Shown: positions 1 to 64,000 of the stretch, in pieces | Layout of the letters: each line of letters starts with the position of its first letter | Numbering within the stretch: the first letter of the stretch is position 1 | Origin: Halpernia frigidisoli | GTDB taxonomy: Bacteria > Bacteroidota > Bacteroidia > Flavobacteriales > Weeksellaceae | NCBI RefSeq assembly: GCF_900113805.1 | Contig: NZ_FOQT01000004.1 | Span: 186,001 to 250,000 of the forward strand | Length of the DNA stretch: 64,000 bases | Direction: 5' to 3' | Position numbers and translations under genes: made by a program | The notes under the pieces: model-generated | Told to the model about the DNA's origin: nothing | Database searches by the model: none | The model's input: only the letters and a program-made list of their open reading frames with translations

Positions 1-1077
1 TGTGGTGCAATTCCCGAAGGAACGATTGATTCTGAACTTTTTGGTCATGAAAAAGGCGCTTTTACGGGTGCAACTTCCACCAGAAAAGGCTATTTCGAAG
101 TCGCAGATGGCGGAACAATTTTTCTCGATGAGGTTGGGGAATTGCCTTTGCAAACGCAAGTTCGTCTTTTGAGAGTTTTGGAAAGTGGCGAATTTTTTAA
201 AGTAGGTTCTTCATTGGTTCAAAAAACGAATGTGAGAATTGTTGCTGCAACAAACGTGAATATGATGAGCGCGATTCAAAATAATCGTTTTCGTGAGGAT
301 CTTTATTACCGTTTAAATACCGTTCAAATTGACATGCCTGCTTTGCGCGAAAGAAAAGGCGATATTCATCTACTTTTTAGAAAATTCGCTATTGATTTTG
401 CGGAAAAATACAGAATGCCGGAATTAAAATTGACAGACGACGCAGTCAATTATCTTGAAAATTATCCATTTCCGGGAAATATTCGTCAACTGAGAAATTT
501 AGTGGAACAAGTAACTGTTGTAGAACAAAATAGAGAAATAAACGCCGTTAAATTAGCAGAATATATTCCTGTTCAAAATCAACTTCCGGCGGTAATTCAA
601 AAAAATAATTCGGGAAACGCTTCTTCCTCTTCTGAGTTTAATAATGAGAGGGATATTATGTATAAGATCTTGTTTGATATGCGATCAGATTTAAATGATT
701 TAAAATCTTTAACTTCGGAACTCATTAAAAATAAAGACCAAACAGATTTTAGCAACCATGAAAAAAACTTAATTAATAGAATTTATACCTCGGAAGCGCC
801 GTCACAAAGCTCTAATTCTTTGCTTTATTTTGAAAATAATAATCAAAATTTTAAAAAACAAAGTGTGCAGGAAGATGATGAAGATTATCACGAAGTGGAA
901 GATATCGAAATTGAAGAACCAAAAACAGATTCACTTTCTTTGCAAAATAATGAACGCGAACTGATTGTAAAAGCTTTAGAAAAACACAAAGGAAGACGAA
1001 ATAAAGCAGCAAATGAACTTGGAATTTCACAGCGAACTTTGTACAGAAAAATAAAACAGTATAATTTAGAAGAATGA
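1..1077 (+). CDS. Sigma-54 dependent transcriptional activator, Fis family (5' truncated by window edge)
   Basis: The reading frame is already open at base 1, so the first ATG-like codon inside the window is not the start; 358 C-terminal residues are visible. They begin inside the AAA+ domain: the sigma-54 contact motif GAFTGA is encoded at bases 55-72, Walker B (GGTIFLDE) follows near residues 37-44, and the arginine-finger stretch [10 protein letters not shown] lies near residues 97-106. A low-complexity acidic linker follows. The last 40 residues form a Fis-type helix-turn-helix ([13 protein letters not shown]). Such proteins hydrolyse ATP to remodel the RNA polymerase-sigma54 closed complex. 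The stop codon overlaps the next start (ATGA), so it is co-translated with lptE. The N-terminal sensor domain, if any, lies outside the window. Confidence 0.93.
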
Positions 1078-1628
1078 TAATTAAAAATTTAAAAAATGCA
1101 GGAAAAAGCAGGCTGAAAATCTTTTGCCTTTTGCCTTTTTACTTGTTACTTCAAAGTTGTTATTCATTCACAGGTTCTTCTTTAAGTCCTGAAACGAAAA
1201 CAGTTCAGATCAATACTTTTCCTAATAATGCGCCTTTGGTCAATCCAAATTTATCGCAGCAGTTTTCTATTGATCTGCAAAACAGATTTTTACAGAGAAC
1301 AACTTTAAAGGGAACAAAGACCAGTCCTGATATTTTAATTGAAGGTTCTATCACCAATTACAGTATTTCGCCAACCACAATCTCTACTTCCGTGGATGCG
1401 CCGGGTGGGATTTTACAGGCGGCACAAAATAAGCTTACAATAACTGTTCAGGTTCACTATGAAAATCATGTGAAAGATGAAGAGACAAAAAGTTTTGACC
1501 GTCAATATTCCGATGAAGCCGTTTTTAGCAGTGATCTGGATATTAATCAGATAGAAACTACACAGGTAAAGCTTGTGAATGAGAGAATTATCAATAAAAT
1601 TTTTAACGACATTGTAGCCAATTGGTAA
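1074..1628 (+). CDS. lptE: LptE-like LPS-assembly lipoprotein
   Basis: This 184-residue exported protein has a basic N-terminus, a hydrophobic core and a lipobox-like end (LLLQSC) near residues 24-29, so it is predicted to be an outer-membrane lipoprotein. Size, the YSFTGSSL start after the Cys and the following beta-rich region with DILIEGSI and NKLTITVQV fit the LptE family, which plugs the LptD barrel in lipopolysaccharide export. It overlaps the sigma-54 regulator by 4 nt upstream. Its TAA shares its last A with the next ATG, so the three genes look like one translationally coupled operon. The order regulator-lptE-TPR protein is, from memory, common in flavobacteria. The family call rests on overall resemblance and context, not on a catalytic motif. 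Confidence 0.8.
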
Positions 1629-3307
1629 TGAATAACAGAATTTTAGAAATTGTAAAAAACACAGAACTGTTAAACGTGGATGATATTGAAATTTTAGAAA
1701 AAGAAATTTCAAAATATCCTTTCATACAGAGCTTTCGCGCGGTTCAGCTTCTTGCAACGCATCGTTTTCAGGATCAAAATTATACAGGTAAATTATCTCA
1801 AACTGCAGCTTTTACGACAGATAAAAAGATTTTATACCAACTGATTCATCAGAAAGAAATTAAAAAAGAAAAGGTTGCAATTAGTGAAGAAGTTAAAAAT
1901 AAGACGATTACAGAGGAAATTTCTCCCGTTTCAAAAGTTGAAAAGCTAAACGAGACATCTAAGTCAAAATATCAGGAAATTGAAATAGAGCAGGTTGATT
2001 TCCCAAAACAGGTTTTTATCGATGGTGAACTTAACAGAATTTTATTTGAAGGAGAAGAAAACTTTTTAAATGAAGAAACTGAGGTTATCGATCTTGAAGC
2101 CACTCAAGAATCAGGGGAAATTGTTACTTTTTCTAAAGATGGAAGTTCTGGAGAGTTTAAAAGTGAAAAGATAGAAATTCTTTCAATACCAATTGATTCT
2201 GAACCATTAAATAGATTAGCTGAGGAAAACACAGAGTCTTTACCTGAAAATTTAATTAGTATAGAAAATAGTTTTCAGGAGATTGACGAAAAAAATAATT
2301 TTACCAAGGAAAATTCAAAAGAAAATACGGATAATAATAAGAACGATTTGTCAGATTCAACAGCAAAATTTACCGCTGAAACAATCATTAATGAAGATCA
2401 AATAAAATCTGAAGAAGAAATTGTGGAAAGTGGTTCTGAATTGAGTTTTCATGGAGAAACTGAGTTTTTACCAAATATAAAAATTGAAATTAAAAAAGAG
2501 GTGACGCCCTATTTAAGGCCAGAAAATAAAATCAGCAAACATGAAGCAGAAATGCAAAAATTAATTGCTGAGGTTGAAGCCAAAATGAAAAAAGAACCGT
2601 CCAAAAAAACGGAAATAGACGATTATTCAATAAATAATGATTTAAATTTCACGGGAATTTCGCATGATGAATCACCAGAAATTTTAGCTAAAAATGAAGA
2701 TTCTCCTGATATTTCTGACAAACAAATTTCAGCTGAACAGCCTAAACCTGAATGGAAACCGCTTGATCTTTCTTCGAAAAAAAGCACTTTTAGAAATAAT
2801 GAAATTCTAAAAAGTGATAAATCAGAATTACCGGAAGAAATTGAACAGAACTATTCAGAAGAATCTCACTCAGATGTTGAAGATTTGGCAAATTCAAAAG
2901 TTTTTGAATCAACACCTGAAAATATTGTAGAAGAGCCAAAAGAAATTAGCGCTGTAATCGAAGAAAGTAATGTGCCTGTTTTTTTTAATACGTGGCAAAA
3001 CTGGCTTAAATTAAAACCTGAACCTCCTGTTTTAAAAGAAGATAGCAAACTAAAAGCAATCGAAAATTTTATTGAAAGAGAACCTAGAATTTCAAAGTTA
3101 AAAGATGAAAATTCGTTTGTTGTAAAAGAAAGAGGCGATAATATTTCGCATTTAATGACAGAAACTTTAGCAAATTTATATCTGGATCAAAAACTTTACA
3201 CCAAAGCTCAAAAAGCTTTCGAACTCTTAATTGAAAAAGATCCTGCAAAAGCTGATAGATTTAGAGAAAAAATTCAGAATATAAAATCATTGAAAAATCA
3301 AAAGTAA
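1628..3307 (+). CDS. Acidic low-complexity protein with C-terminal TPR-like region
   Basis: Translation most likely starts at the ATG at 1628, which overlaps the lptE stop (TAATG); an upstream TTG at 1622 is in frame but less likely. The 559-residue product has a conserved-looking N-terminus (about 70 residues, including SKYPFIQSFRAVQLL), then a very long Glu/Lys/Ser-rich disordered stretch. The final 45 residues are helical and resemble one TPR unit (LANLYLDQKLYTKAQKAFELLIEKDP). There is no signal peptide, so it is probably cytoplasmic. Its role is unknown; co-occurrence with lptE suggests an envelope-biogenesis link but nothing in the sequence proves it. In related genomes I would expect secG and groESL next, but here a convergent gene follows at once. 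Confidence 0.75.
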   Translation: MNNRILEIVKNTELLNVDDIEILEKEISKYPFIQSFRAVQLLATHRFQDQNYTGKLSQTAAFTTDKKILYQLIHQKEIKKEKVAISEEVKNKTITEEISPVSKVEKLNETSKSKYQEIEIEQVDFPKQVFIDGELNRILFEGEENFLNEETEVIDLEATQESGEIVTFSKDGSSGEFKSEKIEILSIPIDSEPLNRLAEENTESLPENLISIENSFQEIDEKNNFTKENSKENTDNNKNDLSDSTAKFTAETIINEDQIKSEEEIVESGSELSFHGETEFLPNIKIEIKKEVTPYLRPENKISKHEAEMQKLIAEVEAKMKKEPSKKTEIDDYSINNDLNFTGISHDESPEILAKNEDSPDISDKQISAEQPKPEWKPLDLSSKKSTFRNNEILKSDKSELPEEIEQNYSEESHSDVEDLANSKVFESTPENIVEEPKEISAVIEESNVPVFFNTWQNWLKLKPEPPVLKEDSKLKAIENFIEREPRISKLKDENSFVVKERGDNISHLMTETLANLYLDQKLYTKAQKAFELLIEKDPAKADRFREKIQNIKSLKNQK

Positions 3308-3916
3308 TTAGTTTACAGTAAGCTTATTATTTTTAGTCCGGAATTTGCGCCAAAGCTTTTTCCCGAAATAGAAGACTGCAAAAATTATTAAAACAGCGAT
3401 CACAAAGGCAATCACCGGAAGTGCCAATGCCAAATAAGACATCAAACCTGCGCCGAAAGTTTCAGTTGTTGCAACGACGGAATTTCCCAAACCTGCCGTT
3501 GTAGCCGTAGAAGCAGCGCGTGTTCCGGCAAAACCAGAACTTATTGCGGCTGCAGTTCCGCCACCCGCAATAATCGCCAAACCCCAATGTGGAAAAGCGC
3601 CCAAATCAGCGAATTGACTTGCAAACATTATAGAACCCGCAATAGTCGCTAACGGGATAGAAATAGTGTCTAAAAGATGATCAATAAAGGGAATATAATA
3701 TGCAATAATTTCTACAACCGTCGCTATGCCAGTTGTGATCAACGCAGGTAAACCGGAAAGCCATTGAAAATTTTCACCAGTGGAAATCCATCCAAAATGA
3801 AGCGCTAAACTAACGGCAAACATCGGCAAAAAAACTCGGAAACCACTTGCTGCAGCCAAACCGATACCGATAAAAGCACTCATTAAATAGGGCAAAAAAG
3901 TAAAATGTTCGGTCAT
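3308..3916 (-). CDS. DUF4126 family integral membrane protein
   Basis: This 202-residue protein has four to five hydrophobic segments (roughly residues 10-30, 55-75, 85-105, 112-130 and 160-185) and a basic C-terminal tail (KKLWRKFRTKNNK), suggesting a cytoplasmic C-terminus. The GIGLAAASGFRVFLPMF start and the glycine/alanine-rich middle (AIIAGGGTAAAIS) match the DUF4126 family as I remember it. No function is established for that family. The stop abuts the convergent upstream operon end with no spacer, so the two transcripts overlap at their 3' ends. Confidence 0.8.
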   Translation of the reverse strand: MTEHFTFLPYLMSAFIGIGLAAASGFRVFLPMFAVSLALHFGWISTGENFQWLSGLPALITTGIATVVEIIAYYIPFIDHLLDTISIPLATIAGSIMFASQFADLGAFPHWGLAIIAGGGTAAAISSGFAGTRAASTATTAGLGNSVVATTETFGAGLMSYLALALPVIAFVIAVLIIFAVFYFGKKLWRKFRTKNNKLTVN

Positions 3917-3954
3917 TTTTCATTGTTTAGAAAAATAAATTTACAACAAAACAA

Positions 3955-4329
3955 CTATACTTTCTTCTTTTTTAATTCACATAGTTTTAGAAAGTTGGAT
4001 TCAATTTCCTCAAAATGTTTTGGTTTTACAGGGGAAATATAAAATAACATAGCCGAAGAATTATCGCCAAATGTATCTTTAAATTCAGTTTTATTTAAAC
4101 GAAATGCTTCCCGCAAAAGTCTTTTTATCCGGTTTCTGTCGACTGCTTTTTTATAAAATCTTTTAGAAACAGAAACGCCAAACTGTAAATTTTCGGCCAA
4201 ATTTTCTTTTAAAAAAATAATTCTCAAATTACCACAGGTTTGCCATTTTCCTTTTTCAAATAGAAGGGAAATTTCTTTCTTTTGCTTTAATTTTTCTTCC
4301 TTTGAATAGCCAAATTCTTTCAAAATCAA
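3955..4329 (-). CDS. rnpA: Ribonuclease P protein component
   Basis: This 124-residue basic protein carries the RnpA signature RNRIKRLLREAFR near residues 64-76, preceded by FGVSVSKRFYKKAVD. It binds the catalytic RNase P RNA and helps remove 5' leaders from pre-tRNAs. The N-terminal SKEEKLKQKKEISLLFEKGK is also typical. Its start overlaps the tcdA stop by 4 nt, so it is the last gene of a tatD-like/tcdA/rnpA operon. It is not adjacent to rpmH or to an origin region, unlike the arrangement in many bacteria. Confidence 0.95.
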   Translation of the reverse strand: MILKEFGYSKEEKLKQKKEISLLFEKGKWQTCGNLRIIFLKENLAENLQFGVSVSKRFYKKAVDRNRIKRLLREAFRLNKTEFKDTFGDNSSAMLFYISPVKPKHFEEIESNFLKLCELKKKKV

Positions 4330-5054
4330 TTTTCTTTTTCTATTAAATAATTAATGACTTCTGACGCAGCAAACAGGCCGAAAAGTGCGGGAATATAGCT
4401 GATGGTGCCATAAAACGACTTTTTATAATTTTTGCCATCGGTTAAATGTAAACTTTCTTCTTCCTGAATTTCCGTAGAAAAAACACAGCGAATTCCTTTG
4501 TCAATTTTTTCTTTTTTCAAACGTTTTCTCACTTGTTTTGCCAAAAAACAATGGTTAGTTTTACTGATATCACGTACCAAAATTTTACTTGGATCAAGCT
4601 TTCCACCAGCGCCCATGGAACTCACCACTTTTATCCTGTTTCGTTTTGCTAATTTCAGTAATTCAATTTTCGGGCTTAAACTGTCGATGCAATCTACGAT
4701 GTAATCAAAGTTTTGATTTTCAATTAAATCCGACATTTCTTCCGGATTCAGAAAATTGTTAATTTTTTTGATTTTTATTTCAGGATTAATATCCAGCAAC
4801 CGCGATTCCATCACATCAGCTTTATCCAAACCAAGCGTCGAATGAAGAGCCGGAAGTTGGCGGTTTATGTTTGTTAAATCAACCGTATCGCCATCTACGA
4901 TTGATAAAACACCAATTCCTGAACGTGCTAAAAATTCTGCAGCAAAAGAACCGACGCCGCCTAAACCGACTACTAAAACATTGGCATTTTTTAAATTTTC
5001 AATGCCTTTTTTATTGATTAAAAGTTCGGTGCGCTCAAGCCAGTTTTTATCCAT
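4326..5054 (-). CDS. tcdA: tRNA threonylcarbamoyladenosine dehydratase, ThiF/E1-like
   Basis: This 242-residue protein has the Rossmann nucleotide motif GLGGVGS at residues 30-36 and the E1-like adenylation features DGDTVDLTNINRQ and VDCIDSL. Proteins of this size and pattern are TcdA/CsdL, which use ATP to cyclise t6A37 of ANN-decoding tRNAs to ct6A. The C-terminus contains the typical stretch GTISYIPALFG. It lies 5 nt after the TatD-like gene and overlaps rnpA by 4 nt, so an RNA-maturation theme is shared with rnpA. Other ThiF-family roles such as MoeB or ThiF are less likely because no partner sulfur-carrier gene is nearby. Confidence 0.9.
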   Translation of the reverse strand: MDKNWLERTELLINKKGIENLKNANVLVVGLGGVGSFAAEFLARSGIGVLSIVDGDTVDLTNINRQLPALHSTLGLDKADVMESRLLDINPEIKIKKINNFLNPEEMSDLIENQNFDYIVDCIDSLSPKIELLKLAKRNRIKVVSSMGAGGKLDPSKILVRDISKTNHCFLAKQVRKRLKKEKIDKGIRCVFSTEIQEEESLHLTDGKNYKKSFYGTISYIPALFGLFAASEVINYLIEKEN

Positions 5055-5059
5055 AAAAT

Positions 5060-5686
5060 CTAAATATTAATACCAATTGTCTGTAAATTTTTGTCAATTA
5101 TTTCATTTAAATCTTCAATTTTTAAATCTTTTATTTCTGCTGCTTTTTGATAAATTATATCAATGTCAATTTCTGCTGCATCAGTTTCTAAAAAGAATTT
5201 TTCTAAAGGAACATATTTAAAAAATAATTGCAAATCTACGTTTTGAAGCAGCGATCTTCCAAAACTAAAATAAAAACCTTTTTCTGAAAGTTGATTTCCA
5301 AGCGTTGATTTTTTATTAAAACCGTGAAATACCATGGGAATATCTGCAAATTGTTTCATACGTAAAACTTCCTGAAACTGTCTAACGCAATGAATGATCA
5401 CCGGTTTTTGTAATTCATTAGCCAAATAAATCTGCTTTAAAAAAGCTTCTTTTTGTAAATCTAAATTTATTTCAACCAAACTATCCAAGCCGCATTCACC
5501 TATGGCGACGCAGTTTTTATTTTCGGCAATCTTCTTTAACCACAAAAGCTGAGATTTAAAATCCGGTAAAATATCTTTTGGGTGAATGCCAGCGGAAAAA
5601 ATAGAATCAGGAATATTCTCTTTAAAATTTAAATTATAAATCCCGGTTTTTGCCAGAAAATGATGGTGAAAATTAAAATGTCCCAT
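5060..5686 (-). CDS. TatD family metal-dependent hydrolase (short form)
   Basis: The 208-residue product has the metal-binding pattern of TatD DNases: FHHHF near the start, AIGECGLD near residue 60, PVIIHCVRQ, MVFHGFNKK and LETDAAE near the end. It is about 50 residues shorter than E. coli TatD, as is common for flavobacterial copies. TatD-like enzymes act as 3'-5' exonucleases on DNA or RNA, but the substrate here is unknown. A minus-strand TATCTTTG box at 5691-5698 sits 4 nt before the ATG, so the mRNA is probably leaderless. It is the first gene of the operon with tcdA and rnpA. Confidence 0.9.
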   Translation of the reverse strand: MGHFNFHHHFLAKTGIYNLNFKENIPDSIFSAGIHPKDILPDFKSQLLWLKKIAENKNCVAIGECGLDSLVEINLDLQKEAFLKQIYLANELQKPVIIHCVRQFQEVLRMKQFADIPMVFHGFNKKSTLGNQLSEKGFYFSFGRSLLQNVDLQLFFKYVPLEKFFLETDAAEIDIDIIYQKAAEIKDLKIEDLNEIIDKNLQTIGINI

Positions 5687-5690
5687 TATT

Positions 5691-5698
5691 CAAAGATA
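5691..5698 (-). promoter_or_regulatory. -7 promoter box for the tatD-like/tcdA/rnpA operon
   Basis: On the minus strand this reads TATCTTTG, matching the Bacteroidetes -7 consensus TAnnTTTG. It lies 4 nt upstream of the start codon at 5686, which implies a leaderless or nearly leaderless transcript. No clear TTTG -33 element is seen. Confidence 0.55.
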
Positions 5699-5765
5699 AA
5701 AAAACTAAAACCATTTAAACACGTGTTTATTTTTTGTAAATTTAAAGATTAGAAAATAGTTTTAG

Positions 5766-6392
5766 ATGAAGAAAAAATTTACTGATAAACAAATTCATAT
5801 TCTGGATGTTGCGGAAGAATTAATTGCAAAAAAGGGTTTTGAAGGAACCTCCGTACGCGATATTTCGACTAAGGCGCAGATCAATGTGGCAATGATCTCC
5901 TACTATTTTGGCTCGAAGGAAAAAATGATGTCTTATCTTTATCAATACCGCGTTCAGCGCACCAAAGAAGGTTTTTCAGAATTTTCTGAAACCATTAAAG
6001 AAGGCCGCCCGGAAATGCAGATGAAGGAAATTATAAAGTTCTTAATTCATCAGTTATTTAAATATAATTATTTTCATGGTTTTGTAACGCAGGAATTAAG
6101 GCACACAGAACATTTAAAGGATGATCTTTTGGCTTTTTATCAGATCTGTGCGAATAAAATTGATGATGTTGTGAAGAAGGGTTTGGTGAGTGGTGCTTTT
6201 ACAAATATTCCGAAATCTGAGGACATTCTTACCTTAATTTTAGGCTCAACTTTGTTTGTTATCAGAAATAAAAATTTTTACGAATTGTATGTGCGGGAAG
6301 GTGATGAAAATTACTTATTAGCGGCTGAAAAAAAAGTGCAGGAAAATCTTTTGACCAGTATTTTTGCGCTTTTAGGTTATACCTTACAATAA
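5766..6392 (+). CDS. TetR/AcrR family transcriptional regulator
   Basis: This 208-residue protein begins with a TetR-type DNA-binding domain: ILDVAEELIAKKGFEGTSV, then RDISTKAQINVAMISYYFGSKEKM, where the helix-turn-helix and the YYFGSKE turn are characteristic. The rest is an all-helical ligand-binding and dimerisation domain without a recognisable ligand motif. It is transcribed divergently from the tatD-like operon. No efflux pump is adjacent, so its target is unknown; it could act on itself or on distant genes. Confidence 0.92.
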   Translation: MKKKFTDKQIHILDVAEELIAKKGFEGTSVRDISTKAQINVAMISYYFGSKEKMMSYLYQYRVQRTKEGFSEFSETIKEGRPEMQMKEIIKFLIHQLFKYNYFHGFVTQELRHTEHLKDDLLAFYQICANKIDDVVKKGLVSGAFTNIPKSEDILTLILGSTLFVIRNKNFYELYVREGDENYLLAAEKKVQENLLTSIFALLGYTLQ

Positions 6393-6438
6393 AAATAGTT
6401 AAAATATCTTAAATATAAAGGGATTGGGAAAAAAATTC

Positions 6439-6446
6439 TATTTTTG
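6439..6446 (+). promoter_or_regulatory. -7 promoter box for bamD
   Basis: TATTTTTG matches the Bacteroidetes TAnnTTTG box, 47 nt upstream of the bamD ATG. The expected TTTG about 19 nt upstream is not clear. Confidence 0.5.
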
Positions 6447-6493
6447 CAAATCGAAAAGTTCAGTGAAGAAAAATATGCGCTGAAATATACCTT

Positions 6494-7489
6494 ATGAAAA
6501 AATACATCATCATAGTTTTAGCGTTTTTTGTGGTAAGTTCTTGTAACAGACAACAGGATCAGGCGATGAAAAGTGCAGACAAAGATTTTATTTTAAAAGT
6601 AGCAAATGAGAATTTCGCTAATAAAAAATGGAAAGATGCGCTTGCGCTTTATGACCGTTTACCGAAATTAGTAGCCGGAACTGATGATGCGCCAAATGTC
6701 GTTTTCAACTCTGCATATGCGAATTATTACGATGAAAATTACATCCTTGCAGGTCAGCAATTTAAAAATTTCTCCTTAAATTTTGTTGATGACAGCCGTA
6801 AAGAAGAGGCAGCTTATATGTCCGCTTTGTGCTATTATCAAGGTTCTATGCAATATAATTTAGATCAAAAAAGTACAGAATCAGCAATCAATCAATTACA
6901 GGAATTCTTAAATGGCTATCCAAATTCTGAGCGTTCTAAAAACATTTCTCAGTTAATTGATGAATTGTCTTACAAATTAGAATTCAAAGCTTACGAAAAT
7001 GCACGTCAGTATTATAAAATGGCAGATTATAAAGCGGCAAACGTAACTTTTGAAAATGTTTTAAATGATTTCCCAGCCACGAAATTGCGTCCGAAAATTG
7101 TAGATTTTATTTTAAAATCAAGATACGAACTGGCGATGAATTCTGTTTATGATTTAAAATCAGACAGAATTGATAACGCATTGTCTTACACTTATACTGT
7201 TGAAAAAGATTTACCAAACAGTGAATATTCTTCAACAGCAGTAAAATACAGACAAAATCTGGAAGCTGAAAAAGTGAAATTTAACAAAGTAAAAATCGAA
7301 GTTGATGCCCGGAAAGCAGAACTTTCTCAAAAACAAAAAATAGCTCTTGAAAAAGTTACTGCTGACGAAACGCAGAAAGCTCAGGCAAAAGACCAGGTGA
7401 GAGCTGAAAACAAGGCAAACCAAACTTTAAGAGATAGTGCGAAATTAGTAACACCACCGCCAGCTGCTACTTTTAAAATTAGAAGATAA
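6494..7489 (+). CDS. bamD: Outer membrane protein assembly factor BamD
   Basis: This 331-residue lipoprotein has a signal peptide ending in a lipobox with Cys17 (VVSSC). TPR-like helical repeats follow over residues 25-260 (for example KKWKDALALYDRLPKL, YYKMADYKAANVTFENVLNDFP and a FLNGYPNSERS turn), as in BamD/YfiO. A charged coiled-coil tail rich in Lys, Ala and Glu follows, and the protein ends PPPAATFKIRR. BamD is the essential lipoprotein partner of BamA in beta-barrel insertion. It precedes rpoZ, coaBC, porD and recN, an order I recall as common in flavobacteria. The extended C-terminal tail makes it longer than E. coli BamD (about 245 residues). Confidence 0.93.
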   Translation: MKKYIIIVLAFFVVSSCNRQQDQAMKSADKDFILKVANENFANKKWKDALALYDRLPKLVAGTDDAPNVVFNSAYANYYDENYILAGQQFKNFSLNFVDDSRKEEAAYMSALCYYQGSMQYNLDQKSTESAINQLQEFLNGYPNSERSKNISQLIDELSYKLEFKAYENARQYYKMADYKAANVTFENVLNDFPATKLRPKIVDFILKSRYELAMNSVYDLKSDRIDNALSYTYTVEKDLPNSEYSSTAVKYRQNLEAEKVKFNKVKIEVDARKAELSQKQKIALEKVTADETQKAQAKDQVRAENKANQTLRDSAKLVTPPPAATFKIRR

Positions 7490-7493
7490 GTTG

Positions 7494-7501
7494 TATCTTT
7501 G
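7494..7501 (+). promoter_or_regulatory. -7 promoter box for rpoZ
   Basis: TATCTTTG lies 29 nt upstream of the rpoZ ATG and just after the bamD stop. A TTTT at 7471-7474, 19 nt upstream, is one base off the TTTG -33 consensus. This suggests rpoZ has its own promoter within the bamD-rpoZ unit. Confidence 0.6.
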
Positions 7502-7530
7502 CGCACTTCAAATAAAATAAATACCTCAAA

Positions 7531-7854
7531 ATGAGCATAAAAGATTCTAAAGCCGAGCTAAGTACAGTAACGTACGACAAAGATAAAATCGAGAAAAAAG
7601 TAGGTTCTATCTACGAAGCGATCGTTATTATGGGTAAAAGAGCAGAGCAGGTAAATGCAGAGATCCGTGCAGAACTTCATGGTAAATTAGACGAATTTGC
7701 GGTTCACAATGCAACTTTAGAAGAAGTATTTGAAAACCGTGAGCAGATCGAAATTTCAAAGCATTACGAAAAATTAGCTAAACCTACATCTATCGCTATT
7801 AAAGAGTGGTTGGATGATGAAATTTATTTCAGAAAAACGGACGATAAACAATAA
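7531..7854 (+). CDS. rpoZ: RNA polymerase omega subunit (Bacteroidetes type)
   Basis: This 107-residue protein contains the omega/Rpb6 helical region (KVGSIYEAIVIMGKRAEQVNAEI, residues about 23-46), which packs on beta-prime. Its size and its place between bamD and coaBC match the annotated omega subunit of flavobacteria. The C-terminal half (SKHYEKLAKPTSIAIKEWLDDEIYF) is specific to this phylum. A strong intrinsic terminator follows at 7876-7915. Confidence 0.9.
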   Translation: MSIKDSKAELSTVTYDKDKIEKKVGSIYEAIVIMGKRAEQVNAEIRAELHGKLDEFAVHNATLEEVFENREQIEISKHYEKLAKPTSIAIKEWLDDEIYFRKTDDKQ

Positions 7855-7875
7855 GTTTTTCTCCACAACAATATC

Positions 7876-7915
7876 AAAATCACAAAAGTTTTTCTTTTGT
7901 GATTTTTGTTTTTTT
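7876..7915 (+). terminator. Intrinsic terminator after rpoZ
   Basis: A 13-bp stem (AAAATCACAAAAG paired with CTTTTGTGATTTT, loop TTTTT) is followed by a T-rich run. It separates rpoZ from coaBC. The A-run on the left arm would also allow some termination in reverse. Confidence 0.85.
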
Positions 7916-7966
7916 AAAGAATTGTTTTATTTAAATTTAAGTAATTTCGTAAAATAGTTTTAAAAT

Positions 7967-9166
7967 ATGACGTCACTTCAAGGTAAGAAAATATTACTCG
8001 GTATTTCCGGCGGAATCGCCGCTTACAAAATGAATTACCTGGTTCGTGATTTCATAAAAGCAGGTGCAGAAGTTCAGGTAATTTTATCACCTTCGGCAGA
8101 AAATTTCGTCTCAAAACTGACCCTTTCCACTTTATCAAAAAAACCGGTTTATTCTGAATTTTATTCACAAAATGGTGAATGGAATAATCACGTAGAGTTA
8201 GCACTTTGGGCTGATATCATATTAATGGCGCCTTGCACAGCGAACACTTTATCTAAAATGGTAAATGGCGCCTGTGATAATTTGTTGCTTGCAGTTTATA
8301 TGTCTGCAAAATCACCCGTTTTTATCGCACCGGCAATGGATCTGGATATGTATAAACATCCATCAACGCTACAAAATTTAGAAAAAGCAGAAGATTTCGG
8401 ACATTTCATAATTCCGGCAGAATTTGGTGAATTGGCAAGCGGACTTGAAGGACAGGGAAGATTGGCGGAAAATGAAACTATTTTAGAAACCATAAATTCT
8501 TTTTTTGACATTAAAGAAACTTTAGCTGGAAAAACAGTTTTAATTACAGCAGGACCAACTTATGAAGCAATTGATCCAGTGAGATTTATAGGTAATCATT
8601 CATCCGGAAAAATGGGGTTTTCTTTGGCGGAAGAAGCGGCAAAACGCGGCGCAAAAGTGATCCTGATTTCGGGTCCGTCAGCTTTAAATATTGAAAATGA
8701 AAATATTACTTTGATTCGTGTGACTTCTTCCAAAGAAATGTTTACAAAGGTTTTTGAATTTTATGAAACGGTTGATATCGCGATTGCGAGCGCAGCCGTA
8801 GCGGATTATGCACCAAAAGAAATTGCTGCGCAAAAAATTAAAAAATCGGATAATTCTATGTTTTTAGAACTGGTGAAAAATCCGGATATTTTAAAAACGA
8901 TGGGTGAAAAAAAATCGCATCAGTTTTTGGTTGGTTTTGCATTGGAAACGAATAATGAGGAAGAAAACGCAAAAGAAAAATTAACAAAGAAAAATTTAGA
9001 TGCGATCGTTTTAAACTCACTTCAGGATGAAGGTGCTGGTTTTAAAAAAGATACTAATCAAATAAAAATAATTACAAAAAGTGAAATTTTAGATTTTACT
9101 TTAAAATCAAAAAAAGCGGTTGCAAAGGATATTTTAGACTTCGTGGAATCTAAAATTTTGAAATAA
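7967..9166 (+). CDS. coaBC: Bifunctional phosphopantothenoylcysteine decarboxylase / phosphopantothenate-cysteine ligase
   Basis: This 399-residue protein has both CoA-biosynthesis domains. Residues 1-180 are the FMN-dependent CoaC decarboxylase: GGIAAYK at the N-terminus, the catalytic His in NHVELALWAD, the APCTANTLSKM loop and IAPAMDLDM in place of the usual PAMN. Residues 190-399 are CoaB, with TAGPTYEAIDPVRFIGNHSSGKMG binding the nucleotide and KIKKSDN carrying the conserved lysine. It converts 4'-phosphopantothenate to 4'-phosphopantetheine through the cysteine adduct. Length is normal. Confidence 0.96.
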   Translation: MTSLQGKKILLGISGGIAAYKMNYLVRDFIKAGAEVQVILSPSAENFVSKLTLSTLSKKPVYSEFYSQNGEWNNHVELALWADIILMAPCTANTLSKMVNGACDNLLLAVYMSAKSPVFIAPAMDLDMYKHPSTLQNLEKAEDFGHFIIPAEFGELASGLEGQGRLAENETILETINSFFDIKETLAGKTVLITAGPTYEAIDPVRFIGNHSSGKMGFSLAEEAAKRGAKVILISGPSALNIENENITLIRVTSSKEMFTKVFEFYETVDIAIASAAVADYAPKEIAAQKIKKSDNSMFLELVKNPDILKTMGEKKSHQFLVGFALETNNEEENAKEKLTKKNLDAIVLNSLQDEGAGFKKDTNQIKIITKSEILDFTLKSKKAVAKDILDFVESKILK

Positions 9167-9203
9167 TTTAATTATATTTCCGTTTTAAAATTTAAATAAA
9201 TAA

Positions 9204-10109
9204 ATGAAAAAATTTCTCATATTTTTCCTTTTAATTTTTCTTTCAAATTCCTTTTCTGCGCAGGAATTATTGGCAAATGTACAGGTCAATTACAGCCAAA
9301 TTGGTGGTAGTAATACGCAGGTTTTTAAAACTTTAGAAAAAAGCTTGCGTGATTTTATTAATAATACGAGCTGGACGGGGAAAAAACTTCAGAATTTTGA
9401 AAAAATAAAATGTAATTTTTCAATTATTGTTTCAGAGCGACCGGCAAATAATTCTTTTAAAGGAAGTATCGTTGTGCAGGCAGTTCGTCCAACGTTTGAT
9501 TCCACTTATGAAAGTCCGCTTTTAAATCTGAATGACACTAATTTTTCTTTTACTTACACAGAAAATGAAAATTTAATTTTCAATGAAAGACAGTTTTCAG
9601 GTAAAAATTTAATTGATGTTATCAGTTATTATGCTTATATGGTTTTGGGTTATGACGGCGACAGTTTTAAATTAAAAGGTGGCGAAGATTATTTTCAAAA
9701 AGCACAAAAAATATCACAAAATTCGCAAAATCAATCGTTTGCAGGTTGGTCAATTGTTGAAGGTCCGAAGACAAGAGCTGGTTTGATAGAAGGCCTTTTA
9801 AATGAAAACAGTAATGTTTTAAGAAATACGTACTACGTTTACCACCGTTCCGGGATGGATAATCTAAGCAAACAGGATCAGAGCGCAGCCAAGCAAAACA
9901 TCGCAAATTCATTGATGCAGTTGAAAACTTATGAGAATAATTTTCAATTAAATTATCCTTTTAATCTGTTTATTGACAGTAAAAAAGATGAAATATTTAA
10001 TATTTTCAATACCACAAACAACGGTTCTGTGAATATGAATGAACTTAAAACGCTGATGTCAACTTTCGATCCGAAAGACATTGAAAGCAAATGGAATGTT
10101 TGGAAATAA
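9204..10109 (+). CDS. porD: PorD-like protein of the type IX secretion system (DUF4835)
   Basis: This 301-residue protein has a Sec signal peptide (about residues 1-19, cut before QELLANVQVNYSQIG). It matches the DUF4835 family, now linked to PorD of the type IX secretion system. Typical features are NTQVFKTLEKSLRDFINNTSW near residues 35-55 and the C-terminal LNELKTLMSTFDP-like ending. It sits between coaBC and recN, the position I recall for this family in flavobacteria. T9SS cargo proteins are encoded elsewhere in the window (31248-33144 type A, 61934-64000 type B). The exact role of PorD in the machine is still poorly defined. Confidence 0.83.
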   Translation: MKKFLIFFLLIFLSNSFSAQELLANVQVNYSQIGGSNTQVFKTLEKSLRDFINNTSWTGKKLQNFEKIKCNFSIIVSERPANNSFKGSIVVQAVRPTFDSTYESPLLNLNDTNFSFTYTENENLIFNERQFSGKNLIDVISYYAYMVLGYDGDSFKLKGGEDYFQKAQKISQNSQNQSFAGWSIVEGPKTRAGLIEGLLNENSNVLRNTYYVYHRSGMDNLSKQDQSAAKQNIANSLMQLKTYENNFQLNYPFNLFIDSKKDEIFNIFNTTNNGSVNMNELKTLMSTFDPKDIESKWNVWK

Positions 10110-10154
10110 GATTTCCAACTAATTTCTAAAATCATAAATCTACGACTTAAATAA

Positions 10155-11804
10155 ATGCTTACTAGAATTTTCATTAAAAATTTTGCCTTAATAGACCATC
10201 TTGAAATTAATTTGCACGAAGGTTTACAAGTAATCACAGGTGAAACCGGTGCAGGAAAATCTATTATTCTTGGTGCGTTACGTTTAATTTTAGGCGAAAG
10301 AGCGGATGTAAAATCCATTTCAAATTCTGACTCGAAAAGTATCGTAGAAGCAGAATTTAAATTGAATGATAACTTCAAAAATTATTTTGATAGTCAAGAT
10401 TTAGATTACGATTCCCATACGATAATTCGTCGGGAAATTCTACCAACCGGGAAATCCCGTGCTTTTATAAATGACGTTCCTGTGACGCTTGAAGTTTTAA
10501 AAAATCTTTCTCAAAGGTTGATCGATATTCATTCTCAGTTTGAAACTTCCAATATTTTTAATGAAGATTATCAGTTTAAAATAATCGACGGACTTTCTGA
10601 AAACAAAAATTTACTTCCCAATTATCAAAGGGAATTTTCAGAATATTTAAAGTTAAAAAATCATTTAGAAAAACTTAAAACGCAACTTTCTGAAGGTAAT
10701 AAAGAAGCAGATTACAAAGATTTTTTGCTTAATGAATTGCTAGATTCAGATTTGGATACTCTGGATTTTGATGAACTCCAAAATCAGTTAAGCACGCAAG
10801 AAAATGCGGAACAAATTTCTGAAAATTTAGCGCAAATAATTCAGAATTTTGGTGAAGAAAATTTAGGAATTTTTTCTCAACTTAACGATGCTCGTATTAA
10901 ATTAAATAAAATCGCACAACTTTCTAATCATTTTGAAAATCCACAACAAAGATTAGAAGAAGTTTGGCTGGAACTGAAAGATCTACTTTTAGAACTGGAA
11001 AATGAAGCCGAGAACATTGACATTAATGGCGAACTTTTACAAGAATTAAATCTTAAAACAAATAAAATAAATTCTTTATTTCTAAAACACAATGTCAATT
11101 CTGTGGTAGAATTAATTAACATAAGAAATGAAATTTCAGAGAATCAATCTCAGTTTTTAGATTTGGAAAATGAGATTGACAAGACGGAAAAAAGTCTTGA
11201 AAGTTCAAGAAAAAATCTTGAAAAATCTGTAAAAATTTTAAGCGAAAACAGACGAAAAATTATTCCTGTATTTACTAAAAAAATTGAAGCAATTATCAAA
11301 CAATTAGGTTTAGAAAAAGCTAAAATTGAAGTAGATTTAAAAGAATCAGGAAAATTGTCAACTTTTGGTAAAGAAAATATCCAGATTTTATTCCAGGCGA
11401 ATTCTGGTTTTCCTTTAAAGCCAATTCAGGACGCAATTTCCGGTGGAGAAAGAAGTCGCGTAATGCTTTCTATCAAAAAAATAATGGCAGAAAATTCCGA
11501 ATTGCCAAGTTTGATTTTAGATGAAATTGACACTGGCGTTTCTGGAAAAATCGCTGAAGAAATGGGAAATGTGATGCAGGAAATGGCGAAGGATCTGCAA
11601 TTAATTGTCATTACACATTTGGCGCAGGTTGCAGCAAAAGGAAATAACAATTACAAAGTAGTAAAACAAGATATTTCCGGGAAAACCCAATCGAATATTA
11701 TTCCTTTAAACGAAGCAGAAAAACTTCAGGAAATCGCGCAACTGCTTTCTGGCAGTAAGATCACGGAAGCGGCAGTTTTGCAGGCGAAAGAATTAATTGG
11801 TTAA
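10155..11804 (+). CDS. recN: DNA repair protein RecN
   Basis: This 549-residue SMC-like ATPase has Walker A GETGAGKS at residues 29-36, a long coiled-coil middle (about 150-370), the ABC signature ISGGERSRVMLSI and Walker B LILDEIDTGVSG in the C-terminal half, and the ITHLAQVAA H-loop. RecN acts early in double-strand-break repair by holding DNA ends or sister chromatids. Length is normal. It follows porD by 45 nt, probably in the same transcription unit. Confidence 0.97.
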   Translation: MLTRIFIKNFALIDHLEINLHEGLQVITGETGAGKSIILGALRLILGERADVKSISNSDSKSIVEAEFKLNDNFKNYFDSQDLDYDSHTIIRREILPTGKSRAFINDVPVTLEVLKNLSQRLIDIHSQFETSNIFNEDYQFKIIDGLSENKNLLPNYQREFSEYLKLKNHLEKLKTQLSEGNKEADYKDFLLNELLDSDLDTLDFDELQNQLSTQENAEQISENLAQIIQNFGEENLGIFSQLNDARIKLNKIAQLSNHFENPQQRLEEVWLELKDLLLELENEAENIDINGELLQELNLKTNKINSLFLKHNVNSVVELINIRNEISENQSQFLDLENEIDKTEKSLESSRKNLEKSVKILSENRRKIIPVFTKKIEAIIKQLGLEKAKIEVDLKESGKLSTFGKENIQILFQANSGFPLKPIQDAISGGERSRVMLSIKKIMAENSELPSLILDEIDTGVSGKIAEEMGNVMQEMAKDLQLIVITHLAQVAAKGNNNYKVVKQDISGKTQSNIIPLNEAEKLQEIAQLLSGSKITEAAVLQAKELIG

Positions 11805-11853
11805 AATGTAACATTCTTTAACATTTCTTAACTAATTATTTAAACTATCTGCT

Positions 11854-13320
11854 ATGTTTAAAAAATTAATTAATCTTGAAATCAAAAGTTTTTTTCGCAG
11901 TCCTCGTTTTGCGGCGGGAATTGCATTAAAAATCGGCACCATTTTTTTATTACTTTATTTCTCCGCAATCATTATCGGTGCTGCATTTGGACTTTATTTT
12001 GGTTCTTTGGCAGCTAAAGAAGATCCAATTGTAATGTTTTCTAAATATTTTATTGCTTATTGGGCGCTGGATCTGGTGCTAAAATTTATCTGGCAACAAT
12101 TGCCGACAAATAATATAAAACCATTATTAACGCAGAATATCAGTAAAAATATCATCACGCGTTACACGATGGTGAAAATATTGACTTCATTCTTTAGTTG
12201 GGCATTTTTATTGTTTTTTATTCCATTTGTAGCGCTATTAATTCATAACGGCTCTTTTCCCCTAATTTCCATTTTTAGTTTGGTTTTAGCTTCCGTTTCT
12301 TTTATCGTCATCAATACTTTTATTAACGTGATGATCAATAAAATTGATGGTTTGATGTATGGGCTTTTCGCCGTGTTGATTGGCGTTGCAGCCTTGCATT
12401 ATTTAAAAATTATCGATGTTTTTGCGTTTTCACAGCTTTTCTTTTTCACATTTTATAAAAACCATTTGTTGTTTTTGATTCCTTTATTTTTAGCGATATC
12501 GTTCAGCGTTTTAGTTTTTAGATTTATCAAAAGCAATCTGTATTTAGATAAAGGTTTGGAAGTTAAAAAAGCAGTTGGTAAAACTGAGAATATCGCTTTT
12601 TTAAATCAATTTGGTGCGGTTGGAACGTTTTTAAACAATGATCTTAAATTAATAAAACGCAGTAAAGCCGCAAGAGGCGCAGCAATCAGCGGAATTTTCT
12701 TCCTATTTTATGGCTTCTTCTTCATGACTGGTAATAGTTTCAAATTTCCACCAATTTTTCCGGGCATATTTATAACAGGAGGTTTTATGATTGTTTTTGG
12801 ACAAAAAGTTCCCGCGTGGGACAGTTCGTATTATTCTTTAATGATGACCCAAAATGTGCCTTACAAAGAATATTTAAAAGCAAAATGGTGGCTGGTTGTC
12901 ATTGCAACTTTAATTTCTATGGTTCTTGCAACCGGTTATGGTTTCTTAAAAGGTTGGGAATATTACTCTGCCATTTTCGCTGCCGGACTTTACAATTTAG
13001 GTGTAAACGCTTATGTTACTTTGTTTGCAGGTGCTTTTAACAAAAGACCGGTCGATTTGAACTCTGCTGCAAAAGGTTTTTCAAACGGGCAAAATAATTT
13101 TAGCATTAAAAATTTCATCTTATTGATTCCCCAATTTATAGTTCCGATCGGTGTTTTTATGGGCGTTAAATATTTCTTTGGTTTAACTGCCGCTGTTCTT
13201 GCAATCGCGTTTCTAGGTTTTATTGGATTTTTATTAAGAGATAAAATTTTCGACATCATTGTAAAAACCTACAAAACTGAAAAATATTCCACTTTGTCTG
13301 CCTTTAAAAAATTAGATTAA
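11854..13320 (+). CDS. DUF5687 family ABC-transporter permease
   Basis: This 488-residue protein has about 11-12 hydrophobic segments and no ATPase motif. Its start (FKKLINLEIKSFFRSPRFA) and overall shape match DUF5687, a Bacteroidetes family of putative ABC-2 permeases. The following gene (13459) supplies an ABC ATPase, so the two probably form one exporter. They are separated by a 138-bp spacer that holds a heptamer repeat array. The transported substrate is unknown. Confidence 0.82.
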   Translation: MFKKLINLEIKSFFRSPRFAAGIALKIGTIFLLLYFSAIIIGAAFGLYFGSLAAKEDPIVMFSKYFIAYWALDLVLKFIWQQLPTNNIKPLLTQNISKNIITRYTMVKILTSFFSWAFLLFFIPFVALLIHNGSFPLISIFSLVLASVSFIVINTFINVMINKIDGLMYGLFAVLIGVAALHYLKIIDVFAFSQLFFFTFYKNHLLFLIPLFLAISFSVLVFRFIKSNLYLDKGLEVKKAVGKTENIAFLNQFGAVGTFLNNDLKLIKRSKAARGAAISGIFFLFYGFFFMTGNSFKFPPIFPGIFITGGFMIVFGQKVPAWDSSYYSLMMTQNVPYKEYLKAKWWLVVIATLISMVLATGYGFLKGWEYYSAIFAAGLYNLGVNAYVTLFAGAFNKRPVDLNSAAKGFSNGQNNFSIKNFILLIPQFIVPIGVFMGVKYFFGLTAAVLAIAFLGFIGFLLRDKIFDIIVKTYKTEKYSTLSAFKKLD

Positions 13321-13374
13321 AAAAGTAAAAAGTAAAAAGTAAAAAGTAAAAAGTAAAAAGTAAAAAGTAAAAAG
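13318..13374. repeat. Heptamer tandem repeat, unit AAAAAGT
   Basis: Seven near-perfect copies of AAAAAGT plus a partial eighth start directly at the stop codon of the DUF5687 gene. The array is noncoding and lies between the permease and ATPase genes of an ABC pair. It is one of five period-7 arrays in the window. Confidence 0.95.
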
Positions 13375-13384
13375 ATTTATTTAG

Positions 13385-13440
13385 AGACCATTAAAAATCT
13401 TGGCCCTCTTTGCGAAAATCTTTGCGCCTTTGCGTGAAAA
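13385..13440. repeat. CTTTGCG-rich dispersed-repeat fragment
   Basis: CTTTGCG occurs three times within 30 bp just upstream of the ABC ATPase start. The style is similar to the CACAAAG/CTTTGTG element at 27821-27956. It is probably a remnant of a dispersed noncoding repeat of Bacteroidetes; this is an inference from memory of such genomes. Confidence 0.4.
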
Positions 13441-13458
13441 AAATAAAAAATTAAAACC

Positions 13459-14172
13459 ATGATTACAATAAATAATATTTCAAAAGTTTACGGCGATAAA
13501 AAAGTTTTAAACATTCAAAACCTGGAAATTCCAAAAGGCGAAAGTTTCGGTTTGGTCGGAAATAACGGCGCGGGAAAAACAACGCTTTTTTCTGTGCTTT
13601 TAGATTTAATTCAGGCAAGTTCCGGGGAGATTTTAATTGACAATGAAAACGTTGCTAAATCTGAAAACTGGAAAACCAAAGTTTCTGCGTTCGTAGATGA
13701 ATCATTTTTAATTGGTTATCTCACGCCGGAAGAATATTTTTATTTCATCGGCGAACTTCGCGGACAAAACAAAGCCTCGGTTGATGATTTTTTAAAGCAA
13801 TTTTCAGATTTTTTTAATGGTGAAATCATCAACGCCGGAAAATACGTTCGTGATCTTTCCAAAGGAAATCAGAAAAAAGTAGGTGTTGTTGGCGCATTAA
13901 TTGGCAAACCGGAAATCATAATTTTAGATGAACCTTTCGCCAACCTCGATCCTTCCACACAAATTAAACTTAAAAATTTAATTAGAAAATGGTCACAAGA
14001 TTCACAAGTTACGTTTCTAATTTCCAGCCACGATTTGGCGCACACAACGGAAGTGAGCAACAGAATTGTCGTTTTAAACAAAGGCGAAATTGTAAAAGAC
14101 ATCAAAACAAACCCGGAAACTTTGAAAGAACTTGAAGATTTCTTTGCGGAATCTGTGGTAGAAATAAATTAA
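13459..14172 (+). CDS. ABC transporter ATP-binding protein
   Basis: This 237-residue ATPase has Walker A GNNGAGKTT (residues 34-42), a Q-loop region, the signature LSKGNQKK, Walker B IIILDEPFANLDP and the H-loop SSHDL. The signature deviates slightly from LSGGQ, as is usual for ABC-2 export ATPases. It pairs with the DUF5687 permease upstream. There is no substrate evidence. Confidence 0.93.
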   Translation: MITINNISKVYGDKKVLNIQNLEIPKGESFGLVGNNGAGKTTLFSVLLDLIQASSGEILIDNENVAKSENWKTKVSAFVDESFLIGYLTPEEYFYFIGELRGQNKASVDDFLKQFSDFFNGEIINAGKYVRDLSKGNQKKVGVVGALIGKPEIIILDEPFANLDPSTQIKLKNLIRKWSQDSQVTFLISSHDLAHTTEVSNRIVVLNKGEIVKDIKTNPETLKELEDFFAESVVEIN

Positions 14173-14196
14173 GACGATAATTAATAACTTTTAAAA

Positions 14197-14775
14197 ATGA
14201 TTAAAAATTTTTTAGAAAGTTCTATTAAGCAATTTGAATATTATAAAATGCTTGGTGATAAAACGTTTTCCCAATTGTCGGAAGAACATTTGTTTTTAGA
14301 ATTAAATAAGGAAACCAATAGTATTGCAATAATTGTAAATCATCTTAATGGAAATATGCTTTCTCGCTGGTCAGATTTTTTAACAACAGACGGAGAAAAA
14401 GATTGGCGAAATAGAGATAATGAATTTGAAAATAGAATACAAAATGAAACTGATCTTTTAAAAAAATGGAATGAAGGTTGGGATTGTTTATTGAATGCGA
14501 TTACGCCTTTAACTGTCACAGATTTTGAAACTGAAATATTTATTAGAAATCAAGGTCACACCGTAATTGAGGCAATAAATCGTCAGTTGGCTCATTATTC
14601 TTATCATGTTGGGCAAATTGTTTTACTTGGCAAGATTTTCTTAGATGAAAAATGGATATCACTTTCTATTCCAAAAGGAAATTCACAAACATATAATTCT
14701 GAAAAATTTTCCAAGCCAAAAATCAAGAAACATTTTACGGATGAATATTTAAATGAAAATAAAAAAGCGGATTAA
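14197..14775 (+). CDS. DUF1572/DinB-like four-helix protein
   Basis: This 192-residue protein has DinB-superfamily metal-site histidines: IIVNHLNGNMLSRW near residue 50 and the pair in QLAHYSYHVGQIV near residues 130-141. That spacing fits the DUF1572 branch. DinB-like proteins bind a divalent metal and some act as thiol transferases (bacillithiol or mycothiol S-transferases). bshB1 at 19574 shows that this organism probably makes bacillithiol, so a bacillithiol-linked role is possible but unproven. It starts 25 nt after the ABC ATPase gene. Confidence 0.8.
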   Translation: MIKNFLESSIKQFEYYKMLGDKTFSQLSEEHLFLELNKETNSIAIIVNHLNGNMLSRWSDFLTTDGEKDWRNRDNEFENRIQNETDLLKKWNEGWDCLLNAITPLTVTDFETEIFIRNQGHTVIEAINRQLAHYSYHVGQIVLLGKIFLDEKWISLSIPKGNSQTYNSEKFSKPKIKKHFTDEYLNENKKAD

Positions 14776-14798
14776 AAATTTTTAATCCGCTTTTCATT
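14762..14798 (+). terminator. Intrinsic terminator overlapping the DinB-like stop codon
   Basis: A perfect inverted repeat (AAAAGCGGATTAAAAA and its complement) includes the TAA stop and is followed by T-rich sequence. The last codons of the gene therefore form the left arm of the hairpin. Confidence 0.85.
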
Positions 14799-14808
14799 TT
14801 TATAATTT

Positions 14809-14885
14809 CCGACAACCGACAACCGACAACCGACAACCGACAACCGACAACCGACAACCGACAACCGACAACCGACAACTGACAA
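14809..14885. repeat. Heptamer tandem repeat, unit CCGACAA
   Basis: Ten perfect copies of CCGACAA (14809-14878) are followed by one CTGACAA copy. The array fills the space between the terminator of the DinB-like gene and the fumC stop (14893). It is much richer in GC than its surroundings. An apparent small ORF through it is only a product of the repeat. Confidence 0.97.
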
Positions 14886-14892
14886 CCAAATC

Positions 14893-16287
14893 CTACTTCA
14901 ATCCACCCACCATATCTTCCGGTTTCACCCATTCATCAAATTGTTCCGCCGTTAAAAGTCCAAGATTTACGGCTTCTTCTTTTAAAGTCGTTCCGTTTTT
15001 ATGCGCTGTTTTTGCGATTTTTGCGGCATTTTCGTAACCGATATGCGTATTTAAAGCAGTTACGAGCATCAAAGACTTATCAACCAATTCTTTAATTCTC
15101 GGTAAATTTGGTTCAATTCCAACGGCGCAATGGTCGTTAAAAGAAATACACGCATCGCCCAAAAGTTGCGCCGACTGTAAAAAATTTGCAGCCATCACGG
15201 GTTTAAAAACATTCAGTTCGTAATTTCCCTGCGTCCCTGCAAAAGAAATCGTCACATCATTTCCTAAAACCTGCGCGCAAACCATTGTCAAAGCCTCATT
15301 CTGCGTCGGATTTACTTTTCCGGGCATAATTGAAGAACCCGGTTCATTTTCCGGAATATGAATTTCACCAATTCCAGAACGTGGTCCGGAAGCAAGTAAA
15401 CGAATATCCTGCGCAATTTTATACAAAGAAACCGCTAATTGTTTTAGCGCGCCGTGCGTTTCCACAATTGCGTCGTGCGCTGCAAGCGCTTCGTATTTAT
15501 TCGGCGCAGTGACGAAAGGCAAATTGGTAAATTCTGCGATATATTTCGCCACCAAAACATCGTAACCTTTTGGTGTGTTTAAGCCAGTTCCTACAGCAGT
15601 TCCGCCCAAAGCGAGTTCCTGCAAATGTTCCAAAGTATTTTTTATCGCTTTCAAAGCATAATTTAATTGCGCCACGTAACCGGAAAATTCCTGTCCCAAA
15701 GTAATTGGCGTCGCATCCATTAGATGCGTTCTTCCGATTTTCACGATGGTAGAAAATTCTTCAGATTTACTTTTTAAAGTATCTCTCAGTTTTTCAACCG
15801 CAGGAATCGTGGTTTCAACCACTTTTTTGTACGCTGCAATATGCATCGCCGTGGGAAAAGTATCGTTAGAAGATTGCGATTTATTCACATCATCATTCGG
15901 ATGAACTTCCGCTTTTTCACCTAATTTTCCACCAGAATTAACGTGAGATCTGTTAGAGATCACTTCATTCACATTCATGTTAGATTGAGTTCCAGAACCA
16001 GTTTGCCAAATCACAAGTGGAAATTGATCCGCCAATTTTCCTTCCAAAATTTCATCACAAACTTTAGAAATCGCATCACGTTTTTCACTTGATAAAACTC
16101 CTAATTCTGCATTCGTAAAAGCCGCTGCTTTTTTCAAATACGCAAAGGCTTCGATAATTTCTTTTGGCATAGACGCTTCAGGTCCAATTTTGAAATTGTT
16201 TCTGGAACGCTCGGTTTGCGCGCCCCAAAATTTGTCCGCAGGCACTTGTACGTCGCCCATCGTGTCTTTTTCTATTCTGAAATCCAT
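14893..16287 (-). CDS. fumC: Class II fumarate hydratase
   Basis: This 464-residue enzyme carries the fumarase/aspartase signature [15 protein letters not shown] near residues 316-330, plus [15 protein letters not shown] and [15 protein letters not shown]. These are class II fumarase features and distinguish it from aspartase. It interconverts fumarate and malate in the TCA cycle in the cytoplasm. Length is normal. The minus-strand start (ATG at 16287) is well placed, with a repeat element about 55 bp upstream. Confidence 0.96.
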
Positions 16288-16341
16288 AGTTTTTTATTTT
16301 ATTTTTTTAGGAGCAAGAAGATTTTTGTTTCTTTTTAAATC

Positions 16342-16410
16342 TGTCCTGCTTTCCGCTATATCTTTTTATCCGCCGCAGCGGACAAAAAGGATGTCGCTTC
16401 AATCAGGGCT
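16342..16410. repeat. Palindromic AGCGRCATCC element, copy 1 (reverse orientation)
   Basis: In reverse orientation it reads a left arm AGCGACATCCTTTTT, a 6-bp core stem (GTCCGC/GCGGAT, loop TGCG) and a right arm AAAAAGATATAGCGGA. Copies with the same arms and different cores lie at 21268-21350 and 52899-53007. It lies between the divergent fumC and WYL-regulator genes. Confidence 0.85.
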
Positions 16411-16572
16411 AAATTTCAGATTTATTTCTATTTTTCAACCAATAAAAGTGCTGAAAAATTTCAATTACGAATTTACGCTTTTCTAAAATTATGTCAAAAT
16501 GATAAAACTCAACAGTTTTAGCAAAATCTTAAGTATTTTGCCGTATTTTAAGACAGTTAATTTTTATTTATC

Positions 16573-16580
16573 TATTTTTG
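16573..16580 (+). promoter_or_regulatory. -7 promoter box for the WYL regulator
   Basis: TATTTTTG ends 5 nt before the ATG at 16586, the spacing seen for leaderless transcripts. This box is the main reason for preferring 16586 over the upstream ATG at 16499 as the start. Confidence 0.5.
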
Positions 16581-16585
16581 ACCAA

Positions 16586-17644
16586 ATGTCACAAAGATCC
16601 CAACGTTTACTTAAAATTTACAGTTTATTGAAAACCGGTCCGGTTTCAATTGACACGATGACTCAGTTGGCTGAAAAGAATGATTTTAATATTTCCCGGC
16701 GCACACTTTACAGAGATCTGAATGAACTTGAAAACGCATTGACTCTTCAAAACGAAAGATTAGTTGTAAAAACCGGGGAAAAGAACAAAAAGATCTGGAA
16801 GATTGAGTATAATACGAGCGATGATTCTTTAAATGAATTTGATATTTACAGCTACCTTCTATTTAAAAACTTTATGACTTTACCGGTTTTGACTTCCCGC
16901 AAAACCACAATGGACAAAATTGAAAAATTACTTTATGAAACCCATAGTAAGAGTCGTTTTGAAGATTTCTCTGGACATGCTGAAAGACAAATTGTAAGCA
17001 GTCATTTTTATGAGGTTAATTTCAAGGATATTTACCTTAAAATTTTAGACCAGTGCATTTGGTGTATTCAAAACAATCGCGAGCTTGAGATTTGCGAATT
17101 TGAATTTGATTACACCTCACTTGGTGATGATATAGTTTTTCCGTGTACCATTCTGCCCCTTCAGATCATGTATCACCGCGGAGTTGTGCATTTGGTGGGC
17201 TTTATAAAATACAATCATAAATTCGTGATCGTAGGTTTAGAGCAGATCAAAGATTACAAACTCACCAATAATATGTTTGACCGCAATACGCTTTTAAATC
17301 AAATGGATGATCATCTTATGCGGCGTTTCGGTGTGACGGAAAATATGACAAACGATATTTACAATATTGAAATAGAATTTACCGTCAAAACCGGTACTTT
17401 CATCAAAAATTTATTTTGGCATCCAACTCAAAAATTTAAAACATTAGAAAGTAGAAACCTTTTATTTTCCATGACATGTGGTATCAATAGGGAACTTGTA
17501 GGATGGATTTTTCAGTGGATGAGCAATGCAAAAGTAATAAAACCGGAAATTTTAAGAACAATGGTTACAAATAAGTTTAAAGAGGTTCTGGAAATCTACT
17601 CTGAAGATAAAATATTGGTTTCCAACAATTCATTCAGAATATAA
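16586..17644 (+). CDS. HTH/WYL-domain transcriptional regulator
   Basis: The 352-residue product starts best at 16586 (MSQRSQRLLKIYSLLK), where a winged helix-turn-helix begins; the in-frame ATG at 16499 would place the promoter box inside the gene. The N-terminal HTH (about residues 1-65) includes NISRRTLYRDLNELE. A central WYL-type region follows around residues 150-240 (ILPLQIMYHRGVVHLVGFIKYNHKFVIVGLEQI), then a C-terminal WCX-like part. WYL regulators sense nucleic acids or nucleotides and often control DNA-damage or defence genes, but no defence gene is adjacent here. A hairpin terminator follows at 17721-17755. Confidence 0.85.
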   Translation: MSQRSQRLLKIYSLLKTGPVSIDTMTQLAEKNDFNISRRTLYRDLNELENALTLQNERLVVKTGEKNKKIWKIEYNTSDDSLNEFDIYSYLLFKNFMTLPVLTSRKTTMDKIEKLLYETHSKSRFEDFSGHAERQIVSSHFYEVNFKDIYLKILDQCIWCIQNNRELEICEFEFDYTSLGDDIVFPCTILPLQIMYHRGVVHLVGFIKYNHKFVIVGLEQIKDYKLTNNMFDRNTLLNQMDDHLMRRFGVTENMTNDIYNIEIEFTVKTGTFIKNLFWHPTQKFKTLESRNLLFSMTCGINRELVGWIFQWMSNAKVIKPEILRTMVTNKFKEVLEIYSEDKILVSNNSFRI

Positions 17645-17720
17645 AATCTGGTTGACAAAAGATGTCAATCTATATTATTAGATTTGTCGTTCCTAAATTT
17701 TAGGAGAACACAAATGATGA

Positions 17721-17755
17721 AAAAGGCGGGAGATTTATTTCCCGTCTTTATTTTT
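17721..17755 (+). terminator. Intrinsic terminator after the WYL regulator
   Basis: A stem of GGCGGGA against TCCCGTC (one G-T pair) has flanking A and T runs, followed by TTTATTTTT. It ends the WYL-regulator transcript. Confidence 0.7.
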
Positions 17756-17834
17756 AAAGATTTTTACTCTTTATTTAGTTATTAAAGATAATCTAATAAT
17801 TTAACTTTAAGCGGGAAAAATCAACCTCAAAATC

Positions 17835-17865
17835 TTTGCTTTAAGAAAAAAATAGTTTATTTTTG
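17835..17865 (+). promoter_or_regulatory. Full Bacteroidetes promoter (TTTG-N19-TATTTTTG)
   Basis: TTTG at 17835-17838 and TATTTTTG at 17858-17865 are spaced exactly 19 nt, a perfect match to the -33/-7 consensus of Bacteroidetes. The small membrane-protein gene starts 17 nt downstream. This supports that gene being real. Confidence 0.85.
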
Positions 17866-17881
17866 CCTAAAATCTATTACG

Positions 17882-18172
17882 ATGATTATGTTATCTGCTT
17901 TTTGGCCTTTTTACCAGTTCCTTGGTTTTTGTTTCTTTTTAGGAATGATGCTTGTGGGGTTTTGGTGCATATTTATGTTCTTTGGTTTTGTTCTTCCACT
18001 TTGGTTGACACAAGGTCTTTGGGAATATTTTGGAAAATCAAAAGCGTTTGATCCGGAAGAAGTACGATTCAAAAAACTTTATGAAAAAGAAGGTTATGAA
18101 GTAATTTATAATAATCCGAAAGGTCATGGTCCGTATTTGCACCACGACTCTGATTCTCACGCAGCACATTAA
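17882..18172 (+). CDS. Small membrane protein of unknown function
   Basis: This 96-residue protein has two hydrophobic segments (about residues 4-25 and 25-45, rich in Phe, Leu and Met). A charged C-terminal half (FGKSKAFDPEEVRFKKLYEKEGYEV) ends in a His-rich tail (GHGPYLHHDSDSHAAH). An alternative start is the ATG two codons later. A consensus promoter sits directly upstream and a terminator-like hairpin lies at 18226-18258, so it is likely a single-gene unit. The His/Asp-rich tail could bind metal, which is speculative. I do not recognise the family. Confidence 0.75.
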   Translation: MIMLSAFWPFYQFLGFCFFLGMMLVGFWCIFMFFGFVLPLWLTQGLWEYFGKSKAFDPEEVRFKKLYEKEGYEVIYNNPKGHGPYLHHDSDSHAAH

Positions 18173-18225
18173 TTTTGCAATTCTTCGCTCTGCAGGAATT
18201 GCCACAAGCGAAACATTATATATTT

Positions 18226-18258
18226 AAATCCATTCAATATTTTGAGTGGATTTTTTTT
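18226..18258 (+). terminator. Terminator-like hairpin, left copy of a duplicated pair
   Basis: AAATCCA pairs with TGGATTT around a TTGAG-containing loop and is followed by eight Ts. A near copy lies at 19172-19203; the two bracket the broken lipoprotein gene. Both are preceded by a related AATTCTTCG sequence. Confidence 0.75.
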
Positions 18259-18301
18259 AAATATAAATAAATTTTAGCAAAACCTTTTTTAAAAAAATTC
18301 A

Positions 18302-19148
18302 ATGAAAACAAATTATATTATTCTATTATTTTTAGTACTCTCTCTTTTTTCGTGCTCAAATCGCGATAATATTGTCGGTGAAGAAGTTCCAAAAAAAAAA
18401 GAATTTAACCTAAAAATAAAAGTAGACAAAAGCCAGGCAAACATATTTGAAAACGTACAATTTTCTATTGGCGTAAAAACAGACGAGCCAGATTTAGTAA
18501 ATTATCTAAGGAATAATTTTGATTCTATCATATTTAAAATTCCAGGCGAGATGGGCAGTCTAAGAGTATTTGAAAAGACAGAAAATGGAAATAGTTTGAA
18601 ATTATCCTGGGCTCATAATTTTTATAATGCAGGAAATCAACAAACAAAATTTTTTGGTTATGAAGATGGAAAAGTGATTTTTGAAGATAAAGTAGATATC
18701 AATATAACTGATAACAACGATTTTCTAAATATAAATTGGAATGATTTTAAAAAATCTGAAACTGCAATTGGCTATGCAAATTCGTTAAATTATAATACTT
18801 TAGGAACTTATAATGGTCTGCAGAACAAGATTGGTTTTGTAGAACTTTTTAATTTATTGGGAAAATATTAATTATAACAATTCAGCAAATACCAATACTA
18901 TAAATGAAAATGATAAGGTTTATTTATATAATTACACAGTAAATAAATTTGGAAGTCCAAAATTTTCACCCGTTAATACTGCAAATATTTCCGAGATATA
19001 TTCAAATACTTTCGATAAATCGGTTTACAATGATTTACCAATCTATATTTGGATTGGAGAAAAAAATAAAATCGCATTAATGAAAGAATATTCCAAAACA
19101 GATTCTACTTTATTTATGGGTTATTATATACTTGCTGAACAAAAATAA
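18302..19148 (+). pseudogene. Lipoprotein gene with an apparent single-base frameshift
   Basis: The first part (18302-18871) encodes 189 residues, starting with a signal peptide and lipobox (FSCSN). The frame then stops, but a second frame, open from 18843 to a TAA at 19146-19148, continues with coherent sequence (YWENINYNNSAN ... FMGYYILAEQK). Removing one T from the T-rich stretch at 18846-18855 would join them into one protein of about 280 residues. The N-terminal region is beta-rich with no recognised domain. It could be a true pseudogene, a phase-variable gene or a sequencing error; the sequence alone cannot decide. Confidence 0.7.
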
Positions 19149-19171
19149 AGAATTGAATTCTTCGTCTTTGC

Positions 19172-19203
19172 ATCCATTTAATCTTTTTGAGTGGATTTTT
19201 TTT
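19172..19203 (+). terminator. Terminator-like hairpin, right copy of a duplicated pair
   Basis: ATCCA pairs with TGGAT and is followed by a T run. It is nearly identical to the hairpin at 18226-18258 and closes the frameshifted lipoprotein gene. Confidence 0.75.
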
Positions 19204-19223
19204 AAAAATATCATAAAAAAACA

Positions 19224-19442
19224 ATGAATTATCTATTATTAAAAATTAAGAGTACAAAAATACTGGCGCTCATTTTTATATTTTTATCAATTATACTGTT
19301 ATTTTTTTCCTATTTAAAACTTGCTGGGATTTTTTATAATTTTTATCTTTTTGCGATGCTCTTGTTCTTACAGTTTGTGACTTTCATTCTTATTGTGAAA
19401 AGTCTTATTTCTAAAATGCGACAGATAAATTCAGAAGATTAA
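19224..19442 (+). CDS. Small two-helix membrane protein
   Basis: This 72-residue protein has two transmembrane helices (about residues 12-32 and 37-60) and a short charged C-terminus (SKMRQINSED). There is no recognisable family. It starts 21 nt after the terminator at 19172-19203. It has no conserved promoter, so it could be unexpressed, but its composition is protein-like and it overlaps nothing else. Confidence 0.55.
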   Translation: MNYLLLKIKSTKILALIFIFLSIILLFFSYLKLAGIFYNFYLFAMLLFLQFVTFILIVKSLISKMRQINSED

Positions 19443-19520
19443 GGATTTTCACGTTTTATTTTTATCTTAAATGAATACTAATTTTATCTAAAGTCAATTC
19501 ATAAACTATTTTACTTTACC

Positions 19521-19528
19521 TATTTTTG
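19521..19528 (+). promoter_or_regulatory. -7 promoter box for bshB1
   Basis: TATTTTTG matches TAnnTTTG, 45 nt upstream of the bshB1 ATG. A short dyad (TGTGAAA/TTTCACA) lies between box and gene, at 19541-19556, and could be a regulator site. Confidence 0.5.
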
Positions 19529-19573
19529 CACTAATCAATCTGTGAAATTTTTCACAGTTTTTAATTTTAAAAA

Positions 19574-20293
19574 ATGAAAGTAGATTTTTTAGCCATCGGC
19601 GCACATCCGGATGATGTAGAATTAGGTTGTGGCGGAACGCTTGCCAAATTAATTTCTGAAGGAAAAAAAGTCGCAATTGTAGATTTGACGCGTGGCGAAC
19701 TCGGAACTAGAGGCACGGACGAAACTCGCGCCGAAGAAGCCAAAAATGCAAGTGAAATTTTAGGAATTTCTTACCGCGAAAATCTTGGAATGAATGATGG
19801 TTTTCTTAATAATTCTCAGGAATATCAAATGCAGATCGTAAAAATGATCCGGAAATACCAACCGGAAATTTTATTTGCAAATGCAATTCTTGACCGTCAT
19901 CCGGATCATGCAAAAGCAGCAAAACTGGTTTCTGATGCGTGTTTTCTTGCAGGTTTAAAAAAGATCGAAACAGAATTAGACGGAAATTCTCAGGAAGTTT
20001 GGCGCCCAAAACAGATCTTTCATTACATTCAGTGGAAAGATATCACGCCGGATTTTGTTTATGATATTTCGGCTTTTATGGATAAAAAAATTGAAGCCTG
20101 TTTGGCTTATAAAACTCAGTTTTACGATCCGAAAAGTACAGAACCAGTTACGCCAATTGCGACCAAAGATTTCCTCGAAAGTTTGACTTACCGTGCGCAG
20201 GATTTGGGAAGACTTTCTGGGGTAGAATTCGCTGAGGGCTTCACAACGGAAAAGTTATTGGCTTTCAAAAATTTTGACGGAATTGTTTGTTAA
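19574..20293 (+). CDS. bshB1: Bacillithiol biosynthesis deacetylase BshB1
   Basis: This 239-residue LmbE/PIG-L family zinc deacetylase has the metal motif AHPDD at residues 10-14 and the later RHPDH (about residue 109). GELGTRGTDETRAEEA is diagnostic for BshB1. It deacetylates GlcNAc-malate in the second step of bacillithiol synthesis. bshA and bshC are not in the window. A perfect-consensus promoter for tRNA-His begins within its last codons. Confidence 0.93.
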   Translation: MKVDFLAIGAHPDDVELGCGGTLAKLISEGKKVAIVDLTRGELGTRGTDETRAEEAKNASEILGISYRENLGMNDGFLNNSQEYQMQIVKMIRKYQPEILFANAILDRHPDHAKAAKLVSDACFLAGLKKIETELDGNSQEVWRPKQIFHYIQWKDITPDFVYDISAFMDKKIEACLAYKTQFYDPKSTEPVTPIATKDFLESLTYRAQDLGRLSGVEFAEGFTTEKLLAFKNFDGIVC

Positions 20294-20316
20294 TTTTAGA
20301 GAAAGTCTTATATTTG
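20286..20316 (+). promoter_or_regulatory. Full Bacteroidetes promoter for tRNA-His
   Basis: TTTG at 20286-20289 and TATATTTG at 20309-20316 are separated by exactly 19 nt. The tRNA begins 15 nt downstream. The -33 element overlaps the 3' end of bshB1. Confidence 0.85.
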
Positions 20317-20330
20317 CACTTCTGAAAAAC

Positions 20331-20406
20331 GGTGGTTGTAGTTCAGTTGGTTAGAATGTCGGTTTGTGGTACCGAAGGTCGCCGGTTCGAACCCGGTCAT
20401 CCACCC
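20331..20406 (+). tRNA. tRNA-His (GTG)
   Basis: The cloverleaf is readable: the anticodon stem TCGGT/ACCGA encloses a loop with anticodon GTG, and the T arm is GCCGG-TTCGAAC-CCGGT. The extra 5' G expected for tRNA-His can pair with the discriminator C. One mismatch (T-T) appears in the acceptor stem. CCA is not clearly encoded. A terminator follows directly. Confidence 0.93.
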
Positions 20407-20410
20407 AAAG

Positions 20411-20446
20411 AAAAAGTGTTCCGATATTTCGGGACACTTTTTTTGT
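20411..20446 (+). terminator. Intrinsic terminator after tRNA-His
   Basis: GTGTTCCGA pairs with TCGGGACAC (one G-T pair), flanked by A and T runs. Confidence 0.85.
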
Positions 20447-20500
20447 TTTTATTTAAAATTTTTGGTAAGTAATTATAAATCCACGAAATGGGAAAATTTA

Positions 20501-21169
20501 TTATTCAAACATTTTTTTAACTGCATGTTGGATTATAAAATAAAAAGTTTGAACAGTTCCATTTTCAAATTTTGCTTCAAGAATATCTGTAAAATTTTCA
20601 TCTTTGTCTCTTCCTGAACCCATTGTACCAAGATTTCCGCTCAAAGATTTTAAAATAAAATCCTGTCCATCTGAAGGATTTAACGTAAACATTGGATTTT
20701 CGATTGTTAAACCATCTCCGCTATAGCTCATCGCCTTAAAGATTTGAATTCCTTTGAGCATATAATTGTCAGCCTGTTTTTGCTTACCTAATTTATGATA
20801 AGAATATGCTACTTCAAAGTTTGTTTTTAAATCAAAAGGATGCTTAATTAAAAATGTTTGTCCGGATTTTATGACTTCGTCGTATTTTTTATCTTCATTC
20901 AACTTATAAAGATTTCTACCAAAGTCTATATCTTTATAAGGCTTATAATTTTTATCAGCAGTAAAAGCGATTAGCATCGATAATATTTCTTTTCCCGTTA
21001 AAGTGGAATCTACTTTGTTATATCTATCTAATAAATTTGGATAATATAATTCTGATTTTTTATCCTTAGTTTCTTTGAGAATTTTATTAAAATCCGTTTT
21101 ATACTCGAAATTTTTTTGACTAAAAAATAGTGAAGGAATTATTAATAATAAAAGTAAAATTTTTCTCAT
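20501..21169 (-). CDS. DUF4919 family exported protein
   Basis: Translation likely starts at 21169 (MRKILLLLLIIPSLFFSQK), giving 222 residues with a clear signal peptide; the longer frame to 21253 adds an unlikely N-terminus. The mature part (FEYKTDFNKILKETKDKKSELYYPNLLDRY and the helical DEVIKSGQTFLIKHPFDLKTNFEVAYSYHKLG) matches DUF4919 as I remember it, a Bacteroidetes family with TPR-like helices and no known function. The C-terminus (FYFIIQHAVKKMFE) is typical. It is convergent with the tRNA-His terminator. Confidence 0.8.
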   Translation of the reverse strand: MRKILLLLLIIPSLFFSQKNFEYKTDFNKILKETKDKKSELYYPNLLDRYNKVDSTLTGKEILSMLIAFTADKNYKPYKDIDFGRNLYKLNEDKKYDEVIKSGQTFLIKHPFDLKTNFEVAYSYHKLGKQKQADNYMLKGIQIFKAMSYSGDGLTIENPMFTLNPSDGQDFILKSLSGNLGTMGSGRDKDENFTDILEAKFENGTVQTFYFIIQHAVKKMFE

Positions 21170-21267
21170 TGGTTTTTTTTTAAAGTTTCTGCTAACTTTC
21201 AAATGTAAGTAAAGTTTGTATGGAAATTTTTCAATCAAAAAAAAACTTTTCAATCAGCGAAAATCTG

Positions 21268-21350
21268 CGGCCGTGATAGAAGCGGCATCCTTTTTTGGCG
21301 CGAGCGCAGCGAGCGCCAAAAAAGATACAGCGGATAGCGCGAATTGTCCG
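21268..21350. repeat. Palindromic AGCGRCATCC element, copy 2
   Basis: The left arm AGCGGCATCCTTTTTT and right arm AAAAAAGATACAGCGGA enclose a core that starts GGCGC and ends GCGCC, so the whole 83 bp can fold into one long hairpin. It shares its arms with the copies at 16342 and 52899. It lies between two minus-strand genes. Confidence 0.88.
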
Positions 21351-21391
21351 CCCATAAAAAAAGCATCTAATAAATTAAATGCTTTTGTTTT

Positions 21392-21727
21392 CTAAAGTTC
21401 GTCTTCCGAATCTATGGTGAAGGTTTTTGCCTTGAAATCTTTGTCGTGGCGCTCTGAGATGACATCTTCGCCTTTGTTGTCGATTATGAAATCTGAGGCC
21501 TCAGTGAACATTTCTCCAAACTGCTTGAAATCTTCTTTGTAAAGGTAAATTTTGTGTTTTTCAAAACTTGCTTCGCCATTGTCGTGAAAACTTTTTTTGC
21601 TTTCTGTGATGGTAAGATAATAATCTCCCGCTTTTGTTTCGCGAACATCAAAAAAATAGGTTCTGCGGCCGGCTTTTAAAACTTTGGTGAAAATCTCATT
21701 TTCGTTTCTCTCCTTATAATCACTCAT
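21392..21727 (-). CDS. PUR family DNA/RNA-binding protein (DUF3276)
   Basis: This 111-residue protein has the PUR-repeat fold pattern (FTKVLKAGRRTYFFDVRETKAGDYYLTITESKK, then KIYLYKEDFKQFGEMF). That matches the DUF3276/PUR-alpha-like proteins of Bacteroidetes and spirochaetes. These bind single-stranded nucleic acid; the Borrelia homologue regulates mRNAs and genes. The acidic C-terminus (TIDSEDEL) is common. A minus-strand -7 box (TATATTTG) lies at 21757-21764. Confidence 0.9.
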   Translation of the reverse strand: MSDYKERNENEIFTKVLKAGRRTYFFDVRETKAGDYYLTITESKKSFHDNGEASFEKHKIYLYKEDFKQFGEMFTEASDFIIDNKGEDVISERHDKDFKAKTFTIDSEDEL

Positions 21728-21756
21728 TTTACACTTTATTTGAAATGTTGTTGTAA

Positions 21757-21764
21757 CAAATATA
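21757..21764 (-). promoter_or_regulatory. -7 promoter box for the PUR protein
   Basis: On the minus strand this reads TATATTTG, 29 nt upstream of the ATG at 21727. No matching -33 element is seen. Confidence 0.5.
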
Positions 21765-21825
21765 AAAGAATTCTTTTAATTTTAAATTATTTTCTTAAAA
21801 TTTGTTAATTAAAATGTTGATAAGC

Positions 21826-23490
21826 TTATTTAGCGAGTTCAAGCTCATTTAAAGGCGTTAGGTGTAATACTTTATCGGCTCTTATTGCACTGCTTTCTCT
21901 ATGCGTAATGATTATATTGGTGGTATTGTTGATCTTTTCGTCAATATTTTTCAGGATATTTTCTTCAGTTTCTGTATCCAAAGCAGAAAGCGAGTCATCA
22001 AAAATTAAAATTTTGGGTTGTTTTATTAATGCTCGTGCGATACAAATCCGCTGTTTTTGCCCTCCTGAAAGCATGACGCCACGTTCGCCGACCATTGTTT
22101 CGTATTTATTTTTAAAACCCTGAATATTATTATGAACGTCAGCAATTTTTGCAGCTTCCTCAACCAGTTTGTGAGAAGGTTTTTCAAGTGCAAAACCAAT
22201 ATTATTCTCGATAGTGTCCGAAAATAAATAACTTTCCTGCGGAATAATGCCAATATAATTTCTATAGTTTTTTAGATTATGGTCTTTCAGGTTTTTGCCG
22301 TCGATCAGTATTTCACCTTCGTCGGGATCCAGCAAGCGGCTTAAAAGTAAGGCAATTGTTGATTTTCCACTTCCGGTTTTTCCCATAATGGCGAGGGATT
22401 TTCCGGCTTCTATTTTAAATGAAAGATTGTCCAAAGCTTTAATGCCTGTGTTTGGATAAGTGTAGGAAACATTTTTAAATTCAATATCACCTGTGATCAT
22501 AGAGATTTCAGAACTTTTATTGACGATTTCAGATTTCATATCTAAAAATTCATTGACCCGAGACATGGATGCGTCGGCTCTCTGATTGATTGAAGTGACC
22601 CAACCGAGCATTGAGAAAGGAAATATTAAAATATTAATATAAGTAAAAAACTCTGCAATTGTGCCGACATTCATTTGTCCCGAAATGTATTTTTGTCCTC
22701 CAATGAAAAGAATGGCGACATTTAGCAAACCGATAACGAAAGTAATAATTGTAAAAAAATAGGCTTCGGTTTTTGCAAGATCTAGTGATTTATCCTGATA
22801 ATCGCGGACTTTATCGCTGTAATTTTTCTCTATAAATTTTTCTTTTGCGAAAAACTTCACAACCCGAATTCCGGAGAAACTGTCCGTCACAAAAGTTGAG
22901 ATCGCCGACTGGCTTTTTTGCGTAATTTTTGATTTTCTACTGATAACGGAACTTACGCGATAAATTAAAAAAGATAAAATTGGCAACGGAATTAATGTCC
23001 ACAAAGTCATGCAAACATCCGTTTTCAACATATAAAATGTTGTGATGGAAACCAATACAATTAAATTAGCCACGTACATTACGCCCGGACCAAGATACAT
23101 TCTGATCGCGACAACATCTTCGCTGAGACGATTTAGAAGATCTCCGATTGTCGTTTTTTTATAATCTGTGATGGAAATTTCCTGGTAATGGCTGTAAATT
23201 TTATTTTTCAGTTCGTACTCAATTCTACGCGAAGCGACGATAATCGTTTGGCGCATCATAAAAGTGAAAAATCCTGTCAGAAGTGAAGACCCGATAATAA
23301 TTCCTACATTAACTAAGATTTTAGGATTGAAACCAGAGCCTTTGTATTCTGCAATTTGGTTAACAGAATCGCCGATAAACGGAACCTTATAAATATTAAA
23401 AAAATTACTTAAAATAATAAATATAAAGCCGTAGAAAAGCAGAAGCTTGTGTTTCCAGAAGTAGGGATTGAGTGTTTTTAGCGCTTTCAT
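21826..23490 (-). CDS. ABC exporter, fused membrane and ATPase domains (MsbA-like)
   Basis: This 554-residue half-transporter has a six-helix exporter membrane domain (about residues 15-300) and a C-terminal ATPase. The ATPase has Walker A GKTGSGKST (near residue 363), Q-loop IIPQESYLFSDT, signature LSGGQKQR, Walker B ILIFDDSLSALD and H-loop ITHRESS. In Walker B the catalytic Glu is replaced by Asp-Ser (DDSLSALD), as seen in some heterodimeric exporters with a degenerate site. Such proteins export lipids, peptides or drugs; the substrate is unknown. A minus-strand TAATTTTG box lies at 23498-23505, so it and nusB fire divergently from a 57-bp gap. Confidence 0.92.
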   Translation of the reverse strand: MKALKTLNPYFWKHKLLLFYGFIFIILSNFFNIYKVPFIGDSVNQIAEYKGSGFNPKILVNVGIIIGSSLLTGFFTFMMRQTIIVASRRIEYELKNKIYSHYQEISITDYKKTTIGDLLNRLSEDVVAIRMYLGPGVMYVANLIVLVSITTFYMLKTDVCMTLWTLIPLPILSFLIYRVSSVISRKSKITQKSQSAISTFVTDSFSGIRVVKFFAKEKFIEKNYSDKVRDYQDKSLDLAKTEAYFFTIITFVIGLLNVAILFIGGQKYISGQMNVGTIAEFFTYINILIFPFSMLGWVTSINQRADASMSRVNEFLDMKSEIVNKSSEISMITGDIEFKNVSYTYPNTGIKALDNLSFKIEAGKSLAIMGKTGSGKSTIALLLSRLLDPDEGEILIDGKNLKDHNLKNYRNYIGIIPQESYLFSDTIENNIGFALEKPSHKLVEEAAKIADVHNNIQGFKNKYETMVGERGVMLSGGQKQRICIARALIKQPKILIFDDSLSALDTETEENILKNIDEKINNTTNIIITHRESSAIRADKVLHLTPLNELELAK

Positions 23491-23497
23491 TGAAGGG

Positions 23498-23505
23498 CAA
23501 AATTA
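23498..23505 (-). promoter_or_regulatory. -7 promoter box for the ABC exporter
   Basis: On the minus strand this reads TAATTTTG, 7 nt before the start codon at 23490. It forms a divergent pair with the nusB box at 23519-23526. Confidence 0.45.
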
Positions 23506-23518
23506 CAAATTTTATTAT

Positions 23519-23526
23519 TACCTTTG
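23519..23526 (+). promoter_or_regulatory. -7 promoter box for nusB
   Basis: TACCTTTG matches TAnnTTTG, 21 nt upstream of the nusB ATG at 23548. Divergent with the ABC exporter box. Confidence 0.55.
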
Positions 23527-23547
23527 CGCCACAAAAAAGTTCTTTGA

Positions 23548-24456
23548 ATGTTAGGCAGAAGACAAATTCGCGAAAAAGTAGTGGAAACACTCTATTCTTA
23601 TTATCAAAATCCGATAGGAGCTGATATTCTTGAGAAAAATATGATTTCACAAATAGATAAAATTTATCATTTGTACATTTATGAGCTTAATTTTTTAGTT
23701 GGTTTAAAACATGTTGCAGAACAGCAAATTGAGATCAGCAAAAATAAATTCATTAAAACGGAATCTACGATCAACCCGAACCAAAAATTTATTAACAATA
23801 AAGTTTTGCTTCAGTTAGAAGAAAATACCGAACGTTTATCATTCACTTCCAAGCATTTAGAATTAAAATGGGATCTTTATGACAGTTTGCTGGTTCACAC
23901 TTTCCAAAGGATAAAAGCAGGAAAACGGTATCAGGATTTTATGCTGGAAGAAGACACCTATTCTTTCGAAGATGATCAAAAATTTATAGGAAAATTATTT
24001 TTGAGATATATTGCTGAAAATCAGGATTTCCATGACCATTTAGAGGAAAAAGAATTGAGCTGGGCAGATGATCTTCACATCGCCAATTCAATGATCCAAA
24101 AAACGGTTGGATTTTTAAAACCTGATGTTAGCAGTCATACTTTAATTAAAATGTTTAAAAATGATGAAGATATAGATTTCGCGAGAAATTTATTGAAATA
24201 TGCTGTAAATCATTTAAAGGAAAGTGAGGAAAAAGTGAAGGAACGCTTGCAAAACTGGGACTTGGAAAGGATTTCTTTAATTGACAAAATAATTATTATC
24301 GCAGCGATTACTGAGATGGATTATTTCCCGTTCACGCCTTCTGCCGTGATAATGAATGAATATATTGAGATTTCAAAGGTGTTTTCTACAGAAAAATCCA
24401 ATATATTCGTAAATGGAATCTTAGATAAATATATTAAAGATAAAAACAGAGTTTAG
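23548..24456 (+). CDS. nusB: Transcription antitermination factor NusB (long form)
   Basis: This 302-residue protein starts MLGRRQIREKVVETLYSYYQN, and its C-terminal 110 residues (LERISLIDKIIIIAAITEMDYFPFTPSAVIMNEYIEISKVFSTEKSNIFVNGILDKY) carry the NusB RNA-binding and S10-contact pattern. E. coli NusB has only about 139 residues; Bacteroidetes copies have a long inserted helical region, as here. NusB acts with NusE/S10 in rRNA antitermination. It begins an operon-like run with a DUF1573 lipoprotein and yajC. Confidence 0.92.
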   Translation: MLGRRQIREKVVETLYSYYQNPIGADILEKNMISQIDKIYHLYIYELNFLVGLKHVAEQQIEISKNKFIKTESTINPNQKFINNKVLLQLEENTERLSFTSKHLELKWDLYDSLLVHTFQRIKAGKRYQDFMLEEDTYSFEDDQKFIGKLFLRYIAENQDFHDHLEEKELSWADDLHIANSMIQKTVGFLKPDVSSHTLIKMFKNDEDIDFARNLLKYAVNHLKESEEKVKERLQNWDLERISLIDKIIIIAAITEMDYFPFTPSAVIMNEYIEISKVFSTEKSNIFVNGILDKYIKDKNRV

Positions 24457-24536
24457 TTAAGAAATCGCCACTAAAAACTTTGTAAAATAACAAGGCTTGA
24501 GAGGCGAAAGCATTTAACCTAAAAAAATATATATAA

Positions 24537-25010
24537 ATGAATACAACTTTTAAATTATTAGCAATTAGCAGTTTAGCATTATTTTCATTTCAATCATGTA
24601 ATAAAAAAAGTGAGCCTGCCGATCAAATTAAAATTGACACCATGACAGCCGGACCTGTGAATCCGAACGAAACTTCTATAAAAGAAGCACAGTCTAAGCC
24701 GCTGACAACCGTTGCGATTTCTGAAGACAATTTCGATTTTGGTGTTATAAAAAAGGGTGATGTGAAAAGTCATACTTATGAAATTACAAATACAGGCACG
24801 AATCCGCTGATCATCTCTGAAGTAAAACCAGGTTGTGGTTGCACAATACCGGAATTCACAAAAGACCCGATCTTACCAGGACAAAAAGGAAATATTACTT
24901 TAAAATTTGAATCAGAAGCTTTTGACGGTGTGGTTCATAAAACGGCAGATGTTTTTGCAAATACAGCAAAAGCGCCTATTACTTTGAATTTCACGGCAGA
25001 TATTAAATAA
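24537..25010 (+). CDS. DUF1573 lipoprotein
   Basis: This 157-residue protein has a lipobox with Cys21 (FSFQSC). A DUF1573 immunoglobulin-like domain follows, with the conserved core FDFGVIKKGDVKSHTYEITNTGTNPL, then PGCGC and PGQKGNI. The family is abundant in Bacteroidetes and periplasmic or surface located, with no proven function. It lies 80 nt after nusB and 12 nt before yajC. Confidence 0.92.
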   Translation: MNTTFKLLAISSLALFSFQSCNKKSEPADQIKIDTMTAGPVNPNETSIKEAQSKPLTTVAISEDNFDFGVIKKGDVKSHTYEITNTGTNPLIISEVKPGCGCTIPEFTKDPILPGQKGNITLKFESEAFDGVVHKTADVFANTAKAPITLNFTADIK

Positions 25011-25022
25011 AAAATTAAAAAA

Positions 25023-25349
25023 ATGATAGCAACAATATTGCAATTTGGCGGTGGCGAAGGTTCTATGACACCAACTTTACTAATGATGGGCGTGATGTTC
25101 GTGGGATTTTATTTCCTGATGATCCGTCCGCAAATGAAGAAACAAAAAAGTGAAAAAACTTTTCAGGAAACTATAAAAGTAGGTTCCCGAGTGGTAATGA
25201 CTTCCGGAATTCAGGGAAGAATTGCGCAGGTAATGGAAGACGGCGTTGTGATAGAGACAATGGCGGGAAAAATTAAATTTGAAAAAGCAGCGATCTCAAG
25301 AGAATTTACGCAGCAAAGATTTCCGGATACTACGGAAGTTAAAAAGTAG
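25023..25349 (+). CDS. yajC: Preprotein translocase subunit YajC
   Basis: This 108-residue protein has one transmembrane helix (about residues 16-35, ending FYFLMIRPQMKKQK) and the conserved cytoplasmic YajC domain with VGSRVVMTSGIQGRIAQV. YajC joins SecDF in the holo-translocon. The IRPQ motif is diagnostic. A terminator follows at 25371-25401. Confidence 0.95.
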   Translation: MIATILQFGGGEGSMTPTLLMMGVMFVGFYFLMIRPQMKKQKSEKTFQETIKVGSRVVMTSGIQGRIAQVMEDGVVIETMAGKIKFEKAAISREFTQQRFPDTTEVKK

Positions 25350-25370
25350 AATTTTTACAATTTATTTAAA

Positions 25371-25401
25371 ATCCATCGCAGTTTTGTGATGGATTTTTTG
25401 T
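25371..25401 (+). terminator. Intrinsic terminator after yajC
   Basis: AATCCATC pairs with GATGGATT around GCAGTTTTGT and is followed by TTTTT. Confidence 0.85.
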
Positions 25402-25416
25402 GTGTAATTGTGTGAT

Positions 25417-25492
25417 TGTCATTCTGAGGAAGGAAGAATCTCGGAAAAAAATTAGAGACTCTTCACTTCACTTTGTTTCTTTTAGAATGACA
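25417..25492. repeat. Palindromic TGTCATTCT element, copy 1
   Basis: TGTCATTCT at the left and AGAATGACA at the right are perfect inverted ends, with GAAGAATCTC inside the left half. The same ends and inner motif recur at 52722-52799. It lies between the convergent yajC and GH92 genes. Confidence 0.88.
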
Positions 25493-25508
25493 GTAAAAAC
25501 ATTTAAAA

Positions 25509-27785
25509 CTAATTATGCTTTTTACTCATATAAAAAACCAAAGTTCCGCCGTCAATAATATCCTGGTAATGCAAAGTATGGTCTTTAATTTCTTTTCCAT
25601 TTAAAGTTACTTTTTTCACAAAGACATTTTCTGCTGATTGATTTTCAGTTTTAATGGTAAATTTCTTTCCATTTTCTAAATTAATAACCGCAGATTTCAC
25701 AAGCGGACTTCCCAAAGCATAATCATTTGAGCCCGGCAAAACAGAATAAAATCCCATCGCTGAGAAAATGTACCAAGCGCTCATTTGTCCGGCATCGTCA
25801 TTTCCGCAAAGTCCTGCTGGTCCATCGTGGTACATTTTATTTAAAATTAAACGTACTTTTTCCTGTGTTTTCCACGGGTCGTTTGTCCAGTTATAGAGGT
25901 ACGGAATATGATGTCCGGGTTCATTTCCGTGAATATAATTTCCGATAATACCGTCGCGCGTGATGTCTTCATTTCTTTCAATATATTTATCCGGAATTGG
26001 CGTCGTGAAAATACTGTCTAAATGCTTGGAAAATTTATCTTTTCCGCCCATTATTTCAATCATTTTTGGCACATTTTGGGGAACGTAAAGTCCGTAATTA
26101 AAAGCATTTCCTTCAATAAAACCTTGTCCTTCACTATCCATCGGATCAAATTCTTTTTTAAAAGTGCCGTCGGATAATTTTGGTCGCATGTAGCCACTTG
26201 TAGAATCGTAAACGTTTTTATAATTTTCGCTGCGTTTTAAATATTCATTTTCTATCGCAGTATTTTCGGCTTTCTTAGCAACTTGAGCAATCGTCCAATC
26301 GTCGTAAGCATATTCTAAAGTCTTTGAAACTGAAGCGTTGCTTAAATCTTCCGGAACAAAACCGTATTTTAAATAAGAATCAATGCCGTCATAATATTTT
26401 AAATTTGAAGAAGATTGCATCGCTGTCAAGGCTTCATTAATATTAATATCTGTATTTCCTTTCATGATCGCATCTGCAATTACGGAAACTGAATGGTAGC
26501 CTGTCATGCACCAATCTTCATTTGCATATAAACTCCAGATCGGCAGCGCGTGATGCACACTTTGCTCATAATGCGCCATCATAGAATGCACAAAATCATT
26601 ATTTCTTTTTGGCTGAAAAATATTGTAAAGCGGATGCAGCGCGCGATAAGTGTCCCAAAGTGAAAAAATGGTGTAATTCGTGAAACCGTCTGATTGATGA
26701 ATATTTTGATCTAAACCCAAATATTTCCCATCGACATCTTCGTAAATAGACGGCGACATCATTGTGTGATACATCGACGTATAAAATACTTTTTTGTCGT
26801 TTTCATTTAAACTTTCAACCTGAATTCTTGACAATTCTTTTTCCCATTTATCCTGCGTTTGTTTTTTAATTTGGTCAAAATTCCAGTTTGGAACTTCTGC
26901 TTGAAGGTTTTTCATAGCACCATCAGTCGAAGTGTTTGATAAAGCAAATTTTACTTCAATGCTTTCATTTTCTTTGGTATCAAAATTAAAATAGGCGCGA
27001 ATTTGACGTCCAGCAATTTCAGGGAAATTTTCGTTTTCGTTAAATTTTCTGTAAAAGCCATTGTAGTCTACTTTTTCATAGCGTTTCCTGCCGTAAGATT
27101 TAAATGGTTTTGAAAATTTCATGGCGAAAAATACTTTTTTAGTTCTTGCCCAGCCAGTCGTTTCGCGATAACCAACAACCGTTGAATCATTTTCCACACG
27201 GACAAAAGTCCAGACATTTTTGCCGTCGTAATTGTAAATATTAGACATTAAATCTAAAATGATATGTGAATCTGTTGATTTTGGAAAAGTGTATTTGTGA
27301 AAACCAACGCGTTCTGTAGCGGTTAATTCTGCTTTAATATTATAATCATCGAGCATAACGCTGTAAAATCCAGGTTCTGCTTTTTCTGTAGAATGAGAAA
27401 ACTGGGAATGAAAACCACTTTTTGGGATTTTTTTGTCGCCTGGTTCTAAATTTAATTTTCCGACGGTCGGCATTATTAAAAAATCCCCAAGATCTGAATG
27501 TCCGGTTCCACTTAGATGTGTGTGAGAAAATCCAAAAATTGTGGAATCTTCATATTGATAACCTGCGCAATAATGGTATGTTTCGGGATTGTATTTTCCA
27601 TCTTTTACATAAGGTTGCTGATCGGTTTCCGGGGAAAGTTGAACCATTCCGAAAGGTGCGGTTGCGCCGGGAAAAGTGTGCCCCATATTTTTCGTTCCCG
27701 TCATCGGATTGGCGTAGGAAATTATTTTTTGGGAAAAATAATTTGAAGAAATGAGAAAAGAAAAGAAAAGAATAGAATATTTCAT
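25509..27785 (-). CDS. GH92 family alpha-mannosidase, exported
   Basis: This 758-residue protein has a signal peptide (about 1-18) and the GH92 hallmarks. NPMTGTKNMGHTFPGATAPFGMVQLSPET lies at the N-terminus; further on come SGTGHSDLGDF, LWDTYRALHPLY, EGNAFNYGLYVPQNV with the catalytic Glu, GNEPGHHIPYLYNW and the C-terminal GNDDAGQMSAWYIFSAMGFY. GH92 enzymes are calcium-dependent exo-alpha-mannosidases that trim N-glycans or fungal mannan. No SusC/D genes are adjacent, so it is not part of an obvious local utilisation locus. Length is normal. Confidence 0.95.
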   Translation of the reverse strand: MKYSILFFSFLISSNYFSQKIISYANPMTGTKNMGHTFPGATAPFGMVQLSPETDQQPYVKDGKYNPETYHYCAGYQYEDSTIFGFSHTHLSGTGHSDLGDFLIMPTVGKLNLEPGDKKIPKSGFHSQFSHSTEKAEPGFYSVMLDDYNIKAELTATERVGFHKYTFPKSTDSHIILDLMSNIYNYDGKNVWTFVRVENDSTVVGYRETTGWARTKKVFFAMKFSKPFKSYGRKRYEKVDYNGFYRKFNENENFPEIAGRQIRAYFNFDTKENESIEVKFALSNTSTDGAMKNLQAEVPNWNFDQIKKQTQDKWEKELSRIQVESLNENDKKVFYTSMYHTMMSPSIYEDVDGKYLGLDQNIHQSDGFTNYTIFSLWDTYRALHPLYNIFQPKRNNDFVHSMMAHYEQSVHHALPIWSLYANEDWCMTGYHSVSVIADAIMKGNTDININEALTAMQSSSNLKYYDGIDSYLKYGFVPEDLSNASVSKTLEYAYDDWTIAQVAKKAENTAIENEYLKRSENYKNVYDSTSGYMRPKLSDGTFKKEFDPMDSEGQGFIEGNAFNYGLYVPQNVPKMIEIMGGKDKFSKHLDSIFTTPIPDKYIERNEDITRDGIIGNYIHGNEPGHHIPYLYNWTNDPWKTQEKVRLILNKMYHDGPAGLCGNDDAGQMSAWYIFSAMGFYSVLPGSNDYALGSPLVKSAVINLENGKKFTIKTENQSAENVFVKKVTLNGKEIKDHTLHYQDIIDGGTLVFYMSKKHN

Positions 27786-27820
27786 TTATAAATTTTGCAC
27801 TAATTTAAAGAAAAAAATTA

Positions 27821-27956
27821 ACCACAAAGTCACAAAGGTTTTTTACTGCATTTATTGCAAAACTTCACAAAGGGCACAAATTTTTAGAAATATATTTTTT
27901 AACACTTTATGTCCTTCGTGTTTAAAATTTAAAATAAATCTTTGTGACTTTGTGGT
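27821..27956. repeat. MITE-like element with 17-bp terminal inverted repeats
   Basis: ACCACAAAGTCACAAAG at 27821-27837 and its perfect complement at 27940-27956 enclose about 100 bp with no ORF. Inside are weaker inverted motifs (CTTCACAAAGG, CCTTCGTG). It sits between two minus-strand genes and ends 8 nt from the dtd stop. The short length and lack of a gene fit a nonautonomous or REP-like element. Confidence 0.85.
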
Positions 27957-27964
27957 GAATAATT

Positions 27965-28414
27965 TTAATTCTTCGTTTTACTATCAAAAACCAATGTAAC
28001 AGGTCCATCATTTACAAGAAAAACTTTCATATCTGCAGCGAAAATTCCACTTTCAATTTTTAAAGTAGATTTTGCAATTTCGGTTTTAAAATAATTAAAT
28101 AAATCTAAAGCCAATTCGGGTTTTGCGGCTTTTATAAACGAAGGACGATTTCCTTTTTTATAATCTGCAATTAAAGTAAACTGGCTGATGCAAAGAATTT
28201 CACCGGAAATATCTTTTACCGACAGGTTCATTTTCCCGTCTTCATCACTAAAAATTCTGAGGTCTAAAACTTTTTTTATTAGCCAATCTGCATCTTCTTT
28301 TGAATCATTTTCATCGACACCAATTAATAAAAGCAATCCTTTGGAAATTTCACCAACAATTTTATGATCAACTTCAACTTTCGCTGAAGAAACTCTTTGA
28401 ATAACTATTTTCAT
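27965..28414 (-). CDS. dtd: D-aminoacyl-tRNA deacylase
   Basis: This 149-residue enzyme begins MKIVIQRVSSAKV and has both Dtd motifs: SQFTL (around residue 77, with the catalytic Thr) and NDGPVTL near the C-terminus, which forms the Gly-Pro chirality filter. It hydrolyses D-amino acids from mischarged tRNAs. It starts 9 nt after the Rieske-like lipoprotein gene ends, so the two are probably cotranscribed. Confidence 0.96.
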   Translation of the reverse strand: MKIVIQRVSSAKVEVDHKIVGEISKGLLLLIGVDENDSKEDADWLIKKVLDLRIFSDEDGKMNLSVKDISGEILCISQFTLIADYKKGNRPSFIKAAKPELALDLFNYFKTEIAKSTLKIESGIFAADMKVFLVNDGPVTLVFDSKTKN

Positions 28415-28423
28415 TAAACAGAT

Positions 28424-28876
28424 TTAATTATAAATAGTCAAAATATTTGTAGAAGAATCGTAATTCGTGGGATAAGTTTTTGGTGGAACCTGAGAAATAG
28501 TAATTGGTTCGCCAGTAATTAAAATCCAGGTCGCGCCATCTTTTGGACAGACAATTTTTGTGGTATTTTGTACTTCCAACGTCGTGTTTGCATCCGGACA
28601 AATGTGCGGCGCATTTCTGTCGTAGGCTTTAAAACCATTTGTAGTTCGGACGACGATTATACCGCGCGTTCCGCTGCTTTGCTCATTTACGTAAATAAAA
28701 CTGCCAGTATTTTGAAGATTTTGGTTTAATGGTAAACTTAAATTTAAAGTGACATTAATTGGAGAATTGGGGAAACAACTAACAGTTTCCTGTCTGTTTC
28801 CACAGGAATTTATAACTAAGAAACTGCTGAAAATTAAAATTGTAAAATATAGAAAGTTAGATGTCTTTTTTTTCAT
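28424..28876 (-). CDS. Rieske-like lipoprotein lacking the His ligands
   Basis: This 150-residue protein has a lipobox with Cys25 (VINSC) and aligns with a Rieske domain. HICPD at residues 91-95 and CPKDGATWILITGE from Cys110 match the CxH and CPxH-G...G loops, but both His positions are Asp (Asp95 and Asp113). The Cys positions 93 and 110 are kept. A normal 2Fe-2S Rieske cluster is therefore unlikely; the fold may bind another metal or none. The family is known to me as Rieske-like lipoproteins of flavobacteria, with no function. It precedes dtd by 9 nt. Confidence 0.75.
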   Translation of the reverse strand: MKKKTSNFLYFTILIFSSFLVINSCGNRQETVSCFPNSPINVTLNLSLPLNQNLQNTGSFIYVNEQSSGTRGIIVVRTTNGFKAYDRNAPHICPDANTTLEVQNTTKIVCPKDGATWILITGEPITISQVPPKTYPTNYDSSTNILTIYN

Positions 28877-28965
28877 TTGTATTTTTTTTATCTAAAATAG
28901 GTTAGCGCTGATCTTCCTTTTTATTATCCGACTTTGCTAAAAGCGTTTTCATTAAAATAAATTTA

Positions 28966-28973
28966 TATCTTTG
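28966..28973 (+). promoter_or_regulatory. -7 promoter box for greA
   Basis: TATCTTTG matches TAnnTTTG, 76 nt upstream of the greA ATG. The leader contains a small hairpin (TCCG/CGGA at about 29000-29018) followed by Ts; its role is unclear. Confidence 0.55.
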
Positions 28974-29049
28974 TAAACTACAAATCAAAAGAAGATATTG
29001 TCCGGCAAATGTCGGATTATTTTTTTATATAAATTTTAAATAAAATGAA

Positions 29050-29520
29050 ATGGCAAATTATGTAACACAAGAAGGTTTCGACAGAATGAAAACCGAATTG
29101 GAACAATTGGAAACCATTGAAAGACCAAAAATCACACAGCAAATTGCAGAAGCGCGCGACAAAGGCGATCTTTCTGAAAATGCCGAATATGATGCAGCGA
29201 AAGAAGCGCAAGGAATGCTGGAAATGCGTATTTCTAAGATCAAAAATATTTTAGCAGAAGCAAAAATTATTGATGAGACCAATCTTGATACTTCAAAAGT
29301 GTCAATGCTTACGACGGTGACTTTAATGAATCTGGATACTAAAAAAGAACAAAAATTTACTTTAGTTCCCGATAATGAAAGCGATCTTAAAACTGGAAAA
29401 ATCTCTGTAAGCACGCCAATTGCAAAAGGTTTATTAAATAAAAAAATTGGTGAAACGGCAGAAATTGTTTTACCTAATGGAAATAAATTGTCTTTTGAGA
29501 TTTTAAATATTACTATTTAA
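29050..29520 (+). CDS. greA: Transcription elongation factor GreA
   Basis: This 156-residue protein has the GreA N-terminal coiled coil with the tip motif GDLSENAEYDAAKE (about residues 38-51), including the acidic Asp and Glu that stimulate RNA cleavage by stalled polymerase. The C-terminal FKBP-like domain has SVSTPIAKGLLNKKIGE. It rescues backtracked RNA polymerase. Length is normal. It precedes the HIT gene by 8 nt. Confidence 0.97.
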   Translation: MANYVTQEGFDRMKTELEQLETIERPKITQQIAEARDKGDLSENAEYDAAKEAQGMLEMRISKIKNILAEAKIIDETNLDTSKVSMLTTVTLMNLDTKKEQKFTLVPDNESDLKTGKISVSTPIAKGLLNKKIGETAEIVLPNGNKLSFEILNITI

Positions 29521-29528
29521 AAAAAGCG

Positions 29529-29918
29529 ATGGAAACGATTTTTACAAAAATCATTAACGGAGAAATTCCTGCATATAAAATTGCTGAGAATGAAAATTTT
29601 TTGGCATTTTTAGACGTTTCGCCTTTGGTAGAAGGTCACACTTTGGTCATTCCAAAAAAGGCGATGGATAAAATTTTTGATATCGGAACTGAAGAATTTA
29701 AAGACTTGTTTGGTTTTGCTCAAACAGTGGCAAAAAAAATTGAGAAAGTAATTTCCTGTAAAAGAGTAGGGCTCGCCGTTGTCGGTTTAGAAGTGCCTCA
29801 CGCTCACATTCATTTGATTCCTTTAAATAAAATGGATGATATGAATTTTCAAAATGATCGGTTAAAATTTTCTGACGAAGAATTTAAAGACACACAAAAT
29901 TTAATTAAAAACTCATAA
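29529..29918 (+). CDS. HIT family (histidine triad) hydrolase
   Basis: This 129-residue protein starts FTKIINGEIPAYKIAENE and carries the triad HAHIHLIP at residues 91-98 (His91, His93, His95). HIT proteins hydrolyse nucleoside phosphoramidates or dinucleotides. Here an HAHIH pattern replaces the usual HVHxH, which is normal in this family. It follows greA closely and precedes a terminator at 29922-29946. Confidence 0.93.
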   Translation: METIFTKIINGEIPAYKIAENENFLAFLDVSPLVEGHTLVIPKKAMDKIFDIGTEEFKDLFGFAQTVAKKIEKVISCKRVGLAVVGLEVPHAHIHLIPLNKMDDMNFQNDRLKFSDEEFKDTQNLIKNS

Positions 29919-29921
29919 GAA

Positions 29922-29946
29922 TTAGTCGAAAGGCTAATTTTTTAAT
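29922..29946 (+). terminator. Intrinsic terminator after the HIT gene
   Basis: ATTAGTC pairs with GGCTAAT around a GAAA tetraloop, followed by TTTTTT. Confidence 0.85.
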
Positions 29947-29958
29947 TTAGATAAAAAT

Positions 29959-31122
29959 ATGAACTCAAACCAATGTTCTTTTTGCGGAAGAAAAAGAAAT
30001 GAAGTACAAATGCTCATTTCTGGTCAAGAAGGTTATATCTGCGAAAACTGCATCGAACAGGCGCACGTTATCGTAAAAGAAGGCGGAGAAAAAGCAAAAT
30101 TTTCTGCAGCGGAAAGCATGGAAGAATTAAAAAAGCCGCGGGAAATCGTAAAGTTTTTAGATCAATATGTCATCGGGCAGGAACAGGCAAAAAAGCAAAT
30201 GTCGATCGCAGTTTATAATCATTATAAAAGGTTGTTGCATGCGAAAGATGAAAATCGGGAAGTTGAGATTGAGAAATCCAACATAATTATGATCGGGGAA
30301 ACCGGTACGGGGAAAACGCTTTTAGCAAAAACAATTGCGAGAGAATTAAATGTTCCTTTTTGTATCGTTGATGCGACAATTTTAACGGAAGCCGGTTATG
30401 TAGGAGAAGATGTGGAAAGTATTTTGTCCAGACTTTTAATGGTTGCGGACTTTGACGTAGAAAAAGCGGAAAAAGGAATTGTCTTTATTGATGAAATTGA
30501 TAAAATCGCGAGAAAATCTGATAATCCAAGTTTGACACGCGACGTTTCCGGTGAAGGCGTGCAACAGGGTTTATTGAAATTACTGGAAGGAAGTATCGTG
30601 AATGTACCGCCACAAGGGGGAAGAAAACATCCTGATCAAAAATATATCCAGGTTAATACGCAGAATATTTTATTTATAGCAGGTGGTGCTTTTGATGGAA
30701 TTAAGGATATAATCGAACGACGATTAAACAAACAAGTAATTGGTTTTAGTGCAGATAAATTAAATAAAATTGATGAAGAAGAATATATTTTGAGCCAGTT
30801 AAATGCGATCGATCTTAAAACCTTTGGTTTAATACCTGAACTTTTAGGGCGTTTTCCGATCATCACTTATTTGGACAAATTGTCTAAAGAAACTATGATG
30901 CGCATAATGACGGAGCCTAAAAACTCTATTGTAAATCAGTATGTGGAATTATTTAAAATGGATGGAATAAATCTAAATTTCTCAAAAGACAGTATATCAA
31001 AAATAGTTGAAGATACCTTAGAGAAAGGTTTGGGTGCACGCGGACTGCGTGGGACGACTGAAAAATTATTAGAGGATTACATGTTTGATATCGACAGTAT
31101 TGATAAAAAATTAACAATTTAA
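29959..31122 (+). CDS. clpX: ATP-dependent Clp protease ATP-binding subunit ClpX
   Basis: This 387-residue AAA+ unfoldase has the N-terminal zinc-binding domain (Cys6, Cys9, Cys28, Cys31), Walker A GETGTGKT at residues 113-120, Walker B IVFIDEIDKIA, and the GYVGEDVE pore loop. The later LGRFPII and GLGARGLRGTTEKLLE end the ATPase. ClpX delivers tagged substrates to ClpP. It is slightly shorter than E. coli ClpX (424). clpP is not in the window. Confidence 0.97.
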   Translation: MNSNQCSFCGRKRNEVQMLISGQEGYICENCIEQAHVIVKEGGEKAKFSAAESMEELKKPREIVKFLDQYVIGQEQAKKQMSIAVYNHYKRLLHAKDENREVEIEKSNIIMIGETGTGKTLLAKTIARELNVPFCIVDATILTEAGYVGEDVESILSRLLMVADFDVEKAEKGIVFIDEIDKIARKSDNPSLTRDVSGEGVQQGLLKLLEGSIVNVPPQGGRKHPDQKYIQVNTQNILFIAGGAFDGIKDIIERRLNKQVIGFSADKLNKIDEEEYILSQLNAIDLKTFGLIPELLGRFPIITYLDKLSKETMMRIMTEPKNSIVNQYVELFKMDGINLNFSKDSISKIVEDTLEKGLGARGLRGTTEKLLEDYMFDIDSIDKKLTI

Positions 31123-31160
31123 CAGATATAGGCTATTTTCTAAAAAAATAGGGCGATAAT

Positions 31161-31191
31161 TTTGTAGATTTTAAATTTTTTTTTACTTTTG
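31161..31191 (+). promoter_or_regulatory. Full Bacteroidetes promoter for the T9SS cargo gene
   Basis: TTTG at 31161-31164 and TACTTTTG at 31184-31191 are spaced exactly 19 nt. The start codon at 31248 is 57 nt downstream. Confidence 0.8.
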
Positions 31192-31247
31192 TACTCTAAT
31201 AGGTATTTATACTAAAATAATTATTTATTACAAAAACACATATACCG

Positions 31248-33144
31248 ATGAAAAAAAATCTACTAACTGCAGGAGCGATCTTCTTTGGTCTCACTGCCCA
31301 CGCACAACTTACATATGTCGGAAATGCCGCGATAGTGACGGTCACCGCGAAATACATTGGTTTACAATGGTGGTGGTCTTAAAGTCGATACAGGGGGCAC
31401 AATTGATAACAGCGGAAACATAATGCTTGTCGCGAATGATGTTACAAATGATAAATTTGAAACAGTAACGCCGGCAAGTTCTAAATTTAATCTTGTTTAT
31501 ACCACTGCCACAAATTATGGACAACTATATATTAATGGCTTTTCACAGGCTAATTTAAATACAGGATTGGTAAGCAAGCAATTTAAAGAAGTAAAACACG
31601 GTGCTTACCAACAAATTGGTTTACCTTTTATTGGTAAAACATTATCTGATTTAACTTCAGAGCTTGGAAAAACTTTTAACAATACAAGGTATTCAGGAAA
31701 CGAGATCCTTTATTGGGACAATCCTAAAGTTTTATCCAGAAATTTAAGTACTGCCACAGTTACAACTGCCGCTGATGCCACGAGATATTATATTTTAGGT
31801 GGCACTGGTCTTGATATTACAACTGCTAATAAAACCATCGTCGGAAAACCATTTGCCGATCCTGTCACAGTTACTTTGAACGGCGCTGGAGCTGGAATAA
31901 ATTTTGGTGTAAATGGAGTAGCAAGAAATATTTATAATGAAAAGTATAACAGTTATGTTTCGGATCCTTTTGTAACACCTGCGTGGAATAATACAACAAG
32001 TAACTACGGTAAAGATATGTATCAGTTGGCTAATCCATATTTTACAAATCTAGATTTATCTCAAATTGGTATTAGTGAAGCTAATGGAGACGGCGTAAAC
32101 ATTCCAGGTCTTGTTGGCATTATTATTCAGCCAAGTATTAATAATGTTACTTTTAATACGACAACCGGTTCTGCTGATGTTTCACCAAACTTTGTAACAT
32201 TTACTTCAGGTTTAGCCCCTTCAGGTGATGTTGATAAACTTGTAATTAAGCCATTACAGTCTTTTACGATAAAACGTTCAAATGGTGCTGCATCTTACGA
32301 TTTTCCGTTTGCGAATTTACGAAGATTTGCTTTCGCTGCCCGCACATCGTTTACCGGTCCAATTTCGGTAACCGGGGCGAAAAATGCGAACCGCAGCAAT
32401 AGTGGAAGTACAATAAAACAATTAGGTGTAATTGCTTTGGATGCTGATGGAAATGAAATGGGAAGAACTTACTTTGTGGTTTATCCTAATGGTGTAAGTG
32501 GTTTTAATCCGGAAGTTAGTACACAAGCAACTGCTGGAAAAGATAACGTCATAGGAACCTTTGAAGAAAAAGCCGTAGATGGTGGCGTTGATACAAACTA
32601 TGCAAGTCAATATTGGTTATATATCAATGAAGCAAATGAGCAGGATTTCAAAGGCAAGCCTTTAGAAATGGATTTATACAGTCCTGCAATTAAAAGTCTA
32701 AAATTTGAAATAAGAGAAAATGCTCAATTAGTAGATGCTGGTGTTAAGGTATTATCTACTGGAACTGGATTTTACTACAAAGACGCGAGCGGTAATATTT
32801 CAGAGGCATCACAGGATTCTGTAATTCCTGTGAATGGAAGTCAATATAATTTGTTTTATGGTAAGCCAGACGCAGTTTTAGCTACAGGTAATGCTGAAGC
32901 AAAACCGTCACGAACAGTAATTGTATATAATCAGTCGATTGATAATTATATTGTAAGATTTGATTCTACTTGGAAGAAAGCAGATATCCAAGTTTATGAT
33001 CTGAGTGGTAAATTAATAATGCTTAAGAAAAATGTCCCTGCAAATCAGGATTTTACTATCCCGCTTAGCAAAGATAACAGAGCATATATTGTGACGGCAG
33101 TTTCCGAAAGCGGAGTGAAGGCTGTGGCAAAAATTATCAGATAA
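31248..33144 (+). pseudogene. T9SS type A cargo protein gene with a frameshift after the signal peptide
   Basis: From the ATG at 31248 the frame encodes a good signal peptide (MKKNLLTAGAIFFGLTAHAQ) and then LTYVGNAAIVTV before going out of register and stopping at 31380-31382. A second frame, open from 31339 to 33144, continues naturally with SPRNTLVYNGGGLKVDTGG and runs about 600 residues. The last 65 residues resemble a T9SS type A sorting domain (WKKADIQVYDLSGKL, ending AKIIR). One base gained or lost near 31339-31350 explains the break. Without repair the signal peptide is separated from the secreted domain, so no cargo would be exported. A perfect promoter argues for recent or reversible loss, or for a sequencing error. 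Confidence 0.85.
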
Positions 33145-33176
33145 TAAGTACTATTAATTACACAAAGAAAACTATT

Positions 33177-33404
33177 ATGAAAAAAAATCTAAAACATATA
33201 ACCGCATCTTTTATATTATTTGTTTTTAGCGCTTTGCTAAATTTGGTTAACGCTCAGCAGTTACCACCACCTGATCCAACTGGAAGAGGTGTAGGTCCGG
33301 GAGCACCGGCAACACCAATTGATATGTACCAAATAGCACTGTTCGCCGTTGCTGTTATATTAATAGGATTTTTTTACAAAAAATTGAAACTAAATAAAGC
33401 CTAA
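33177..33404 (+). CDS. Small exported protein with a PID-CTERM-like sorting tail
   Basis: This 75-residue protein has a signal peptide (1-26, ending NAQ), a short Pro/Gly linker (PPPDPTGRGVGPGAPA), then TPID, a single hydrophobic helix (about residues 51-66) and a basic end (KKLKLNKA). The order Pro-rich, PID, helix, Lys tail resembles the PID-CTERM sorting signals of Bacteroidetes, thought to be processed by an exosortase-like enzyme. It lies 33 nt after the T9SS cargo gene. No exosortase is in the window. The mature product would be only about 25 residues long. Confidence 0.75.
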   Translation: MKKNLKHITASFILFVFSALLNLVNAQQLPPPDPTGRGVGPGAPATPIDMYQIALFAVAVILIGFFYKKLKLNKA

Positions 33405-33428
33405 TCTTTATTATATTTTTAACTTATA

Positions 33429-33457
33429 ATCTCGCAATAATTATTGCGGGATTTTTT
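33429..33457 (+). terminator. Intrinsic terminator after the PID-CTERM-like gene
   Basis: CTCGCAATAA pairs with TTATTGCGGG and is followed by ATTTTTT. The T run runs straight into the -7 box of the next gene. Confidence 0.85.
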
Positions 33458-33464
33458 ATATTTG
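33457..33464 (+). promoter_or_regulatory. -7 promoter box of a leaderless gene
   Basis: TATATTTG ends 4 nt before the ATG at 33469, so transcription probably begins at or next to the start codon. The box overlaps the end of the preceding terminator. Confidence 0.6.
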
Positions 33465-33468
33465 CAAC

Positions 33469-34755
33469 ATGAAAAAATTCATTTTATGCCTTGCAATATC
33501 AGCGATTTCAGTTGCTCATGCGCAATTCACGGTATCGCTCACTTCTTCTGATTTGAAAAATGGTGACGAAGCTTATCTTTATACATTAAATGGTTCTAAA
33601 GATGTACTTTCTTCAAAAGCTGTTAAAAATTCAAGTGGATGGATGTTTAAAGTTCCTGCTTCTTACATGGGAATGATGCGCGTTTACATTCCACAGGGAA
33701 ATAACTCAATCAATTTAATATCAGAAAATAAAGATGTGAACGTTGGTTTTAAAATGAAAGCTAACAAAATCTCGGACATCGAATACAAAGACGATTCTAA
33801 TAGAATAATGAATGAAGTACAGGATGTTTTAAGAAAAAAAGAAGTGATTTTACCAGCATTGTATCAAATGAATGAATATTACACAACTGGTTCTCCTTTT
33901 AAAACTGCGATGAATCAGGAAATTGAAAGACTTTCTCAAAACATGTCTTATGATGCGGCAAGTCATCCATTCATATCCTATTACAATTCCAACTACAAAA
34001 GATTTTTGGTTCAGGATGCAACTTCAAAGGCAAATACTGAAGACGATGTTGTCAATTTTATTTCCGGATCCAGTGAAATGCTTGAGTCTTCTTCTCTGCT
34101 AAAACCTATTCTTATTTCATATTTAAACAATGCTCCAAAAGCGACAGTTTCAGGTTCTATTGATAAATTACTAAGTAACCTTAATATCGAGACAGCGCGC
34201 GGACAGACCGTTTTGTCAGAATTTATAGAAATTTTTGACACGTATGAGATGGAGGATCTGAAGAAAAAATATCTTGCAGAAGCAACAAGTTTGAAATGTA
34301 CAATTAATGATCGATTGGCAGGAACAATCTCAACCAATAAAAACGTAGAAATGGGTGCAACATTTCAAAATTATACTTTTACAAATGCTTTCAATACTAC
34401 TGCAAAATCTATATACGATGTAAAAGCAGATAAAAAAGTTATTTTATTTTGGGCATCAACCTGTTCGCATTGTGAAGAAGAAATTCCTAAAATAATTGAA
34501 AAATATGCACAGCTTAAAGCGCAAAATATTCAGGTTATTGGATTATCTACAGACGCCGACAAGGAAAAATATGAGAACCGTATTAAAGATCTACCCTGGA
34601 TCAATGATGCAGAAATTCGTGGCTGGAACAGTTCTTACGCCGAAAAATATAATGTACACGCCACACCGACCTACTTTGTATTGGATAAAAATAATAAAAT
34701 CATCGCGAAACCTGAACATGTGGGCGATTTAATTAAATTTTTAAATCTAAAATAA
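33469..34755 (+). CDS. Exported thioredoxin-domain protein (TlpA-like)
   Basis: This 428-residue protein has a signal peptide (1-19, ending AHAQ), an N-terminal region of about 280 residues with a DUF4369-like beta start and helical middle, and a C-terminal thioredoxin fold. The active site is WASTCSHCEEEIP, with Cys332 and Cys335 (CSHC), followed by a VHATPTYFVLDKNNKI cis-Pro segment. Such periplasmic proteins reduce disulfides, for example in cytochrome c maturation or oxidative-stress defence. The CSHC pair differs from the common CGPC, which suggests a different redox potential. The mRNA appears leaderless. Confidence 0.88.
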   Translation: MKKFILCLAISAISVAHAQFTVSLTSSDLKNGDEAYLYTLNGSKDVLSSKAVKNSSGWMFKVPASYMGMMRVYIPQGNNSINLISENKDVNVGFKMKANKISDIEYKDDSNRIMNEVQDVLRKKEVILPALYQMNEYYTTGSPFKTAMNQEIERLSQNMSYDAASHPFISYYNSNYKRFLVQDATSKANTEDDVVNFISGSSEMLESSSLLKPILISYLNNAPKATVSGSIDKLLSNLNIETARGQTVLSEFIEIFDTYEMEDLKKKYLAEATSLKCTINDRLAGTISTNKNVEMGATFQNYTFTNAFNTTAKSIYDVKADKKVILFWASTCSHCEEEIPKIIEKYAQLKAQNIQVIGLSTDADKEKYENRIKDLPWINDAEIRGWNSSYAEKYNVHATPTYFVLDKNNKIIAKPEHVGDLIKFLNLK

Positions 34756-34782
34756 ACTGTTTTATAAGTCGCAATTATTTTT

Positions 34783-34790
34783 TATATTTG
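34783..34790 (+). promoter_or_regulatory. -7 promoter box for tRNA-Met
   Basis: TATATTTG lies 16 nt upstream of the tRNA. A TTTT at 34760-34763, 19 nt further up, is one base off the -33 consensus. Confidence 0.65.
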
Positions 34791-34806
34791 CACCACCTTA
34801 AAACAA

Positions 34807-34880
34807 GGCGAGGTAGCTCAGTCGGTTAGAGCGCAGGATTCATAACCCTGAGGTCACGGGTTCAATTCCCGTCTTCGCTA
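34807..34880 (+). tRNA. tRNA-Met (CAT)
   Basis: The acceptor GGCGAGG pairs with CTTCGCT, with A as discriminator. The anticodon loop TTCATAA gives CAT, and the T arm is CGGG-TTCAATT-CCCG. The features fit an elongator tRNA-Met; a lysidine-modified tRNA-Ile2 cannot be excluded by eye. CCA is not encoded. A terminator follows at 34914-34949. Confidence 0.9.
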
Positions 34881-35176
34881 CAACGCATTTTGTATTCATT
34901 TTGCATTTTACTAAAAAGAACAGAAATTAAATTTCTGTTCTTTTTTTTGTTTCAATCAATTTTTTTTGGAGTATCCGGATGCGAATTTTTAATAACACTT
35001 TACTGTAAAATCGACGTTGAATTTAAGCGGATTACTTCCTATTTATTTTTTATTTGTATATTAGCCGACTATTTTAAAAAATATTTTAGTTTTAAAACTA
35101 TTATAAATTTTTATCTATTTAAGAAAATGACCGCTCTAATTTTACATAAATTAAAAAATTTTTAACAATCGATTTA
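34881..35176 (+). other. Intergenic region between tRNA-Met and susC
   Basis: After the tRNA terminator there is about 225 bp of very AT-rich DNA with no convincing gene, repeat or full promoter. A frame at 34890-35165 is uneven in composition and overlaps the terminator, so it is not credited. Confidence 0.6.
34914..34949 (+). terminator. Intrinsic terminator after tRNA-Met
   Basis: AAAAGAACAGAAATT pairs with ATTTCTGTTCTTTT, followed by further Ts. Confidence 0.88.
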
Positions 35177-38100
35177 ATGACAAAAAATCAATTAATTATT
35201 CCAATCCTTTTTTTCATCTCTTCCGTTCCAGTTTTAGGACAACAAAAAATTACCGCTGATAGCACATCTACTTCAAATATTGATGAAGTGATTATTACTT
35301 CGTTGGGTTTAAAAGGAGAACGTGATAAATTTGCGTCTTCTGCAAGTACTGTAAAAGGTTCTGGCATTGCGCAATCTGGCGAAACCAGTGTTCTGACGGG
35401 TTTAAGCGCGAAAGCTTCAGGTGTTTTAATCACAAGAAATGGTGGTGATCCCGGTGCCGGCGCTTATATTCAGATTAGAGGTCAGAATACAATTGGCGGA
35501 AATGCGCAACCACTTTTTATTATTGATGGAATGCCTGTCAGTAACTCAAGTTCAAAAATCGGCGCATCACTGGCAAATGGCATTGTGCAGCAATCAAGAA
35601 TTAATGATATTAATCCTGAAGATATTGAGCGCGTTGAGGTTTTAAAAGGTGCTTCAGCTGCAGCACTTTGGGGTTCAAGAGCTGCGAACGGCGTAATTAT
35701 TATCACCACAAAAAATGGAAAAAATAGCAATGGAAAAATTAATATTTCCTTAAAATCAACAGTTTCCTTCGATGTTGTAAATAAAATGCATCCTTTGCAG
35801 ACCCGTTATGGACAAGGTTCTGACGGACTTTATCAGCAGGGAAACCGTTTAAGTTTCGGAGATTTAATATCTGACAGGCCAGGCGGTGTTGATAACTTTA
35901 TCACGAATCCAAATACTCCAGGTTATATGGGTTTTGTAACTTTTCCTGATGGAACGGTGAGATACGCGATCGCACCAGGAACTGCTGCAAACAAAAACGG
36001 GGGTAAAAATTCCAGGGACACTTTCAACCATGGAAAAGATGCTTTCCAAACCGGTCATTTTATCGAAAATAATCTTACTTTAAATGGTGGAAACGAAAAT
36101 TCTAATTTTTTATTAAGTTTTTCTAATTTAAATCAGGAAGGCGTTATAAAATCTTTCAGTGATTATGACAGACAGACAATCAGATTAAATGTTGGTCAAA
36201 AATTTAACCAGTATATAAAAGCAAGCGCTAATGTAAACTATATCAAAAGCGCTTCATCCAGAGTTCAGGAAGGCGATAATGTTGACGGACTTTTACTCAG
36301 CAGTCTTCGTACGCCTGGTGATTTTGATAATTCCCTTTTTGAAGGAACTTACACCAATGCTGCTGGTTCAATTTTCCCAAAAGCGCATGTTTCTTACAGA
36401 AATCCTTTAGGAATTGACAGAAATACAACCTACGCCAATCCTTTTTGGAATATTGAAAATAATAAAAATACCAGCAATATTGACCGGATATTAGGAACTG
36501 TTCAGCTTGACATCACGCCATTGAAATGGCTAAGTTTAACCGGAAGAGCTGGCGTTGATAATTTTACCGATAAAAGAGTCGAAAGATTTGCCTCAAATTC
36601 TGCTAATTTCACAGATGGTTATTTATCGATCACTTCTATTCAGGAAAAGCAATTTAATACAGATCTTTTTGCTTTAGCTAAAAAAGAGATCAATGAAAAT
36701 TTTAAAGGTTCATTTTTAGCAGGATTTAATTATAACAGCCGAAGAAGTGAATCCGTTTTTAATGCGATCACGAAATTGATCATTCCAAACGCACCTGATA
36801 TTTTAGACAATGCTTTGAACACAAATTTACGCGCAAACAACAGCAGTTCACTTATCAGAACTTATGCTTTCTATGGGCAGCTTGATTTTGAAGCTTACAA
36901 TCAGGTTTTCATAACATTAACGGGTAGAAATGAAAGTGCGTCCACGTTTGGTAGTAAAACCAGCCGAAATTTTTTCTTCCCTTCTGCAGCGGTTGCCTGG
37001 CAATTTTCTGACCTTAATTTATTTAATGAAAAAAAGACTTTTAGCTTTGGAAAATTACGTTTTACCTGGGGTCAGGTTGGTATTCAGCCGCAGCCTTATC
37101 AAAATTTAACTTTGCTCAATTCTGCCAATTATGGCGATCCTTTTACGAATGGATTATCCGGGGTAAGTAGTTTATATAATGGAGGTTACGTAAGAAATAC
37201 CACTCAGGGGAATGACTTTTTAAAACCTGAAATTAAAACTGAATATGAATTAGGTGTAGATCTAAGGTTTTTCAGAAATAGGGTGTGTTTTTCAGCAACT
37301 GCTTATTCAAACCGTACAAAAGATGTTATTCTGGGTTTAAGTGTTCCCGCGGAAACAGGTTTTACAATTAAAAATACCAATGCGGCCGTTTTAAAAAATA
37401 GAGGTTTAGAACTTGATCTAAGCGGTGATGTTTTAAGAATTGGCAATTTTAAATGGAATTTATCCACCAATTTTTCCACAAATAAAAATACGGTGGTATC
37501 ACTTTCCGGCGTGAAAGCTTATGTTTTGCCTGACAGTTTTATACAAAATGCGTCATTAATTCCGGGACAACCGTTTGGGGTTTTTCTTTCCACAGATTTT
37601 TTAAAGGATTCTTTAGGCAATTATATTCTTGATGCAAACGGATTTCCACAACCGGGAACCGGAACAGAAGTTATCGGTGATCCAAACCCAGACTGGCGCG
37701 CAGGTATAGGTAGCACATTTTCTTATAAAGATTTTAGTTTGTATGTTCTTTTTGACCGTGTTCAGGGTAATGATGTTTTTAACGGAACAAGAGGTTCTCT
37801 TTATGCTTTTGGAACACACGGCGATCAGGGAAATACTATTATTGTCCCAACTGGCGGACTTCGCGACGTTAATGGTAATTTGTTGGCTGCCGGAAGTACT
37901 TATCAGGGAGAGATCAGAGATTTTGGCGCAGGTCCGGTTGCATTAAATCAGGCTTGGTATCGCGGTCGCGGAACGGCTTCTACAACGGCTTCTTATAAAC
38001 AATTTGTTGAAGATGGAAGCGCTTCAAGATTACGTGAGATGACTTTAACATACAGTTTAAGAACAGAAAAATTAAAGAAAAAATTAAAATTATCAAGTAT

Positions 38101-38260
38101 TGATTTTAGTCTCACAGGCAGAAATTTATTCCTTTGGACAAAATACAGCGGCATTGATCCGGAATCAAATGTATCAGGTTCAGGACTTGCGCGCGGTCAG
38201 GATTGGTTTACAAACCCAAATACCAGATCTTATCTTGCTTCTATTCTTATTAATTACTAG
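35177..38260 (+). CDS. SusC/RagA-like TonB-dependent transporter without the usual N-terminal domain
   Basis: This 1027-residue outer-membrane protein has a signal peptide (1-21). It goes almost directly into a TonB-box-like DEVIITSLG and the plug domain (GAYIQIRGQNTIGG, QPLFIIDGMPV, EDIERVEVLKGASAAALWGSRAANGVIIITTKNG). A 22-strand barrel follows, ending RSYLASILINY. Most SusC proteins carry a carboxypeptidase-regulatory-like domain before the plug; it is missing here, so signal peptide to plug is only about 35 residues. It imports a ligand captured by the SusD partner encoded 9 nt downstream. The substrate is unknown. Confidence 0.94.
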   Translation: MTKNQLIIPILFFISSVPVLGQQKITADSTSTSNIDEVIITSLGLKGERDKFASSASTVKGSGIAQSGETSVLTGLSAKASGVLITRNGGDPGAGAYIQIRGQNTIGGNAQPLFIIDGMPVSNSSSKIGASLANGIVQQSRINDINPEDIERVEVLKGASAAALWGSRAANGVIIITTKNGKNSNGKINISLKSTVSFDVVNKMHPLQTRYGQGSDGLYQQGNRLSFGDLISDRPGGVDNFITNPNTPGYMGFVTFPDGTVRYAIAPGTAANKNGGKNSRDTFNHGKDAFQTGHFIENNLTLNGGNENSNFLLSFSNLNQEGVIKSFSDYDRQTIRLNVGQKFNQYIKASANVNYIKSASSRVQEGDNVDGLLLSSLRTPGDFDNSLFEGTYTNAAGSIFPKAHVSYRNPLGIDRNTTYANPFWNIENNKNTSNIDRILGTVQLDITPLKWLSLTGRAGVDNFTDKRVERFASNSANFTDGYLSITSIQEKQFNTDLFALAKKEINENFKGSFLAGFNYNSRRSESVFNAITKLIIPNAPDILDNALNTNLRANNSSSLIRTYAFYGQLDFEAYNQVFITLTGRNESASTFGSKTSRNFFFPSAAVAWQFSDLNLFNEKKTFSFGKLRFTWGQVGIQPQPYQNLTLLNSANYGDPFTNGLSGVSSLYNGGYVRNTTQGNDFLKPEIKTEYELGVDLRFFRNRVCFSATAYSNRTKDVILGLSVPAETGFTIKNTNAAVLKNRGLELDLSGDVLRIGNFKWNLSTNFSTNKNTVVSLSGVKAYVLPDSFIQNASLIPGQPFGVFLSTDFLKDSLGNYILDANGFPQPGTGTEVIGDPNPDWRAGIGSTFSYKDFSLYVLFDRVQGNDVFNGTRGSLYAFGTHGDQGNTIIVPTGGLRDVNGNLLAAGSTYQGEIRDFGAGPVALNQAWYRGRGTASTTASYKQFVEDGSASRLREMTLTYSLRTEKLKKKLKLSSIDFSLTGRNLFLWTKYSGIDPESNVSGSGLARGQDWFTNPNTRSYLASILINY

Positions 38261-38269
38261 AAAATCACC

Positions 38270-39700
38270 ATGAAAAATATATTTAAATTAAAATTAATTC
38301 CTTTTTTATTGATTGGTTTTATTTTTACAAGTTGCAGTCATCTTTTTGAAGATGATGCGATAACAAGTAATCCAAATTCAGTGACGGACGTAGATGTCAG
38401 AACTCTATTATCCGGAACACTTTTAGGAATTTCTATTCTTCACGAAGATACAGATGTTCGGATCGCCTCGATGTGGTCGCGCGAAGTGAATGGTTTGGCG
38501 AGAGCGCATCTTGGATTCAGTCAGTATATCGTGGCTTCAACTAATTTTAGTTGGACAACATTATATCCGGTTGGCGGACAGGCAAGATTAATACAGGAAA
38601 AAGCAGATCAAATCGGTGATAAGCGGCTTAAAGGTGTTGGTGAAGTTATAGAAGCTTTAGTGATTACAAAAGCGACTTCTTTATATGGCGATGTTCCTTA
38701 CAGTCAGGCTTTTAATGCTGAAAAATTTCCAAATCCTGTCTTTGATGCGCAGCTTGACGTTTACAAAAAACTGCAAACGACTTTAGATGATGCTATTTTA
38801 AATTTATCAGCTACTACTGGATTGTCTTTCGTTACCCAGGATTTTATCTATAAAGGCGATGTTTCAAAATGGAAAAAAGCAGCTTATACTTTAAAAGCAA
38901 GGCTGTATTTGCACACTGCCAATTACCAACTTGCTGCAGACGCCGCAAAACTGGGGATTTCTGATACATCCGGCGATGCTTTGGTGCCGCATGGTAAAAG
39001 CCAGAATGTAGATACCAATTTAAATTACGATTTTTTTAAGGTAAAATTTACCGGCGATGTTGGCTTTAATGGCGCTTATTTACCGATTTTAATGAATTCC
39101 AGAATAAATTCTGCCAATACAAAAACCAATGAAACGGCTTTATTTAAATTTTTTGCGACACCAAATTTGACGGGTTCAGTTACTTTAGATCCAAATACTT
39201 TAGACGGCGCCTTTACAAATGACGCACCGCATCCAATTTTGACATATTATGAAAATCAATTGACTTTAGCGGAAGCTCAGGCAAGATTAGGAACGCAAAA
39301 TGAAGCGATAGCAGCGTTAAACACAGTAAGAGTTGGATTAAATTCCGGATATATGAATGGAAAAATATTTTCAAATGTTGGTCGACAGTACGATGCCTAC
39401 ACTTCGGCAGATTTTTTACAGGCCGGTTTAGCAAATCCGAACAATTTTTCTTCGCCTCAAATGTCTTTACTTTATGAAATTATCAGCCAGCGCTACATTG
39501 TTTTTTTAATGCAATATGAATCCTTTAATGACTACCGAAGATTAGCAAGTGCTTTGCCGATTGTTCAATTACCAATACCTTTATCGGTAGGAAGCCAAAA
39601 ACCACAACGGTTTATTTACCCGGAAACGGAAATTAATACTAACCCAAACACACCGAGTCCAGCACCGAATCAGTTTACGAAAACTACGGTTTTTAAGTAG
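38270..39700 (+). CDS. SusD/RagB-like nutrient-binding lipoprotein
   Basis: This 476-residue lipoprotein (lipobox FIFTSC, Cys near residue 22) has the SusD helical fold. It shows ALVITKATSLYGDVPYSQAF near residue 130, AAYTLKARLYLHT around residue 205, and the C-terminal part ends YPETEINTNPN. It is of the SusD-like group II type. It caps the SusC barrel and binds substrate at the cell surface. It starts 9 nt after the SusC stop and ends 11 nt before the MFS gene, forming a three-gene operon. Confidence 0.92.
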   Translation: MKNIFKLKLIPFLLIGFIFTSCSHLFEDDAITSNPNSVTDVDVRTLLSGTLLGISILHEDTDVRIASMWSREVNGLARAHLGFSQYIVASTNFSWTTLYPVGGQARLIQEKADQIGDKRLKGVGEVIEALVITKATSLYGDVPYSQAFNAEKFPNPVFDAQLDVYKKLQTTLDDAILNLSATTGLSFVTQDFIYKGDVSKWKKAAYTLKARLYLHTANYQLAADAAKLGISDTSGDALVPHGKSQNVDTNLNYDFFKVKFTGDVGFNGAYLPILMNSRINSANTKTNETALFKFFATPNLTGSVTLDPNTLDGAFTNDAPHPILTYYENQLTLAEAQARLGTQNEAIAALNTVRVGLNSGYMNGKIFSNVGRQYDAYTSADFLQAGLANPNNFSSPQMSLLYEIISQRYIVFLMQYESFNDYRRLASALPIVQLPIPLSVGSQKPQRFIYPETEINTNPNTPSPAPNQFTKTTVFK

Positions 39701-39711
39701 AATACTATTAA

Positions 39712-41046
39712 ATGAATATGCAGATACCAGCCTTATCCCAAAGCAAATTTTTAAGATATTTTAATTTTATTGCTTTATATTTTGTTGAAGGACTGCCTCA
39801 GGGTATGCTTTTTATTGGTATTCCGGCGTGGTTGGCAATTCAGGGAAAAAGTGTTTCAGAAATTGGCGGTTTTGCAGTTGCTTGTTCGCTTCCCTGGACT
39901 TTTAAATTTATAGTAGCGCCTTTAATGGACAGATATACTTATCTTCCAATGGGTAGAAAGCGGCCTTGGGTTTTGCTAAGTCATATTGGTTTGATCGCAG
40001 CATTGATAGGAATTGCCAACGTTCATGATCCTTTAAATAATTTAAAAACACTTTACGTTGCAGCTTTTATTTTATCATCCTGTGGCGCTATTCAGGATGC
40101 AGCGGGAGATGCCATGGCGGTAGATGTAATTCCCGACGATCAGCAGGCAAGAGCAAATGGTTATATGCAGGGTTCAAGAATGCTGGGAAGTTCTTTAGCG
40201 TTAGTTTTAGGAACATGGTTTTTAAACAATTATAGTTTTAAAGCGGCAATGCTTTCCATTTGCGTTTTGGTTTGTGTAATAACTTTAGTTCCGCTTTTAC
40301 TTCGGGAAAAAGAAGGTGAGAAGATTTTGCCATTTTTACCTGGAAAGGCTTCACCTGTTTCTGTACAGATGCAAATGTCAAACTGGTCCATGATCTTAAA
40401 AGCACTTTTTGAAGTTTTTAGGCTAAAAAATTCCATTTTGGTGGTTATCTTACTTTTTATAACACAAGGTGCTTATGATTATTTTGAACATCTTTTGCCC
40501 ATTTTTACGATAAAAAACACAGGTTTTACAAACACAGATTACAGTCACATTTTTGCAACTGCTGATATTATTGGCGGTATTGGCGGTATTTTACTTGGCG
40601 GATTATTGATTGAAAAATTTGGTAAAAAAAGGATGATAAATATCTATTTTTTTATCATAATGGGTTTGGCGATGATCTTAGTTTTAGTACAATCGGTTTG
40701 GACGAAAACCTATTTCATGGATGGTTTTATTATCACGTACAGATTATTTAATGCTTTTGCTAAAATTGGAGTTTTCGCGATTGCCATGCAGTGTTGTTCC
40801 AGAAATGTGTCTGCAAGCCAGTTTACACTTTATATGACTTTCGGTGCTACCGGTTCTATTGCAGGTTCAGCTTTGCTCGCACCAATAAAAAATAATTTTA
40901 ACTGGGACATTTCTTTCCTCTTTTTTGTGGGTTTCATGACTTTGGCCTGGCTGGTTTTAACATTATTAAATATTGATAAGCAAATAGAAAAGATTAATGA
41001 ACTTGAGCAAAAACATACAGACAGCGAGCTTTTAAAAGCAGGCTAG
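39712..41046 (+). CDS. MFS transporter, AmpG/SLC33-like
   Basis: This 444-residue protein has about 12 transmembrane helices. IALYFVEGLPQGMLFIGIPAW near the start and the loop APLMDRYTYLPMGRKRPW resemble the AmpG-type branch that carries muropeptides or acyl-CoA-like anions. GAIQDAAGDAMAVDVIP is also typical. With SusC and SusD 11 nt upstream it would carry the imported compound across the inner membrane. A terminator lies 65 nt downstream. Confidence 0.88.
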   Translation: MNMQIPALSQSKFLRYFNFIALYFVEGLPQGMLFIGIPAWLAIQGKSVSEIGGFAVACSLPWTFKFIVAPLMDRYTYLPMGRKRPWVLLSHIGLIAALIGIANVHDPLNNLKTLYVAAFILSSCGAIQDAAGDAMAVDVIPDDQQARANGYMQGSRMLGSSLALVLGTWFLNNYSFKAAMLSICVLVCVITLVPLLLREKEGEKILPFLPGKASPVSVQMQMSNWSMILKALFEVFRLKNSILVVILLFITQGAYDYFEHLLPIFTIKNTGFTNTDYSHIFATADIIGGIGGILLGGLLIEKFGKKRMINIYFFIIMGLAMILVLVQSVWTKTYFMDGFIITYRLFNAFAKIGVFAIAMQCCSRNVSASQFTLYMTFGATGSIAGSALLAPIKNNFNWDISFLFFVGFMTLAWLVLTLLNIDKQIEKINELEQKHTDSELLKAG

Positions 41047-41368
41047 GTTTTTTTAAATTTTTCAAAAAATCTAAATATATTTTATAATCTTTACGACAAA
41101 GATTCATAAAATTAATAACTCCGAAAATTTTCGGAGTTATTAATTTATAATATTGTGATCGTCAATTTATGAATGGTCACATAAATTCTTATCTATATAC
41201 TTACAAATTCTCATTTTACTTTTTCAATGTTACTTAATATGAGATTTAAAAAAATGAGGATATTAAATTTCTATAATTCTCATTTAAAGTTAAAATATAC
41301 ATATCGAGATAATTTTTTCTTTCCTGCATAATGTTTGATTGCTTTAAAATGAATATTAAAAAATTTAT
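41047..41368 (+). other. Intergenic region with one terminator
   Basis: This 322-bp gap holds the hairpin at 41111-41144. The remaining 220 bp is AT-rich with no ORF, clear promoter or dispersed repeat. Confidence 0.6.
41111..41150 (+). terminator. Intrinsic terminator after the MFS gene
   Basis: A perfect 17-bp inverted repeat (ATTAATAACTCCGAAAA and its complement, no loop) is followed by TTATAA. It ends the SusC/SusD/MFS operon. Confidence 0.85.
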
Positions 41369-42373
41369 ATGAAAAACAAAATATTAACAGACAAACATCA
41401 ATTGGGTTTAGGCGGTGTAGCCATCGGAACAGCTTTTGAAAAACTAGAAGATGAAAAAGCGCAATCAATTTTGCAGGAAGCCTGGGATTTAGGCGTAAGA
41501 TATTACGATACTTCGCCTTGGTATGGTTTAACTAAAAGTGAAACGCGTTTTGGTGAATTTTTAAAAAGCCAAAAAAGAGAAGATTTTATTTTTTCTACTA
41601 AGGTGGGACGTTTATTTACAGAAGTTCCAAAAGATGAGGTGCCACGAACAATGTGGAAAGCACCTTTCAATTATGATTTCAAACACATTTATACCGGGGA
41701 TGCAGTCAAAAGATCCATCGAAGAAAGTTTGAAAAGAACTGGTCTTGATTATATTGACATCATTTATGTTCACGATCTTTCGGAAGATCAGGTTGGTGAT
41801 AGATATCCTTATTTTCTGGAACAAGCCAAAAAAGGGGCGTTCAAAGTTTTATCCGAACTGAGAAGTGAAGGCGTGATTAAAGGCTGGGGAATGGGCGTAA
41901 ATAAGATTGAACCTATTCTCGACTGTATCGAAGCGGCTGATCCAAATATTTGTCTTTCTGCGACACAATATTCTATTTTAGAACATGAAGACGCAGTAGA
42001 CAGATTACTTCCGGCAGCCAAAAAAGCAGGCGTGCAACTGGTTTCCGGGGCAGGTTTTAATTCCGGTTTTATGGCGGGTAGAGAACGTTTCAATTACAAA
42101 GATGTAATCCCAAAAGGAATGCACGAGAAAAGAGACCGTATTTCTGAAATTTGCAAAAAATATAATATCTCAATTTTGGACGCGGCACTTCATTTTGTTT
42201 TAGCGGCGGATGAATTTGCCTCCATTATTCCCGGTGCCAGTAAACCCTCGCAGGTAAAAGGGAACGTTGATTCTCTAAATAAACAGATCCCTAATGAATT
42301 TTGGAAAGAATTAAAAAGCGAAGGTTTGATCTACGAAAAAGCACAAACGCCTTCCAAAAATTTAAAAAATTAG
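41369..42373 (+). CDS. Aldo/keto reductase (aldose 1-dehydrogenase-like)
   Basis: This 334-residue TIM-barrel oxidoreductase has the AKR tetrad Asp47, Tyr52 (YDTSPWYG), Lys78 (STKVGR) and His135 (YVHDLSE), plus the NADP(H)-binding C-terminal ASIIPGASKPSQVKGNV. Similarity to the branch with D-threo-aldose 1-dehydrogenase and pyridoxal 4-dehydrogenase suggests oxidation of a sugar or aldehyde to a lactone. It starts after the terminator of the SusC/SusD/MFS operon. It ends 6 nt before the beta-propeller lipoprotein gene, so the two form an operon. Confidence 0.9.
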   Translation: MKNKILTDKHQLGLGGVAIGTAFEKLEDEKAQSILQEAWDLGVRYYDTSPWYGLTKSETRFGEFLKSQKREDFIFSTKVGRLFTEVPKDEVPRTMWKAPFNYDFKHIYTGDAVKRSIEESLKRTGLDYIDIIYVHDLSEDQVGDRYPYFLEQAKKGAFKVLSELRSEGVIKGWGMGVNKIEPILDCIEAADPNICLSATQYSILEHEDAVDRLLPAAKKAGVQLVSGAGFNSGFMAGRERFNYKDVIPKGMHEKRDRISEICKKYNISILDAALHFVLAADEFASIIPGASKPSQVKGNVDSLNKQIPNEFWKELKSEGLIYEKAQTPSKNLKN

Positions 42374-42379
42374 ATACAA

Positions 42380-43513
42380 ATGAATTTTATTAAAAATATT
42401 CTTCTATTGCTTCCCTTAATGCTTTTTACTAACTGTAAAAAAACTACCTCAGAGGCAACGAGCGAAAAAATCACTGCTGATAGCACAGCCAATGTTAAAC
42501 CTAAACTGGAAAAAGTTTTCTCCGACAGCACTTATCAATTGACTGGTGTTGCCGTTGCTGGTTATGGCAGATTATTTACCAATTATCCCTATTGGTTGCC
42601 CGAGCATGAAAATTCAGTTGTAGAAGTCGTGAACGGAATAGCGATTCCTTATCCAAATGTCGAGTGGAATAGTTTTAAAAAAGGCGAAGACGGACAAAAT
42701 AAATTTGTTTGCGTTCAAGCCGTTGTGACCGATGATAAAGATTTTCTTTGGGTAGTTGATGCTGCCGGAATTGGCTTGGGAAAAGTCTATCAAAATAGTA
42801 ATAAAATTTTAAAAATTAATCTTAAAACTAATAAAATAGACCGAATTTACCGTTTTAAAGACAGCGGAATGGGCGATGATCTTTATATAAATGATATTCG
42901 GGTGGATAATAAAAATGGGTTTGCTTACATGAGCAATTCCAGCACGGGCGGAATTGTGGTTTTAAATTTAGAATCTGGCGCTTCAAAATTGGTTTTGGCT
43001 AATTCTTCTTCTGTAAAATCTGATCCTACTTACATTTTTTCGCCACTTGGAACGGAATTGAAATCTGCCGATGGAAAACCTTTAAAAATTAATTCGGATG
43101 GAATTGCATTAACGCCAGATAAAGAATACATTTATTATAAACCACTTTCAGATAATAATCTTTACAGAATTAAAACCAATCTATTACGAGATTTTAAAGC
43201 ATCTGAAAAAACCCTTGAAAGTGCAGTTGAAAATTTAGGTAAATTTACAACCACAGACGGAATGATCTTCGACAAAAAAGGGAATTTATACCTTGGTGAT
43301 ATTGAGAAAAGCAGCATCGTAAAAATCACGCCGGATCTGAAAATGAAAACTATAATTCAGGATAAAGAAAAATTGATCTGGCCCGACAGTTACAGTATTT
43401 CGCCGGACGGTTATTTGTATATTTCAACTTCTCAAATACAGTATAGCCCGATGACTAATGCTGGAGAAGGTAAATTTAAAAGACCTTTCAGTATTTACAG
43501 AATTAAAATTTAG
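42380..43513 (+). CDS. MRJP/SMP-30-like beta-propeller lipoprotein
   Basis: This 377-residue protein has a lipobox with Cys19 (MLFTNC) and a six-bladed propeller. Typical parts are LTGVAVAGYGRLFTNYPYW, VDAAGIGLGKVYQNSNKILKINLKTNKI, NDIRVDNKNGFAYMSNSSTGGIVVLNLESG, DGMIFDKKGNLYLGDIE and WPDSYSISPDGYLYIST. These resemble the yellow/major royal jelly fold and gluconolactonases. A role as surface or periplasmic lactonase or ligand binder is plausible next to the aldose dehydrogenase-like AKR. The canonical calcium ligands of SMP-30 were not checked residue by residue. Confidence 0.85.
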   Translation: MNFIKNILLLLPLMLFTNCKKTTSEATSEKITADSTANVKPKLEKVFSDSTYQLTGVAVAGYGRLFTNYPYWLPEHENSVVEVVNGIAIPYPNVEWNSFKKGEDGQNKFVCVQAVVTDDKDFLWVVDAAGIGLGKVYQNSNKILKINLKTNKIDRIYRFKDSGMGDDLYINDIRVDNKNGFAYMSNSSTGGIVVLNLESGASKLVLANSSSVKSDPTYIFSPLGTELKSADGKPLKINSDGIALTPDKEYIYYKPLSDNNLYRIKTNLLRDFKASEKTLESAVENLGKFTTTDGMIFDKKGNLYLGDIEKSSIVKITPDLKMKTIIQDKEKLIWPDSYSISPDGYLYISTSQIQYSPMTNAGEGKFKRPFSIYRIKI

Positions 43514-43533
43514 TTGATTTTTCCTTTAAAAAT

Positions 43534-43566
43534 AAAAATGACTCCAATATTTTTGGAGTCATTTTT
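43534..43566. terminator. Bidirectional intrinsic terminator
   Basis: AAAAATGACTCCAA pairs with TTGGAGTCATTTTT. It lies between the convergent beta-propeller gene and the minus-strand gene at 43601, and works in both directions. Confidence 0.88.
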
Positions 43567-43600
43567 ATTGATCATGTTTTGATTTTATTTTGTAAAAACA

Positions 43601-44635
43601 CTATTTTTTTATTTCTTTTACGGGAATGAATCCGCCATTTAAGTAATCTAATTTAGACTCAAAATTAGCAGTTGCGCTTGAAGCCACCAAACCACCAATT
43701 ATACCAAAAAAAGCAGTTGCCAAAACTACATTTCCCATTTTAGGATTAGATTTTGCCCTTCCGATAAAGTATAAATCGCCATCTTCTCTCTTTGTTAATT
43801 TTAGAAAACTGTTTTCCAGTTCCGAATAAATATAAGGTTGAGATTGATAAATTAGTGCATAATAATCCTGTTTTTTAATCTCTTTCTCTTTAGTATCTAC
43901 CTGATTGTAAATTCTGATTATTTTTTCTTTATCCGGTCCTGTTTTTACGTTAGTTACTAAAATCGTCGAAGGTTTTTGATCTTTGAAACTTTCGAAATCT
44001 GTATATAAACCGTCGTTTAATTTTTCGGCATTGTATAAAGGAATTTTAGATTTTTCAATTTTATCATAATTGATCAGATCATTAAAAGAATAGAATTCTT
44101 GACTGGAATTTTGTTTGTCAATATTTTTAACAATAAAATCACTTATCATCTCACTGCCTTTTCTCATCGTCGCTTTGGTCACATCCATAGAAGAATGCGT
44201 TATTACAGAGTCAATTTTGTTTAAAGGCTGATATCTTCCATCATCCGTTTTATTAAAAAGGAAAGCCTGAAAATAGCAATAGCCTTTTTCGCTGAAAGAT
44301 CCTGTGATTTCCGCAAAAGACAACTGTTTTAAATACAAAACAAGTTCGCCGTTTCCTGCATCATTTCCATTAATTGTGTTTAATAAAGCCTGAAACTGGT
44401 TTTTTAAAGGAATGGTCGGCACTACGCGGGCTTTTGCGTTAAAAGCGCCTTTTTGTACGATTCCTAAATTCGTAGAATCTACGCGGGCATCAATTATAGT
44501 TAAAGTTTTGTAAAGACTTTTTTCTGCTTTTTTTTCTGGTAAGGAGATATTAAAATCTTCCGTTCTATTTTGTGAGAAAAATGTTGATGAGAAAAGAATT
44601 CCTGCTAAAAAAAGTAATCTGTAAAAATGATTCAT
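43601..44635 (-). CDS. Exported protein of unknown function
   Basis: This 344-residue protein has a signal peptide (about 1-21, ending FFSQN) and a largely beta/alpha mature part with no recognised motif. Near the C-terminus is one hydrophobic Gly/Ala-rich segment (GNVVLATAFFGIIGGLVASS). The segment resembles the glycine-zipper of proteins that attach to membranes, so the protein may be anchored by its C-terminus. The next minus-strand gene upstream is at 44792-45580. I do not recognise the family. Confidence 0.8.
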   Translation of the reverse strand: MNHFYRLLFLAGILFSSTFFSQNRTEDFNISLPEKKAEKSLYKTLTIIDARVDSTNLGIVQKGAFNAKARVVPTIPLKNQFQALLNTINGNDAGNGELVLYLKQLSFAEITGSFSEKGYCYFQAFLFNKTDDGRYQPLNKIDSVITHSSMDVTKATMRKGSEMISDFIVKNIDKQNSSQEFYSFNDLINYDKIEKSKIPLYNAEKLNDGLYTDFESFKDQKPSTILVTNVKTGPDKEKIIRIYNQVDTKEKEIKKQDYYALIYQSQPYIYSELENSFLKLTKREDGDLYFIGRAKSNPKMGNVVLATAFFGIIGGLVASSATANFESKLDYLNGGFIPVKEIKK

Positions 44636-44791
44636 ATTTTATTTTTTTTAAAGATATGAAATTACTTTAATATTCAATTTTTATAAAAAAGATTTAAAAA
44701 ACCGTTGCAGCAGTTTTTTTATTGTCATAAAAAAATCTTTCAAGTTCTGAAAAGATTATTTTATCGAGAAGATAAATTATTAATGCCAAAA

Positions 44792-45580
44792 TTACTGAGA
44801 ATAAAGTAGATAAACGTGGCCAACAAAGTTTGTATTTGTTAAAATTTTTGTAAAATCATCTTCATCAAAAACTAGTTCTCTGTAGTTCGGATTTGCTTTA
44901 AGGATTGTTTTAAATTTTTTCTCACTTATTTCTTTGCCATCAAAATAATAAAAATCTGGAGGAGTCGGCGAAACTATTACAACTGCACCAATTTGAGTAG
45001 TACTTTCACGTAATGTTAAAGTTTTATTTAAAAATAGATCAGTTTTTTGTATTATTAAATGTTGCGAAATTGTGTCTCGAAATCTTTTTGAGGTTGAAAG
45101 GTTTTTTGAACTAAAAATGAGAATGTTTTTCTTTTCTATTTTTGTTAATGGAATTTCCATAGAAAAATCACCCAATTGATCTGAAGTTGTAGAAAATAAT
45201 TTTCCAAGAGTTACAAATTCAACTGATGTATTTTTAATAATTGCTCCGTTTCCCGCCTTTAAATTTCCTTTAAATATCACATTTTGGTTTATTGATATTT
45301 CAGAATTTTTATTATTTTTAAAGTTTGTGGAACTAGCGCATGATACTAAACTTAAACTTGCAGAAAATGCTAAACTCGCAGCAAAATTAATTTTTGAATT
45401 TGAGATTCTACCGCATATATTTTTATTTGTTTTTAATATTTCTGATATTTCTAAATCATCTTTTTCAGTTAAATCCCAAACTTTTTTTTCACAAAATTGA
45501 CAAAATTTTCCTCCAAAATCTTCGTTCATGGATTCCCAAGATTTTGAACAAGGTTTATCTATTTTAAAAGAAGAACGCAT
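44792..45580 (-). CDS. Membrane protein with N-terminal Cys motif and carboxypeptidase-regulatory-like domain
   Basis: This 262-residue protein starts with a cytoplasmic-looking segment carrying four Cys (Cys11, Cys27, Cys30, Cys56) in a pattern like CSKSWESM...GKFCQFCEKKVWDLT...ICGRI. One transmembrane helix follows (about residues 65-82, LAFSASLSLVSC). The rest is a beta-sandwich resembling a carboxypeptidase-regulatory-like domain (about 95-190). Proteins with this N-terminus are, from memory, common in Chryseobacterium. The Cys cluster could bind zinc. Function is unknown. Confidence 0.75.
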   Translation of the reverse strand: MRSSFKIDKPCSKSWESMNEDFGGKFCQFCEKKVWDLTEKDDLEISEILKTNKNICGRISNSKINFAASLAFSASLSLVSCASSTNFKNNKNSEISINQNVIFKGNLKAGNGAIIKNTSVEFVTLGKLFSTTSDQLGDFSMEIPLTKIEKKNILIFSSKNLSTSKRFRDTISQHLIIQKTDLFLNKTLTLRESTTQIGAVVIVSPTPPDFYYFDGKEISEKKFKTILKANPNYRELVFDEDDFTKILTNTNFVGHVYLLYSQ

Positions 45581-45630
45581 AATATTTAATTTAATATTTA
45601 ACCAAAATATCCTTATTAAATGTAAATTTT

Positions 45631-45665
45631 CTAAAATCTAAAATCTAAAATCTAAAATTTAAAAT
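45631..45665. repeat. Heptamer tandem repeat, unit CTAAAAT
   Basis: Four perfect CTAAAAT copies and one TTAAAAT copy end 6 nt before the icmF stop codon at 45671. One of five period-7 arrays in the window. Confidence 0.9.
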
Positions 45666-45670
45666 CTGCT

Positions 45671-48600
45671 TTACATATTCCGTCTATATCTTCCGCCAAC
45701 TTCAAAAAGTGCATTCGTAATTTCACCTAAAGAGCAATATTTCCCAGCTTCCATCATTACGGCAAACAAATTTTCTTGATTTACCGCCGCGTGTTGCAAT
45801 TCTTTTAAGATTGCTGTGGATTTTTCTGCGTGCGCTTGTTGGTAATTTTTAACATTAGCGATCTGAATTTTCTTCTCTTCATCAGTAGAACGAATTACTT
45901 CTTTTGGCAAAACTGTTGGCGAACCATCTTTTCCTAAAAACGTATTTACACCGATGATCGGAAATTCACCCGTATGTTTCAGCCATTCGTAATGCATCGA
46001 TTCTTCCTGAATTTTTGAGCGTTGGTACATCGTTTCCATTGCACCTAAAACGCCGCCACGTTCGGTAATTTTATCAAATTCTGCATAAACTGCCTCTTCA
46101 ACTAAATCTGTCAATTCTTCAATAACAAAAGAACCTTGCAAAGGATTTTCATTTTTTGCTAAACCTAATTCTTTATTTATGATCAACTGAATTGCCATTG
46201 CGCGACGAACAGACGCTTCAGTTGGCGTCGTGATCGCTTCATCATAAGCGTTGGTGTGAAGCGAATTACAATTGTCATAAATCGCATAAAGTGCTTGAAG
46301 TGTTGTTCTAATGTCATTAAAATCAATTTCCTGTGCGTGCAAAGAACGCCCGGAAGTTTGAATATGGTATTTCAACATTTGGCTTCTTTCGTCTGCACCA
46401 TATTTTATTTTCATGGCTTTTGCCCAGATTCTTCGCGCAACACGCCCAATTACCGCGTATTCCGGATCAACGCCGTTTGAGAAAAAGAAAGATAAATTGG
46501 GGGCAAAATCATTGATATCCATTCCGCGACTCAAATAATATTCCACATAAGTGAAACCATTGGAAAGCGTGAAAGCCAATTGCGAGATCGGATTTGCGCC
46601 CGCTTCCGCAATGTGATAACCGGAAATTGAAACAGAATAAAAATTCCGCACTTTTTCGTCAATGAAATATTGCTGCACGTCGCCCATTAATCTCAAGGCA
46701 AATTCTGTAGAAAAAATGCAGGTATTTTGCGCCTGATCTTCTTTTAAAATATCTGCTTGAACCGTTCCACGAACTGTTGCGATTGTTTTGGCTTTAATTT
46801 CTGAATATATATTTGAAGGTAAAATTTCATCGCCTGTTAAGCCTAACAATTTTAAACCTAAACCATCATTACTTGGTGGTAATTCGCCGGTGTAAGTTGG
46901 TCTTATTAAGTTTTTATCGTCGTATTTTTCTTTTAATTTTGCTTCAATTAAATGATCTAAATTATTTTCACTGATATATTTTTCGCAATTTTGATCGATC
47001 GCCGCATTCATAAAATACGCAAGTAACATTGGCGCAGGTCCATTGATCGTCATTGAAACCGAACACATCGCATTAACCAGATCAAAACCGGAATACAATT
47101 TTTTGGCATCATCCAAAGTGGCAATTGAAACTCCTGCATTTCCAATTTTACCGTAAATATCTGGCGGAAGCGCAGGATCTTGTCCGTAAAGCGTCACAGA
47201 ATCAAACGCCGTCGAAAGCCTTTTTGCCGGAGTATCTGCGGAAACATAATGAAATCTTCGGTTGGTTCTTTCCGGTCCGCCTTCGCCTGCAAACATTCTC
47301 GTCGGATCTTCGCCGGTTCTTTTAAAAGGAAAAAGTCCAGCCGTAAAAGGAAATTGTCCGGGAACATTTTCCTGTCCTTTCCATTGAATTAAATCGCCCC
47401 AATCCTGAAATTTTGGCAAAGAAATTTTTGGAATTGCCAAACCTGATAAACTTTTAGAAGAAGTTTCCACTTTAATTTCTTTTCCACGTACGAAATAAGA
47501 AAAAGTATCTTCTTTCATTTCTTCTTTAAAACCTTTCCAGCCTTTTAAAAACCGCATGTTATCTTCGGAAAGTTCCTTTTTTGTTTTGATGAAAACTTTA
47601 TCTAATTTTTCGGTAACCGCTTTATCATCTGTAATTAACTTTTTTGTCCCGTCGATGAGGTACATTTTTTTTGCGATCAGCGCCTGGTTTTTTACATCTT
47701 CATCATATTCGCGGTTATTATCCACAATTTCAGATAGATAACGAACTCTTCTTGGTGGAATAATGGTTGTTTCTTCCTGGTGATTTTGCTCAACATATTC
47801 ATTAAAACCAAGTTCCGAGAATTTTAAATTTAATTTTTGAATTAAAATATTAAATAATTCCGTCGTTCCCCAATCGTTGAACTGACTTGCTTTTGTGGAA
47901 AAAACAGGCATTTCTTCCAGTTTTTTATCGAAAAATAAATGATTTCTCTGGTATTGTTTTCGAACGGCCTGAACGGCATCCAAAGCGCCCATTTTATCAG
48001 ATTTATTTAAAGCAATCAAATCTGCATAATCAAGCATATCAATTTTTTCCAACTGCGTGGAAGCGCCATATTCCGGCGTCATCACATACATTGAAAGATC
48101 TGCGATTTCAGTAATTTCTGAACCGGATTGTCCAATTCCTGATGTTTCTAAAATAATAGCGTCCGGTTTTGCTAGTTTTAAAATATTTAAAGCCGAATGA
48201 ATGTATGGCGAAACGGAACGGTTATTTTCTCTTGTCGCCATAGAACGCATGTAAACGCGTTTATGATTGATGGAATTCATGCGGATTCTGTCGCCTAAAA
48301 GTGCGCCGCCCGTTTTTTTCTTGGATGGATCGATGGAAATAATCGCAATCTTTCGGTCTGGATTTGAACGTAAAAATCGACGAACCAATTCATCTGTTAA
48401 AGAAGATTTTCCTGCGCCACCGGTTCCTGTAATCCCAATAATTGGAATTTTTGAATATTCTTGATTATCGGAAATTCTTTTATCAATTTCTTTTACTAAA
48501 TCCTGTTTTTCATCAGAGAAATTTTCAACTGCGGAAATAACTTCTGCGATAGTTTTGGAATCGTCATAACTAATTTTATCAATGTCAGAAATTTGGATAT

Positions 48601-49045
48601 CTCGTCCAGTTGGGAAATCAGATTTTTGCACCAAATCATCGATCATTCCTTGTAAACCCATTTCACGACCATCGTCTGGGGAATAAATTCGGTCGATGCC
48701 GTAATCCATTAAATCCTTGATTTCTTCGGGCAAAATTACACCGCCACCGCCGCCAAAAATCTTGATTTGAGGCGCGTTTTTTTCACGTAAAAGATCATAG
48801 ATATATTTAAAATATTCATTGTGACCACCTTGATAAGAAGTTAAAGCAATTGCATTTGCATCTTCCTGAATCGCACAATTCACTACTTCTTCGGCAGATT
48901 TATCGTGCCCAAGATGAATAACTTCACAACCTGTTGCCTGAATAACGCGACGCATCACATTGATCGCGGCATCATGACCGTCGAAAAGTGCGGCTGCCGT
49001 TACGATTCTTACTTTATTTTTGGGAATATAATTTTCTTTTGACAT
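45671..49045 (-). CDS. icmF: Fused coenzyme-B12 acyl-CoA mutase (isobutyryl-CoA mutase-like, IcmF)
   Basis: This 1124-residue protein has three parts. The N-terminal B12-binding domain carries [14 protein letters not shown], with His24 as the likely axial cobalt ligand. A MeaI-type GTPase chaperone follows, with P-loop GTGGAGKSS near residue 205 and NKSDKMG. The C-terminal TIM-barrel mutase spans about residues 560-1124 ([25 protein letters not shown]). This order defines IcmF, which interconverts isobutyryl-CoA and n-butyryl-CoA and may also take pivalyl- or isovaleryl-CoA. It likely supports branched-chain amino-acid or fatty-acid catabolism. A minus-strand -7 box (TATCTTTG, 49065-49072) lies 20 nt upstream. 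Confidence 0.94.
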
Positions 49046-49064
49046 AATTAATTTGGATAAAGCT

Positions 49065-49072
49065 CAAAGATA
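49065..49072 (-). promoter_or_regulatory. -7 promoter box for icmF
   Basis: On the minus strand this reads TATCTTTG, 19 nt upstream of the start at 49045. A TTTA one base off TTTG lies at the right distance (about 49092-49095). Confidence 0.6.
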
Positions 49073-49191
49073 ATGATTATATAAAAGACACTAAAGTATT
49101 TTCAGGCTTCATTTCCACGGCAGTTAAACTTTGAATAATCTTTTAATAAGTAATTGAATTAGTGGGTAAAACCAATCAAATCTTAGAATCT

Positions 49192-49199
49192 TACCTTTG
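49192..49199 (+). promoter_or_regulatory. -7 promoter box for the GNAT gene
   Basis: TACCTTTG matches TAnnTTTG, 26 nt before the ATG at 49226. Confidence 0.5.
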
Positions 49200-49225
49200 T
49201 AAAATAATTTTCAAAAAAAAACCTG

Positions 49226-49666
49226 ATGTTAAAAATAGAAACTTATACGCCCAGCGACAAACCTACAACTTCAGAAAAAGAAGCCATCGCTGAATTTTTA
49301 TTTAGAAGCCTGGAGCAATATGGTGATCCAAAAGCAGACATTTTAAAATGTATGAATTATGCATTAAAGGAAACCAGCGATATTGGTGGTTTTATTTTCG
49401 TGGCTTTTTTAGGAGATGAAATAGTTGGCGCGACAATTATTAACCAAACAGGAATGAAAGATTATATTCCGGAAAATATTTTAGTATATATCGCAACGGA
49501 CGCAGAAAAACGTGGACAGGGAATCGGGCGCCAATTAATGGAAAAAGCGATTGCAACAACAGAAGGAAATATTGCCTTACATGTGGAAGCCGATAATCCT
49601 GCAAAAAAATTATATGAAAAGTTGGGTTTTACCAATAAATATCTGGAAATGAGACTAGTAAAATAA
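49226..49666 (+). CDS. GNAT family N-acetyltransferase
   Basis: This 146-residue protein has the acetyl-CoA motif DAEKRGQGIGRQLMEKAI (about residues 93-110), then HVEADNPAKKLYEKLGF, the typical GNAT end. The N-terminal ETYTPSDKPTTSEKEAIAEFLFRSLEQYGDPKADI is unusual for ribosomal-protein acetylases. It overlaps the racemase-like gene by one base (TAATG), so the two are translationally coupled and probably share a small amine or amino-acid substrate. Confidence 0.88.
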   Translation: MLKIETYTPSDKPTTSEKEAIAEFLFRSLEQYGDPKADILKCMNYALKETSDIGGFIFVAFLGDEIVGATIINQTGMKDYIPENILVYIATDAEKRGQGIGRQLMEKAIATTEGNIALHVEADNPAKKLYEKLGFTNKYLEMRLVK

Positions 49667-50736
49667 TGGCAACAATTACTTTACACCGCGAGAGATTGCG
49701 CTACAATTTTGAAAGACTGGATTATTTATTTAAAACTAAATATATCCATTGGTCAGTTGTGACCAAAATTCTCTGTGGAAACGAACTTTTTTTAAAGGAA
49801 ATATTGGCTTTAAATCCAGCTCAGGTATGTGATTCACGCGTTAGTAACTTAAAGGTTATTAAAAAATTGAATCCTGAAATGGAAACAATTTATATAAAGC
49901 CAACGCCCGCCAGATCTGTTTCTTCTGTCGTAAAATATGCCGATATAAGTATGAATACGAACATCGAAACGATAAAATCTTTATCTGAAGAAGCAGTAAA
50001 ACAAGAAAAAATTCATAAGATCATCATTATGATCGAACTTGGTGAATTGCGTGAAGGTGTTATGCGCGAAGATGTGCTAAATTTTTACAAAGAGGTTTTT
50101 GAGCTGCCAAATATTAAAGTCGTGGGACTTGGCGCCAATCTTTCCTGCTTATTCGGCGTTTTACCCAATACAGACAAATTGATCCAGCTTTGTCTTTATA
50201 AACAATTGATAGAGGCAACTTTCAATAAAATGATTCCGTATGTTTCCGGTGGTTCTTCTGTAACAATTCCTTTAATATTTAAAAAAATGTTACCTACAGG
50301 GATTAATCATTTTCGTGTGGGAGAAACGCTTTACCAGGGAACAGATGTTTATAAAGATGAAATAAGCAATCTTTTGAAACAGGATGTTTTTACTTTGCAG
50401 GCAGAAATTATTGAATTAATAGAAAAACCGATGGTTCCGGATGGTGATTTTGGAACCAATCTGGAAGGCGAAAGTTATCAGATTAAAGAAAATTTAATCG
50501 GAAAAACTTCTTTCCGCGCGATTCTAGATTTAGGAATTCTGGATCTGGACCGCGTTAATATTTTTCCGAAAGATGAAAGCATAGGTTATTTTGGTTCGAG
50601 TTCTGACATGATTATTTTGGATCTCGGTGAAAATAATCAAAACTATAAGGTTGGAGATTTGCTTGATTTTTCTATCAATTATATGGGCGCACTTCGAGCT
50701 ATGAATTCTAATTATATAGAAAAAAGAGTAGTTTAA
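49666..50736 (+). CDS. PLP-dependent alanine/ornithine racemase-like protein
   Basis: This 356-residue protein has a fold type III (alanine-racemase-like) barrel. Lys34 in HWSVVTKILCGN is the likely PLP Schiff-base lysine. A glycine loop for phosphate binding (VSGGSSVTIPL) lies near residues 197-207. It lacks the C-terminal Tyr domain signature of ordinary Alr, which fits the alanine/ornithine racemase branch. The substrate is unknown. Coupling to a GNAT suggests a D-amino acid or D-ornithine derivative that is then acetylated, or the reverse. Confidence 0.85.
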   Translation: MATITLHRERLRYNFERLDYLFKTKYIHWSVVTKILCGNELFLKEILALNPAQVCDSRVSNLKVIKKLNPEMETIYIKPTPARSVSSVVKYADISMNTNIETIKSLSEEAVKQEKIHKIIIMIELGELREGVMREDVLNFYKEVFELPNIKVVGLGANLSCLFGVLPNTDKLIQLCLYKQLIEATFNKMIPYVSGGSSVTIPLIFKKMLPTGINHFRVGETLYQGTDVYKDEISNLLKQDVFTLQAEIIELIEKPMVPDGDFGTNLEGESYQIKENLIGKTSFRAILDLGILDLDRVNIFPKDESIGYFGSSSDMIILDLGENNQNYKVGDLLDFSINYMGALRAMNSNYIEKRVV

Positions 50737-50738
50737 GT

Positions 50739-51140
50739 TTATAGCTTTTTTATCGTCCAGGTTCCTTTGAAATTATTTTGAACCCAGTTGCCGGAAAATG
50801 TTGTGTTTTGTGAAACCAAATTTCCGAGTAGTCTGAAGCCGGAATTTGGCGATGCTGTTCCGCTGAGAAGAGAACCGTTTAAAGTATCAATAAAAATATC
50901 GTCAGTATTGCTGACATTCGAATGCTTTGTTATTGTAACACCATCTTTGGAAGAAATTTCAACTTTTAAATTGCCGTTGTCATCGCCAGAAAATGAACCA
51001 ACATAAGATCCTTTATATGGAGAAATGTAGCTGTCGTTTTTATGATTTTCGTAATAATTATTTGCGATTTGTTGACAGGACAACAAAGACAGTATGATAA
51101 TTAGTAAAAGAGGTGTTTTTAGTTTCATATATAAATTCAA
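50739..51140 (-). CDS. Small lipoprotein of unknown function
   Basis: This 133-residue product (or 129 if the second Met at 51128 is the start) has a signal peptide and lipobox (LSLLSC). The mature part is beta-rich: YKGSYVGSFSGDDNGNLKVEISSKDG and ends TFSGNWVQNNFKGTWTIKKL. The repeated pattern suggests a small beta-barrel or sandwich, similar to many uncharacterised flavobacterial proteins. It ends 3 nt after the racemase stop on the opposite strand. Confidence 0.78.
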   Translation of the reverse strand: MNLYMKLKTPLLLIIILSLLSCQQIANNYYENHKNDSYISPYKGSYVGSFSGDDNGNLKVEISSKDGVTITKHSNVSNTDDIFIDTLNGSLLSGTASPNSGFRLLGNLVSQNTTFSGNWVQNNFKGTWTIKKL

Positions 51141-51172
51141 AAATAAATAAAATATTTAAAAATTCAATTTGT

Positions 51173-51180
51173 TATTTTTG
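51173..51180 (+). promoter_or_regulatory. -7 promoter box for the four-helix membrane protein
   Basis: TATTTTTG lies 14 nt before the ATG at 51195. Confidence 0.5.
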
Positions 51181-51194
51181 TAAAAATATTTTTA

Positions 51195-51527
51195 ATGAAG
51201 CGTGCAATTATATACTTTGTTTCAGGAACTTTACTCAGTTTTATTTTATACTACTTATTTGTAGATACACAAAATTTAGCGTTAAATCTTTACTACTCGC
51301 TAGCTTATGGTTCGGCGTGGGGACTGGCTTATTACCTTGATAATCCTAAATTTTCTTTGCCGTTAAAACTGGGAATTTCACTTTTGGCAATGGTCGTATT
51401 AGTTGTAGTAGGCTTCTTTATTTTTGATCTTAAACTTGCGGTTCCTTCAGTGATCAAGTTTTCAATTATTTTTGTAGCTTATTATTTAATGGCAAGTTTC
51501 AGAAGTTCCAAATCTTTGCGGGAATAA
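51195..51527 (+). CDS. Small four-helix membrane protein
   Basis: This 110-residue protein has four predicted transmembrane segments (roughly 4-24, 32-48, 55-75 and 80-100) and a short basic tail (SFRSSKSLRE). No family is recognised. It has its own -7 box, and it is convergent with the DUF3667 gene, whose stop lies 2 nt away. Confidence 0.75.
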   Translation: MKRAIIYFVSGTLLSFILYYLFVDTQNLALNLYYSLAYGSAWGLAYYLDNPKFSLPLKLGISLLAMVVLVVVGFFIFDLKLAVPSVIKFSIIFVAYYLMASFRSSKSLRE

Positions 51528-51528
51528 A

Positions 51529-52638
51529 CTATTTTACCATTAAAAAACTTAATCCTATTAAGCAGACCAGAACGAAGCTAAATGCAAAAAAGTTGAGGAT
51601 AAATAAAACGATCCCGATCAAAACACTAAATTTTCTGCCGGAATTATAAACACGGTGATGCGCCAAAAAGAAATAAATCAATGTGTAAATGGTAATCAAA
51701 AATATTGATAATCTTCTGATAAACTGAAAAAAACCAACACCTGAAAATGGTCTGAAGATTTTATCAATCACCCAAAATAGGGTGATAATTAGTAGAAGGT
51801 AAGAAAAATAGTGAAGTGTAAAAATCCCGTGGTCAAAATACCACCATTTCTTTTTATTATGAAAAATCCAGAGAAAAAAGGCGAAAAGGGGTAAATAAAT
51901 GAAAAGTGCTTTTGGCAAATTGTGAAATGCGGTTTCAAGAAACCTGACAAGAATTTCTTTTTGGGGAATTCCCAATTCTTTTAATTCAAAAAATTTATCA
52001 GCAAATGGTCTTTTCAGGAAATTGGTCCATGAAGGATGTGATTTTTGATATTTATCGAATTCAACTTTTGTTTTTGCGCCGTAAATATTAGATTCTTCGC
52101 TCAATTTTTTACTTATATCTGCAGCTTCCAAAAGATTGTTAACTTTCGCAGAATCTCCAATAATTTTTCTTGCTTTTATCAGAGCCAATGAATCTTTCTT
52201 TGTTAAATGATTACTTCCAGCATTTACATTTCCAAGAACATCATTAGTTCTTATTGCATCCATGATCTCTTTTTGAGCCTCTTTTTTTGCTGCTTTGTTA
52301 TCTAAAACTGATGGTGAAGAGATTGGTGATGACAATGAAAAAAGAAAAAAAGTAATAAAACTCATAAAAATATAGAGTTTCACAGGGACAACGTATTGCT
52401 GTCTTTTTCCGGCTAAATATTCGTTTGTTAATTTGCCGGGTTTGAAAAGCAGGTATTTTATGGTTTTCCAGAACTGGCCGTCGTAATGTGTGAAATCTTC
52501 TATGAAATGAGTGAAGAGATAGTGGAATTTTTGTTTCGGTTCGATATTTTCCTGGCCGCAATTTGGGCAGAATTTTTCTTCTACAATGCGCCCGCAATTG
52601 AGACAGTTATTGTCAAGGCGTAATTTTCCGTGGCTCAT
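51529..52638 (-). CDS. DUF3667 membrane protein with N-terminal zinc ribbon
   Basis: This 369-residue protein starts with a short zinc ribbon (Cys12, Cys15, Cys24, Cys27: CLNCGRIVEEKFCPNCGQ), then a conserved amphipathic region (HYLFTHFIEDFTHYDGQFWKTIKYLLFKPGKLTNEYLAGKRQQYVVPVKLYIF). A helix near 88-108, a helical loop of about 130 residues and four C-terminal transmembrane helices complete it. The pattern matches DUF3667 of Bacteroidetes. Function is unknown. A minus-strand -7 box (TATTTTTG) lies at 52650-52657. Confidence 0.88.
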   Translation of the reverse strand: MSHGKLRLDNNCLNCGRIVEEKFCPNCGQENIEPKQKFHYLFTHFIEDFTHYDGQFWKTIKYLLFKPGKLTNEYLAGKRQQYVVPVKLYIFMSFITFFLFSLSSPISSPSVLDNKAAKKEAQKEIMDAIRTNDVLGNVNAGSNHLTKKDSLALIKARKIIGDSAKVNNLLEAADISKKLSEESNIYGAKTKVEFDKYQKSHPSWTNFLKRPFADKFFELKELGIPQKEILVRFLETAFHNLPKALFIYLPLFAFFLWIFHNKKKWWYFDHGIFTLHYFSYLLLIITLFWVIDKIFRPFSGVGFFQFIRRLSIFLITIYTLIYFFLAHHRVYNSGRKFSVLIGIVLFILNFFAFSFVLVCLIGLSFLMVK

Positions 52639-52721
52639 TAGTTTTTTTTCAAAAATAAAGAAATATTGATAATGTTTTCAGCAATTTTTTAATTAAATAA
52701 AAATTTAATGGTTTTTTTATT

Positions 52722-52799
52722 TGTCATTCTGAATTGAATAAAGTGAAATGAAGAATCTCAATTTTCAAATTTAGAGATTCTTCCTTCGTCAGAATGACA
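52722..52799. repeat. Palindromic TGTCATTCT element, copy 2
   Basis: TGTCATTCT and AGAATGACA form the ends, and GAAGAATCTC pairs with GAGATTCTTC inside. The whole 78 bp can form one long hairpin. Same family as 25417-25492. Confidence 0.92.
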
Positions 52800-52898
52800 A
52801 ACGAACTTTTCCCCTTTTATGAATTTTGAGGAGAACACTTATTTTATATTTTGGAAGTGTTGCTCTAGATCTTCGGACGAAAAAATAATCTTGAACCT

Positions 52899-53007
52899 AG
52901 CCCGGATTGCAGCGGCATCCTTTTTTGTTATTGCGATGAGATAAACCTTTCAACCGATTTCTCCTCTTTAATCGCAATGACGAAAAAGATATAGCGGAAA
53001 GCCGGAC
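52899..53007. repeat. Palindromic AGCGRCATCC element, copy 3
   Basis: The left arm AGCGGCATCCTTTTTT and right arm GAAAAAGATATAGCGGA are shared with the other copies. The core differs but still forms a stem (GTTATTGCGAT against ATCGCAATGAC, one wobble). This is the longest copy, with a 33-bp apical part. Confidence 0.9.
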
Positions 53008-53162
53008 CATATTTGGAAAAAAGCGGTAAATTTGTTGCTTCTAAGATTTTATAAGTCGCTGAAACACAAAATCTTTTCAACTAGTTTATTTGTTTTTGCT
53101 TAAGACTTTGGTATTAATTTTCAGATTTCTCAATTATACTTTTTTGTCCCAAAAAATATTCC

Positions 53163-53170
53163 TACCTTTG
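53163..53170 (+). promoter_or_regulatory. -7 promoter box for rplM
   Basis: TACCTTTG lies 46 nt upstream of the rplM start. A TTTG at 53143-53146 is 16 nt upstream, shorter than the ideal 19. Confidence 0.6.
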
Positions 53171-53216
53171 CACACCCGTATTGGGGAAAATTATGTTTAA
53201 TCGTAAACGATAAATT

Positions 53217-53672
53217 GTGAATACATTAAGTTACAAAACCGTTTCGGCTAATAAAGCTACTGCAAATAAAGAATGGGTTGTGGTAGACGCTGAAAATCAA
53301 CCTTTAGGAAGGTTAGCTTCCAAGGTTGCAAAGATTTTGAGAGGTAAGCACAAAACGAATTTCACGCCTCACGCAGATTGCGGAGATAATGTGATCGTTT
53401 TGAACGCTGGAAAGATTACTCTTTCAGGAAACAAATGGGCAGACAAAACCTACATTTGGCATACTGGTTATCCAGGTGGTCAAAAGTCGATGACTGCTGA
53501 AGAGTTAAAAGCTAAAGACAGCTTAAAAGTTTTGGAAAAATCCGTAAAAGGTATGCTTCCTAAAAACAGATTGGGCAGTCAGTTATTCAGAAATCTTTAT
53601 TTATATGAAGGTACTGATCACAAGCACGAAGCTCAGCAGCCAAAGGAAATCAATATTAACGAATTCAAATAA
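53217..53672 (+). CDS. rplM: 50S ribosomal protein L13
   Basis: This 151-residue protein has the L13 pattern: [27 protein letters not shown] at the N-terminus and [21 protein letters not shown] towards the end. It probably starts at GTG (53217), because the family start [14 protein letters not shown] lies there. It assembles early in the large subunit. It is followed 5 nt later by rpsI. Confidence 0.97.
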
Positions 53673-53677
53673 TTAAT

Positions 53678-54064
53678 ATGTCTATAACTCATAAAATAGG
53701 AAGAAGAAAAACTTCTGTAGCTAGAGTTTACCTTAAGCCAGGTTCTGGTGTTATCACGGTAAACCGCAAAGATGTTACTGATTATTTCTCCACGGATGTG
53801 ATGGTTTACAAAGTAAATCAGCCATTTTTATTAACTGAAACTGTTGGTCAATATGACGTAACTGTGAATGTTTTTGGTGGTGGAAACACAGGTCAATGTG
53901 AAGCGATCAGATTAGGAATCTCCCGCGCTCTTTGCGAAATTAACGCAGAATTCCGTTTGTTGTTGAAGCCAGAAGGTTTATTAACAAGAGATGCTAGAAT
54001 GGTTGAAAGAAAAAAACCAGGACAGAAAAAAGCGAGAAAGAAATTCCAATTCTCAAAACGTTAA
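53678..54064 (+). CDS. rpsI: 30S ribosomal protein S9
   Basis: This 128-residue protein starts [17 protein letters not shown] and ends [14 protein letters not shown]. The C-terminal Lys-Arg tail reaches the P-site tRNA. It is coupled to rplM in the usual L13-S9 operon. Length is normal. It is followed by 186 bp holding two heptamer arrays before rpsB. Confidence 0.98.
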
Positions 54065-54069
54065 TCAAA

Positions 54070-54104
54070 AAGATTCAAGATGCAAGATTCAAGATGCAAG
54101 ACTT
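54070..54104. repeat. Heptamer tandem repeat, alternating AAGATTC/AAGATGC
   Basis: Five 7-bp units (AAGATTC, AAGATGC, AAGATTC, AAGATGC, AAGACTT) start 6 nt after the rpsI stop. The doublet pattern makes a 14-bp repeat as well. Confidence 0.9.
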
Positions 54105-54118
54105 TACGAAGTTTTTAT

Positions 54119-54139
54119 TTCTTGGTTCTCGGTTCTTGG
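54119..54139. repeat. Heptamer tandem repeat, unit TTCTYGG
   Basis: Three 7-bp units (TTCTTGG, TTCTCGG, TTCTTGG) follow the previous array by 14 bp. Second period-7 array in the rpsI-rpsB spacer. Confidence 0.8.
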
Positions 54140-54250
54140 CTCTATTTATCTAATCAAAAAATTGCCCGTTTAGTTTAGCACCCAAACTTTTCTCCCATCT
54201 AAAGAATTGTTGATTGCGTAACAGCGGAATGTAAACTAAAAAACAAAAAC

Positions 54251-55012
54251 ATGGCAAAAGCAAATGTAAAAGACCTTTTAGAGGCAGGCGTTCATTTCGG
54301 TCACATGACTAGAAAATGGAATCCAAACATGGCTCCATACATTTTTATGGAGAAAAACGGTATTCACATCGTAGATTTACATAAGACAGCGGTAAAATTA
54401 GAAGAAGCTTGTACAGCTTTAGAAAAATTAACTTCTGCTGGCAAAAAAGTTCTTTTCGTAGCAACAAAGAAACAAGCGAAAGAAATTGTAGCAAAACACG
54501 CTGCAGAACTTAATATGCCTTATATTACTGAAAGATGGCCTGGAGGAATGTTAACGAATTTCGTTACGATCCGTAAAGCTGTTAAGAAAATGAACCATAT
54601 TGATAAAATGAAGAAAGATGGTACTTTCGAAACTTTATCTAAAAAAGAAAGATTGCAAGTTGACAGACAAAGAGCTAATTTAGAAAAGAATTTAGGTTCT
54701 ATTTCTGACATGGTTCGTCTTCCTTCTGCACTTTTTGTGGTAGATATTATGCGTGAGCACATTGCAGTTACTGAAGCGAAAAGTTTAGGTATTCCTGTAT
54801 TTGCTATCGTTGATACGAATTCTGACCCAAGAAAAGTGGATTACGTTATTCCAGGGAATGATGATGCTTCAAAATCTGTAGATTTGTTACTTACTAAAGT
54901 TGCAGAAGCAGTAAAAGAAGGACAATCTCAAAGAAAAGCAGACAAAGAAAAATCTAAAGAAGAAGGCGAAAAAGTATCAGCAGAAACTGATGCAGATTTT
55001 GACGAAAAATAA
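54251..55012 (+). CDS. rpsB: 30S ribosomal protein S2
   Basis: This 253-residue protein has the S2 pattern: LLEAGVHFGHMTRKWNPNMAPYIF, ERWPGGMLTNFVTIRKAVKK, LPSALFVVDIMREHIAVTEAKSLGIPVFAIVDTNSDP and an acidic C-terminal tail. It joins the small subunit late and helps anchor S1. In most bacteria tsf follows rpsB; here a strong terminator and an unrelated convergent gene follow, so tsf must be elsewhere. Confidence 0.97.
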   Translation: MAKANVKDLLEAGVHFGHMTRKWNPNMAPYIFMEKNGIHIVDLHKTAVKLEEACTALEKLTSAGKKVLFVATKKQAKEIVAKHAAELNMPYITERWPGGMLTNFVTIRKAVKKMNHIDKMKKDGTFETLSKKERLQVDRQRANLEKNLGSISDMVRLPSALFVVDIMREHIAVTEAKSLGIPVFAIVDTNSDPRKVDYVIPGNDDASKSVDLLLTKVAEAVKEGQSQRKADKEKSKEEGEKVSAETDADFDEK

Positions 55013-55030
55013 GATTTTTTCTTAAATATA

Positions 55031-55068
55031 AAATCCGGCTCAAATTTATTTGAGCCGGATTTTTTTTT
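55031..55068. terminator. Strong intrinsic terminator after rpsB
   Basis: AAATCCGGCTCAAAT pairs with ATTTGAGCCGGATTT and is followed by six more Ts. It also can end the convergent gene at 55081 in the other direction. Confidence 0.92.
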
Positions 55069-55080
55069 GGAAAAGTAGTT

Positions 55081-56229
55081 TTAAAGATCTATTTTAAATT
55101 TAAAATCTTTTAATGTCATCAATTTTGCTCTTCTTTTAAGCCAATCTGAAACGCTTTCATTTTTATTTAGTAAATTATTTTTAATAAAACTATATAAATC
55201 TTCATCAGTTTTTACATTCGTAAGCGTTTCTTTTAAAAGTGTTAAGCCACCTTTTTCCAAGATAGCATCATCGATAATAGCACCTATTAAATAGTCAATT
55301 TGAATATCTTTTTCAAAATTATTTAAGTTAAAAAGATCAAGTGTGACGTTGGAATTTTGAATATAATAATTATTAAACTTCTGAAGTAAGGTTTTAAAAT
55401 TATAATCTTTATGGACGTTTTCGCCTCCATTATAAATACTTAATCCAGTGTTTAAAAGATAGTGAGCCTGAGGATATTTTTTGTTTATTAGATGAATTAA
55501 TTCGTGTTTATGAAATTCACCATAGAATTTTGAGGTGTAAACAATGTCATTTTTGATGTCATAAAATGCGCATTTTTCAGTATTTATATTTGGTGCAAAA
55601 TCAAATCCTGAGATTTTAAAAACCTCCGCACACTTTTCTGCAATGAAATAATTTATTGAATTTGTTTTATCTAAATCAAAGGTTTTATTTAAGTTATTTA
55701 AAAATTTTGATGCTTCTTCTGCATTTTTAGACCTAAAATTGTATGTTTTAGGAAAATAGTAATTAATCAGACCAACTTTTTTACTTTCCCAATTTTTAGT
55801 ATTTCTATTCAAATTGTCTTTAAAGTAATAATTGTCGCCAATTTTTTCTACATAAACTTTAACTATTGCAAAAGGATTTAATTCAGATTTTTCATTTATC
55901 ATGTAAAAAATGGAGGATAATTCGAAACATTCATCTTCATTTTTTAAAATACTTAAAATCTGATTTTTAAAAGGTAATTTAAATAAAGAAGGATTATAGA
56001 AGCCTTGCGTTTGTAAAAGATTACAACCGGTTTTATTTAAATCTGATGTTTTCCAATATATGCAATTTCCGTCCGAATTTTCTCTAAATGAATTTACATA
56101 ATCTTCCCAGTTTTGAGCGATCGTATTCTGTTCAGTAGTATAGGTTTTTTCGTATGGACTATTTTCAAAAGAAACTTGGGAATAAATAATGTTACTAATA
56201 AGAAAAAATATTAAAACTTTAATTTTCAT
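55081..56229 (-). CDS. Exported protein with HExxH motif but incomplete metalloprotease site
   Basis: This 382-residue protein has a signal peptide (about 1-17) and a mature part with FHKHELIHLINKKYPQAH. His242, Glu243 and His246 form a gluzincin-type HExxH. In peptidase MA-like proteins the third ligand is the Glu of a following EGLAxY motif; here the corresponding segment is NTGLSIY (residues 260-266), with Thr instead of Glu. Glu270 lies nearby and might substitute. It is thus either a degenerate protease or one with shifted ligands. The C-terminal region ends with helices. Function is unknown. It follows the broken DUF6759 gene by 23 nt. Confidence 0.72.
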   Translation of the reverse strand: MKIKVLIFFLISNIIYSQVSFENSPYEKTYTTEQNTIAQNWEDYVNSFRENSDGNCIYWKTSDLNKTGCNLLQTQGFYNPSLFKLPFKNQILSILKNEDECFELSSIFYMINEKSELNPFAIVKVYVEKIGDNYYFKDNLNRNTKNWESKKVGLINYYFPKTYNFRSKNAEEASKFLNNLNKTFDLDKTNSINYFIAEKCAEVFKISGFDFAPNINTEKCAFYDIKNDIVYTSKFYGEFHKHELIHLINKKYPQAHYLLNTGLSIYNGGENVHKDYNFKTLLQKFNNYYIQNSNVTLDLFNLNNFEKDIQIDYLIGAIIDDAILEKGGLTLLKETLTNVKTDEDLYSFIKNNLLNKNESVSDWLKRRAKLMTLKDFKFKIDL

Positions 56230-56252
56230 TTAAATTTTGTCTGTGTAAAATT

Positions 56253-56893
56253 CTACTTCCTGTTCTCAAATTTATTTTCAGCAAAAGCTGAATAACCCAG
56301 ACTGATAATTTGATTTTCAGTAAAAGATTTGGCACTATTATAAGGCGCGTCACAAACGTTTGCTGAAAGGTTATAATCTCCTTTTTTAATGATGATAAAA
56401 TCTTCGCCGTGCGATGAAATGGCTAATTTTCCAGCTGAATTTCCGGTGTAATTTAAAATTAAATTGCAGTCTGATTGATTTTGGATCATTACAATTCTTT
56501 CGTCACTTTTCAGATCGGGATTGAAAAGGGCATTAAGCAAATTGACAGTTTTGGTCGTGTGTTTTGCTAAACTTTCCTGTTGTAAAGCTTTAAACTCTGC
56601 TTCATCCAAAAAGATCTTTGTTACTTCTACGATTGGTCTTGCTGTCATAAAATCTGCTGGATTTTTGCGCGTCATCCAACTTCTATTTTTTAATTCTACC
56701 AATCTTTTTTTACAAAGCTGAAATCTTGGATCTTCATGATTTGCCGTATCTAAAAATTCCTGAATTTCATCCATATTATTGGTCGTAATAATATAGCTGT
56801 ATTTCTTTTTATCGGGGGATGTTTTTTTTTGGAGTAACCGGAGAATCCGATGGTAAAAATTAAAATAAAAAATAACTTATTGCTGTTTTTCAT
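56253..56893 (-). pseudogene. DUF6759 protein gene frameshifted at an A9 tract
   Basis: The real start appears to be the ATG at 56893, directly after the trmB stop (TAAATG), encoding a signal peptide (MKNSNKLFFILIFTIGFSGYS). An A9 run at 56822-56830 then puts the frame out of register and stops it at 56753. The frame continuing from there (SPDKKKYSYIITTNN, then MDEIQEFLDTANHEDPR to the end at 56253) is open for over 190 residues and matches DUF6759 as I remember it. Ten As instead of nine would restore one 213-residue exported protein. A9 tracts are prone to slippage, so the gene may be phase variable, rescued by transcriptional slippage, or miscalled. Confidence 0.75.
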
Positions 56894-57571
56894 TTAGTTT
56901 AAACGGAATTTAATATACGTTATTGTTTTTCCTTTACTTGAAAAAAGATCTTCATAATAAGTCTGGATTTCTCTTAAAAGTGGCGTGTTTGCATCAAATT
57001 CCGGTGCGCCGTAAATATCGTGGTGTGCGGTAATTATTTCATGTCCTGCACCTTGAAGTAAACCTAAAGTATAGCCATGAAGAAATTCAGAATCGGTTTT
57101 TAAATGAATTATACCGTCTTTTTTAAGGAATTTTTTATAGCGTGCTAAAAATTCCGGATGCGTCATTCTGTGTTTCGTTCGTCGGTATTTTATTTGTGGA
57201 TCCGGAAACGTGATCCAGATTTCGTCAATTTCATTTTCTGCGAAGAAATGGTCAACAAGTTCAATTTGAGTTCTGATAAAAACCACATTTTCCATTCCCG
57301 TTTCGTGTGCCTCTTTTGCACCAAACCAAAAACGTGCGCCTTTAATATCAATTCCAATAAAATTTTTTTCCGGGAAAGCTTTCGCCAAACCAACAGAATA
57401 TTCGCCTTTTCCGCAACCCAATTCCAAAACAATCGGATTGTCATTTTTAAAAACCTCAGCGTTCCATTTTCCTTTTAAAGGATAGTCTGCCAAAGCTTCC
57501 GCTCTTGTTGGTTGAAAAACATTCGGCAATATTTTATTTTCGTCGAAACGTTTCTGTTTATTTTTTCCCAT
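56894..57571 (-). CDS. trmB: tRNA (guanine-N7-)-methyltransferase
   Basis: This 225-residue SAM enzyme has the motif LELGCGKGEYSVGLA near residues 49-63, FIGIDIKGARFW, and the TrmB signature ITFPDPQIKYRRTKHRMTHPEFL. It methylates G46 in the variable loop of tRNAs. Length is normal. A minus-strand -7 box (TATTTTTG, 57588-57595) lies just upstream. Its stop codon is joined to the start of the frameshifted DUF6759 gene. Confidence 0.96.
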   Translation of the reverse strand: MGKNKQKRFDENKILPNVFQPTRAEALADYPLKGKWNAEVFKNDNPIVLELGCGKGEYSVGLAKAFPEKNFIGIDIKGARFWFGAKEAHETGMENVVFIRTQIELVDHFFAENEIDEIWITFPDPQIKYRRTKHRMTHPEFLARYKKFLKKDGIIHLKTDSEFLHGYTLGLLQGAGHEIITAHHDIYGAPEFDANTPLLREIQTYYEDLFSSKGKTITYIKFRLN

Positions 57572-57587
57572 AATTTTTTGTGCGTGG

Positions 57588-57595
57588 CAAAAATA
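57588..57595 (-). promoter_or_regulatory. -7 promoter box for trmB
   Basis: On the minus strand this reads TATTTTTG, 16 nt before the ATG at 57571. Confidence 0.55.
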
Positions 57596-57647
57596 ATTCT
57601 AATAAATCAGAATCCAAACTTATCAGAGAAAAAAATTAGTCTTAAAA

Positions 57648-58340
57648 TTATTTTAAGCTAATATTTTGTGAAATGAGATCAGCCAGTTTTGAATATTCAT
57701 TATTATACCGATGATTTCCAGGTAAATGTATCATCGAAAAGTGATCTAATTTTATTAATTTGTAGGGAAATCTGATCCCGATATTACTTAAAACCGCAAA
57801 AGTTTTGGGCACTTTCATCTTATTTATTTCCGGTAAAACTTCGTAATCACCTCGTGCGCCATCGAAAAGCATTCCCTGTAAGCTGACTTCGAAATCTGCA
57901 GTTTTGGAAGGATCTAATAATATGACAGATTCTATTTTATTTTGTAAATTTTGCGGTAATCTGTTGACAATAAATGATGTAACATCCGCACCAAAACTGT
58001 AACCCAGAATAACAATTTTCTGATTTTTTCTGCCTTTTAATTTTTGATTTAAATAATCAGCAATTCTTTTTGCAGTTTGTTCAGGCGTTTTTAGTTTCCA
58101 GAAATAAGCTTTAGAATTTAAAGCGGTGATGTCATAATTTCTTGCGAATATTTCATCACTTAGACTTTTTGAAAACGTATTAAAACCGGCATCACCACTG
58201 ATATAAAATATTAAAGGACTGTCATTTTTTGCGTCCAGCTCGCGCACGGGAAAATCCTGTTCAGAAGAATTTTTGCAGGCGAAAAAAAATGCAAGAGAAA
58301 ACAACAGTAAAATATTTAACTTCAAAGGTACTTTCATCAT
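57648..58340 (-). CDS. VirJ/AcvB-like periplasmic alpha/beta hydrolase lipoprotein
   Basis: This 230-residue protein has a lipobox with Cys22 (AFFFAC), an alpha/beta hydrolase core and a nucleophile elbow GYSFG with Ser115. PLIFYISGDAGFNTF at residues 42-56 and a final HLPGNHRY with the likely catalytic His match the bacterial virulence domain of VirJ/AcvB. In Agrobacterium, AcvB hydrolyses lysyl-phosphatidylglycerol made by LpiA. Here it overlaps the MprF-like gene by 4 nt (ATGA), the same pairing, so it probably cleaves the aminoacyl lipid made by its partner. A start at the second Met is also possible. Confidence 0.85.
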   Translation of the reverse strand: MMKVPLKLNILLLFSLAFFFACKNSSEQDFPVRELDAKNDSPLIFYISGDAGFNTFSKSLSDEIFARNYDITALNSKAYFWKLKTPEQTAKRIADYLNQKLKGRKNQKIVILGYSFGADVTSFIVNRLPQNLQNKIESVILLDPSKTADFEVSLQGMLFDGARGDYEVLPEINKMKVPKTFAVLSNIGIRFPYKLIKLDHFSMIHLPGNHRYNNEYSKLADLISQNISLK

Positions 58341-60922
58341 TCCTTCATTACTTTATTTAAGGCCGTTGGGATTTGAAGCAACTCAAAATCATTATTATAA
58401 ACTAGATATTTGTTTTCCCAGACCGTTGCATATTTTTCTTTAAAAAATCTCAAAGTCTGAAAGTGTTTTAGACTTCCAACGCGGTGATAAGCGTATTTCA
58501 TGATCTGTTCCACAGGATTGTCGGGTTCGTCAATTCCGCTCATTGGCGTAAGACCCATATTTAAATATTTTAAATTTTTCTCTTTAGAATATTCAATCAG
58601 TCTTACAATTAAAACATCCAAACAACCGCCTGGCGCGTCTTTTCGCTTTCTTATTAGATCGTAAGTACTTTCTTCGGGCGCAAAATCCGGGATAATATTT
58701 AAAAAAGCCTGAAGATTTCCATTTTCGTCTTTTATGGCAATGATCGGTTGGGTTTCTAATTCGTTTTCTTCAAAACTTCCCTGTGAAAAAACGCTTTCTT
58801 TTTTATCAAATTCCGTGAGCCATTCATCAGAGATACTTTTTAATTCTGACATTAATTCTAAAGAATGAGGCGGCAAAAAAACCTCAGAATTGTATCCTTT
58901 CTTCTGAATACTGTTAATTCCGTTTCTTAAAGATTTTCGGTCTTTTCCCTGCAAAGTGAAATTCTGAACATCCACCAAAGCTTCCTGACCGATCAGTAAT
59001 TTTTGCTTTTTTAAAGTTTTAAATAAAAATAAATTATTTTCCGGAGCGCGGTAGTAAATCGGTTTTAAGCCTTTATTCCTGCAAAATTCTTCAAACTCTT
59101 TAATAATAAAAAACTGATCTTCTTCGTCACAAACTGGCTGCTCTAAAACGACAGCAAAATTATTAGCGATTTTAAACGAAACAAAACCTTCACGGCTTTC
59201 TGAAAAATAAATACTTTTATCCTTGCTAATCTTAAAGAAATCCAAAGCAGAATTTCCGTATTTTTCCAATAATTCCCTAGCAGAATTTTTTTCGTTTTCT
59301 TCATTTTTAAAATTAAATTTAAAAGGAATTAGAAGTGCGAAAATTAATAGTATCCAGGAAATAAAACCAAGAAACTTTGTGATACTAATAAAATCCCGAC
59401 CAAAAGCTGTTGCTGGTTTTGGCAAATCTGTGTAAAAAAGCAGAAAACTTTGGAAGGTATAATAAATGGACTGACTCCAGGTAAAATCAATGCCAAAATG
59501 AGTAACATCGATAAGATAAAAACTGAAAAAATCGAAGACTAATATTGTTGAAAGGACTAAAATAATTGTGCCTAATCCGAGACGCAAATATTTAAAATTA
59601 GTCTTAATTAAGTATTGTTTTCTGGTAAAAATAAGAAGTAATATCGTTATTAAGGCGAATGAGGCTTCTTCATAATCAAACGCTTTAAAAACATTACCAA
59701 TGATTGAAAAAAGAGAAAAAATAAGAGCTAAAAACCAGGCGCTTTTCAAGCCTTTTAGCAGTTGTGCTGAAATGATCAACAAACCAATTCCTAATACCAG
59801 AACAGCCAGTTTGGAAATATGGCGTGTTTCAAAAGGCAGATAATTTTTAATTATAGTGATTCGATCTGCCAATGGTGGCGTAATGACTGATATCAAATTA
59901 ATTATCCCAAGAAAAAAAATGACAATAGCGGGAAATATTCTTGCAAAAAGTTTTCTGCCATTGTAAAGAAAAGCGAAAATTCCAAAAAATAAGGGCAGCC
60001 AAAATTCAAATATTCGGTAGAGTAGTGTAATCCCTAAACTCGTGCTGTTATTAAAACCAAACGAATTAAAAATATAAAGCATTGTAACTTCTACGGCGCC
60101 CAAACCTCTTAAAAAAGGTGAAATGATCATCAACAAAACAGAAACTGTGTAGCCAATTGCCGCAGCGCTGAAAGACGGTGATGCGCCAAGTGCAGCCATT
60201 GCAATAAATACATGAAAAATACCTACAAATTCCATAATAACGGAATAAAATACAACTCTGTAAAAATATTTTTTTTGTAGTTCTGCAGAAAAAATGGAAT
60301 CCAAATAGGAAATGACTGTTGGAAATTTCTTATCTAAAAATTTATAAACAGATCCTTCATTCTTAATATCTTTAAATAATACAAAGAAAAGTAATAAAAC
60401 AGCCCCAAGAATAACGATCGCGATCCAGGAATTTCCAATGTTTTTATGAGTAAATGCGCTGTAGGCCAAAACCGGAATTCCTACTAAAAATAAGGTGAAA
60501 AGGCCGACAAACCCGTAGATAACGCCGGTTTGATGAATTTTTCCGGTGTCATAATTTTTTCTTTTTAGCTCTGTTGGAAGATATGCTAAAGAAGTGACGC
60601 CGCCAGCAGGCAGGAAAACGCTGAGAAAATTTCGTTTTAAATATAAAGTGATCGCCTCAGAAATTTTAATTTTTAAACCAACAGCTTTAAAACTTTCAAA
60701 ATACATTAAGGCCTGCAGAAATATGTATAGGAAAGTGGTCAAAACGCCGATAATGATCCAAAAAGAGTCTGCTTGTTTTAATTGCGGAATGATCTGGCGC
60801 ATCTCATGTCTTTCACTACGGAAAAATACAAAAGCAAGCAGAATTACGAACACAGCTAATATTTCTTTCCAGTGCGAACGCGGTGAAAATTTTAAGAAAT
60901 AGTGGTTGAGTTTCAACTTCAT
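58337..60922 (-). CDS. mprF: MprF-like aminoacyl-phosphatidylglycerol synthase/flippase
   Basis: This 861-residue protein has a large membrane part (about 1-540, 14 or so helices, including LKRNFLSVFLPAGGVTSLAYLPTEL typical of the flippase domain). A soluble C-terminal DUF2156 GNAT-like domain follows (about 560-861, with LLIGQEALVDVQNFTLQGKDRKSLRNGI, and PGGCLDVLIVRLIEYSKEKNLKYLNMGLTPMSG). MprF transfers an amino acid from tRNA to phosphatidylglycerol and moves the product across the membrane, lowering the negative surface charge. The amino acid used here is unknown. It is cotranscribed with a VirJ/AcvB-like hydrolase. Confidence 0.92.
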   Translation of the reverse strand: MKLKLNHYFLKFSPRSHWKEILAVFVILLAFVFFRSERHEMRQIIPQLKQADSFWIIIGVLTTFLYIFLQALMYFESFKAVGLKIKISEAITLYLKRNFLSVFLPAGGVTSLAYLPTELKRKNYDTGKIHQTGVIYGFVGLFTLFLVGIPVLAYSAFTHKNIGNSWIAIVILGAVLLLFFVLFKDIKNEGSVYKFLDKKFPTVISYLDSIFSAELQKKYFYRVVFYSVIMEFVGIFHVFIAMAALGASPSFSAAAIGYTVSVLLMIISPFLRGLGAVEVTMLYIFNSFGFNNSTSLGITLLYRIFEFWLPLFFGIFAFLYNGRKLFARIFPAIVIFFLGIINLISVITPPLADRITIIKNYLPFETRHISKLAVLVLGIGLLIISAQLLKGLKSAWFLALIFSLFSIIGNVFKAFDYEEASFALITILLLIFTRKQYLIKTNFKYLRLGLGTIILVLSTILVFDFFSFYLIDVTHFGIDFTWSQSIYYTFQSFLLFYTDLPKPATAFGRDFISITKFLGFISWILLIFALLIPFKFNFKNEENEKNSARELLEKYGNSALDFFKISKDKSIYFSESREGFVSFKIANNFAVVLEQPVCDEEDQFFIIKEFEEFCRNKGLKPIYYRAPENNLFLFKTLKKQKLLIGQEALVDVQNFTLQGKDRKSLRNGINSIQKKGYNSEVFLPPHSLELMSELKSISDEWLTEFDKKESVFSQGSFEENELETQPIIAIKDENGNLQAFLNIIPDFAPEESTYDLIRKRKDAPGGCLDVLIVRLIEYSKEKNLKYLNMGLTPMSGIDEPDNPVEQIMKYAYHRVGSLKHFQTLRFFKEKYATVWENKYLVYNNDFELLQIPTALNKVMKE

Positions 60923-61014
60923 GACTTATGCAAAATTCTAAAAATTTAGCTTAGAAAATTACCAACAAAAGTACGTAAAAGTCCGAAATTTAAAATCCGA
61001 ATACATGGTTTTGT

Positions 61015-61821
61015 TTATTTGGAAACTGGTTGAGAAATGATGTTCTGAAGATTGGAATTTTTTAATCTTGCGAGATAAATCGGTAAATATTTTTCAAAAT
61101 AGATCTGTGTTGCTTCGTAATTATTGGAAAGCAAATAGGGCTTAAGATTATCGGAGCTGTAAACAAACTGCAGAAAATTTGGTATCAGGTTTTTTGGAAT
61201 TTTCAGCCTTATAAAATACTCATCACCAAAATATTTCTGAATATTTGCCACATCTTTCGTCATAGATTCATATTCCTGAGCGCGTTCTTTCTTTTTTCGC
61301 TCGCCGGAAATAATATCAAAAATACTATCTAAACCAAAAGTAAGTCCGCCACCTGAAAATCCTGCTACCGGCAATTGCGTCGGCAATCCATCACCTTTTG
61401 GTTTTGGCAAACCTATCGCTTTTTGTAGTTGCTCTTTTTTCATGTCTGTTCGCAACGCTAAAACATCTTTCCGGAGATTTCCTGAAACTTTAAAATTTGG
61501 AATAATAACTTCCTCAATATCGGTATAGGATACCTTTAATTCAATTAAGTTACGGAAAGACTGCATCATATTTTCCGTGATCTGCACGTCTTTTCTATCT
61601 GTAACAATTGAGGTAAATCTGATTGTCTCACCAGTTTTAGCATCCAGTTTAAAGTTTCCGTTAAAATCTGCTAATACCGTTTTTTGTGTACTAAGGTTTG
61701 TAACGTAAACCTGATTCAAGTAAAGATTGGAATTGTCTTTTAGAAAGATCTCTCCGCCAAAAACCTGCGCGTTAACCTGCGAAATAATTGAAAGTAAAAA
61801 AAGGAAATACAGTTTCTTCAT
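61015..61821 (-). CDS. Exported carboxypeptidase-regulatory-like protein
   Basis: This 268-residue protein has a signal peptide (1-18, ending VNAQ). An N-terminal beta-sandwich of the CarboxypepD-regulatory-like kind follows (GGEIFLKDNSNLYLNQVYVTNLSTQKTVLADFNGNFKLDAKTGETIRFT), then a charged helical part ending NSNLQNIISQPVSK. Such domains occur in many Bacteroidetes surface proteins. A minus-strand TACTTTTG box lies at 61830-61837. No enzymatic motif is visible. Confidence 0.83.
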   Translation of the reverse strand: MKKLYFLFLLSIISQVNAQVFGGEIFLKDNSNLYLNQVYVTNLSTQKTVLADFNGNFKLDAKTGETIRFTSIVTDRKDVQITENMMQSFRNLIELKVSYTDIEEVIIPNFKVSGNLRKDVLALRTDMKKEQLQKAIGLPKPKGDGLPTQLPVAGFSGGGLTFGLDSIFDIISGERKKKERAQEYESMTKDVANIQKYFGDEYFIRLKIPKNLIPNFLQFVYSSDNLKPYLLSNNYEATQIYFEKYLPIYLARLKNSNLQNIISQPVSK

Positions 61822-61829
61822 ATTAACAG

Positions 61830-61837
61830 CAAAAGTA
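61830..61837 (-). promoter_or_regulatory. -7 promoter box for the carboxypeptidase-regulatory-like gene
   Basis: On the minus strand this reads TACTTTTG, 8 nt before the ATG at 61821. It suggests a short leader. Confidence 0.5.
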
Positions 61838-61933
61838 AAGAGAATTTGCGTATTCCTGCGGTAGAATTCTCTTTACTGGCGTTAAACTTATATTAAAGTT
61901 AAAGCATTAATTTCCTGTTTTAATTAAATGTTG

Positions 61934-64000
61934 TTAAAAATCCGAGTTTTTCAATAAAACCCATCCGGAAAACGTCCTTGTTGTTGATGTACCGAATTCC
62001 TGCCATTCCAAAATATACCAGTAAGATGAGGTTTCTAATTTTCTGTTGCTTAAAGTGCCGTCCCAGGTGTAATTATTATTTGCAGAACCATTAAATACCA
62101 TTTTTCCATATCTGTCGTAGATTTGAAATTTTGGGTTGTCTTTTGTTTTAAGATCAGAATAATTAAAAGTATCATTAACGCTGTCACCGTTCGGCGTGAT
62201 TACATTTGTTATGATGATCAATGCAAATTCTTTCGTAACCGGCGCACACTGATCGGCAGAAGTTACAGATATTGTATTTTTTCCGCTTTTTACATCATAA
62301 AATACATTGGATGTTTGTGGTGCTGAACCATTTAATGAATAGTAATACGGTGCATTTCCGCCTGCAACAGTAATTGTGACAGTTGATCCTTTGATATCAA
62401 TTGCAGTAATTTTAGGCAAATCAACTTCTTTTACGGAAACTTTTTGACGGTAAATACAACCGTTTCCAGTTTCGAGATCTACATAATAATCACCTGCCGC
62501 TACATTGTCGATCGATGATGTTTTTTCACCAGCTCTGCTCCAGGTGTAAGACGTAAAGCCAGCGCCAGCATCAAGCGTTGTTGTGGTTCCCGGACAAACA
62601 GTCTTATCCTGCAAGACAGCAGAAACCCTGGCAACATCGATATTTACTGTTAAGGTTGCAATGACGGGACAAAATCCGTTTTCTGACAATCTTAAGTAAT
62701 ATGTTCCGGTTTTATTAACCGATACTGGATTTGCAATTGCATTTTGGGAATTTTGGGCGTTATTTAAATTACCATAATAACTAACTGTAATAGTGGGATC
62801 TGTTGTAAATTGGCTTAAATATTTAGACAAATCAACGCTTTTAATATTATCCAGATCATCATCACATTCTGAAACAGAAGTTTTAGTTTTCGTTAAAGGC
62901 AATAAAGTTCCCACCTTTAAAAGTAATGGTTGCACGATTGGCGGACAATACTGGGATTCTACCCGAACATAAACTGTTGTGTTCGTTTGATAAGAAAAAT
63001 TATCGGCTAAAGGAGTGGCGCCTGTAGTATTTGCTGAAATTTGATCAGCAAAATATTTAACGGTAAATCCTGTACTGATCGGCAAAATAACCGGTGTGAT
63101 ATCTGAAAATTTCACATAAATATTTCCGTCAAAATTTGTATCACAATTTTCCGCTGTATAATCTGAGGTATTTAAAATTGCTTTCGGCGCTTCTTTTACT
63201 TCAACGGTCTGAACTAAAGAACAGCCATTTGTTGAGGTTAAAGTCACCGTGTAAATTCTAACGCCGGCATTTTGAATAGATGAAGTTGTTTCACCTGCTC
63301 TGCTCCACAAATAAGATGAAAAGCCCGGTCCAGCGTCCAGAGTTGTCGTAGATCCTTCACAAATAGTTACAGTTGAAGGTAAAACCGTTGATCTTGACGG
63401 TTGTAAAAATGTTAAATTTAAAAACCCAACATTGTCACAAAATCCCACTGCTGCAAATCTTAGGTAAATGGTAACATCTGCAGATATAGTATAGTTGGGA
63501 GGAATATCGGTCCCGGGAATATTTGCATTTGCGGCGGCTAAACTTGAGAAAAATTTAATACCAACGCTCGTATCGGCTGTAAAAAAATTGGCATAATCTG
63601 AAAGTATAATATTTTTACTGCTGTTTTCTGAACAAACAGGTTGCGTAACTGGTGTCATAATATTTACTTTTGCGCCAATCTTAAAGTTGATTTGTGCAGT
63701 TTTAAAAGGACAGCCATCAGGAGAATCTACTCTCACATAAACATTTGTATCAGTGCTATAGGACCAGATATTAGATAATCCCGGCGTTGTTCCTGCGTTT
63801 GCTTCTGCCTGTGTTAGATAATATCTCACTTGAAAATAAGTTGAATTTTGCAAAATTACAGGTGTTATTTTAGAAAAATCAATATTAATGATGCCGTCCA
63901 GATCATCATCACAATTAATAGCATTATACAGATTGGCATCTAAAACAATTTCCGGGAAAAATCCCAAAGTTATGGTTGCGATCTGACTACATCCTTCCGG
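61934..64000 (-). CDS. T9SS type B surface protein (N-terminal part outside the window)
   Basis: The frame is open to the window edge (it continues upstream of 63967 as PEGCSQIATIT), so only about 688 C-terminal residues are seen. They contain three related blocks with CDDDLDGIINIDFSKITPVIL, CDTNFDGNIYVKFSDITPVIL and CDDDLDNIKSVDLSKY. Two Ig-like repeats carry TTTLDAGPGFSSYLWSRAGE and TTTLDAGAGFTSYTWSRAGE. The last 90 residues (NVITPNGDSVNDTFNYSDL to WVLLKNSDF) are the gliding-motility-associated/type B sorting domain, which T9SS uses for surface export. The whole protein is probably a large adhesin-like surface protein. Confidence 0.9.
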   Translation of the reverse strand, partial: PEGCSQIATITLGFFPEIVLDANLYNAINCDDDLDGIINIDFSKITPVILQNSTYFQVRYYLTQAEANAGTTPGLSNIWSYSTDTNVYVRVDSPDGCPFKTAQINFKIGAKVNIMTPVTQPVCSENSSKNIILSDYANFFTADTSVGIKFFSSLAAANANIPGTDIPPNYTISADVTIYLRFAAVGFCDNVGFLNLTFLQPSRSTVLPSTVTICEGSTTTLDAGPGFSSYLWSRAGETTSSIQNAGVRIYTVTLTSTNGCSLVQTVEVKEAPKAILNTSDYTAENCDTNFDGNIYVKFSDITPVILPISTGFTVKYFADQISANTTGATPLADNFSYQTNTTVYVRVESQYCPPIVQPLLLKVGTLLPLTKTKTSVSECDDDLDNIKSVDLSKYLSQFTTDPTITVSYYGNLNNAQNSQNAIANPVSVNKTGTYYLRLSENGFCPVIATLTVNIDVARVSAVLQDKTVCPGTTTTLDAGAGFTSYTWSRAGEKTSSIDNVAAGDYYVDLETGNGCIYRQKVSVKEVDLPKITAIDIKGSTVTITVAGGNAPYYYSLNGSAPQTSNVFYDVKSGKNTISVTSADQCAPVTKEFALIIITNVITPNGDSVNDTFNYSDLKTKDNPKFQIYDRYGKMVFNGSANNNYTWDGTLSNRKLETSSYWYILEWQEFGTSTTRTFSGWVLLKNSDF

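Follow-up and report, generated by a model that had tools for sequence, protein, structure and literature searches.

The DUF6759 gene behind trmB in the analysed window (the whole 64,000-nucleotide stretch of Halpernia frigidisoli contig NZ_FOQT01000004.1, whose numbering is used throughout) is split between two reading frames, while it is uninterrupted in all other trmB-linked copies examined. With moderate confidence, we regard it as an exported-protein gene which is normally intact but probably underwent a one-base frame change, recent and specific to this lineage, at a poly-A tract behind its signal peptide; slippage at this tract may still provide a little full-length protein. The evidence is presented below together with the rival explanations, the most serious of which is an error in the assembled sequence.

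Layout of the split gene

The relevant features are the following, all of them on the minus strand:

56894..57571, minus strand: intact trmB, coding for a tRNA (guanine-N7-)-methyltransferase of 225 aa (ORF; PF02390, E 1.4e-31)
56750..56893, minus strand: 5' piece of the split gene, a 47-aa ORF with a signal peptide (ORF; the signal peptide is in frame in 92 of the 92 other trmB-linked copies examined)
56822..56830, minus strand: A9 tract directly past the signal peptide, the likeliest site of the frame change (sequence; an in-frame A7 in the same-genus copy)
56253..56821, minus strand: remainder of the split gene (3' piece), read in the shifted frame, with its first ATG at 56774 (173 aa) (ORF; comparison with the same-genus copy)
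56292..56564, minus strand: DUF6759 domain (PF20545), residues 71-161 of the 173-aa ORF (117.8 bits, cut-off 27)

The ATG at 56893, the first base past the TAA stop codon of trmB, opens the signal-peptide frame, exactly where the first-pass annotation had placed it from the sequence and its ORFs. This frame reads into nine A (56830-56822), which are followed by a C at 56821, and ends after 47 aa at a stop codon at 56750. The second frame, at -1 relative to the first, is open for 207 aa from stop to stop and contains the 173-aa ORF from the ATG at 56774 to 56253; a search for ATG, GTG or TTG codons upstream of 56774 in this frame found none. The 173-aa ORF matches the DUF6759 family of Pfam with an E value of 2.4e-34 (117.8 bits at a gathering cut-off of 27), and the product of the -1 frame is 54% identical to the copy in the only genome of the same genus among the search matches (G001). 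Because the -1 frame is thus real coding sequence and the syntenic same-genus copy behind trmB continues unbroken from its signal peptide, a chance overlap of two ORFs is ruled out. The proposal of a predicted exported DUF6759 gene adjoining trmB is borne out by the signal peptide, the PF20545 match and the conserved gene order.

The position of the frame change is narrowed by the comparison only to about 56802-56830, an interval which also includes a C5 and an A5 run. Because the A9 tract is the longest run in this interval, it is the likeliest site on sequence grounds. The earlier claim of a one-base split at A9 therefore stands as regards the frames, which are one base apart, and the tract, whose length is known to slip, whereas the site itself is proven only to within this interval.

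The trmB-linked gene in related genomes

A trmB-linked copy was examined in 93 distinct genomes of the family. In 92 of them the gene is one uninterrupted frame of 187-242 aa with a hydrophobic signal sequence, and only the window copy is split. The same-genus copy comprises 211 unbroken aa and contains an in-frame A7 where the window has A9. The set was reduced from 121 loci by removing six duplicates (L029, L030, L069, L070, L079, L088), one locus without a match (L026) and 21 loci lacking a correctly placed trmB motif; two of these 21 (L027 and L028), which had looked short, are both open from a GTG codon with a signal-peptide-like start. Two further loci (L105 and L139) were counted as intact, as the TAG listed inside the match terminates a 198-aa ORF and lies behind the domain. 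The copies represent part of all matches. A search with a full-length query contributed 82 of the 93; such a query is slightly biased towards intact copies, and 90 of the best 150 matches of this search were examined. The other 11, including that of the window, came from a search with the 173-aa query. Somewhere in the genome, 253 of the 296 family genomes searched contain a match to the G001 protein.

Judged by this comparison, the trmB-linked DUF6759 gene is ancestral, codes for a predicted exported protein and is normally intact. The survey also documents a recurrent neighbourhood, with such a gene following trmB in no fewer than 93 genomes of the family. The start coupling to trmB suggested by the first-pass annotation applies to the window and to a few relatives, among them the same-genus copy, whose ATG overlaps the trmB stop codon by one base. 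The distance from the trmB stop to the ATG ranges from -4 to +28 nt in 66 of the 92 copies (3 nt or less in 6) but amounts to 95 nt or more in the other 26; because of this spread, we regard the neighbourhood as recurrent and tight coupling as not general.

State of the 3' piece and paralogous genes

The downstream 173 aa were searched for a further stop codon or frame break, and none was found. The alignment shows that the 3' piece retains both conserved cysteines. A 3' piece without any further lesion indicates that the frame change is recent, tolerated or partly bypassed, or else that it is a consensus error. The duration may have been somewhat longer than "recent" implies, as mild relaxation of the window copy is possible because it misses more conserved residues and is more distant from most relatives. 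It keeps 22 of the 30 residues conserved at 95% or more, compared to 26 of 30 in the same-genus copy, although two of its eight misses merely reflect the missing N-terminus. Its mean identity to the 91 other copies, 37.9%, is close to the 39.6% of the intact same-genus copy, but 71 of these 91 relatives are nearer to the same-genus copy than to it.

Two DUF6759 paralogues of 186 and 145 aa are encoded elsewhere in the same genome, and both are intact and have signal-peptide-like starts (three TAA codons in the match of the 186-aa paralogue are consecutive stops at its own end). Because of these two intact paralogues, the loss of the trmB-linked copy may be tolerated.

Probable origin of the frame change and possible rescue by slippage

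The proposed course of events starts from the mature protein, which often begins with lysines; in an AT-rich genome, their AAA codons make the site A-rich. Because of these lysine codons, runs behind the signal peptide slip easily in replication, and we infer that replication slippage in this segment shifted the frame in this lineage. If the assembled sequence is right, normal translation would produce a signal-peptide stub of 47 aa, and no DUF6759 protein would be exported. Bacterial RNA polymerase can slip on runs of nine A, so that a small share of in-frame transcripts may arise and allow the synthesis of some full-length protein.

Such a rescue by polymerase slippage appears plausible by analogy, with published precedents. 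Six genes split at nine A which occur in a single frame elsewhere were termed "pseudo pseudogenes" (Baranov et al. 2005, PMC1088944). The window gene resembles them in being split at nine A, in having homologues which occupy one ORF elsewhere and in the prospect that slippage would give the full product: the product without slippage has 47 aa, the other frame is open to 56253, and single-ORF homologues are present in other species in 92 of the 92 other trmB-linked copies examined. It differs from them in that both slippage and the tract length in the cell are putative here. In Blochmannia vafer, eight genes are described as possibly corrected by slippage (PMC3017870), and the window gene shares with these poly(A)/poly(T) genes a single frameshift in a tract in an otherwise undecayed gene. 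The Blochmannia cases, however, include DNA replication genes (dnaX, dnaG) of obligate intracellular symbionts, whereas the gene affected here is a DUF gene from a 3.0-Mb genome which also encodes two intact paralogues. A genome-wide study of transcription indels observed no restored frame (PMC5574713), which counts against rescue by slippage.

The phenomenon as such, a frameshift at a hypermutable tract, is already known. If slippage is real at this site, one more exported protein would join the genes which seem broken at nine A yet are expressed. For annotation, an automatic pipeline would be expected to call a pseudogene or else a protein of 173 aa lacking the export signal, and neither fits the ancestry of the gene. 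A further step is conceivable, although we give it only a slim chance: the trmB-linked DUF6759 gene may have passed from a single frame to slippage-dependent expression at A9, with slippage in replication or transcription setting the fraction of cells or transcripts which export the protein. If true, the lysine-rich segment behind the signal peptide would become a contingency site.

Possible assembly error and homopolymer tracts in the genome

The main rival explanation is a homopolymer error in the assembly or consensus, with the gene being intact in the cell as it is in the relatives, and we assign it a lower but still appreciable probability. It would account for the fact that only one of the 93 trmB-linked copies examined is split, that the downstream frame is undamaged and that the lesion lies at a site of a type prone to sequencing errors; moreover, a run of 45 T bases in the same assembly may itself be an artefact. 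This longest run seen in the genome (L219:1024-1068, corresponding to G000:C7:349123-349167) lies outside the window, 73 bases upstream of an ATG (L219:1142) which opens an apparent signal-peptide gene, and is either a slippery tract in a promoter region or an assembly artefact.

Against a systematic homopolymer error speaks the distribution of runs on both strands of the 3.02-Mb genome, where A/T runs of exactly 8, 9 and 10 bases occur 1311, 239 and 46 times, falling smoothly. The window itself contains six nine-base A/T runs and one ten-base run, and A9 is not rare in this genome. We sampled 96 of the 239 A9/T9 tracts and found 19 of them in clearly intact coding frames, one flagged and 76 non-coding or undecided; the flagged tract (L067) proved on inspection to lie inside an intact ORF with a TTG start, and no clear coding break was found among the 96, which is a weak argument against systematic error. 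The window's own A9 counts among these 76 non-coding or undecided tracts because the codon model needs a longer 5' piece. Cruder tests on the initial 30 tracts pointed the same way, 6 of the 30 lying in ORFs of 250 aa or more. Compared to the 85% of the window called coding, the 19 of 96 clearly coding tracts suggest that A9 is under-represented in coding DNA, although this comparison is rough, as the 76 others may include coding tracts and codon usage was not randomised. Such a scarcity would be expected if these runs slip harmfully, and a depletion of A9/T9 from coding regions is reported for AT-rich genomes (PMC1088944).

Eight same-strand frame transitions were identified in 84 kb of the genome, and none of them has a run of at least 6 A/T or at least 5 G/C in the overlap. 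A frameshift scan of the window against G001 returned one weak split query among 29 with matches and did not flag the DUF6759 gene. The HMM frame scan which gave the eight transitions and the A9 survey likewise miss the DUF6759 split, because the 5' piece is short; all three are weak tests for errors near gene starts. The surveys therefore argue only weakly against a generally error-prone assembly, and a single error at this site is compatible with them.

Phase variation as a rival explanation

The first-pass annotation had also suggested that the gene could switch on and off. In such a phase-variable (contingency) gene, slipped-strand mispairing at A9 would reversibly switch the exported protein within the population, an explanation which we consider improbable. 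In favour of this model, an exported-protein gene here has a long A-run close to its 5' end, and comparable runs are frequent in the 92 relatives: 37 contain A8-A10 at the start codon and 10 contain A8-A9 directly past the signal peptide; the two groups share four relatives, so that 43 belong to at least one of them. In inlA of Listeria monocytogenes, a 5' poly(A) run is reported to vary at high frequency (PMC2831843), and there as here an A-run lies near the 5' end, where a frameshift truncates the protein early. For inlA, however, isolates with both states of the tract have been described and its reversion has been measured, whereas here the evidence comes from one genome and no off state occurs among the relatives examined.

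The intact state of all 92 other copies speaks against switching, as every one of the 43 relatives whose 5' region contains A8 or a longer run is in frame and the same-genus copy has its A7 in frame. An evolved switch is not supported because frequent switching should leave some of these 43 genes in the off state. They represent other species rather than strains, and the upper 95% bound of about 7% on the off fraction applies if the genomes are independent, which they are not fully. In addition, both the length and the location of the run differ between copies, and an AT-rich genome can be expected to have A-runs after MK starts and AQK cleavage sites owing to its lysine codons (MKKK and AQKK are seen). 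Among the papers listed by literature searches on homopolymer phase variation in flavobacteria, none concerned this gene or the DUF6759 family.

Less likely alternatives: programmed recoding and a functional split gene

Programmed recoding, either by -1 ribosomal frameshifting on A_AAA_AAA or by programmed transcriptional slippage, would set the level of the full-length protein. The heptamer A_AAA_AAA is present in the tract in the reading frame of the signal peptide, with the second frame in the -1 position, but the two-frame layout occurs in none of the 92 relatives and there is no clear stimulatory structure downstream (folding z-score -1.18, with 27 of 200 shuffles as good). On these two results, a programmed element was rejected, and a study in E. 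coli (PMC5009743) also counts against it, leaving this explanation very unlikely.

We consider it the least credible option that the gene functions in split form, with the 173-aa part translated by reinitiation at the ATG at 56774, which lies 25 nt inside the 47-aa ORF, and working without export, as this Met aligns with Ile in 93% of the relatives and so represents no ancestral start, and as the product would lack both the signal peptide present in 92 of 92 relatives and the mature N-terminus.

The DUF6759 family and the gene neighbourhood

A sequence search of the PDB found no solved relative of the protein (best E 0.19). An AlphaFold2 model of the 173-aa ORF, built from only three sequences, reached a mean pLDDT of 62 and a pTM of 0.44 and consists of helices followed by seven strands; Foldseek searches of the PDB with this weak model returned no match at E <= 0.001 (best 0.22; query TM <=0.22 in the best 50 rows). 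No paper naming DUF6759 was found in a literature search. Rfam detected no RNA element at gathering thresholds between 55900 and 57700, and a scan for promoters and terminators gave 16 promoter-like sites compared to 10.2 (sd 3.6) in shuffled sequences and 2 terminator-like sites compared to 1.4.

The gene behind the split gene (55081-56229, minus strand) codes for a protein of 382 aa with a signal-peptide-like start, which matches no Pfam family above the cut-off and contains the sequence HELIH. HExxH motifs of this kind are typical of zinc peptidases. A search of 37 genomes recovered the gene in 5, its own included, but not in the same-genus genome.

Signal types vary among the 92 other trmB-linked copies: a simple pattern identifies a lipoprotein-like (lipobox-like) cysteine in 24 of them, and ordinary (AQ) signals also occur. 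Because lipoprotein-like and ordinary signals alternate among copies of one gene, membrane anchoring of the product seems to be readily changed.

The position before trmB is occupied in the window by a gene for a VirJ-like hydrolase (57648-58340; PF06057). At six loci (L013, L018, L019, L029, L030 and L031, the last from Chryseobacterium ureilyticum), a longer DUF6759 relative of 257-308 aa starts about 1.0-1.2 kb before the trmB motif on the same strand, and in two genomes (G030 and G020) trmB is flanked by both the longer and the short DUF6759 genes.
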